Shown: one piece after another, positions 1-36,356 of the stretch
Layout: every line of letters starts with the position of its first letter
Position numbering within the stretch: the stretch's first letter is position 1
Assembly: GCA_027489455.1 (NCBI GenBank)
Contig: JAIXZR010000265.1
Location: 1 to 36,356 of the forward strand
Reading direction: 5' to 3'
Source: Rubrivivax sp.
GTDB taxonomy: Bacteria; Pseudomonadota; Gammaproteobacteria; Burkholderiales; Burkholderiaceae_C
DNA length: 36,356 nucleotides
The notes under the pieces: model-generated
What the model was told of the DNA's origin: nothing
Databases searched by the model: none
The model's input: the letters and a program-made list of their open reading frames with translations, nothing else
Position numbers and translations under genes: made by a program

Positions 1-517
1 CCAGCACGCAGGCCGTGTTCGTCACCAGCGCGCGCGCAATCGCCACGCGCTGTCGCTCACCGCCAGACAACTGCGACGGGTGGTGGCCCGTGCGCGCCGC
101 CAGGCCCACCTGGGCCAGCATGGCCGCGGCGGCATCGCGTGCCGCCGGCACGCCCTGGCGTGCGATGCGCAGCGGCATGGCGACATTGTCCAGCGCGCTG
201 AATTCCGGCAGCAGGTGGTGGAACTGGTAGACGAAGCCCAGGTGCTGGTTGCGCCAGCGGCCTTGTTCGGCAGCGTCCATGCCCCCCAGGGTGCGGCCCA
301 TCAGCGCCACGCTGCCAGCGCTGGGCGCTTCCAGCCCGCCCAGCAGGTGCAGCAGGGTGCTCTTGCCCGACCCTGATGGCCCCACCACGGCCAGCGTCTG
401 GCCGCGCTTTACGGTCAGGCTCACGTCGCGCAGCACCTGCACGTCCAGTTCGCCTTCGGTGTAGCGCTTGGCCAGGCCCTGGGCCTGCAGCACGGCCGCT
501 TGGCCTGGGTCACTCAT
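1..517 (-). CDS. lolD: LolD, lipoprotein-releasing ABC transporter ATPase (partial)
   Basis: This is the ATPase of the Lol complex, which extracts outer-membrane lipoproteins from the inner membrane and passes them to LolA. The ATG at 517-515 opens a frame that runs off the left edge, leaving about 172 residues. The translation shows Walker A (GPSGSGKST), a Q-loop followed by the HHLLPEF stretch typical of LolD, and the ABC signature LSGGERQR. Walker B lies beyond the window. The start overlaps the end of the permease gene by 8 bases, so the two are translationally coupled, in the usual permease-then-ATPase order. The MacB/FtsE ATPase families are close relatives, but the permease partner supports LolD. 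Confidence 0.93.
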
Positions 518-1763
518 AGCGCAGGGCCTCGGCCGGGTTCGTGCGGCTGGCGCGCCAGCTGGGGTAGAGCGTGGCCAGCAGGCTGAGCACCAGTGAGATG
601 AGCGCGATCGGCACGATGTCGCTGGCCAGCGGTTCGCTGGGCATGCGGCTGATGACGTAGATGCTGCCGGGCAGGAAGGCCACGCCCAGCAGCCTTTCGA
701 TGGCCGGCACGATGACGTCCACGTTGAGGGCCACCAGCAGGCCCAACGCCACGCCGGTGAAGGTGCCGATGACGCCCGCCGTGGCCCCCTGCACGATGAA
801 GATGCCCATGATGGACCGCGGGCTGGCGCCCAGGGTGCGCAGGATGGCGATGTCGGCACGCTTGTCGGTCACCGTCATCACCAGCGTGCTCACCAGGTTG
901 AAGGCCGCCACGGCGACGATGAGCGTGAGGATGATGAACATCAGCCGCTTCTCGATCTGCACGGCGTCGAACCAGTTGCGGTTGGTGCGAGTCCAGTCGC
1001 GCACGTCCACGGCCATGCCCAGGCTCTGCTGCAGCTGGCTGCCCACCTGGCGCGCGGATTGCACGTCGGCCAGCCGCAGCTGCACGCCCGTGGGGCCTTC
1101 GAACTGGAAGAAGCGCGCCGCGTCGTCGATGTGGATCAGCGCCAGCGCGCTGTCGTACTCGTAGTGCCCGGCCTCGAAGACGCCGACCAGCGTGAACTGC
1201 TTGATGCGTGGCGTCACGCCCGCCGGCGTGACCTGCCCGCCAGGGGCGACGATGGCCACTTTGTCGCCGACGCGCGCGCCCAGCAGCCGGGCCAGCTCGA
1301 TGCCCAGAACGATGTTCCATTCGCCCGGCCGCAGCTGCGCCAGCAGCGGCTGCTGCGTGCGCGCGAGATCGGTGACGCTGGCTTCGGCCTGCGGATCGAT
1401 GCCGCGCACGACGGCGCCGCGCAGGTCGTCGCCGCGGCCCACCAGCGCCTGCGCGGCGATGAAGGGCGCGGCACCGCGCACGGCTGGGTTGGTGCGCGCG
1501 GCAGTGGCGGTAGCTTGCCAGTCGGGCAGGGCACCGCGCGCGGCGTCGAAGATCTCGACGTGCGCGATCACGCTCAGCATGCGGTCGCGCACCTCCTTCT
1601 GGAAGCCGTTCATCACGCTCAGCACGATGATCAGCGCGGCCACGCCCAGCGAGATGCCCAGCACCGAAACCAGGCTGATGAAGCTGATGAAGCCGTTGCG
1701 CCTGCCGGCGCGGCCCGCCCGTGTGTAGCGCCAGCCGATCTGCCACTCATAGGGCATGTTCAT
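510..1763 (-). CDS. LolC/LolE-family lipoprotein-releasing permease
   Basis: This is the membrane subunit that works with LolD to release lipoproteins. Its 417 residues show the family plan: an N-terminal transmembrane helix (about residues 24-50, with the [13 protein letters not shown] stretch), a large periplasmic domain of the MacB_PCD type (about 50-260), then three C-terminal helices of the FtsX domain. It ends in the characteristic [18 protein letters not shown]. Only one permease gene precedes lolD, where E. coli has lolC and lolE. It may therefore be the single hybrid permease (LolF-type), or a second copy may lie elsewhere. The start at 1763 faces the divergent rpfE-like gene. Confidence 0.92.
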
Positions 1764-1820
1764 AGGCGGCGGATGCTACCGGACGGGCCGTGCCCGCCCC
1801 GGCGCCCCGGCCATGGCCGG

Positions 1821-1826
1821 GATAAT
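1821..1826 (+). promoter_or_regulatory. Candidate -10 element of the rpfE-like/recJ unit
   Basis: GATAAT matches the sigma70 -10 consensus at 5 of 6 positions and ends 7 bases before the ATG at 1834. Transcription would then start at or next to the start codon, giving a leaderless message. No good -35 box is visible. The same arrangement occurs at several other genes in the window. Confidence 0.35.
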
Positions 1827-1833
1827 GCGGGCG

Positions 1834-2766
1834 ATGGCCTTGCTGATCCCCTTTGCCGCCCCGCGCGCTGCGCCCTGGGGCGAGTTGCAGAACCTGCAGC
1901 TGCCGCACCTGCAGACCGTGCTGGCGCAATGGCAGCCCGGCCCGCGCGACGAAGGCGATGAGCTGAGCCTTTCGCCCCCGCACGAGCGGGCGCTGGCCCG
2001 CGCTCTGGGCTGGCATGGCGCCGATGGCGGCCTGCCCTGGGCGGCCTGCGCGGCAGCGGCCGACGGCATCGACACCGGCGATCTGGCCTGGGGCCTGCTG
2101 ACGCCCGCGCACTGGCACCTGGGCACCGAGCAGGTGAGCCTGATCGACCCGGCCGGGCTGATGCTGGACGAGGCCACCTCGCGCGGTCTGTTCGCGGCCG
2201 TGCAGTCGCTGTTCACTTCCGCCGGCTGGGTGCTGGCCTGGGGTGCCCCGCTGCGCTGGTATGCCGCGCACGAAAGCCTGGCCGAGCTGCCCTGCGCCGC
2301 GCTGGACCGCGTGATCGGCCGCAATGTCGACCGTTGGCTGGGCCACGCGCCGGCCCTGCGCACGGTACGCCGGCTGCAGGCCGAGGTGCAGATGCTGCTG
2401 TACACGCACCCGCTGAACGATGAACGCCAGGCCCGCGGCCTGCTGCCGGTCAATTCCTTCTGGCTCAGCGGCTGCGGCCTGGCCCAGCCCGAGCGCAGCC
2501 CGGCCCCGCAGGTCGACGAGCGTCTGCGTGCACCGGCCCTGGCTGGCGACTGGCCTGCCTGGCTGCGCGCCTGGGAGACGCTGGACGAAGGCCCGATGCG
2601 CGACTTGCTGGCCCCCGGTGCACCCGGCCGCAGCCTCACGCTGTGCGGCGAGCGTGCGTCGATCACCTACACCCCCGCTGCCAATGGCCCGCCCAGCCTG
2701 CTGGCCCGCCTGCGCCAGCGTCTGCAGGCGCCGCCGCCTGTGCAGCGACTGCTGGAGACGCTGTGA
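1834..2766 (+). CDS. RpfE-like protein (COG4255-type), coupled to recJ
   Basis: This 310-residue protein, starting MALLIPFAAP, resembles the conserved proteobacterial family often mis-annotated as phosphoglycerate mutase. The family includes RpfE of Xanthomonas, also encoded next to recJ. Its molecular function is not established. Conserved-looking stretches include LQTVLAQWQPG, WHLGTEQVSLIDPAGL, LYTHPLNDERQARGLLPVNS and FWLSGCG. There is no signal peptide or membrane helix, so it is probably cytoplasmic. I chose the ATG at 1834 because a GATAAT box lies just upstream; an in-frame ATG at 1825 overlaps that box. The stop overlaps the GTG start of recJ by 4 bases (GTGA). Family assignment is from memory of the motifs and gene order. 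Confidence 0.8.
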   Translation: MALLIPFAAPRAAPWGELQNLQLPHLQTVLAQWQPGPRDEGDELSLSPPHERALARALGWHGADGGLPWAACAAAADGIDTGDLAWGLLTPAHWHLGTEQVSLIDPAGLMLDEATSRGLFAAVQSLFTSAGWVLAWGAPLRWYAAHESLAELPCAALDRVIGRNVDRWLGHAPALRTVRRLQAEVQMLLYTHPLNDERQARGLLPVNSFWLSGCGLAQPERSPAPQVDERLRAPALAGDWPAWLRAWETLDEGPMRDLLAPGAPGRSLTLCGERASITYTPAANGPPSLLARLRQRLQAPPPVQRLLETL

Positions 2767-4517
2767 TCCTGCACACCCGCGATGTGCCACCGCGCATCCG
2801 CCACGCGCTGGAACAGGCCGGCGTGCACCCGCTGCTGGCGCAACTGCTGGCCGCGCGCGGCGTGCGCACGGCCGAAGAGCTGGACGACGGCCTGCCCCGG
2901 CTGCTGCCGCCGGAGACCTTGCGTGGCGCTACCGAAGCCGGCCGCCTGCTGGCCGACGCCATCGCCGCCGGGCAGCGCATCTGCGTGGTGGCCGACTACG
3001 ACTGCGACGGCGCCACCGCCTGCGCCGTGGCCTTGCGCGGCCTGGCCTTGCTGGGCGCGGCGCCGCAGAACCTGGGCTACGTGGTGCCCGACCGTGCGGT
3101 GCACGGCTACGGGCTCACGCCGGCGATCGTGGACCTGGCCTGTGCCGGCGCCGCGCGGCCGCAGCTGCTGGTGACGGTGGACAACGGCATCGCCAGCCAT
3201 GCCGGCGTGGCGCATGCGCGCAGCCTGGGGCTGGCCGTGCTCGTCACCGATCACCATCTGCCCGCGGCCGGCCAGCCCTTGCCGGCGGCTGATGTGATCG
3301 TCAACCCCAACCAGCCCGATTGCGGCTTTGCCAGCAAGGCCATCGCCGGCGTGGGCGTGATGTTCTACGTGCTGCTGGCCACGCGTGCCGAGCTGCGTGC
3401 GCGCGGTGCCTACGACGCCCTGGCCCAGCCGCGCCTGGACGCGTTGCTGGACCTGGTGGCCCTGGGCACGGTGGCCGACGTGGTGAAGCTCGACGCCAAC
3501 AACCGCCGGCTGGTGGCCCAGGGGCTCAAGCGCATCCGCAGCGGGCGCATGCAACCCGGCGTGGCCGCGCTGTTCCGCGCCGCCGGGCGCGATCCGGTGC
3601 GGGCCGCCGGTTTCGACTTCGGCTTTGCACTGGGCCCGCGCATCAACGCCGCCGGCCGCCTGGCGGACATGACGCTGGGCATCGAATGCCTGCTCACCGA
3701 CGATCCGGCGCGGGCCGCCAGTCTGGCCGCGCAACTGGACGCCATCAACCGCGAACGCCGCGATGTCGAAGCCGGCATGCGCGAGCAGGCCGAGCAGCTG
3801 CTGGCGCGCTGGTGGTCGGGCGCCGACGCGGCAGCCGTGCCGCCGGCCGTGGTGCTGTTCGACGAAGGCTTCCACGAAGGCGTGGTGGGCATCGTCGCCG
3901 GCCGGGTGAAGGACCGCGCGCACCGGCCCACGTTCGTCTTCGCGCGTGGTGCCAACGGGCAGCTCAAGGGTTCCGGCCGGTCGATCCCGGGCTTCCACCT
4001 GCGCGACGCGCTGGACCTGGTGGCCAAGCGCCACCCCGGGCTGCTGCTGCGCTTCGGCGGCCATGCCATGGCCGCGGGCTGCACGCTGCAGGATGGCGGC
4101 GTGACGGTGTTCGAAGCCGCGCTGGCCCAGGTAGCCAGCGAATGGCTGGATGCCGCCACGCTGCAGCGAACCTTGCGCACCGACGGCCCGCTGCCGCTGC
4201 AATGGTTCAACGCCGAGACCGTGGCCCTGCTGGACGCGCAGGTCTGGGGCCAGGGCTTCGAGGCCCCGGTGTTCTGCGACGAAGTGCAAGTGCTGCAACA
4301 GCGGCTTGTCGGCGAAAAGCACCTGAAGCTGCGGCTGCGCCACGCCGGGCAGGAGCGCGATGCGATCTGGTTCAGCCATGACCAGCCTTTGCCCGAGCGC
4401 ACCCGGCTGGCCTACCGCCTGGGGCTGGACGAATGGAACGGCCGCCAGCGCGTGCAGATGCTGATCGAAGCCGCGCAGGAGCCGGCCGCCCCGGCCGGGG
4501 CGGGTGCCGCGGTCTAG
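2763..4517 (+). CDS. recJ: RecJ, single-stranded-DNA-specific 5'-3' exonuclease
   Basis: RecJ degrades single-stranded DNA from 5' ends in recombination (RecF pathway), mismatch repair and base-excision repair. The 584-residue protein has the DHH phosphoesterase core: ADYDCDGATA (D78, D80, D82), the TVDNG motif (D140), the eponymous DHH (163-165) and a downstream NPNQPD. The DHHA1 and OB-type regions follow (GPRINAAGR, then FRFGGHAMAAG-like residues near 430). The GTG start at 2763 overlaps the upstream stop by 4 bases and gives the standard N-terminus (residues 2-10 ILHTRDVPP). Length and metal-binding residues are normal, so it should be active. Confidence 0.96.
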   Translation: MILHTRDVPPRIRHALEQAGVHPLLAQLLAARGVRTAEELDDGLPRLLPPETLRGATEAGRLLADAIAAGQRICVVADYDCDGATACAVALRGLALLGAAPQNLGYVVPDRAVHGYGLTPAIVDLACAGAARPQLLVTVDNGIASHAGVAHARSLGLAVLVTDHHLPAAGQPLPAADVIVNPNQPDCGFASKAIAGVGVMFYVLLATRAELRARGAYDALAQPRLDALLDLVALGTVADVVKLDANNRRLVAQGLKRIRSGRMQPGVAALFRAAGRDPVRAAGFDFGFALGPRINAAGRLADMTLGIECLLTDDPARAASLAAQLDAINRERRDVEAGMREQAEQLLARWWSGADAAAVPPAVVLFDEGFHEGVVGIVAGRVKDRAHRPTFVFARGANGQLKGSGRSIPGFHLRDALDLVAKRHPGLLLRFGGHAMAAGCTLQDGGVTVFEAALAQVASEWLDAATLQRTLRTDGPLPLQWFNAETVALLDAQVWGQGFEAPVFCDEVQVLQQRLVGEKHLKLRLRHAGQERDAIWFSHDQPLPERTRLAYRLGLDEWNGRQRVQMLIEAAQEPAAPAGAGAAV

Positions 4518-4654
4518 TGGCTGGCGGGGATGGCGGTGGCCGCCGTCGACCTGCTACCGTGGCGAGCCCATGGCGCGGCTGTGCTCGCCAGCCACCGGCC
4601 ACCACCCACCGCCTGCCGCCCAGGCCAGCAGGCAGAACTACCCAGGAGAACCCC

Positions 4655-5965
4655 GTGCAGCACCCCTTCCCTGACACCCCTGCCGCCCTGCGCCGGCCCG
4701 TGCGGCAACCGGCACACGCCTTGGCTCTGGCCGCAGTGGCCTGCGCCGCACTGCTGGCGGGCTGCGGTGGCGGCGAACCGGCCGCCCCGGAGGGGCGCGC
4801 CACCCCGCTGGCGGCCAGCCCGGCCGCGGCCGATGTTGGCGCGGCAGCCACGACGACCCGCAGCAGCCCGGCCGCCGATGCCGCTGCGCCGGCCCGCGCG
4901 CTGACCGTGACGACCGTGGCCAGCGGCCTGGTCAACCCCTGGAGCCTGGCCTTCCTGCCCGATGGCCGCATGCTGGTGACGGAAAAGCCCGGCCGGCTGC
5001 GCATCGTGCAGGCCGGCGGCACCCTGTCGGCACCCATCACCGGCGTACCCGCGGTACTCAATTCCGGCCAGGGCGGCTTGTTCGAGGTCGCCCTGGCGCG
5101 CAACTTCGCCACCAGCCGGCGCATCTTCCTGTCGTACGCCGAAGCCGGCACCGGCAGCGACGCCGGCCGCAACGGCCTGGCCGTGGGCACGGCCACACTC
5201 AGCGCCGACGACGCGGCGCTGCAGAACTGGCAGGTCATCTACCGCCAGAGCCCGAAGGTGGCCAGCACGCAGCACTTCGGCGGGCGGCTGGTGGTGAACC
5301 CCGACGGCACGATCTTCATCACCACGGGCGAGCGCTCGCTGGCCAGCGAGCGCGGGCGCGCGCAGTCCCTGGAGTTCGGCCACGGCAAGGTGTTCCGCCT
5401 GGCGCTGGACGGCTCGACGCCGCGCGACAGCCCCTACAACTACATGCGCAGCGCGCAGCGGGGCATCTATTCGTACGGTCACCGCAACCCGCAGGGCGCG
5501 GCCCTGCACCCGGTGACGGGCGAGCTCTGGATCACCGAGCACGGCCCGCAAGGCGGCGACGAGATCAACCGCATCGTGCCCGCGGCCAACTACGGCTGGC
5601 CGCTGGTGAGCCACGGCTGCGAGTACGGCGCGCCGGTGGGCAACTGCACGCCCGTGGGCGGGGCCTCCACCGGTACGGGCTTCACGCCGCCGGTCAGCAC
5701 CTGGGTGCCGACCTCGATGGCGCCCAGCGGCTTGGTCATCCACAGCGGTAACGGCGCGCCGGATTGGCGGGGCGATTTCTTCCTGGGTGCGCTGGCGGGG
5801 CGCGCCGTCTGGCAAGTCAAGATGAACGGCAACGCGGAGGTCTCGCGCAGCATCCTGCCCACCGGCCTGAACGAGCGCATCCGCGATGTGCGCGAAGGCC
5901 CTGACGGCGCGCTGTATCTGCTGACCGACAGCAGCGCGGGCCGCGTGATTCGCGTCGCACCGTGA
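4655..5965 (+). CDS. PQQ-type sugar dehydrogenase, lipoprotein paralog
   Basis: This is a glucose/sorbosone dehydrogenase-family six-bladed beta-propeller (soluble aldose dehydrogenase type), expected to oxidise aldoses with PQQ and calcium in the periplasm. The 436-residue protein begins at GTG 4655, 5 bases after the AGGAGA box at 4644-4649. Its signal sequence ends in the lipobox LLAGC (Cys37), so it is probably a lipoprotein. An Ala/Pro/Thr-rich spacer follows before the propeller begins near residue 85 (NPWSLAFLPDGRML). The likely catalytic His is H207 in TQHFGGR. GHRNPQGAALHP and TEHGPQGGDE follow, as in the family. It is a tandem paralog of the next gene. No pqq biosynthesis genes lie nearby, and the substrate is unknown. 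Confidence 0.88.
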   Translation: MQHPFPDTPAALRRPVRQPAHALALAAVACAALLAGCGGGEPAAPEGRATPLAASPAAADVGAAATTTRSSPAADAAAPARALTVTTVASGLVNPWSLAFLPDGRMLVTEKPGRLRIVQAGGTLSAPITGVPAVLNSGQGGLFEVALARNFATSRRIFLSYAEAGTGSDAGRNGLAVGTATLSADDAALQNWQVIYRQSPKVASTQHFGGRLVVNPDGTIFITTGERSLASERGRAQSLEFGHGKVFRLALDGSTPRDSPYNYMRSAQRGIYSYGHRNPQGAALHPVTGELWITEHGPQGGDEINRIVPAANYGWPLVSHGCEYGAPVGNCTPVGGASTGTGFTPPVSTWVPTSMAPSGLVIHSGNGAPDWRGDFFLGALAGRAVWQVKMNGNAEVSRSILPTGLNERIRDVREGPDGALYLLTDSSAGRVIRVAP

Positions 5966-5974
5966 CGCTGGCCG

Positions 5975-6002
5975 GCCGGCCTGCCGCCTGCGGTGGGCCG
6001 GC
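5975..6002. terminator. GC-rich hairpin between the two dehydrogenase genes
   Basis: The arms GCCGGCC (5975-5981) and GGCCGGC (5996-6002) pair, and the intervening bases contain a further CCGC/GCGG inner pairing. There is no T-tract, so this would be an imperfect or Rho-assisted terminator, or simply an mRNA structure. Confidence 0.35.
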
Positions 6003-6053
6003 GCGATAAGCCCGCGCGGCGTGCGGGCGCAGGCCTGATGCCAAGATCGCCGG

Positions 6054-7199
6054 ATGAAACAGACAGACAACAACATCGCGCCGCGACTGGCGACGCTGGC
6101 CCTGCTCGCAGCCACCGCCCTGGCCCCCGCTGCGGCCCAGGCGCAGCCCCTGAAACCCGTGCCGGTGCTGCGCGGGCTGGACAACCCCTGGGCCCTGGCC
6201 TTCCTGCCCGACGGCCGCATGCTCGTGACGGAAAAGCCCGGCCGGCTGCGCCTGGCCCTGCCCAGCGGCGAGCTGTCTGCGCCGCTGGCCGGGCTGCCGG
6301 CCATTTCTGCCGGTGGCCAGTGCGGGCTGCTGGACGTGGTGGCCGACCCGCAGTTCGCGCAGAACCGGCGGATCTTCTTCACCTTTGCCGAGCCCGCGGG
6401 CGAAGGCGCCAGCGGCAACAGCACGGCCGTGGCCAGCGCGCGGCTGGTGGGCGACGGCCTGGGTGCGAAGCTGGAAGACGTGCGCACCATCTTCAGCCAG
6501 AAGCCCAAGATCAGCAGCCGCCACCACTGTGGCAGCCGCATCGTCTTCGACCGCAGCGGCGCCTTGCTCGTGGGCCTGGGCGACCGCTTCAGCGGCAAGG
6601 ACGAATCGCAGAACCCGGCCAATCACATCGGCAAGGTCGTGCGCATCAGTGCCGAAGGCCAGCCCTTGCCCGACAACCCCTACGCCGGCAAGGCAGGCCA
6701 TGCGGCCGAGGTGTTCAGCCTGGGCCACCGCAACATCCAGGGCGCGGCGCTGCACCCGCAGACCGGCGAGCTCTGGGCCGTGGAGCACGGCCCGCAGGGC
6801 GGTGACGAGGTCAACCGTGTGCAGCCTGGCCGCAACTACGGCTGGCCCGTGGTCACCTACGGCCGCAACTACGGCCTGGGCACGCGCATCGGCGAAGAAG
6901 GCCCCAAGCCGGGCATCGAGCAGCCGTTGCGGCACTGGGTGCCCACCTCGGTGGCGCCGGCGGGGCTGGCCTTCCTCACCAGCAGCCGATACCCGGGCTG
7001 GCAGGGCAGCCTCTTCATGGGCACCCTGCGTGGGCAGGCGCTGGTGCGGCTGACGCTGGACGGCGCCAGCGTCACCGGCGAAGAGCGGCTGCTGGCCGAC
7101 CTGGGCGCGCGCATCCGCGACGTGCGCCAGGGCCCGGACGGCTGGCTCTACATCGTCACCGACGGCGACGCCGGCCAGGTGCTGCGGCTGGAGCGCTGA
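6054..7199 (+). CDS. PQQ-type sugar dehydrogenase, secreted soluble paralog
   Basis: This is the second glucose/sorbosone dehydrogenase-family propeller, 381 residues. It has a classical signal peptide ending at about AAAQAQ (residues 24-30) and no lipobox, so the mature protein should be free in the periplasm. The family motifs are NPWALAFLPDGRML, HHCGSR (probable catalytic H158), GLGDRF, LGHRNIQGAALHP and VEHGPQGGDE. It lies 88 bases downstream of its paralog, with a hairpin between them. The ATG at 6054 has no clear ribosome-binding site. A weak -10-like CAAGAT (6042-6047) sits 6 bases upstream, so this copy may have its own promoter. The HHC in place of QHF next to the active site may signal a different substrate preference. 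Confidence 0.88.
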   Translation: MKQTDNNIAPRLATLALLAATALAPAAAQAQPLKPVPVLRGLDNPWALAFLPDGRMLVTEKPGRLRLALPSGELSAPLAGLPAISAGGQCGLLDVVADPQFAQNRRIFFTFAEPAGEGASGNSTAVASARLVGDGLGAKLEDVRTIFSQKPKISSRHHCGSRIVFDRSGALLVGLGDRFSGKDESQNPANHIGKVVRISAEGQPLPDNPYAGKAGHAAEVFSLGHRNIQGAALHPQTGELWAVEHGPQGGDEVNRVQPGRNYGWPVVTYGRNYGLGTRIGEEGPKPGIEQPLRHWVPTSVAPAGLAFLTSSRYPGWQGSLFMGTLRGQALVRLTLDGASVTGEERLLADLGARIRDVRQGPDGWLYIVTDGDAGQVLRLER

Positions 7200-7229
7200 G
7201 CACGGCCAGCAGGCTGGCTGAAGCCCGCA

Positions 7230-7258
7230 TTGCCGCCGCCCCCGGGCGCGCCTACGAT
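7230..7258 (+). promoter_or_regulatory. Candidate sigma70 promoter for the CHAT-MBL gene
   Basis: TTGCCG (7230-7235) and TACGAT (7253-7258) are separated by exactly 17 bases. Each matches consensus at 4 of 6 positions. The predicted transcript start near 7265 leaves a leader of about 55 bases, containing the purine-rich ribosome-binding site GAGAGGGG at 7305-7312. Confidence 0.5.
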
Positions 7259-7320
7259 CCCCGGCCTGAACAACCCTGCCGGGCGAGATCGGCCCGGCTG
7301 GCCCGAGAGGGGGCCGCGCC

Positions 7321-10300
7321 ATGGCAGACAGCCTGAACATCCGCAGCGTGACGGTCGAGCTGCTGCGCTCCGGCCCTTCGCACAACCAGCTGCTGTCGCC
7401 ACTGACGCTGTACCTGGGGATCTGCGACGAAGCCGAGGCCGGCATCGTCACGCTGCCGTTCGAGCACGCGGCCTTCCTGCGCCGCATCGGCGTGATGCGC
7501 TACGAGGAGCACAAGGCCGCCGACAAGCTGCCCGAGCTGCGCGCCATGGGCGTGGAGATGGCCAAGGTGCTGGGTTCGATCCCTCGCCTGCCGGGCTCGA
7601 TCTCGGCCGAGACCACCGGCCGCGACACGCTGGTGCACCTGTGTCTGGTGCTGTCGGCCAGCGAGCTGGCGCTGCTGCCCTTCGAGCTGGCGAAGATGCC
7701 CATCGGCCCCACCAGCTGGACGGAGAGCTGGCTGGCGCTGCAGTCGCGCGTGCCGGTGGTGATCACGCGGCGCACGCGCAACGTCACGCCGCGCGACACG
7801 CCCTGGCTGAAGCAGCCGCGGGTGCTGTTCATCAGCGGCGAGGCCGACCCTGACGCCCCCAACAGCGTGCCCTTCAAGGAACACCGTCTCGCGCTCATCA
7901 ACGCCGTGCGGCCCTTCATGCTGCCATCGGACCGCCACGGCCAGCTCAGCCGGGGCGACCAGCGCGAGCAGTTCGGCGAACTGCTGACCATCCTGCGCAA
8001 GCCGCGCTTCGAGGACGTGGTGAGCGAGTGCGCCGCGCACCGCTACACCTGCATCCACGTGCTGGCCCACGGGCGCGAAGACCGCAGCATGGGCGACAAC
8101 AGCTACGGCCTGGAGCTGCACCCGCGCGACGGCGTGATCAGCGGCGACCGGCTGGCATCGGCCTTCACGGCGCTGCACAACGGCCGCATCCACCGGCCCG
8201 ACGTCGTCACCCTGGCCACCTGCGACAGCGGCAACAACGAAGCCGCGGTGCTGACGCCCGGCGCCAGCATCGCGCACGTGCTGCACCAGGCCGGGGTGCC
8301 GCTGGTGCTGGCATCGCAGTTCCCGCTGTCCAAGCTGGGCTCGGTGCTGGTGGCCAAGTTGTTCTACAGCGGGCTGATGTGGGGCGACAACCCCTGGGTG
8401 CTGCTGCACCGCGTGCGCACCAACCTGCACGGCACGATGGGCCCGGGCGACCACGACTGGGCCAGCCTGGTGGTCTACGAGGCGCTGCACCTGGACGCCT
8501 ACAAGCTGGACCAGACGCGCTACCACCAGTGCTATCAGGCCATGCTGGCGGCCTGGATGGACGACGACGGCGCCGAAGACGAGCTGGCCGACGTCGACGA
8601 TGAAAAGGCTGCCGATGGCGAGAGCCTGGTCGGCACCTGCAAGACCAGCCGGGTGCTGCCCCGCCTGCCGGTGGACAGCAAGTTCTTCGGCATGCGCGCG
8701 CTGGCGCTGCGCGCCGATGCCCACCTGCAGAACGCGATCGACCAGCTCGGGCAGATCAACCGCCCGCTGCGGCGCCAGAACGAGCAGGCCGAGTTCGAGG
8801 ACCGCGTGGCGCGCAGCTGCCGCGAGCTCGAGCACGCCATCGAAGACCACGAAGCGGCGCTGATGGGCTTCCTGGTGAAGGACGGCCAGGGCATGAACGC
8901 GCCTTACCGGTCGCTGGTCTCGTTGATCCGGCTGCGCACGGTGCTGGGCCGGTCGATGGACGAGGGCATCCTGGAAACCGCCGGCTACTGGCTCAACGCC
9001 GTGCTGGCCGAGCCGGCGGCGCGCGACGAACGCGTCTCGGCCTGGGCCTGCCTGGCCGAGCTCTGGCTGCTGCGCACCCTGCACCCGGAAGAAGGCGAAC
9101 GCCGCCGTGCCGCCGTCGAGGCCGTGCATGCCACCAGCGAAGTCATCAAGTTGGACCGTGAAGGCCATTCGATGGCCACGCGCTGGCTGCGCGTGCTGCT
9201 GGACACCTACGTGCGCTTCTGGGGCGAAAGGCGCTTCGAGCAGGCGCTGGCCAGCTTTGGCGAGAACAATCGCCCGAGCTTCCGGCAGGGCGAGGTCAAC
9301 CTCGTCGAAACGGCCCGCGGCCTGCGCGAGATGCTGGACCGGCAAGGCCTGCGCCAGACGGCCGTGCGCGCCAGCGCGCTGCTCGCGACCGAGCTCAAGG
9401 CCCTGGCGCGGCCGGGCGGCCGCACCCGGCTGAAGCCCCCGGCGCCCCCGCCGCTGCAGGCCTACGACACGCCGGGCGTGGCGGAGCAGGACGGCGCACC
9501 TGACGCCGAGACTGACGCCGAGCCTGACGCCGGGCCCGAAGCCAAGAAGGATGCCGACGGCGCCGGGGCGTCCTTGCAGGGACACCTGGGCGCGCAGGCC
9601 AGCCCGGCGGCCGCCGGCCAGGCCTACTTTCACATCGACATGCTGCCGGCGCGGCATGGCGACGCGCTGTGGATCGAGTACGGCCGCGGCAGGGCGGCAC
9701 CGGCCCGGGTGCTGGTGGATTGCGGGCCGGTGGGGGCGTACAAGGAATTCCTCAAGCCGCGCATCGCGGCACTGCCGCCGGCGCAGCGGCACTTTGAGCT
9801 GTTCATCCTCTCGCACATCGACGACGACCACATCGGCGGCGCCATCCAGTTGCTGAAAGACGCGCGCAGCCTGGGCGTGAGCTTCGGCGACATCTGGTTC
9901 AACGGCTTCAAGCACCTGCCTGGGGTACTGAACGCCAAGCAGGGCGAAGCCTTTTCGGCGCTGATCCAGCAGCAGGGGCTGCCCTGGAACCGCATGGTCC
10001 GCGACGTACATGCCGACGACAGCGACGCCGTCGTGCGCGAAGCCGACGAGGTGCCCGAGATCCGCCTGCCCGGCGGCCTGCGCCTGACCCTGCTGTCGCC
10101 CACCCCGGTGCAGCTGACGGCGCTGCGGCGCAGCTGGGTGAAGGAGATCGAGCGCGAGGGCCTGAAGCCTGGCGAACTGGCCACGGGCGAGCGCTTCTTG
10201 GCCGCCGTGCCGGTGCCGCCCACCATCGACACCGTGCCGGCCCTGGCGGCGGAGAAGTTCGATTCCGACACCACGGCCCCCAACGGCAGCAGCATCGCCG

Positions 10301-10749
10301 TGCTGGCCGAGTTCGACCGCAAGGCCGTGCTGCTGGGTGCCGACGCCTACGCCCCCGTGCTGGAGCAGGCGGTGGACCTGCTGCGCGCCCGGCGCAAGCT
10401 GAAGAAGGACCAGCCGCTGCCGATCTCGGCCTTCAAGCTGCCCCACCATGGCAGCCAGAACAACCTCAGCAGCACGCTGCTGAAGAAGCTGCGCTGCGCC
10501 GACTTTCTGGTGTCCACCAGCGGTGCGCGCTTCTATCACCCGGATTCACAGGCCATCTCGCGGGTGGTGATGCAGGCGCTGGCGGCCAAGGTGCCGGCCA
10601 AGCTTTGGTTCAACTACCGGGCCTCGGCCAAGCTCAATGGCGCCTGGGACGCGGCCGACCTGAAGCGCAAGTACCGCTACGAGGTGGCCTACCCTGCGGC
10701 GGGCCAGAGCGGCATCCGCTACACCGTGCCCGACGTCGGCCCCGCCTGA
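7321..10749 (+). CDS. CHAT cysteine protease fused to ComEC-like MBL hydrolase
   Basis: This large 1142-residue cytoplasmic protein has no signal peptide. Residues of about 60-400 form a CHAT (caspase-like) protease domain. The catalytic pair is H250 (IHVLAHGRE) and C301 (VTLATCDSGN), followed by the VLASQFPLS stretch typical of the family. Residues of about 450-700 are alpha-helical and charged, possibly TPR-like. An acidic repeat linker (about 715-755) leads into a metallo-beta-lactamase fold (about 770-1135) of the ComEC/Rec2 type: SHIDDDHIGG (H832, D834, D836, H837), LLGADA (D1008) and PHHGS (1041-1045). Both catalytic sets look intact. The gene stands alone on its strand and converges on the DUF2235 gene 17 bases away. 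Function is unknown. A proteolytically regulated nuclease or hydrolase in defence or regulated cell death is a reasonable inference, not shown. Confidence 0.85.
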   Translation: MADSLNIRSVTVELLRSGPSHNQLLSPLTLYLGICDEAEAGIVTLPFEHAAFLRRIGVMRYEEHKAADKLPELRAMGVEMAKVLGSIPRLPGSISAETTGRDTLVHLCLVLSASELALLPFELAKMPIGPTSWTESWLALQSRVPVVITRRTRNVTPRDTPWLKQPRVLFISGEADPDAPNSVPFKEHRLALINAVRPFMLPSDRHGQLSRGDQREQFGELLTILRKPRFEDVVSECAAHRYTCIHVLAHGREDRSMGDNSYGLELHPRDGVISGDRLASAFTALHNGRIHRPDVVTLATCDSGNNEAAVLTPGASIAHVLHQAGVPLVLASQFPLSKLGSVLVAKLFYSGLMWGDNPWVLLHRVRTNLHGTMGPGDHDWASLVVYEALHLDAYKLDQTRYHQCYQAMLAAWMDDDGAEDELADVDDEKAADGESLVGTCKTSRVLPRLPVDSKFFGMRALALRADAHLQNAIDQLGQINRPLRRQNEQAEFEDRVARSCRELEHAIEDHEAALMGFLVKDGQGMNAPYRSLVSLIRLRTVLGRSMDEGILETAGYWLNAVLAEPAARDERVSAWACLAELWLLRTLHPEEGERRRAAVEAVHATSEVIKLDREGHSMATRWLRVLLDTYVRFWGERRFEQALASFGENNRPSFRQGEVNLVETARGLREMLDRQGLRQTAVRASALLATELKALARPGGRTRLKPPAPPPLQAYDTPGVAEQDGAPDAETDAEPDAGPEAKKDADGAGASLQGHLGAQASPAAAGQAYFHIDMLPARHGDALWIEYGRGRAAPARVLVDCGPVGAYKEFLKPRIAALPPAQRHFELFILSHIDDDHIGGAIQLLKDARSLGVSFGDIWFNGFKHLPGVLNAKQGEAFSALIQQQGLPWNRMVRDVHADDSDAVVREADEVPEIRLPGGLRLTLLSPTPVQLTALRRSWVKEIEREGLKPGELATGERFLAAVPVPPTIDTVPALAAEKFDSDTTAPNGSSIAVLAEFDRKAVLLGADAYAPVLEQAVDLLRARRKLKKDQPLPISAFKLPHHGSQNNLSSTLLKKLRCADFLVSTSGARFYHPDSQAISRVVMQALAAKVPAKLWFNYRASAKLNGAWDAADLKRKYRYEVAYPAAGQSGIRYTVPDVGPA
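9499..9534 (+). repeat. Three tandem 12-base repeats in the CHAT-MBL linker
   Basis: Three head-to-tail copies, CCTGACGCCGAG, ACTGACGCCGAG and CCTGACGCCGGG, encode PDAE, TDAE and PDAG. They lie in the acidic linker between the helical region and the MBL domain. Such in-frame repeats can change linker length between strains. Confidence 0.8.
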
Positions 10750-10766
10750 GCGCGGCGCCCGCCGGC

Positions 10767-11882
10767 TCAGGGCGTGTCGACCACCGGCAGGGCAGCGATG
10801 GCATCGGCCGGCTGCGGCGGCCTGTAGGGCGGGTAGCTGGCCTGCGGCGGCTGCGGCGGCGGGAAGGTCGCAGGCGGGTTGCCGTTGGCCAGCCGCTGCA
10901 GCACCGACCGGTGCACCGTCTCCTGGAAGGCCGGGCCGTTGCCGACCGGGCGCGTGACCCGCTTCCCCAACTGCATGAGCTTGTAGATCGTGCCGAAGGA
11001 ATCGTTCAGCGTCGAATCGAAACGCGGCAGGAAGAAGCGCAGGTAGTCGGCGTCCAGGCTCAGCCCGGCCTGGCGGGCGTGGCCAGCCATCCAGTGCAGC
11101 GCGACGTTGGCCAGGCCGTCCGGGTCGTAGCTGCCGCCAACGTTGGAATGCACGCCGGCAAACCAGGTCTGCGCCAGCGTGCCCTTCCAGCCCGGCGGCT
11201 GCTTGAACAGCGTGGCCCGGAAGGCCTTGCGGCGTTCGTCCAGCGCCAGCGCGTGCGCGGCGTAGCGGACGTTGTCGTTCAGCTGCACGTCGTGGAACTG
11301 GTAGCGGCCGCTGTTGAAGATCTGCCCGATCAGGCCGGGCGCGCCCAGGGCGCCCACGGTGTCCCAGACGCCCAGGAAGGTGATGGGCGGGCAGTCGCGC
11401 GCCTTCTGGATGCGCTGGCTGCCGTTCTTGCGCGTGAACACGGCGCGGTAGGCCTCGCTGTCCGGCAGCACGTTCTGCTCGTAGCAGCGGAACATCTCGG
11501 GGACATAGAAGTCGTCGCCCTTGCGCACCAGGCCGTAGCGGTTCATGAAGCCGACCAGGCTGCGCACGGTGAAGGCGCCGCGGCTGAAGCCGAAGAGATA
11601 GAGCTCGTCGCCCGGCGAATGGTTGTAGAGGATGAAGCGGTACATCGCGCGGATGTTCGATTCCATCCCGTGGCCGAAGGCGCCGCCCGTCAGCTCGTCC
11701 AGCGGCCCGCCGGTGCCCACGCCCGGGTGGTAGTAGACGACCTGGTCGATGCCATCGTCGCCCCGGGTCTTCACCGCCCGCGCCATCTTGGTGACGTTGG
11801 TGGGGCGCCGCTTGCCGCTGTCGTCGTCGATCTGGTCTTGCTTGTTCCAGGTGCCGTCGGCACAAATCACGATGCGTTTCAT
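10767..11882 (-). CDS. DUF2235 alpha/beta hydrolase, Tle1-like lipase
   Basis: This 371-residue protein belongs to the DUF2235 family, which contains the type VI secretion phospholipase effectors of the Tle1 group. It opens MKRIVICADGTWN, the family hallmark. The nucleophile is S100 in GFSRGAF. The other triad members are probably D174 (GVWDTVGA) and H245 (GVHSNVGG). The C-terminus (about 335-371) is a proline-rich tail. There is no signal peptide, so export would need a dedicated system, or it acts inside the cell. The ATG at 11882 has an AGGA site just upstream and suits the family N-terminus; longer upstream frames do not. It converges with the CHAT-MBL gene and diverges from the GH19 gene. 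No vgrG, PAAR or hcp gene is in the window. Confidence 0.87.
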   Translation of the reverse strand: MKRIVICADGTWNKQDQIDDDSGKRRPTNVTKMARAVKTRGDDGIDQVVYYHPGVGTGGPLDELTGGAFGHGMESNIRAMYRFILYNHSPGDELYLFGFSRGAFTVRSLVGFMNRYGLVRKGDDFYVPEMFRCYEQNVLPDSEAYRAVFTRKNGSQRIQKARDCPPITFLGVWDTVGALGAPGLIGQIFNSGRYQFHDVQLNDNVRYAAHALALDERRKAFRATLFKQPPGWKGTLAQTWFAGVHSNVGGSYDPDGLANVALHWMAGHARQAGLSLDADYLRFFLPRFDSTLNDSFGTIYKLMQLGKRVTRPVGNGPAFQETVHRSVLQRLANGNPPATFPPPQPPQASYPPYRPPQPADAIAALPVVDTP

Positions 11883-12072
11883 CGCGGGTCCTCGGTGTTG
11901 TTGTTGAGTCAGCGCGCGGACTGTGCATGGCGGCTGCTCCGGGTGCAACGACATTTTCACGACGGCCCGTGCGACATTAGGTGCTGACGCCGCACGCGGG
12001 CGTGGCTCAACATGCGGCGTGCCGCGGCGCCATTCGTTCATTCCAACCTGCCGCCGGCCCCAGGAGCACACC
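11883..12072. promoter_or_regulatory. Divergent intergenic region with CGACATT direct repeat
   Basis: These 190 bases separate the DUF2235 and GH19 genes and must hold both promoters. The base composition is lower in GC than the flanks. CGACATT occurs twice on the plus strand (11949-11955 and 11972-11978), with starts 23 bases apart, about two helical turns. I could not pick a convincing -35/-10 pair on either strand. Confidence 0.4.
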
Positions 12073-12858
12073 ATGCCCATCACCGCATCCGTCGGCTTGA
12101 ACGGCCGCAACGACCTGGCCGACGTCGCCGTCGTGCAGATCCTGCTCAACGTCAACCGCGCCCGCCTGCCCGGCAACCCACCGCCGCTGGACGCCGACGG
12201 CCGCATCGGCCGCATGACGCTGGACGCGATCGCGGCCTTCGAGACCGGCGTGATGGGCCTGTCCGAGTCCGACCGCATCGTGGCCCCGGGCGACGCCACC
12301 ATCCGCGCCTTGCTGCAGGGCCTGCCGCCGGGGGCGACGAAGGAGAAACTGGCCGTGGTGCTGCCGCGCGCAACGAAGAGCCGCATCGACCTGTACTTCG
12401 AGCCGCTGAAGGCGACGATGGTCAAGTACGGCATCACCACGCCACTGCAGATGGCGCACTTCATCGCCCAGGTGGGGCATGAATCGGGCTCGCTGCTGTA
12501 CAACGAGGAGATCGCCAGCGGCGCCGCCTACGAAAACCGGGGCGACCTGGGCAACACCCAGCCCGGCGACGGCGTGCGTTTCAAGGGGCGCGGGCTGATC
12601 CAGCTCACCGGGCGCAACAACTACATCGGCTTCAGCAAGTACACCGGTGTGGACTACGTCAGCAACCCCAAGCCGGTGGGAGAGGACCCGATGATCTCTG
12701 CCGAGGCCGCGGGCTGGTTCTGGGTCGACCGCAAGCTGCCGGCGCTGGCGGAGCGCGACGACGTACGAGCCGTGACCAAGCGCATCAACGGCGGCTTCAA
12801 CGGGCTGGACGACCGCATGCAGAACCTCTTCCGCGCCAAGGCGGTGATGGGGCTTTGA
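12073..12858 (+). CDS. GH19-type peptidoglycan hydrolase with PG-binding domain
   Basis: This 261-residue endolysin/chitinase-like enzyme is expected to cleave peptidoglycan glycan strands. The N-terminal ~65 residues resemble a PG_binding_1 domain (VVQILLNVN, then DADGRIGRMTLDAIAAFE). The GH19 catalytic domain follows, with likely acids E137 (GHESGS) and E145/E146 (LLYNEE), then FKGRGLIQLTGRNNY and INGG. AGGAG at 12062-12066 supports the ATG at 12073. There is no signal peptide, so it is either delivered by a secretion machine or released by lysis. Its stop overlaps the TTG start of a lipoprotein gene, which looks like a cognate immunity gene. GH19 plus PG-binding domains also occur in the Xanthomonas type IV effector XAC2609; no XVIPCD-like export tail is visible here. 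A phage endolysin remnant is the main alternative. Confidence 0.87.
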   Translation: MPITASVGLNGRNDLADVAVVQILLNVNRARLPGNPPPLDADGRIGRMTLDAIAAFETGVMGLSESDRIVAPGDATIRALLQGLPPGATKEKLAVVLPRATKSRIDLYFEPLKATMVKYGITTPLQMAHFIAQVGHESGSLLYNEEIASGAAYENRGDLGNTQPGDGVRFKGRGLIQLTGRNNYIGFSKYTGVDYVSNPKPVGEDPMISAEAAGWFWVDRKLPALAERDDVRAVTKRINGGFNGLDDRMQNLFRAKAVMGL

Positions 12859-13655
12859 AGGCCGGCCTGCCAGTGCTGCCGCCGTGTGGGCCGGGGCCGG
12901 CAGGCCCAGCGCGCGCAGCCCGGTACAGCGGCGTGATCGTGCTCGGCGCGGCGGCCGTGCTGGCCGCTTGCCGGCAGGCGCCGGGGCCGGCTGCGGGGCC
13001 CGTGGCGGCTGTGGCGGTGGCGCCTGCGTCAGCGCCCGCCTCGACCTCAGGCCCCGAGGGGGCCGATCCCGCCAGCTACGAGATCGTCCAGGTGCTGCCC
13101 CCCAGCCCGGCAGCCAGCGCGCCACTGCGCCTTCGGGTGTTGGCGGCCGAATCGCCGCAGGCCACGGGCCTGCTGCGCATCCAGGCCATCGAGGTGCAGC
13201 GCGAAGCTCAGGTGCTGCAGCGCATCGAGGGGCTGGACACGCAGACGCCGCTGGCCGAAGGTGCGGCGCCGGTGGAGGCCGTGGACATGAACTTCGATGG
13301 CCATGTTGACCTGCGGCTGGTCGAATCACGCCCGGCCGGGCCGAACACGCCTTACCTGAACTGGTTGTGGAACCCGGCGGCGCAGCGTTTCGAGGCCAGC
13401 CCTGCGCTGGACGAGATCAGCGCGCCGCGCTTCGACGCCAGCCGCAGGCAAGTGCAGTCCGACTGGCGCGACGGCGCCAGCCGCTACGGCACCGACACCT
13501 ATGTCTGGCGTGACGGCCCGGCGGCCGCGCAGCTGTTGCCGCTGCAGCGCGAAGAGCGCGCCTACAGCGCGCCTGGCCGCTACGTGCTCAAGACCTACCG
13601 CTGGTCGGGGGCCAGCTGGCAGCTGCAGAGCAGCCGGCCGGGGCGCGACGGCTGA
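12855..13655 (+). CDS. XAC2610-like lipoprotein, putative immunity to the GH19 enzyme
   Basis: This 266-residue predicted lipoprotein has a hydrophobic stretch VIVLGAAAV running into the lipobox LAAC (Cys39). An Ala/Pro-rich spacer follows, then a beta-rich domain. The calcium-loop motif DMNFDGHVDLRL at 144-155 (D144, N146, D148, D152) is the signature of XAC2610-related proteins. XAC2610 is the periplasmic lipoprotein immunity factor that inhibits the GH19 peptidoglycan hydrolase XAC2609 in Xanthomonas citri. The TTG start at 12855 overlaps the GH19 stop (TTGA), so the two are translationally coupled. The start is uncertain because the signal region is long; a GTG at 12873 is possible. Family membership rests on one motif, the lipobox and context. 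Confidence 0.72.
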   Translation: MKAGLPVLPPCGPGPAGPARAARYSGVIVLGAAAVLAACRQAPGPAAGPVAAVAVAPASAPASTSGPEGADPASYEIVQVLPPSPAASAPLRLRVLAAESPQATGLLRIQAIEVQREAQVLQRIEGLDTQTPLAEGAAPVEAVDMNFDGHVDLRLVESRPAGPNTPYLNWLWNPAAQRFEASPALDEISAPRFDASRRQVQSDWRDGASRYGTDTYVWRDGPAAAQLLPLQREERAYSAPGRYVLKTYRWSGASWQLQSSRPGRDG

Positions 13656-13692
13656 TCAGGCAGCGCGCGAGCCGGCCGCGTGGGCTGGCACG

Positions 13693-14724
13693 TCAGGCCA
13701 CACGGCCGAACCACCACAGCGACAAGCCTGCGGCCGCGACTGCCAGCAGCGCCCCCAGGGCGGCGAACAGGGCCGTGACTTCGGTTTCCTTGCGTTCCAC
13801 CACCATGCGCGAAGACAGCGATTCGTAGACCTTCTTCAGGTCTTCGGCCGTCCCGGCGTAGAAGTATTCGCCTTGCGTCAGCACCGAGACGTTCTTCAGC
13901 GTTTCCTCGTCGAGCTTGACGCGCATGCTCCAGCCTTCGAAGCCGATGACTTCGCCGCTGGTGGTGCCGATGCCCACCGTGTAGACGCGGATGCCACGTT
14001 CGGCCGCCATCTTGGCGGCGTCCAGTGGGTCGGGCCCGGTGGTGCGTTGGCCATCGGTCAGCATGATGATGGCCGCCGAGTTGTAGCTGCCGGCCGGCAC
14101 TGGCGTGAACGCCTTGTCTTCCTTCTTGCCGATTTCCTTGCCCGGGAAATTGCGCTGGCCGGTGATGTTCTGGATCTCGATGCCGTGGTCGGGGAACAGC
14201 GTGGCCAGGCTCAGGATGATGCCGCTGCCCGTGGCCGTGCCGCGCTGCAGCTGGAAGCGGTCGATGGCGGCCAGCACGTCGTCGCGGCTGGTGGTGGGGG
14301 CCTGCACCACGGCCGCCGTGCCGGCGAACGACACCACGCCCACCTTCACCTCGCGCGGCAGGTTCTCGACGAAGGCCTTGGCCGCCGCCTGCGAAGCCAC
14401 CAGTCGGTTGGGCTTGACGTCTTCGGCCCGCATGCTGCCGGACACGTCCATCGCCAGCATGATGGTGCGCTCTGCCAGCGGCAGCGTGATGGTGGCCGTG
14501 GGGCGCGCGATCGCCAGCAGCAGCGCGGCCATCGCCAGCAGCAAAAGCACTGGCGGCACGTGGCGCCGCCAGCCCGGGCCGCGGCCCAGGGCCATCCGCG
14601 CCACCTGGATGCTGGCCAGCCGCACCGTGCTGCGCCGCTTGCGCTTCAGGATCCAGGCGTACAGCAGCACCAGCAGGGGCAGTGCCAGCAGCAGCCACAA
14701 CAGGTGGGGCCAGATGAACTTCAT
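13693..14724 (-). CDS. VWA-domain membrane protein (BatA-like)
   Basis: This 343-residue inner-membrane protein resembles BatA of the aerotolerance-type operons. It has an N-terminal helix (LLWLLLALPLLVLLYAWIL), a second helix near 58-73, then a von Willebrand A domain with a complete MIDAS motif DVSGSM (D93, S95, S97) and a later metal-site segment IMLTDGQRTTG. A C-terminal helix lies near 318-340. It is the last gene of the protease-moxR-DUF58-VWA unit, and its ATG overlaps the DUF58 stop by 4 bases. The usual second VWA protein (BatB) and the TPR/BatD proteins are absent. It probably works with MoxR as a chaperone or metal-insertion machine at the membrane; the client is unknown. Confidence 0.9.
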   Translation of the reverse strand: MKFIWPHLLWLLLALPLLVLLYAWILKRKRRSTVRLASIQVARMALGRGPGWRRHVPPVLLLLAMAALLLAIARPTATITLPLAERTIMLAMDVSGSMRAEDVKPNRLVASQAAAKAFVENLPREVKVGVVSFAGTAAVVQAPTTSRDDVLAAIDRFQLQRGTATGSGIILSLATLFPDHGIEIQNITGQRNFPGKEIGKKEDKAFTPVPAGSYNSAAIIMLTDGQRTTGPDPLDAAKMAAERGIRVYTVGIGTTSGEVIGFEGWSMRVKLDEETLKNVSVLTQGEYFYAGTAEDLKKVYESLSSRMVVERKETEVTALFAALGALLAVAAAGLSLWWFGRVA

Positions 14725-15777
14725 GGGGCAGCCTCCATCGGCGAGGTCCTGGGCGCGGTCTTGGGCGCGGTTTTGGGCGAGATCATGGCGGAGGCCGCGC
14801 CAGCGCGCTGCAGGTGGGCAGGAAAGCGCCGGCCTGCGCCAAGCCGGGCGCGCTGGCGGCGCAGGTCGGCGTAGCGCAGCAGGGCGTCGAGCAGATCGTC
14901 GTCGGTGGCCAGCTCCAGGATGTCGGCGCCGCTGGCCGACAGGTCGTCGATCAGCTGCGCCTCTTGCGCCTGGGCAATGGCGGCGTAGCGGTCGCGGAAA
15001 TCCGGGTCCGACGCGTCGATGAACAGCTGCTCGCCCGTTTCGGCGTCTTCCACCGTCACCAGGCCGACGTCCGGCAGGGCCATTTCCAGCGGGTCGACCA
15101 GGCGCACGGCCACGACCTCGTGCCGCTGCGCCAGCCGCGCCAGCGGCTGCTGCCAGCCCGGAGCGCTGATGAAATCGCTGACCACGAACACCAGCCCGCG
15201 GCGGCGGATGCTGCGCTCGGCCTGCCCGAGCAGATCGGCCAGCCGCGTGGCTTCGCCGCCGGCCGGGGCTGCCGCCGTGCGCGCGGGCCGAGGCTGCATC
15301 ATGCGCTGCAGCAGGTTCAGCACATGGTTGCGGCTGGCACCGGGCTGCAACACGGCGTCGACCTGCTGGCCAAACAGCATCGCACCGACGCGGTTGCCGT
15401 GCCGTGTGATGACGCGTGCCAACGTGGCGACGAAACCCGTCGAGACGTTGAGCTTGGTGACATCGCTGCTGCCGAAATCCACGCTGCCCGACAAGTCCAG
15501 CAGAAACCAGGCGCTCAGGTCACGGTCTTCGATGAACTGCCGCACATACGGCTGCTGCAGCCGCGCGGTGACGTTCCAGTCGATGTGGCGCACGTCGTCG
15601 TGGTGCTGGTATTCGCGCAGGTCGGCCAGGTCGACGCCGGCACCGCGGAAGAGGGTGCGGTAGTCGCCCTGCAGCAGGCCGTCCAGGCGCCGGATCACGG
15701 TCCATTCCAGGCGCCGCAGCAGCTGGTCCGGCACCGGCACGGGTGTGCCGGCACCGGTGCCTGCCGGGGCGGCGGTG

Positions 15778-15785
<8 letters not shown>
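14721..15785 (-). CDS. DUF58 domain protein
   Basis: This 354-residue DUF58-family protein is the regular companion of MoxR ATPases. The diagnostic DUF58 block is present: a DLADLREYQ stretch, then DVRHIDWNVTARL and FIEDRDLS near residues 50-85. A VWA-like strand with DLSGSVDFGS follows. It has no obvious membrane helix. The start ATGGCTGA overlaps the moxR stop by 8 bases and the stop overlaps the VWA gene by 4, so all three are tightly coupled. The biochemical role is not established; in related operons it bridges the ATPase and the VWA substrates. Confidence 0.92.
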
Positions 15786-16788
<1,003 letters not shown>

Positions 16789-16852
16789 GGGTGTGGGCGG
16801 TTGGGGCGGTTGCGGGCTGTCCGGGGGGGCGATGGCGGGGGCGGCAGCGCGT

Positions 16853-17857
16853 TCAGAACGGGGGCATGCCGGCGGCGGCGGCGGCGTTCTCGATCGGCAC
16901 CGCAAAACCGATGCCGATGAAGGTGCGGTGCTCGGTGGGGTTGAGGATCGCCGTGACCACGCCGACGACATGGCCGTCCATCGTGACCAGCGGCCCGCCG
17001 GAATTGCCCGGGTTGGCCGCTGCGTCGAACTGGATCAGGTTGGTCAGCATCTTCTCGCCCTCGGGCGAGCGGAACTCGCGCTTCAGCCCCGAGACCACGC
17101 CGTAGCTGACCGAAGGGCCGATGCCGAAAGGGTGGCCGACGGCGATGACGTGGTCGCCTGGCCGCAAGTCGCTGGTGGACTTCATCGTGGCCGCCTCCAG
17201 GTCGTCAGGCAGGCTGGTGGCGCGCAGCACGGCCAGGTCGTTCTCGGGCTGGGCGCCGACGACGTGCGCGTCGCTCGTCTGGCCGTTGGCAAACCGCACC
17301 CGCAGCCGTTTGGCCCCGGCCACCACGTGCAGGTTGGTGAGGATGGTGCCGTTGTCGACGATCACCACCCCCGTGCCGACGCTGCGCTCGCTGTTGCGGT
17401 CGGGGCTGGCGCCGGCAGCGGCGCCGTCATCGGTGTCGTCTTCGCGCATGAAGCCGGTGACGCGCACGACGGACGGCAGGATCGCCTCGTAGGCCTTGGC
17501 GGCGGCGGAGGGCAGGGGTTCCTTTTCGAGCGACTGGCGCACGGCGGTGTCGATGTCGCCCTGGGTGATCACGCGCGGCCCGGGCCGCCACGACTGCACG
17601 GCCAGCATCGCGGCCACGGCCAGCAGCGCGCCAGCCACGGCCCACAGTGGGGCCCGCCGGTCGCGCTGCAGCCCCCGGGCCACCGGTGCCGGGCTGCTGG
17701 CCGCAGGCTGGGCAGCCAGGGCTTCGGCGCCGCGATCTGCGGCGGCCGCCGCTGCCGCATCAGGGCCCGTGGCGGGCCCCGCAGCGGTGCCGTCGGCCGG
17801 ACCCGGCACGGCCCGGCGGGGCGAGCGGCTGTAGAGCGGAGCCTTCTTCATGGGCAT
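16853..17857 (-). CDS. Membrane-anchored trypsin-like (S1C) serine protease
   Basis: This is a 334-residue HtrA-like protease without a PDZ domain. A disordered Ala/Pro-rich N-terminus (1-68) precedes one transmembrane helix (about 70-88, LWAVAGALLAVAAMLAV). The chymotrypsin-fold domain follows, facing the periplasm, with a full triad: H177 (TNLHVVAG), D207 (ENDLAVL) and S286 (GNSGGP). Length stops right after the protease domain. It is the first gene of a leftward unit with moxR, DUF58 and a VWA gene, which suggests it processes clients of that machine. Start at 17857 (MPMKK) or 17851; neither has a clear ribosome-binding site. Confidence 0.88.
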   Translation of the reverse strand: MPMKKAPLYSRSPRRAVPGPADGTAAGPATGPDAAAAAAADRGAEALAAQPAASSPAPVARGLQRDRRAPLWAVAGALLAVAAMLAVQSWRPGPRVITQGDIDTAVRQSLEKEPLPSAAAKAYEAILPSVVRVTGFMREDDTDDGAAAGASPDRNSERSVGTGVVIVDNGTILTNLHVVAGAKRLRVRFANGQTSDAHVVGAQPENDLAVLRATSLPDDLEAATMKSTSDLRPGDHVIAVGHPFGIGPSVSYGVVSGLKREFRSPEGEKMLTNLIQFDAAANPGNSGGPLVTMDGHVVGVVTAILNPTEHRTFIGIGFAVPIENAAAAAGMPPF

Positions 17858-17901
17858 GGGCGGGGGGGTGCCCCGGCAGCAGAGCTGAGCTTGCGGATGA
17901 C

Positions 17902-17907
17902 AGTATC
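17902..17907 (-). promoter_or_regulatory. Candidate -10 element of the protease-moxR operon
   Basis: On the minus strand GATACT matches the -10 consensus at 4 of 6 positions and would start transcription near 17895, about 38 bases before the protease start. There is no convincing -35 box. Confidence 0.25.
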
Positions 17908-17991
17908 ACGTTGAATCCGCCAGCGCATGCGTGGCCTGCCGTGGGCGCCCGGCTGCCGGGGGCAAGGGCGGCGGCGGGTGCGGCGCTGGGC

Positions 17992-17997
17992 GATCAT
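17992..17997 (+). promoter_or_regulatory. Candidate -10 element giving leaderless tatD mRNA
   Basis: GATCAT (4 of 6 to consensus) ends 7 bases before the ATG at 18005. No ribosome-binding site is present in between, so a leaderless transcript is plausible. Confidence 0.3.
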
Positions 17998-18004
17998 TGG
18001 CCGG

Positions 18005-18868
18005 ATGTGGATCGACACGCACTGCCATCTGGACGCACCGGAGTTCGACGCTGACCGGGACGCCGTCGTTGCGCGTGCCCGCGCGGCGGGCGTGGCGCAG
18101 CTGGTGCTGCCGGCGGTGGAGCGCAGCAACTTCGACACCGTGCGCCGGCTGGCCCATGCCCACGGGCTGGTGTATGCGCTGGGCATCCACCCGCTTTACA
18201 CCGGCCGCGCCGCCGATGAAGACCTGGACCACCTGCAGCAGGCCCTGCAGGTGCACCGCCACGACCCGCGGCTGGTGGCGGTGGGCGAGATCGGGCTGGA
18301 CCACTTCGTCCCCGGGCTGGACCGGGCGCGCCAGCAGGTCTTCTACCGCGCGCAACTGAAGCTGGCGCGCGATGCCGGCCTGCCGGTGCTGCTGCACGTG
18401 CGGCAGTCGGCCGATGCGCTGTTGGCCGGGCTGCGGCGCGTGCCGGTGGCGGGCGGCATCGCGCATGCCTTCAACGGCAGCCCGCAGCAGGCCGGGCAGT
18501 TCGTGGCGATGGAGTTTCGCTTGGGTTTTGGCGGGGCCATGAGCTTCGAGCGCGCCCTGCAGATCCGCCGCCTGGCCGCTGAAGTCCCGGCGCAGGCCCT
18601 GGTGCTGGAGACCGATGCCCCGGACATCCCCCCGCAGTGGCTGTACCGCACCGCGGCACAGCGCGCGGCTGGCCCGCCTGCGCAAGGCCGCAACGAGCCG
18701 GCTGAGCTGCCCCGGATCGCGCAGACCCTGGCCGCGCTGCGTGGCTGGACGGCGCAGCACACCGCCCAGGTGACCCGCGCCAATGCCCTGGCCGCACTGC
18801 CGCGGCTGGGCGCGGCAGGGGCGGCAGGGGCGGCGGCAGCACCGGCCACGTTGCCGGGGGGCGGTTGA
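18005..18868 (+). CDS. tatD: TatD-family metal-dependent hydrolase/DNase
   Basis: This 287-residue TIM-barrel hydrolase of the TatD family consists of metal-dependent 3'-5' exonucleases acting on damaged DNA and RNA. Metal ligands are visible in order: DTHCHLD (H6, H8), VGEIGLDH (E), LLHVRQS (H), GIAHAFNGS (H) and LETDAPDI (D). The start at 18005 gives the standard MWIDTHCHLD N-terminus; the open frame upstream is only GC-rich shadow. Its stop overlaps the start of a DNA glycosylase gene by one base (TGATG), suggesting joint use in DNA repair. The Ala/Gly-rich tail beyond about residue 268 is probably unstructured. Confidence 0.93.
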   Translation: MWIDTHCHLDAPEFDADRDAVVARARAAGVAQLVLPAVERSNFDTVRRLAHAHGLVYALGIHPLYTGRAADEDLDHLQQALQVHRHDPRLVAVGEIGLDHFVPGLDRARQQVFYRAQLKLARDAGLPVLLHVRQSADALLAGLRRVPVAGGIAHAFNGSPQQAGQFVAMEFRLGFGGAMSFERALQIRRLAAEVPAQALVLETDAPDIPPQWLYRTAAQRAAGPPAQGRNEPAELPRIAQTLAALRGWTAQHTAQVTRANALAALPRLGAAGAAGAAAAPATLPGGG

Positions 18869-19422
18869 TGTCGCCCGCCCCTGCCGCGCGGCGGCGCACG
18901 CCCCAGGCCGCGGCGGGCGCGGCGCCCTGGCAGGCGGGCCTGCCGCCCGTGCTGGCCGCCGACACGCAGCTGGTGGTGCTGGGCAGCTTTCCGGGCGTGG
19001 CCTCCTTGCAGGCCGGGCAGTACTACGCCCATCCACGCAACCAGTTCTGGCCCGTCCTGGGGGCGATCTGGGGCCTGGATCTTCTGGCGCTGCCCTACCC
19101 GCAGCGCCTGCAGGCCGTGCTCGCCCGCGGCCTGGGGCTGTGGGACATCTATGCCCGCTGCCGCCGGCCGGGCAGCCTGGACCAGGCGATCGAGGAATCC
19201 GAGCTCAACGATCTGCCTGCCCTGCTGCGCCTGGCGCCCGGGTTGCGGGTGGTGGCGCACAACGGCGCCGAATCCGCGCGCGCCCGCCACGCCGTGGCCG
19301 CGATGGGCCTGCAGGTGCTGCGTCTGCCGTCCACCAGCCCGGCCAACGCGGGCTGGTCGTTCGATCGCAAGTGCCAGGCCTGGCGCCAGGCCTTCGTGGC
19401 CGGCGGCCTGCTGCCAGCGTGA
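18868..19422 (+). CDS. DNA-deoxyinosine glycosylase (UDG-superfamily HDG)
   Basis: This 184-residue base-excision-repair enzyme of the hypoxanthine-DNA glycosylase branch (family 6) of the uracil-DNA glycosylase superfamily removes deaminated bases. The diagnostic segment is VVLGSFPGVASLQ followed by YYAHPRNQFWPVLG (about 36-66). The HNG motif near 130 and LPSTSPANAG near 150 follow. The first ~20 residues are Ala/Arg-rich and probably disordered. The ATG at 18868 overlaps the tatD stop. A TTG three bases upstream is in frame but less likely. Confidence 0.9.
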   Translation: MSPAPAARRRTPQAAAGAAPWQAGLPPVLAADTQLVVLGSFPGVASLQAGQYYAHPRNQFWPVLGAIWGLDLLALPYPQRLQAVLARGLGLWDIYARCRRPGSLDQAIEESELNDLPALLRLAPGLRVVAHNGAESARARHAVAAMGLQVLRLPSTSPANAGWSFDRKCQAWRQAFVAGGLLPA

Positions 19423-19507
19423 TCCCCGCCGCGGGGCCCCGGCCGGCGCTGCCGATTGACCCGGCCGCCCGGGCCTGTTCGCGCGATGGGCCGGCGCAGC
19501 AGGGGGT

Positions 19508-19513
19508 TATCGT
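19508..19513 (+). promoter_or_regulatory. Candidate -10 element for the spermidine-synthase-like gene
   Basis: TATCGT (4 of 6 to consensus) ends 7 bases before the GTG at 19521, the same spacing as at 1834 and 18005. No ribosome-binding site is visible. Confidence 0.3.
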
Positions 19514-19520
19514 CGCACCG

Positions 19521-20309
19521 GTGAACCCTGCCCGCCGCCCTGCACGCACCGCCATCGATCTGCCGCCCGTCACGCTGTCCGAGTACGAGGGCGTGCGCTA
19601 CCTGCATCTGGGGTCGGTGTGGGTGCAGGGGGCCATGCGCATCCGCCAGCCGCAGAAGGTGGAGCTCGACTACATCCAGCGCATGCTGGCCAGCCTGCTG
19701 TGGCTGCCCAGTGCGGCACTCGGCCAGGGTCTGGCGGTGCAGCTGGGCCTGGGCGCAGGTGCGATCACGCGCTTCACCTGCCAGCAGCTGCGCATGGCCA
19801 CCACGGTGGTGGAAATCAACCCGGCCGTGATCGACATCGGCGCAGCCTGGTTCCACCTGCCGCCGCAGGCCGAACTGGTGCGTGGCGACGCGGCCGACTG
19901 GCTGGCCCAGGCCGACCCGGGCAGCGTGACCCTGCTGCACGTGGACTTGTACGACCAGGACGCAGCGGCGCCCGTGCTGGACAGCCAGGACTTCTATGCC
20001 GCCTGCCGCGCCGTGCTGGCTGAAGGCGGGCTGATGGCCGTCAACCTGTTCGGCCGCCATGCCAGCTTTGCCGAAAGCATCCGGCGCATCGCCGCCGCCT
20101 TCGGGCCGCAGCAGGTGTGGAGCCTGCAGCCCACGCGCGAAGGCAACACGGTGGTGGTGGCCGGGCGCGGGGTCGTCGTGCCGGAGCGCGACGAGCTCAC
20201 GGCCCGCGCGCAGCACCTCGAGCAGCGCTTCGGCGCCTTGGGCCTGCAGGCCCGCAAGTGGCTGCGCATGGTGCGGCCCTACACGCCGCAGCCGCAGGCC
20301 GGCGCATGA
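19521..20309 (+). CDS. Spermidine-synthase-like methyltransferase-fold protein
   Basis: This 262-residue protein has the polyamine-synthase/SAM-dependent methyltransferase Rossmann fold. An N-terminal beta segment (VRYLHLGSVWVQGAMRI) and the LDYIQRMLASLLW helix are like spermidine synthase. The nucleotide-binding loop reads GLGAGA (76-81) in place of the classical GGGDGG. The catalytic Asp region reads VDLYDQD (D142, D145, D147) in place of the D-x-x-DP motif. It is therefore a divergent member, and aminopropyl transfer is uncertain. GTG 19521 is the likely start. The stop overlaps the GspE-like gene by 4 bases (ATGA), so the two are coupled. Confidence 0.82.
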   Translation: MNPARRPARTAIDLPPVTLSEYEGVRYLHLGSVWVQGAMRIRQPQKVELDYIQRMLASLLWLPSAALGQGLAVQLGLGAGAITRFTCQQLRMATTVVEINPAVIDIGAAWFHLPPQAELVRGDAADWLAQADPGSVTLLHVDLYDQDAAAPVLDSQDFYAACRAVLAEGGLMAVNLFGRHASFAESIRRIAAAFGPQQVWSLQPTREGNTVVVAGRGVVVPERDELTARAQHLEQRFGALGLQARKWLRMVRPYTPQPQAGA

Positions 20310-22132
20310 AGGCCGCGCGCACCGATGCGCCGCCGGCGCGCAGCCCCGCGCCGGCACCGCGGGCCACCGGCCCGCTGGACTGGCGCGTGCTGCTGCGCTG
20401 GCTGCAGGCCGATGGCTGGATCAGCGAAGACGACGTCGACCGGGTCGCGCGCCGCTTCGGTGCCGGCAGCAGCAGCCTGCACGCGCTGGTGCGCCTGGGC
20501 GGCGCGGGCCTGCAGCGCCTGGGCACCCAGCGGCCGCTGGACAGCCAGGCGCTGACCGAATGGCTGGCCCGGCGCGCGGGGCTGCCCTACCTGCGCATCG
20601 ACCCGCTGCGCGCCGATGTCGGCCGCGTGGCCGACGTGATGAGCGTGCAATACGCCGAGACCCGCCGCGCGCTGCCGGTGCAGATGACGGCCAGCGAAGT
20701 GGTGATCGCCACGGCCGAGCCCTTCGACATCGCCTGGGTGCCCGAGATCGAGGCCCACACCCGCCGCCGCGTGCGCCTGGTCGTGGCCGACCCCGACGAC
20801 GTGCGCCGCTACACCACCGAGTTCTACGCCCTGGCCAAGAGCGTGCGCGCGGCGGCGCGCAACGGCGAAAACAGTTCCGCCAGCAGTTTCGAGCAGCTGG
20901 TGGAACTGGGCCGCACCAACAAGCAGCTAGACGCCAACGACCAGGGCGTGGTGCAGGTGGTGGACTGGCTGTGGCAGTACGCCTTCGACCAGCGCGCCAG
21001 CGACATCCACCTGGAGCCGCGGCGCGACATGGGCGCGATCCGCTTCCGCATCGACGGCCTGCTGCACACCGTCTACCAGGTGCCGATGTCGGTGATGAGC
21101 GCGATGACGGCACGCATCAAGCTGCTGGGCCGCATGGACGTGGTGGAAAAGCGCCGCCCGCTGGACGGCCGCATCAAGACCCGCCGGCCGGCTGCGCCGG
21201 GCGAGCCGGCGGATTCCGGCAGCGAAGTCGAGATGCGGCTGTCGACGCTGCCCACGGCCTTCGGCGAGAAGATGGTGATGCGCATCTTCGACCCCGAGAA
21301 CGCCGTCAAGGGCGTGCAGGCGCTGGGCTTCGGCGCGCATGAAGCGAAGGCCTGGGCCGAACTGACGGCGCGGCCGCATGGCATCGTGCTCGTCACCGGG
21401 CCCACCGGCAGCGGCAAGACGACGACGCTGTACGCCACGCTCAAGGGTCTGGCCTCGGAGGAGGTGAACGTCTGCACGATCGAAGACCCGATCGAGATGA
21501 TCGAGCCAGCCTTCAACCAGACGCAGGTGCAGGCCGGCCTGGACCTGGGCTTTGCCGAAGGCCTGCGCGCGCTGATGCGGCAGGACCCGGACATCATCAT
21601 GGTCGGCGAGATCCGCGACCTGGCCACGGCCGAGATGGCGATCCAGGCCGCGCTCACCGGCCATCTGGTGTTCAGCACCCTGCACACCAACGACGCGGTC
21701 GGTGCCATCACGCGGCTGGCGGACCTGGGCGTGCCGCCCTACCTCATCAGTGCCACCGTGATCGGCGTGCTGGCGCAGCGGCTGGTGCGCACGCTGTGCA
21801 CGGCCTGCAAGCAGCCCGACGAGGGCCCGGTGCTGGGCGACCTGCACGACATGGCCAAGCCCTGGCGGCTTTCCGGGGGCGTGCGGCCTTACAAGCCGGT
21901 GGGCTGCCTGGAGTGCCGCAACACCGGCTTCCGCGGCCGCGCCGGCCTGTACGAGCTGATGACGCTGGGCGACGCCGCTCGCCTGCATGTGCACCCGGTG
22001 ATGGACGCCGTGGCGCTGCGCCAGCAGGCCATGAAGGACGGCATGCGCCCGTTGCGCCTGGCCGGCGCGATGCGCGTGGCCGAAGGCCAGACCACGGTGC
22101 TGGAAGTGCTGCGCAGCACCCCTGGGCTGTAG
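20306..22132 (+). CDS. GspE/PulE/PilB-type secretion ATPase, orphan
   Basis: This 608-residue AAA+ ATPase of the type II secretion / type IV pilus assembly class acts on the cytoplasmic face of the inner membrane. The N-terminal part (about 25-190) carries a T2SSE_N/MshEN-like domain. Walker A is GPTGSGKT (365-372), followed by the Asp box (CTIEDPIEMIE), Walker B (DPDIIMVGEIRD) and His box (HLVFSTLHTNDA). The zinc-binding CxxC pair is complete (C498/C501, C534/C537). No gspF, gspG or pilin gene is adjacent. The partner is the spermidine-synthase-like gene, an arrangement I recall from other Burkholderiales. Confidence 0.92.
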   Translation: MKAARTDAPPARSPAPAPRATGPLDWRVLLRWLQADGWISEDDVDRVARRFGAGSSSLHALVRLGGAGLQRLGTQRPLDSQALTEWLARRAGLPYLRIDPLRADVGRVADVMSVQYAETRRALPVQMTASEVVIATAEPFDIAWVPEIEAHTRRRVRLVVADPDDVRRYTTEFYALAKSVRAAARNGENSSASSFEQLVELGRTNKQLDANDQGVVQVVDWLWQYAFDQRASDIHLEPRRDMGAIRFRIDGLLHTVYQVPMSVMSAMTARIKLLGRMDVVEKRRPLDGRIKTRRPAAPGEPADSGSEVEMRLSTLPTAFGEKMVMRIFDPENAVKGVQALGFGAHEAKAWAELTARPHGIVLVTGPTGSGKTTTLYATLKGLASEEVNVCTIEDPIEMIEPAFNQTQVQAGLDLGFAEGLRALMRQDPDIIMVGEIRDLATAEMAIQAALTGHLVFSTLHTNDAVGAITRLADLGVPPYLISATVIGVLAQRLVRTLCTACKQPDEGPVLGDLHDMAKPWRLSGGVRPYKPVGCLECRNTGFRGRAGLYELMTLGDAARLHVHPVMDAVALRQQAMKDGMRPLRLAGAMRVAEGQTTVLEVLRSTPGL

Positions 22133-22137
22133 CCGGC

Positions 22138-22154
22138 CGCCCCGCGGCGGGGCG
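22138..22154. terminator. GC hairpin downstream of the GspE-like gene
   Basis: CGCCCCG (22138-22144) pairs with CGGGGCG (22148-22154) across a 3-base loop, 5 bases after the stop codon. There is no T-tract, so this is a candidate only. Confidence 0.4.
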
Positions 22155-22201
22155 CCATCTGCTTACGTGGAAACCACACTCGGGCCTCGCAGACCCGTCC
22201 C

Positions 22202-22207
22202 TAGAAT
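22202..22207 (+). promoter_or_regulatory. Candidate -10 element of the tctB operon
   Basis: TAGAAT matches the consensus at 5 of 6 positions and would start transcription near 22215, about 31 bases before the GTG of tctB. No clear -35 hexamer is present. The ribosome-binding site GAGGAG lies at 22233-22238. Confidence 0.4.
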
Positions 22208-22245
22208 GACCCTGAGTCGGATGCGGTATCGCGAGGAGACGACGG

Positions 22246-22704
22246 GTGAAGATCAAGAGCGAGAAGGACTTCTGGTCAGGGCTGATGTTCATCGCCATCG
22301 GCGTTGCGTTCGCCGTTGGGGCGCTGGAATACAGCTTCGGCTCTTCGGCCCGGCCCGGCCCCGCGTACTTCCCCTTCGGCCTGGGCGTGCTGATGGCCGT
22401 GCTGGGTGGCGCGGTGCTGTTCAAGGCCATGACCTTCGAAGTCGAAGGTGGCGACCGCATCGGCCCTTGGGCCTGGAAGCCGCTGATCGTGATCGTGGCC
22501 TCCGTCGTGCTCTTCGGCTGGCTGCTGCCTCGCCTGGGCTTGTTCCTGACCCTGCCCATCCTGGTGTTCGTCGCCTCGATGGCCGGTGACCAGTTCCGCT
22601 GGAAGGAAGCGCTGATCAACTGCGTCGTGCTGACTGCGCTGTGCTGGGTGGTCTTCATCTACGGCCTCAGCCTGACGATCCCCGTCAAGCCCTTCTTCCT
22701 CTGA
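22246..22704 (+). CDS. tctB: TctB, small membrane subunit of a tripartite tricarboxylate transporter
   Basis: This 152-residue protein has four predicted transmembrane helices and matches the TctB family by the opening KSEKDFWSGLMFIAIG and by RPGPAYFPFGLGV. TctB pairs with the large subunit TctA and a periplasmic TctC protein to import carboxylates using an ion gradient. The GTG at 22246 has GAGGAG at 22233-22238. tctA follows after 16 bases. No tctC is in the window, so the substrate cannot be guessed. Confidence 0.92.
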   Translation: MKIKSEKDFWSGLMFIAIGVAFAVGALEYSFGSSARPGPAYFPFGLGVLMAVLGGAVLFKAMTFEVEGGDRIGPWAWKPLIVIVASVVLFGWLLPRLGLFLTLPILVFVASMAGDQFRWKEALINCVVLTALCWVVFIYGLSLTIPVKPFFL

Positions 22705-22720
22705 GCCCGAGGCGCGCACC

Positions 22721-24235
22721 ATGGAACTGCTCAACAACCTGGCACTCGGCTTCGGCGTCGCCTTCACGTTTCAGAACCTGGCGTACGCCTTCGGCGGCGC
22801 GCTGCTGGGCACGCTGATCGGCGTGCTGCCCGGCCTGGGGCCGGTGGCCACCATCGCCATGCTGCTGCCCAGCATCTATGCGCTGGACGCGACGCCGGCG
22901 CTCATCATGCTGGCGGGCATCTACTACGGCGCGCAATACGGTGGCAGCACCACGGCCATCCTGATCAACGTGCCCGGCGAATCCAGTTCGGTCGTCACCG
23001 CCATCGACGGCTACCAGATGGCCCGCAAGGGCCGCGCCGGTGCCGCGCTGGCCGCTGCCGGCCTGGGCAGCTTCTTTGCCGGCTGCGTGGGCACCATCAT
23101 CATCGCGGCGTTCGCGCCGGTGCTGACCGAAGTGGCCTTCAAGTTCGGCCCGGCCGAGTACTTCAGCCTCATGGTGCTGGGCCTGATCGGTGCAGTCGTG
23201 CTGGCCTCGGGTTCGCTGGTCAAGGCGATCGCGATGATCATCTTCGGCCTACTGCTGGGGCAGATCAACACCGACGTGATCTCGGGCGTGCCGCGCTTCT
23301 CGTTCGACATCGCCGAGCTGACCGACGGCATCAACTTCGTCACCATCGCGATGGGCATCTTCGGCTTCGGCGAGATCATCGCGAACCTCGGCCAGCCGGC
23401 CGAGAAGCGCGAGGTCTTCACCAAGGACGTCAAGGGCCTGTGGCCCACCGCGAACGACTTCAAGCTCGCCTTCCCGGCGGTGCTGCGCGGCACCACGCTG
23501 GGCTCGATGCTGGGCATCCTGCCGGGCGGCGGCGCGCTGCTGGCGTCCTTCGCGGCCTACACGCTGGAGAAGAAGACGCGCATGAAGCCCGGCGAAGTGC
23601 CCTTCGGCCAGGGCAACATCCGCGGCGTGGCCGGCCCCGAGAGCGCCAACAACGCCGGTGCGCAGACCAGCTTCATCCCGATGCTGACGCTGGGCATCCC
23701 GCCCAACGCCGTGATGGCGCTGATGGTGGGCGCGATGACGATCAAGGGCATCCAGCCCGGCCCGCAGGTGATGACGAGCAACCCCGAGCTCTTCTGGGGC
23801 CTGATCGCATCGATGTGGGTGGGCAACCTGATGCTGATCATCCTGAACCTGCCGCTCATCGGCATCTGGATCAAGCTGCTGACGGTGCCTTACCGCTTCC
23901 TGTTCCCGGCCATCATGACGTTCTGCTGCATCGGCCTGTACACGCTGAACAACAACAACTTCGACGTGTTCATGGGTGCCGGCTTCGCGATCGTGGGCTA
24001 CATCTTCTACAAGCTGGGCTGCGAGCCGGCGCCGCTGCTGCTGGGCTTCATCCTGGGGCCGATGATGGAAGAGAACCTGCGCCGTGCCTTGCTGCTTTCG
24101 CGCGGTGACTGGTCGACCTTCATCACGCGGCCTTTGTCGGGTGCGCTGTTGCTGGCCGCGGTGCTGATGATCGTGGTGGTGATGCTGCCGGCGATCAGGA
24201 ACAAGCGCGAGGAAGCCTTCCAAGACGCGGATTGA
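22721..24235 (+). CDS. tctA: TctA, large membrane subunit of a tripartite tricarboxylate transporter
   Basis: This 504-residue protein has about 11-12 transmembrane helices and is the transport subunit. The two pseudo-symmetric family signatures are present: GVLPGLGPVATIAMLLP near residue 35 and GILPGGGALLASFAAYTLEK near 265. YYGAQYGGSTTAILINVPGE near 68 and a GIPPNAVMALM stretch near 325 are also typical. The ATG at 22721 has a CGAGG site upstream. The stop overlaps the TTG start of the MFS gene (TTGA), so the exporter may be co-translated with the importer. Confidence 0.94.
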   Translation: MELLNNLALGFGVAFTFQNLAYAFGGALLGTLIGVLPGLGPVATIAMLLPSIYALDATPALIMLAGIYYGAQYGGSTTAILINVPGESSSVVTAIDGYQMARKGRAGAALAAAGLGSFFAGCVGTIIIAAFAPVLTEVAFKFGPAEYFSLMVLGLIGAVVLASGSLVKAIAMIIFGLLLGQINTDVISGVPRFSFDIAELTDGINFVTIAMGIFGFGEIIANLGQPAEKREVFTKDVKGLWPTANDFKLAFPAVLRGTTLGSMLGILPGGGALLASFAAYTLEKKTRMKPGEVPFGQGNIRGVAGPESANNAGAQTSFIPMLTLGIPPNAVMALMVGAMTIKGIQPGPQVMTSNPELFWGLIASMWVGNLMLIILNLPLIGIWIKLLTVPYRFLFPAIMTFCCIGLYTLNNNNFDVFMGAGFAIVGYIFYKLGCEPAPLLLGFILGPMMEENLRRALLLSRGDWSTFITRPLSGALLLAAVLMIVVVMLPAIRNKREEAFQDAD

Positions 24236-25839
24236 ACGTCCCGCCCGCACTTCTCCCGCTCCAGGGCCCCGTCTTCCGGGGCCTGTGGCTGGCCTGGCTG
24301 GCCGCCAACCTGACGATGTGGATGAACGACGTCGCTGCCGCCTGGCTGATGACGACGCTCACCACCAGCCCGGTGATGGTGGCCCTGGTGCAGACGGCTT
24401 CGACGCTGCCGGTGTTCCTGCTCGGCCTGCCCAGCGGCGCGATGGCCGACATCGTCGACCGCCGGCGCTACTTCGCGGCCACGCAGCTGTGGGTGGCGGT
24501 GAACGCGCTGCTGTTGGCCGCGCTGTCCCTGGCCGGTGAACTGACGGCGCCCCTGCTGTTGCTGCTCACCTTCACCAACGGCATCGGTCTGGCACTGCGC
24601 TGGCCGGTGTTCGCGGCCATCGTGCCGCAGGTGGTGCCGCGGCCGCAGATGCCGCAGGCGCTGGCGCTGAACGGCATCGCGATGAACCTCTCGCGCGTGG
24701 TGGGGCCGGTACTGGCGGGCAGCCTGATCACCGCCGTCAGCCCGGCAGCGGTGTTCGTGCTCAACGCGCTGCTGGCTGGCGTGGCCTTTGCGCTGGTGCT
24801 GCGCTGGAAGAGCGAAGCCCGCGCCAGCACGCTGCCGGGCGAGCGCTTCGTCGGGGCCATGCGCGTGGGCTTGAACTTCGCCCGCCAGTCGCCGCGGCTC
24901 AAGGCCGTGCTGCTGCGGGTGTTCCTTTTCTTCCTGCAGTCCACGGCGCTGATGGCGCTGCTGCCGCTGGTGGCGGCCGGGCTGCAGGGCGGCGGGGCCG
25001 GCAGCTTCACGGTGATGCTGTCCTGCCTGGGCGTGGGCGCCATCTATGCCGCGCTGCGATTCCCCAAGTGGCGCGAGAAGTACGACCGCGATGCCTTCGT
25101 GCGCATCGGCACGGCGGTGCATGCGCTGGGCTCGTGTGCGGTGGTGGCCGTGCCGCAGTGGTGGCTGGCGCTGCCGCTGATGGTGCTGCTGGGCATGGCC
25201 TGGATCTCCGTGGCCAACTCGCTGGCTGTGGCGGCGCAGATGGCGATGCCGGACTGGGTGCGCGCCCGCGGCATGTCGCTCTACCAGATGGCGCTGATGG
25301 GCGGCGCCGCGGCCGGCAGCCTGCTGTGGGGCCAGGTGGCCGACACGCTGGGCGTGCGCGATGCCGTGCTGGCGGCGGCGGCCTTCGGCGGCGTGGTGCT
25401 GCTGGCCACCCGGCGCCTGAGTGTGGAAGGCGACGAGGACCTGGACTTCACCCCCGCTGCCGTGCGGGCCGCAGCCGAGCCGGCCTTCCCGATCGCGCCC
25501 GATGCCGGCCCGGTGATGGTGACGCTGGAATACCAGATCGATCCGGCGCGGGCCGAAGCCTTCAGCGCAGTGATGCAGCGCACCCGCCAGGCGCGGCTGC
25601 GGCAGGGCGCGCTGTCCTGGGGCCTGTTCCGCGACGTGTCGGTGCCGGGCCGCTACATCGAGTACTTCGTCGACGAGAGCTGGGTCGAGCACAAGCGCCG
25701 GCTGGAGCGCTTCACCGCCGCCGATGCCGAGCTGCGCGCACAACGCATGGCCTTCCACCTGGGCCCGGAGCCGCCGCTGCTGCGGCGCTACGTCGGCGAC
25801 ACCGAGACGCCCCCGACAGCCGAGCGCCCCCTGGCCTGA
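24232..25839 (+). CDS. MFS exporter of the MFS_3/EntS-like type with ABM-like C-terminal domain
   Basis: This 535-residue major-facilitator protein has about 12 transmembrane helices (residues 15-400). The first loop NLTMWMNDVAAAWLM and PSGAMADIVDRRRY are typical of the MFS_3 (transmembrane secretion effector) family. The soluble C-terminal part (about 420-535) has an antibiotic-biosynthesis-monooxygenase-like ferredoxin fold, with VTLEYQIDPARAEAF and YIEYFVDESWVEH; this tail is usual in the family. The TTG at 24232 overlaps the tctA stop and gives a sensible N-terminus. Substrate unknown. Confidence 0.88.
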   Translation: MNVPPALLPLQGPVFRGLWLAWLAANLTMWMNDVAAAWLMTTLTTSPVMVALVQTASTLPVFLLGLPSGAMADIVDRRRYFAATQLWVAVNALLLAALSLAGELTAPLLLLLTFTNGIGLALRWPVFAAIVPQVVPRPQMPQALALNGIAMNLSRVVGPVLAGSLITAVSPAAVFVLNALLAGVAFALVLRWKSEARASTLPGERFVGAMRVGLNFARQSPRLKAVLLRVFLFFLQSTALMALLPLVAAGLQGGGAGSFTVMLSCLGVGAIYAALRFPKWREKYDRDAFVRIGTAVHALGSCAVVAVPQWWLALPLMVLLGMAWISVANSLAVAAQMAMPDWVRARGMSLYQMALMGGAAAGSLLWGQVADTLGVRDAVLAAAAFGGVVLLATRRLSVEGDEDLDFTPAAVRAAAEPAFPIAPDAGPVMVTLEYQIDPARAEAFSAVMQRTRQARLRQGALSWGLFRDVSVPGRYIEYFVDESWVEHKRRLERFTAADAELRAQRMAFHLGPEPPLLRRYVGDTETPPTAERPLA

Positions 25840-25912
25840 AGCGCGGGGCGGACGGGCCTTGGCCGACAGGCAACAATGCAGCCCGCGCCGCAGTGGCGTG
25901 GAGGGAACGCGC

Positions 25913-26701
25913 GTGGATCTGGGAATTGCAGGGCGCTGGGCGCTGGTGTGTGCGGCCAGCAAGGGCCTGGGCAAGGGCTGCGCCGCGGCGCTGGTGCGCG
26001 AAGGCGTTAACGTGGTCGTGACGGCCCGGGGCGACGCCGCGCTGCAGGCCACCGCGGCCGAGCTGCGGGCCCTGAACCCGGCCGTGCAGGTGCTGGCCGT
26101 GGCCGGCGACATCACGAGCGCCGAGGGCCGCGCCGCTGCGCTGGCGGCCTGCCCGCAGGTGGACATCCTGGTCAACAACGCCGGTGGCCCACCGCCGGGC
26201 GATTTTCGCGACTGGGACCGCGACACCTGGGTGAAGGCGCTGGACGCCAACATGCTGACGCCGATCGCGCTGATCCAGGCCGTGATCGACCCGATGGCGG
26301 CGCGCGGCTTCGGCCGCATCGTCAACATCACCTCGGCGGCGGTGAAGGCGCCGATCGACGTGCTGGGGCTGAGCAACGGTGCACGCTCGGGGCTCACGGG
26401 CTTCGTCGCCGGCTTGGCGCGCCAGCCGCGCGTGGCAGGCGCCAACGTGACGATCAACAACCTGCTGCCCGGCCCCTTCGACACCGACCGGCTGCGCGCC
26501 ACCGCCGTGGGTGCAGCGGCCAAGAGCGGCCAGACGGTCGACGAGGTGCTGGCGCAACGGCGCCGTGCCAACCCCAGCGGCCGCTTCGGCACGGCCGAGG
26601 AGTTCGGCGCCTACTGTGCTTTCCTGTGCAGCGTGCACGCCGGTTACGTCACTGGCCAGAACCTGCTGCTGGACGGCGGCGCCTACCCCGGCAGCTTCTG
26701 A
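25913..26701 (+). CDS. Atypical short-chain dehydrogenase (BKR-like SDR)
   Basis: This 262-residue SDR fold protein has a nucleotide loop ALVCAASKGLGKG (11-21) with Ala in place of the first Gly. NNAGGPPPGDF follows near residues 87-97, then N/S residues (VNITSAA). The YxxxK position reads SNGAR (154-158), so both catalytic Tyr and Lys appear replaced (Ser154, Arg158). This matches an SDR subgroup known to lack the classical tetrad. The GTG at 25913 has GGAGGG at 25900-25905. A -10-like AACAAT lies at 25872-25877. The 3' end overlaps the convergent DMT gene by 19 bases. Activity and substrate are unknown. Confidence 0.86.
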   Translation: MDLGIAGRWALVCAASKGLGKGCAAALVREGVNVVVTARGDAALQATAAELRALNPAVQVLAVAGDITSAEGRAAALAACPQVDILVNNAGGPPPGDFRDWDRDTWVKALDANMLTPIALIQAVIDPMAARGFGRIVNITSAAVKAPIDVLGLSNGARSGLTGFVAGLARQPRVAGANVTINNLLPGPFDTDRLRATAVGAAAKSGQTVDEVLAQRRRANPSGRFGTAEEFGAYCAFLCSVHAGYVTGQNLLLDGGAYPGSF

Positions 26702-27654
26702 TCGCGGCGCGGTGCCGCGCGGCCGGTGGACACCACGATGCCACCGGCAATCAGCACGAAAGCCAGCGCGTGGTAGGGCTGCGGTGCGTCGCCCAGCACC
26801 CATGCCGACAGCACCGCCGCAAACAGCGGGGTGAGGTTGTTGAAGAAGCCGGCCAGCGCCGGGCCGCCCGCCGCCACGCCCAGGCCCCAGCAGCGGTAGG
26901 CGATGATCGATGCGCCTACCGATACGTACAGCAGCGCCGCCACCACGCCCGGGCTCCAGCGCACGGGCGCGGCGCCCCAGGCCTGCTCAGCCGCGCTGAA
27001 ACTGGCCGCCGCCAACAGGCCGAACAGCGTCTGCACCAGCAGGAAGCTGGCCCAGTCCCATGGCGGGCGCTGGTCGCCCTGCATGTGCGCCGGCGGGCGC
27101 GCCAGCAGCCAGCTGTAGAAGGCCCAGCCGATCACGGCCAGCAGCATCAGAAGATCACCCTGCACGAACTGCACCTGCACCAGGGCGTCCCAGCGGCCCC
27201 GGCCGATCACCAGCAGCACGCCCAGCAGGCCCAGCGCCGCGCCCAGCAGCTGCCGCGGCTGCGGCTTTTCGCCGAAGAACAGCGCCCCGACGGCCAGCAT
27301 CCACACCGGCAGGCTGGCGCCCACCAGCGTGACGTTGATGGGTGTGGACGTGACCACGGCGGCGTACTGCAGCGCGTTGAAGAAGCCCACGCCCAGCAGC
27401 CCGGTGGCCAGCAGGTAGGGCCAGCGCGCCCGCACCTGGCGCCAGGTCTGCGGCCAGGGGCGCAGGCTGCGCCAGGCGATGGCCAGCAGGAACAGCGCCG
27501 TGAGCGTCCAGCGCAGGAAGTTCAGCGTCAGCGGCGGCACCTGGCCCACCATCAGTCGGCCGACCACGGCATTGCCGGCCCACATCAGGGGCGGGATGCT
27601 CAGCAGCAGGGCCACGCGCAGGGTCAGCAGGTTGCCGGGGGCAGGGGTCGTCAA
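26683..27654 (-). CDS. DMT-superfamily (EamA) transporter
   Basis: This 323-residue protein has ten predicted transmembrane helices in two EamA repeats (about 10-145 and 165-305), typical of drug/metabolite exporters. Recognisable segments are MWAGNAVVGRL and NFLRWTLTALFLL in repeat 1, and GVAAGGPALAGFFNNLTPLFAAVLSAWVLG in repeat 2 (quoted in part: FFNNLTPLFA). The start is TTG at 27654, 15 bases after the DUF2007 stop. An earlier start is impossible because that stop codon is in the same frame. The C-terminal 19 bases overlap the convergent SDR gene. Substrate unknown. Confidence 0.9.
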   Translation of the reverse strand: MTTPAPGNLLTLRVALLLSIPPLMWAGNAVVGRLMVGQVPPLTLNFLRWTLTALFLLAIAWRSLRPWPQTWRQVRARWPYLLATGLLGVGFFNALQYAAVVTSTPINVTLVGASLPVWMLAVGALFFGEKPQPRQLLGAALGLLGVLLVIGRGRWDALVQVQFVQGDLLMLLAVIGWAFYSWLLARPPAHMQGDQRPPWDWASFLLVQTLFGLLAAASFSAAEQAWGAAPVRWSPGVVAALLYVSVGASIIAYRCWGLGVAAGGPALAGFFNNLTPLFAAVLSAWVLGDAPQPYHALAFVLIAGGIVVSTGRAAPRRDQKLPG

Positions 27655-27669
27655 GGTGGCGGGCTCGGG

Positions 27670-27975
27670 TCAGGCGGGCATGTCGGCGCCGCAGTTCCAG
27701 CACTGCTCGAACGGGCCTTCGACGATCTCATGGCACTGGCTGCAGGCCCAGACGCGGTGCGGCAGCCGGCGCCAGCTCTCCAGCAGGGCCAGGGCCCGAT
27801 CGCGGTCGTCGGCATCGTCGACCCAGACCTCGGGCAGCGCCTGGTCGGGCGGGATCTGCCCGGCGATGCCGCTGGCAAAGGCGCGCTGCACCGTGCTGCC
27901 GATGCCGGCCGCCGTGAGCTGGTCGGCCCACAGGGTGGCCAGGGCCAGGTTGGGAGCTTGAAGTAATCGTTTCAT
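27670..27975 (-). CDS. DUF2007 domain plus zinc ribbon protein
   Basis: This small 101-residue cytoplasmic protein opens with a DUF2007 (PII-like ferredoxin fold) domain: MKRLLQAPNLALATLWADQL, then VQRAFASGIAGQIPP, with VWVDDADDRDRAL. The tail is a zinc ribbon with two CxxC pairs (WACSQCHE and CWNCGAD). Its function is unknown; family members are called putative signal transducers. The ATG at 27973-27975 begins the conserved part. It lies 15 bases upstream of the DMT gene on the same strand. Confidence 0.85.
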   Translation of the reverse strand: MKRLLQAPNLALATLWADQLTAAGIGSTVQRAFASGIAGQIPPDQALPEVWVDDADDRDRALALLESWRRLPHRVWACSQCHEIVEGPFEQCWNCGADMPA

Positions 27976-28073
27976 GGCGGGTCGTGACAGTCGGCGATGG
28001 TGCCACGCTGTCCGCAAGACCATCGCTTAAGCTTCACTCAGCCCCGCATCCCACGACATTCCAGGAGAACACC

Positions 28074-29057
28074 ATGCCGCTTGCCATCCAGATCAACGCC
28101 TTCGGCGGGCCCGAGGAGCTTCGCCTGGTCGAAGTTGCCGTCGGCGACCCCGGCCCGGGCGAAGTGCGGCTGCGCCACCATGCCAGCGGCCTGAACTACA
28201 TCGACGTCTATCAGCGCACCGGTCTGTACCCGAACGCGCTGCCGCTGACGCTGGGGATGGAAGGCGCCGGCGTGATCGAGGCCGTGGGCGCCGGCGTCAG
28301 CCACCTGGCTGTTGGCGATCGCGCCGCCTACGCCGCCAACCCACCCGGCAGCTACAGCGAAGTGCGCGTGATGCCGGCGAAGAACGTCGTGCGACTGCCG
28401 GATGCCATCGATTTCGACACCGCCGCGGGCATGATGCTCAAGGGCCTGACCGCGCAGTACCTGCTGAAGAAGACGCGGCCCGTCGAAGGCCTGGAGGCCG
28501 GTGACTTCGTGCTCTTCCATGCCGCTGCCGGCGGCGTGGGCTTGATCGCGTGCCAGTGGGCGCGGGCGTTGGGCCTGCAGCTCATCGGCACCGCCGGCAG
28601 CGCCGCCAAGTGCGCGCTGGCGTTGGCGCATGGCGCAGCGCATGCCATCGACTACAGCCGCCAGGATTTCGTCGCCGAGGTCAAGCGCATCACCGGCGGG
28701 CGCGGCGTGAAGGTGGTGTACGACTCGGTGGGCAAGGACACCTTCGACAAAAGCCTGGAGTGCCTGCGGCCGTTCGGGCTGATGGCCAGCTTCGGCAATG
28801 CTTCCGGCCCGGTGCCGCCCTTTGCGCCAGGGGCGCTGGGGCCCAAGGGGTCGCTGTACTTGACGCGCCAGACCCTGTTTACCCACATCGCCACCCGCGA
28901 AGCCACGCAGGCGATGGCCGACGACCTGTTCGCGGTGGTGGGCAGCGGCGAGGTGAAGATCCGCATCGATCAGCGCTACCCGCTGGCGCAGGTGGCGCAG
29001 GCGCATCGTGATCTGGAAGCCCGCAAGACGACGGGCTCGACGGTGCTGGAAATCTAG
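28074..29057 (+). CDS. Quinone oxidoreductase, zeta-crystallin type
   Basis: This 327-residue NADPH:quinone reductase of the zinc-independent MDR superfamily has an N-terminal GroES-like domain (LNYIDVYQRTGLYP, GMEGAGVIEAVG) and a Rossmann domain with the NADPH loop HAAAGGVGL near residue 145. VVYDSVGKDTF and SFGNASGPV follow, typical of QorA. The ATG at 28074 has AGGAG at 28063-28067. It catalyses one-electron or two-electron reduction of quinones with NADPH in the cytoplasm. It stands alone and converges on ppiC, with a strong palindrome between them. Confidence 0.93.
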   Translation: MPLAIQINAFGGPEELRLVEVAVGDPGPGEVRLRHHASGLNYIDVYQRTGLYPNALPLTLGMEGAGVIEAVGAGVSHLAVGDRAAYAANPPGSYSEVRVMPAKNVVRLPDAIDFDTAAGMMLKGLTAQYLLKKTRPVEGLEAGDFVLFHAAAGGVGLIACQWARALGLQLIGTAGSAAKCALALAHGAAHAIDYSRQDFVAEVKRITGGRGVKVVYDSVGKDTFDKSLECLRPFGLMASFGNASGPVPPFAPGALGPKGSLYLTRQTLFTHIATREATQAMADDLFAVVGSGEVKIRIDQRYPLAQVAQAHRDLEARKTTGSTVLEI

Positions 29058-29058
29058 G

Positions 29059-29104
29059 CCAGTGCCCAGCCGGGCCCCGGGGCCCGGCCAGCCGGCATCA
29101 CTGG
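29059..29104. terminator. Bidirectional terminator-like palindrome between qor-type gene and ppiC
   Basis: A perfect 20-base palindrome of G and C only spans 29069-29088. It is enclosed by a second inverted repeat, CCAGTG (29059-29064) with CACTGG (29099-29104). The structure lies exactly between the two convergent genes, overlapping the last codons of ppiC. It lacks T-tracts. Confidence 0.5.
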
Positions 29105-29886
29105 CTGAACTTGTAGTCCGTCTTGGCCTTGCTGCGCAGTTCGTCCTGGTAGCGCTGCATGTTGACCTGCTCGATGCGCTGCTTGATCTGCGCCTTCACG
29201 TCGTCGAAGGGCGGGAAGCTGGCTTCACGCGTGTCTTCCAGGCGGATGATGTGCCAGCCGAACTGGCTCTTGACCGGGGCTTCGGTGGTCTGGCCCTTCT
29301 GCAGCTTCACCATCGCGGCGCTGAACTCGGGCACGTAGCTTTCGGGCTTGGCGAAGTCCAGGTCGCCGCCGTTGGCGCCCGACCCCGGGTCCTTCGAGTT
29401 GGCTTTGGCCAGGTCCTCGAACTTGGCGCCGGCCTTCAGCTGGGCCAGCAGAGCCTTGGCTTCTTCTTCCTTCTCGACCAGGATGTGCCGGGCGCGGTAC
29501 TCGGTGCCGGTGGACTGGGCCTTGAACTTGTCGTACTCGACCTTCGCGGCGGCGTCGGTGACGGGGTTCTTCTTGCGCCAGTCTTCGAACAGCTCGCGGA
29601 TCAGGATGCTCTGGCGCGCCAGTTCCATCTGCGCCTTGAAATCGGCCGAGGCGCCGATGCCGCGCTTTTCAGCTTCCTGGGCAAAGATCTCGCGGATCAC
29701 CGCCTGGTCACGCGCCTGGCCCTGCATCTCGGGGGTGATCTGCTGGCCGGAGCGCTGGGCCTGCTGCAGCAGCAGGTCGGCACGCGCCTTGGGCACGGCC
29801 TTGCCGTTGACGGTGGCGATGTTCTGGGCCATCACCGCCAGCGGCAACAGGGCCACGGCAAGCACGGCAAGGGTCTTGGATTTCAT
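29098..29886 (-). CDS. Periplasmic peptidyl-prolyl isomerase, PpiC/parvulin type
   Basis: This 262-residue foldase has a signal peptide (MKSKTLAVLAVALLPLAVMA) and a SurA-N-like helical chaperone region (about 25-125). One parvulin domain follows (about 128-225), with RARHILVEKEEEA, GGDLDFAKPE and FGWHIIRLEDT. It should assist folding of outer-membrane and periplasmic proteins. The mature N-terminus begins near QNIATVNG. It lies 102 bases downstream of bolA on the same strand, a common Burkholderiales neighbourhood. No clear ribosome-binding site precedes ATG 29886. Confidence 0.93.
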   Translation of the reverse strand: MKSKTLAVLAVALLPLAVMAQNIATVNGKAVPKARADLLLQQAQRSGQQITPEMQGQARDQAVIREIFAQEAEKRGIGASADFKAQMELARQSILIRELFEDWRKKNPVTDAAAKVEYDKFKAQSTGTEYRARHILVEKEEEAKALLAQLKAGAKFEDLAKANSKDPGSGANGGDLDFAKPESYVPEFSAAMVKLQKGQTTEAPVKSQFGWHIIRLEDTREASFPPFDDVKAQIKQRIEQVNMQRYQDELRSKAKTDYKFSQ

Positions 29887-29988
29887 GAACGGAGGGTCTT
29901 TGCAAAAGCGCCCGGGGCGGGCAGCGCGCCGATGGAGATCCGGCGGGTGGAAAGGTTCACTGGGGGGTGGGCGCCTGTCGAGGCGGGT

Positions 29989-30276
29989 TTACGCCTCTTC
30001 GGGCGTGCGGGTATCCAGCGCCAGCGCATGAACACCCAGGGCCTGCAGGGAACCCAAAGAATCATACACAAGGCGGTGTCGCGCCACCCGGCCCAGCCCC
30101 GTGAAGCGCGCGCTGCGCAGGCGCACCGTGTAGTGCCCCCCTTCGCGCGCGCCGGCGTGGCCGGCGTGCAGGTGGCTGTCGTCCTGCACTTCCAGCAGCG
30201 TTGGCGACAGGGCCGCCTGCAGGCGCCGGCGGATCTCGTCGGCCACCGGCCCGTGGCTACCGGGTCCGCCAGTCAA
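29989..30276 (-). CDS. bolA: BolA-family protein
   Basis: This small 95-residue BolA protein has the signature [11 protein letters not shown] and the later helix [14 protein letters not shown]. BolA proteins bind monothiol glutaredoxins and [2Fe-2S] clusters and influence cell shape and stress responses. The TTG at 30276 overlaps the msrB stop (TTGA), supporting translational coupling. An in-frame GTG at 30246 would give the more usual compact N-terminus ([10 protein letters not shown]) and is a serious alternative. It is co-directional with selO, msrB and ppiC. Confidence 0.9.
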
Positions 30277-30722
30277 GCTGCGCCCCCGCCGTTTTCGGGC
30301 TTGAAGGCGATCGCGGCGGAGTTGATGCAGAAGCGCTCGCCGGTCGGCTCCGGGCCGTCTTCGAACACATGGCCCAGGTGCGTGCCGCAGCGGTTGCAGC
30401 GCACCTCGATGCGCACCATGCCGTGCGAATCGTCGCGCACGCGCTCCACCACCTCGCTGTTGATGGGTTCCCAATAACTGGGCCAGCCGCAGCCGGCGTC
30501 GAACTTGGTGCGCGATTCGAACAGCGGCGTGCCGCAGCCGACGCAGGCGTACTGGCCGGCGTCGAAGTGGTCCCAGTACTTGCCGGTGAAGGCGCGTTCG
30601 GTGGCTGCGTGGCGGGCCACCTGGTACTGCATCGGATCCAGGCTGGCACGCCATTCGGCGTCGCTCTTGCGTACCGGGTAGCGCGGGTCGTCATGCGGAT
30701 GCGGGGGCTTGGCAGAACTCAT
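30273..30722 (-). CDS. msrB: MsrB, methionine-R-sulfoxide reductase
   Basis: This 149-residue enzyme reduces methionine-R-sulfoxide in proteins, using thioredoxin. The structural zinc site is complete: CVGC (C60, C63) and CNRC (C109, C112). The catalytic cysteine is C132 in [13 protein letters not shown], with GCGWPSYW near 77-84. There is no signal peptide, so it is cytoplasmic. The ATG at 30722 overlaps the selO stop by 4 bases, and the stop overlaps the bolA start, so all three are linked. Confidence 0.96.
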
Positions 30723-32260
30723 GATGAGCAGGAAATCTCCAGGTGTTGGGCCCAGGCCGGCGGGAAGCCGGCATAGGGCTCGGGGTCGGGCAGGTCGGCC
30801 AGGCGTGGGTGTTCCTCGAACGGCTGCTGCAGCAGCTGATGCAGGCGCTGCACTTCGCTGAAGTCGCCAGCCTGCGCCTGCTGGATCGCGGTCTCGGCCA
30901 GGTGGTTGCGCAGCACGAACTTCGGGTTGACCCGGTCCATGCGCTGCTGGCGCTCGGCGTCGACGCTGTGTTCGGCCAGCAGCCGCGCACGGTACCGACC
31001 AGCCCAGGCATCGAAGGCCTCGCGGTCGATGAAGAGATCGCGCACGACGTCCTGAGCCGCTCCGGGTGCCGTGCTGAAGCGGCCCAGGCGGCGAAAGAAG
31101 ATGCTGAAGTCGACGCGCCCCGCGGCCATCAGGCGCAGGATCTCGTCGATCAAGGCCTGGTCGGCCATGCCGTCGGGGCTGGCCTGGGGCAGGCGGCGCA
31201 ACCCGAGCTTGGCGCGCCAGGCGTCGAGCATCGCGTCAGCGAAGGCGGCCTTGTACGGCTCCAGTGCCGCCAGGGCAGCGTCGCTGTCGCCAATGAGCGG
31301 CATCAGGCCCTGCGCCAGCGCGTGCAGGTTCCAGAACGCGACGCTGGGCTGGCGAGCCCAGGCATAGCGGCCCTGGTGGTCGCTGTGATTGCAGATGTGG
31401 CCCGGGTCGAAGGCGTCTAGGAAACCAAAGGGCCCGTAGTCCAGCGTCAGCCCCAGCAGCGACATGTTGTCGGTGTTCATCACCCCATGGCAGAAGCCCA
31501 GCGCCTGCCATTGCGCCAGCAGTCGGGCGGTGCGCAGCGTGACTTCCTGCAGCAGCGCCAGGTAGGGCTGCGCTGCGCCTTGCAGGGCGGGGAAGTAGCG
31601 TGCGAGGGTGGCGTCGGCCAATGCCTGCAGTGCGGCGGTGTCGGCTGCGGTGTGAGCGAAATGCTCGAAGTGGCCGAAGCGGAGGAAGCTGGGCGCCACG
31701 CGCGTGACGATGGCAGCGGTCTCCACCGTTTCGCGCCGCACTGGCAATGGCGAGCCCACCACGGCCAGGGCGCGCGTGGTCGGCACGCCCAGGGCATGCA
31801 TGGCTTCGGAGCACAGGAACTCCCGGATCGACGAGCGCAGCACGGCGCGGCCGTCGGCGCGACGCGAGTAGGGCGTGCTGCCCGCGCCCTTGAGCTGCAG
31901 CTCCATCGGGCCCGAGGGGGTGTCGATCTCGCCCAGCAGCAGCGCGCGGCCGTCACCCAGCTGCCCGGCCCAGACGCCGAACTGGTGGCCCGAATAGACC
32001 GTGGCCAGGCCCGGGCCGGCGCCTGCGGCCACCTGGTTGCCGGCCAGCACGGGCAGCGCTTCCGGGCTGTCCAGCCAGTCGCCCAGCCCCAGCGTGCGGG
32101 CCAGGGGTTCGCTGCGCGCCACCCACTGTGCGCCCGGCACCGGCTGCAGTGGTGGCCTGCTGCCGTAGGCTGCGCTCAGGCGCTCGAAGAAGCCGTCGTG
32201 GCGCCAGGTCAGGGCGACTGCCGGCGCGGGGGCGTCTGTGGGCATTGGAAGGCTGGCCAT
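30719..32260 (-). CDS. selO: SelO, protein adenylyltransferase (YdiU family)
   Basis: This 513-residue pseudokinase-fold enzyme transfers AMP from ATP to Ser/Thr/Tyr of target proteins under oxidative stress. Family motifs are [38 protein letters not shown] with the ATP-contacting Lys and Arg, REFLCSEAM, and the metal-site segment [12 protein letters not shown] then [10 protein letters not shown]. It ends in SCSS, where Cys sits at the selenocysteine position of animal SelO. I chose ATG 32260; a GTG at 32275 and an ATG at 32245 are in frame, and none has a clear ribosome-binding site. It leads the selO-msrB-bolA cluster. Confidence 0.94.
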
Positions 32261-32266
32261 CGCGGG

Positions 32267-32272
32267 ATTGTC
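32267..32272 (-). promoter_or_regulatory. Candidate -10 element of the selO-msrB-bolA unit
   Basis: On the minus strand GACAAT (4 of 6 to consensus) ends 6 bases before the ATG at 32260. This favours that start and a leaderless transcript over the GTG at 32275. Confidence 0.3.
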
Positions 32273-32351
32273 CACCGCGGCTGCTGCGGCGGTCGGACCG
32301 TGGGCGGGATGGCCACGGGGGCGGCGCTGTCTCGTCGGCGACAGGCCTTCG

Positions 32352-32379
32352 GGGTAGTCCCTGAGGGGAAGGGCTACCC
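32352..32379. repeat. Inverted repeat upstream of the ABC substrate-binding gene
   Basis: GGGTAG (32352-32357) and CTACCC (32374-32379) form an inverted repeat. Inner T-C-C and G-G-G bases can extend the stem. It lies 49 bases before the ATG at 32428 and could be an operator or an mRNA leader structure. Confidence 0.4.
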
Positions 32380-32427
32380 ACTTCCGCTACCTTCGCGCGG
32401 TTTGCAAATTTCCCTGGAGACAAGACC

Positions 32428-33678
32428 ATGACCCTCATTCGCCGCCGGACCTTCGCCACCCGCACCGCGCTCGCTGCTGCCGCACTGGGCCTGTGCTCGG
32501 GGGCAGTGTTCGCACAGGCGGGCCAGACGGTGAAGATTGCCTTCATCGACCCGCTGTCCGGCCCGTTTGCCAACGTCGGCCAGAACCAGCTCAAGAGCTG
32601 GCAGTTCACCGCCGAGCACTTCAACAAGAAGAACCCGGCGGGCGTGAAGTTCGAGTTCGTGTCCTTCGACAACAAGGCTTCGCCGCAGGAGAGCCTGAAC
32701 GTGCTGAAGGCCGCCATCGACCAGGGCGTGCGCTACGTGGTGCAGGGCAACGGATCGGGTGCCGCAGCCGCCATCAGCGATGCCGTGACCAAGCACAACG
32801 AACGCAACCCGGGCAAGGAAGTCGTCTTCATCAACTACGCCGCCGTCGACCCGGATCTGACGGGCAGCAAGTGCTCGTATTGGCACTTCCGCATGGACGC
32901 CGACACGTCCATGAAGATGGAAGCGCTGACTGGCTACATGAAGGACCAGGCCGACATCAAGAACGTCTACCTGATCAACCAGAACTACGCCCACGGCCAG
33001 CAGGTCTCGCGCTACTTCAAGGACACCATCACCCGCAAGCGGCCCGACATCAAGATCGTCGGCGACGATCTGCATCCCTTCGGCCAGGTGAAGGACTTCG
33101 CGCCCTTCGTCGCCAAGATCAAGGCCAGCGGCGCCGATAGCATCGTCACCGGCAACTGGGGCCAAGACCTCACCCTGCTCATCAAGGCCGCCAACGACGC
33201 CGGCCTCAAGGCCAACTTCTATACCTACTACGCCGTCACCAGCGGCGTGCCCACGGCCATGGCCGCGGGCGTGGCGGGCAAGGTGCGCGTGGTGGGCATC
33301 GGCCACAACGCGCTGCCGGGCCTGGTGGCACTGCAGAACGAGTACAAGGCCAAGTTCAACGATGACTGGTACACCTACCAGACGTTCAACAGCCTGGCCA
33401 TGCTGTCCACGGCGATGGCGAACGCCAAGAGCACCGATCCGGTGAAGGTGGCCGCAGCCATGAGCGGGCTGAAGTTCAAGGGCTTCAGCGGCGACGTCGA
33501 GATGCGCAAGACCGACCACCAGCTGCAGCAGAACATGTACATCAGCGAATGGACCAAGGCCAACGCCAAGGTGCCCTACAGCGTCGAGAACACCGGCTTC
33601 AACTTCCAGGAAGTGCGGGCGATCCCGGCCTACGTGGCGAGCACGCCCACGTCCTGCCAGATGAAGCGGCCGAGCTGA
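32428..33678 (+). CDS. Branched-chain amino-acid-type ABC substrate-binding protein
   Basis: This 416-residue periplasmic receptor of the LivJ/LivK (Peripla_BP_6) family has a signal peptide with a twin-arginine-like RRR start and cleavage near AVFAQA (about residue 30). The mature protein opens [17 protein letters not shown], the family hallmark, and [17 protein letters not shown] lies near 105. The hinge and second lobe follow, with [18 protein letters not shown] given in part. The ATG at 32428 has GGAGA at 32416-32420. It precedes livH and livM but is separated from them by a strong terminator. The ligand could be an amino acid, amide or aromatic acid. Confidence 0.93.
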
Positions 33679-33685
33679 TACTGGC

Positions 33686-33708
33686 GCGGCCCGGTTTCTC
33701 AGGGCCGC
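33686..33708 (+). repeat. Hairpin at the 3' end of the substrate-binding gene
   Basis: GCGGCCC (33686-33692) pairs with GGGCCGC (33702-33708) around a 9-base loop. It sits between the stop codon and the terminator and may protect the 3' end of the receptor mRNA. Confidence 0.5.
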
Positions 33709-33712
33709 CCGA

Positions 33713-33746
33713 GCGCGGTGCCGGGCAACCGGCACCGCGCTTTTTT
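33713..33746 (+). terminator. Intrinsic terminator between receptor gene and livH
   Basis: A perfect 12-base-pair stem (33713-33724 with 33729-33740) is closed by a GCAA tetraloop of the GNRA type and followed by six T. This is a textbook Rho-independent terminator. As livH begins only 36 bases later, it probably lets a fraction of transcripts through, giving more receptor than permease. Confidence 0.93.
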
Positions 33747-33781
33747 GCTGCAACGCATGCCGCCAAGCGCAACCCGCCCCG

Positions 33782-34807
33782 ATGGATGCTTCCTTCTTCC
33801 TGATCTCGCTGCTCAACGGTCTTTCCGTCGGGCTGCTGCTGTTCATGCTGGCCAGTGGCCTGACGCTGATCTTCAGCATGATGGGCGTGCTGAATTTCGC
33901 GCACGCCAGCTTCTACATGCTGGGCGCCTACGTGGCCTACACCATCACGCAGGCTTTCGGCTTCTGGGTCGGGCTGGCGCTGGCGCCGCCCATCGTGGGC
34001 GTGATCGGGGCGCTGTTCGAACGCTTTGCGCTGCGGCGCGTGCACAAGTTCGGGCACGTGCCGGAATTGCTGATCACGTTCGGGCTGAGCTACATCATTC
34101 TCGAGCTCGTGCAGCTGGTCTGGGGCCGGCAGGCGCTGAACTTCCAGCCGCCGGAATCACTGCGCGGGCCGCTGTTCACGATCGTCGAGCTGCCCACCTC
34201 GCTGGGTCTGAGCTGGGGCGCGCCGCCCGAGGTCTGCCGCACGGTGGAAGGTGCCCTTTGCACGCAGTTCCCGGCCTTCCGTGCCTTCGGCATGGCGGTG
34301 GCGGTGCTGATGCTGGTGGCGGTGTGGCTGCTGCTCACGCGCACCCGCATCGGCCTGGTGATCCAGGCGGCGCTGACGCACCCCGACGCCGTCGAGGCCC
34401 TGGGGCACAACGTGCCCCGGGTGCTGATGCTGGTGTTCGGCGGCGGCACGGCGCTGGCCGCGCTGGCCGGTGTGATCGGCGGCGCGCTGCGCGTGACCGA
34501 GCCTTCGATGGCGCTGGCCGTCGGTGCCGTGGTCTTCGCGGTGATCGTGATCGGGGGCATGGGCTCGCTGGCCGGGGCCTTCGTCGCTTCGGTCTCGCTG
34601 GGGGTGATCGAGAGCTTCGCGGTGGGCAGCGACCGCAGCTTCAGCGATTTCCTGGCCTGGCTGGGCCTGCAGGTGACGCCGCAGTCCTTCGGCTACGCAC
34701 TGTGGAGCGTGAAGATCAGCCAGGTGGCGGCCGTGCTGCCCTACCTGCTGCTGGTGCTGATCCTCATCTTCCGGCCCAAGGGCCTGTTTGGCACGCGGGA
34801 GGGCTGA
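33782..34807 (+). CDS. livH: LivH-type ABC permease
   Basis: This 341-residue inner-membrane permease of the branched-chain amino-acid uptake class has about eight or nine helices. Family stretches are [21 protein letters not shown], quoted in part as [16 protein letters not shown], and [29 protein letters not shown] in part as [13 protein letters not shown]. It ends [15 protein letters not shown] periplasmic loop near residues 150-165 contains two cysteines 8 apart ([12 protein letters not shown]), possibly a disulfide. The stop overlaps the livM start by one base (TGATG). Confidence 0.92.
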
Positions 34808-36102
34808 TGGCTGCCGACCGCTACCGTTTCAAGCCCTACAACGTCGGCCGCTGGCTGATCTGGGGCGGCTACGCCCTGGTGATGCTGGCCGCGCCCCTGA
34901 TCTGGACCAGCAGCCTGTCGCTGACGATGCTGTCGCAGATCGGCATCGCCATCATCGGCTGCCTGGCCTTCAACATGCTGCTGGGGCAGGGCGGCATGCT
35001 CAGCTTCGGCCATGCGGTCTATTCGGGGCTGGGTTCGTTCTTTGCCATCCACACGCTCAACCTGGTGAGCAAGGGCGAGCTGGCCCTGCCCGTGAGCCTG
35101 GTGCCCCTGGTCGGCGGTCTCGCGGGCATGGCTGTGGCCGCTTTGCTGGGGTACGTGACGACGAAGAAGGCCGGCACGCCGTTCGCGATGATCACGCTCG
35201 GCGTGGGCGAGCTGGTGTGGGCGATGTCGCTGATGTTCCCCGGCTTCTTCGGTGGCGAAGGCGGCATCAGCGGCAACCGCGTGGCGGGGCAGCCCTTTCT
35301 GGGCATCACCTTCGGCCCGCAGATCCAGCTGTACTACCTGATCGCCATCTACACCATCGTCTGCACCGCGCTGATGTATGCCTTCACGCGCACGCCGCTG
35401 GGGCGCATGTTGAATGCCGTGCGCGACAACCCCGAGCGCGTGGAGTTCGTGGGCTACAACACCCAGATCGTGCGCTACACGGCCTTCATCGCCAGTGGCT
35501 TCTTCATGGGCATCTCGGGCGGGCTGGCGGCGCTGAACTTCGAAATCGTCACGGCCGAAGTCGTCAACGCTGCACGCAGCGGCGCCTTCCTGCTCTTCAC
35601 CTTCCTGGGCGGCGCGGTGTTCTTCTTCGGCCCCATCATCGGCGCGGTGCTGATGGTGCTGGCGCTGGTGCTGCTGAGCGAGCTGACGCAAGCCTGGCTG
35701 CTGTACCTGGGCCTGATCTTCACCTTCATGGTGATGTTCGCGCCTGGCGGCGTCAGCAGCCTGATCATGATGAACCTGCGCGTGGCCAGCTTTGGCAAGT
35801 TGCGGCAGCTGTGGGGCAGCTACCTGGCGCTGGCGGGCACGGGCTTTGGCATCCTGGCCGGGGCGGGCGCGATGATCGAGATGGTCTACCACCTGCAGCT
35901 CAACGAGGCGCTGGGCCCGCAGCTCACCTTCATGGGTGCCAGCCTCAATGCCAAGGGCCTGGACAGCTGGTTCGGCGCCGGCTTCGTGCTGGTGGTCAGC
36001 GCGGGGCTGTTCGAGCTGGTGCGCCGGCAGTTCGTGCGCCAGTGGGGCGCCGTGCAGGAAGACATCGAGAAGGAAATCAAGCGCCGCGAGGCCCTGGCAT
36101 GA
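34807..36102 (+). CDS. livM: LivM-type ABC permease with C-terminal extension
   Basis: This is the second permease of the transporter, 431 residues. The core (about 1-330) has the LivM helices with [21 protein letters not shown], quoted in part as [14 protein letters not shown], the EAA-like loop [20 protein letters not shown] in part as [15 protein letters not shown], and [10 protein letters not shown] further ~100 residues carry two more hydrophobic segments and a basic tail ending [10 protein letters not shown], longer than typical LivM. The ATG at 34807 overlaps the livH stop, and the stop overlaps the livG start (ATGA). Confidence 0.9.
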
Positions 36103-36356
36103 CGACCCCTGCAGCCCACCCTTATGCCGTCGAATTGCGCGACGTGCGCAAGAGCTTCGGCAAGACCGAGATCATCCGCGGTGCCAGCCTGGCCGTGAAG
36201 CCCGGTGAACGCGTGGCCATCATCGGCCCCAACGGCGCGGGCAAGAGCACGCTGTTCAACCTGATCAGCGGGCGCTTCGGCAGCACCAGCGGCGACATCC
36301 TGCTCAACGGCCGCAAGATCGACGGGATGAAGCCGTATGAGATGAACCGCGCCGGG
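36099..36356 (+). CDS. livG: LivG-type ABC ATPase (partial)
   Basis: This is the first ATPase of the transporter, cut by the right edge after 86 codons. It begins [20 protein letters not shown] and has Walker [10 protein letters not shown] near residue 47, then [18 protein letters not shown]. The ATG at 36099 overlaps the livM stop by 4 bases. A livF gene is expected beyond the window. Confidence 0.92.

Follow-up and report, generated by a model that had tools for sequence, protein, structure and literature searches.

A single-chain CHAT-helical-MBL protein from Rubrivivax sp. as a candidate protease-armed pro-nuclease

The window, i.e., the whole stretch of 36,356 nucleotides of a Rubrivivax sp. 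contig that we analyzed, encodes between positions 7321 and 10749 (+) one open reading frame of 1142 residues (P0001), in which a CHAT domain, a helical middle, a linker and an MBL domain follow each other. The most economical reading of our analysis is probably that of a one-chain protease-armed pro-nuclease. A fuller version, in which the protein is a self-arming cell-suicide enzyme whose CHAT part cuts gate loops and frees a DNase against phage, is a tentative proposal, with chances that we put at a little under even.

We infer the following course of events for this proposal. A cysteine protease of the CHAT kind, together with helices in a TPR-like array, would be tethered flexibly to an MBL-fold DNase, and two inserted loops would cover the active site of the latter. 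CHAT would be switched on, probably once a ligand binds and the helical part mediates oligomerisation, and would then cleave the loops, either in cis or on an adjacent chain. The freed DNase would destroy DNA and the infected cell would stop. If true, this would be the shortest circuit in which a protease arms a nuclease, a single chain comprising the regulatory array, the caspase-like protease and the DNase, and its outline would be comparable to the caspase-activated DNase of animals. Besides trypsin and paracaspase, proteases of the separase/Csx29 kind would then also come under the principle.

Layout of the single-chain protein

The features of the locus are the following.

7321..10749 (+), CHAT-helical-MBL single-chain gene (P0001), 1142 aa
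7321..8496 (+), CHAT region, residues ~1-392
8068..8070 (+), catalytic His250 (1.00 of 120 homologues; 57/57 aligned loci, fused or not)
8221..8223 (+), catalytic Cys301 (1.00 of 120 homologues; 57/57 aligned loci)
8497..9366 (+), all-helical middle, residues 393-682, TPR-like at best
9367..9612 (+), disordered linker (pLDDT<50), residues 683-764, poorly conserved
9613..10740 (+), MBL hydrolase domain, residues 765-1140
9814..9831 (+), HxDxDH metal motif, residues 832-837 (alignment of 120 homologues)
9907..10056 (+), insertion 1, candidate gate, within residues 863-912 (spacing relative to the ComEC of the same genome)
10102..10269 (+), insertion 2, candidate gate, within residues 928-983 (spacing relative to the same ComEC)
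10342..10344 (+), Asp1008 metal ligand (alignment of 120 homologues)
10444..10449 (+), His1042-His1043 of PHHGS (alignment of 120 homologues)
10767..11882 (-), DUF2235/Tle1-like hydrolase gene, convergent neighbour and possible partner (the longer frame 10767-12503 matches Pfam PF09994 with 4.7e-80)
12073..12858 (+), GH19-like cell-wall hydrolase gene, linked only by its place at the same variable site (the longer frame 11923-12858 matches Pfam with 2e-9)

An earlier note on this DNA had joined a CHAT domain with an intact His250/Cys301 dyad and an MBL domain with HxDxDH, Asp1008 and PHHGS motifs in one polypeptide, and had called for a check of both folds. All of this was borne out: the frame is continuous, the catalytic residues of both domains are kept across the 120 aligned homologues, and the folds agree with solved structures, namely Csx29 and separase for CHAT and ComEC for MBL. 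The CHAT assignment has a Pfam score (PF12770) of 64.5 bits for a cut-off of 24, and structure comparison matches this half to the proteases Csx29, separase and SAVED-CHAT. For residues 1-400, the matches listed include Csx29, SAVED-CHAT, separase, gingipain and DdvA, and the MALT1-like family may sit outside the matches listed. In the predicted model, the linker (683-764) is the longest disordered stretch and connects the two halves; its columns have an occupancy of 0.26-0.42 over residues 701-760 in the alignment of homologues.

The MBL half and its two insertions

The MBL half matched the PADLOC models of LmuA (1.7e-60), Avs1a (4.6e-37) and RTasMBL (1.3e-36), and its nearest matches by sequence and fold are nucleases (LmuA, Avs1a, ComEC). 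Judged by its sequence, this half is kin of the defence nucleases LmuA and Avs1a. Its score with the Avs1a equivalog NF041809 of NCBIfam, 185.9 bits, lies far below the curated cut-off of 420. It is very improbable that the MBL half is instead a phosphodiesterase acting on a small signal, e.g., the off-switch of a nucleotide messenger, with CHAT as the effector, as this would sit badly with its closest relatives being nucleases.

According to the main text of Tuck et al. (PMC12799240), HamM, Avs1a and CanC are pro-nucleases with dual insertions that are armed by a trypsin-like or caspase partner, the cleavage being shown or predicted, and HamM is cut after I118 and I218. The window protein has two insertions of this kind. 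Its H832-P927 spacing is 95 residues, versus 59 in the ComEC encoded by its own genome, and its P927-D1008 spacing is 81 residues versus 32. Hence, the ComEC domain is shorter by ~36 residues at the point of insertion 1 and by ~49 at that of insertion 2, sizes that refer to this one ComEC with residues counted by hand. The core of insertion 2 (941-963) has pLDDT<50 in the predicted model and holds a conserved motif, with P950 in 84%, G951 in 95% and L960 in 98% of the 120 homologues. At position 901, in insertion 1, the commonest residue is glycine (82% of homologues), and the window protein has a serine.

In favour of gating are the kinship of the MBL half, the presence of two insertions, the disordered core of insertion 2 with its conserved motif, and the gating of the published relatives by dual insertions; the match of the CHAT half to proteases speaks for the mechanism as well. 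We count against the mechanism the serine at position 901, the Avs1a score (186 vs 420 bits) and the fact that the gate features are found equally in MBL proteins without CHAT. The MBL proteins listed without CHAT have the same spacing medians, 89 and 79, as the CHAT-fused set (measured on 111/120 and 113/120). The insertions thus mark the whole nuclease group and not the CHAT fusion.

CHAT might also cut the disordered tether (683-764) rather than the gate loops, and release a free MBL enzyme. The tether joins both halves, is the longest disordered stretch, and the released product would resemble the MBL proteins that are listed alone. However, its length and sequence are hardly conserved, unlike the motif of insertion 2, and the gates themselves get cut in the systems described in the main text of PMC12799240. 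We consider a cut in the tether quite unlikely.

Partners, trees and genomic context

We ran the family alignment against 84,980 species genomes, which resulted in 60 loci. Both search peptides lie in the CHAT half and, hence, this sample leans towards CHAT. Single-chain CHAT-MBL proteins were found at 11 of the 60 loci in addition to the window (L012-L021, L025), in Pseudomonadota, Acidobacteriota and Planctomycetota. Locus L022 has a CHAT gene and a separate, frameshifted MBL on the facing strand. CHAT without a fused MBL occurs at 48 of the 60 loci, including L023, which ends at a contig edge. In 42 of these 48, the gene directly upstream on the same strand encodes a calcineurin-like phosphoesterase of ~500 residues (in the single case tested, a match of 2.5e-9 to Pfam Metallophos), with GNHD in 40/42 and GHTH in 40/42. 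The gap between the two genes is -4 to +53 nucleotides in 41 of the 42 loci; that of L066 is 30. The upstream gene is a subtilase at three further loci among the 48 (by Pfam for one). The gene maps leave out three of the 48 loci where the gene caller missed the CHAT gene (L023, L031, L034), as well as L116, L117, L120, L123, L129, L131 and L132, where antisense frames were called in high-GC stretches.

With its root drawn at the midpoint, the CHAT tree unites L022 with the 12 fused rows in a single clade (100/100) amid phosphoesterase-linked lineages. This suggests one payload exchange, after which L022 split, unless it is a relic. The tree of the MBL part (53 rows; its bootstrap had not settled) gives a different picture: the fused MBLs are scattered among MBLs listed alone, with 10 label changes, at least 7 of which are forced by well-supported branches. 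Some MBLs listed alone are very near fused ones (P0168 by P0077, P0189 by P0114), and these may be gene fissions or pieces of broken gene calls. The conflict between the trees could result from repeated fission, from exchange of the MBL part, or from broken gene calls. Hence, the clade of the CHAT tree does not prove a single fusion event, and we count the lack of a single group of fused MBLs against the mechanism.

CHAT and MBL also meet in a second arrangement, where an MBL gene is directly upstream of a gene for a CHAT-AAA-subtilase protein (L091, L100), and we count this in favour of the mechanism. Elsewhere, near relatives of the MBL (L095, L099, L101, L102) come after a protein of 850-1030 residues without Pfam domains, itself preceded by a patatin gene in L095 (by Pfam), L101 and L102 (both by eye). 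In L103, the MBL relative adjoins a trypsin/CTD4 gene and an SMC-like gene.

The exchange of partners by the CHAT core is a larger surprise than the fusion itself. One might go further and see in the CHAT-helical protein the centre of a protease platform, widespread and not yet described, that swaps payloads between upstream phosphoesterase (42 loci), upstream subtilase (3) and fused MBL. The window protein would then hold a complete zymogen cascade on its own chain, and the phosphoesterase would be a second, new class of protease-armed pro-enzyme, a generalization that we regard as somewhat unlikely. In any case, the recurrent CHAT-phosphoesterase gene pairs provide a list of directly testable two-gene systems. 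The same diversity of partners bears on another possibility: two parallel effectors, with CHAT degrading host proteins and MBL acting on nucleic acids or nucleotides, without arming, and a fusion that keeps both together. Since other genes are paired with those CHAT-helical proteins that lack an MBL, CHAT may not be reserved for the MBL. Yet, the kinship of the MBL half to protease-armed pro-nucleases and its gate insertions (main text of PMC12799240) argue for arming, and we hold parallel action to be improbable.

Among 60 genomes of the window's genus, some of them incomplete, four were found to encode the full protein. A DUF2235/Tle1-like homologue (at least 58% identity) is present in the same four genomes; a fifth has a match at 38%. 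One carrier (G002) has the CHAT-MBL and DUF2235 genes on a contig without recJ and without DUF58. These two marker genes are on one contig in 25 of the 60 genomes, 1.05 to 28.7 kb apart (partial matches included), and 8.5 to 10.2 kb apart in the three carriers among those 25. In relatives, the same site has a phage-lysozyme gene (L114, L118), GSDH next to vWA with nothing in between (L128), or a stretch with genes that by eye are transposase-like (L112, L113). The presence in 4/60 genomes and the variable size of the recJ-DUF58 site indicate that the CHAT-MBL gene is accessory cargo at a variable site, which we count for the mechanism. A mobile-virus origin was considered and found no support in the records searched. 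The scan of viral contigs gave 13 stretches matching a search peptide (both from the CHAT half) and 0 relatives, the phage records one partial MBL match and no full-length copy, and the plasmids 71 records that match in part, each with less than 80% of the query covered at any single place. We count this lack of a full-length copy against the mechanism.

The main rival of the pro-nuclease reading is fed by the cell-wall genes that recur near fused loci. The protein might have an accessory function in the envelope or in interbacterial competition, together with the Tle1-like (DUF2235) protein and cell-wall hydrolases, instead of one in phage defence. The DUF2235 gene adjoins CHAT-MBL in 4/4 carriers of the genus (in one of them elsewhere in the genome) and in L013, and GH19 or PG_binding_1 neighbours occur at the window, L014, L013 and L017. 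P0088 is a single chain made up of CHAT, MBL, PG_binding_1 and CHAP, the scores of MBL and PG_binding_1 being below the Pfam cut-offs, and the phage-lysozyme genes mentioned above occupy the same site in relatives. Against this, DUF2235 is absent from the genes called at the remaining 7 fused loci, several of which have short flanks, the cell-wall domains concerned are common, and the neighbour counts stand without a base rate. The T6SS component VipA was not found in 2 of the 4 carriers, one being the window's incomplete genome. A role in the envelope or in competition seems rather unlikely to us. We set a T6SS effector cluster aside, though it may have gone unseen in incomplete assemblies: VipA was not found in the window genome or G623 and was present in G018 and G002.

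For the phage-defence side of the pro-nuclease reading, we searched with PADLOC 98 of the 104 predicted neighbours of 10 non-syntenic fused loci. Defence-like genes are found at three loci, the third being inferred. In L020, there are genes with TIR domains as well as another LmuA-like MBL. In L015, a type I methyltransferase gene (1.7e-96) adjoins what by eye is a nucleotidyltransferase-like pair. L021 has an ATPase/RloB-like pair at 1304-3357 (-), to which AbiLi (1.8e-92) and AbiLii (2.1e-21) were assigned by eye. The tally of neighbours by family, which assigns no locus, also includes DrmD (3.6e-33), WYL (2.3e-67), HEC-01A, QatD and others. At the other 7 of the 10 loci, window included, no recognisable defence gene was found, some matches of the tally having no locus. 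Enrichment near defence genes, which the earlier note had named as a check, is modest, in a sample with no control set; we count the 3/10 in favour of the mechanism and the other 7/10 against it.

Comparison with known systems

Neither a CHAT-MBL chain nor CHAT-phosphoesterase gene pairs are described in the literature searched, which comprised no preprints, few subscription papers and the main text of PMC12799240. The earlier note's idea of a protease-gated effector gains from the MBL half being of the defence pro-nuclease kind, with two gate-type insertions, but the principle is already published with separate genes, including the caspase partner of Canu (main text of PMC12799240). Relative to the literature searched, novelty is thus confined to the CHAT protease and to the layout as one chain; in the systems of PMC12799240, whose main text does not contain the word CHAT, the nuclease has a gene of its own.

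Among CHAT proteins, Csx29 (TPR-CHAT, Craspase) has its TPR before CHAT (chain residues 15-235 and 397-715), no MBL, and Cas7-11 as partner according to PDB titles, whereas the window protein has its helical part after CHAT. No Cas domain, as a Cas7-11 locus would have, was found among the 39 of 130 window frames scanned with Pfam. The PADLOC match of the window protein to SAVED-CHAT (PDB 8tl0) is limited to the CHAT part (241-382), and the Pfam scan of the protein found no SAVED domain. An SMC-like LmuB, the partner in Lamassu, was likewise not found in the 39 scanned frames; the sole SMC trace is an SMC_N match of 12.7 bits (cut-off 40) in the ABC-transporter frame 2-859 (-).

The MBL nucleases of HamM, Avs1a, Lamassu and DRT systems (main text of PMC12799240) belong to the same MBL family group as the window protein and share the dual insertions. 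They differ in having the nuclease in a gene of its own, typically upstream, and a trypsin-like protease fused to a defence-associated enzyme. Canu (KaeCanABC, same source) likewise couples a cysteine protease of the caspase-like kind to an MBL nuclease with gates, which in the window protein are candidates. Both insertions of CanC are reported to have conserved glycines, and in the window's family the residue most often seen at 901 and 951 is glycine. Yet, Canu consists of three genes, with a MALT1-like caspase with an Ig-like fold, CanB, and a separate downstream MBL gene, whereas the window protein is one chain with a CHAT protease and a helical array, and has a serine at its own position 901.

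Cargo site of the CHAT-MBL gene

The CHAT-MBL gene, which encodes a CHAT protease, a helical middle region and an MBL hydrolase in one chain, lies in a variable cargo site (window 4736-13655) between recJ and the vWA-DUF58-MoxR genes. In relatives, the same site harbors phage lysozyme, a cyclase-AAA protein (locus L114) or transposase-like genes (L112, L113). Genes near CHAT-MBL in the window include:

4736-7199, two glucose/sorbosone dehydrogenase genes in tandem, just upstream of CHAT-MBL
10767-11882, minus strand, DUF2235/Tle1-like hydrolase gene, convergent with CHAT-MBL

The convergent DUF2235/Tle1-like gene was found in all four genomes of the genus that carry the full CHAT-MBL protein, and also at L013, another locus with a fused chain. 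At the fused locus L021, a gene pair encoding an AbiL-like ATPase and a RloB-like protein (1304-3357, minus strand) lies around 6.6 kb from the CHAT-MBL gene; the AbiLi/AbiLii matches were placed on this pair by eye. Separately, the 1456-residue homolog P0088 has CHAT, MBL, PG_binding_1 and CHAP in one chain, with MBL and PG_binding_1 matches below the Pfam cut-offs.

Phosphoesterase and subtilase genes beside CHAT

We found a closely spaced calcineurin-like phosphoesterase gene upstream of CHAT-helical proteins lacking MBL at 42 loci (among them L024, L026-L030, L032, L033 and L035-L047). Where both motifs were found, the GNHD and GHTH of these phosphoesterases are 266-326 residues apart. The large insert between them could be a gate, i.e., a loop blocking the active site until a protease cuts it, as described for the pro-nucleases of PMC12799240. 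At L048, L051 and L060 (also L044 and L052), a subtilase gene, identified by Pfam for L048, stands upstream of CHAT in place of the phosphoesterase or before it. The L066 locus (9998-14884) has a phosphoesterase-CHAT gene pair with an MBL gene facing it; one CHAT thus has both kinds of payload next to it.

Separately encoded MBL relatives

The window's own genome encodes a second, separate MBL relative (L090, 8870-9943), and no protease was recognized by eye among the nearest called genes. At L095, L099, L101 and L102, the MBL gene follows a gene for a protein of 850-1030 residues without Pfam domains, itself preceded by a patatin gene at L095 (by Pfam) and at L101 and L102 (by eye). Finally, the MBL gene is directly upstream of a CHAT-AAA-subtilase protein at L091 (3203-7768, minus strand) and L100 (8546-13241, plus strand). 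This layout is Avs1-like, but the proteases differ from those of Avs1.
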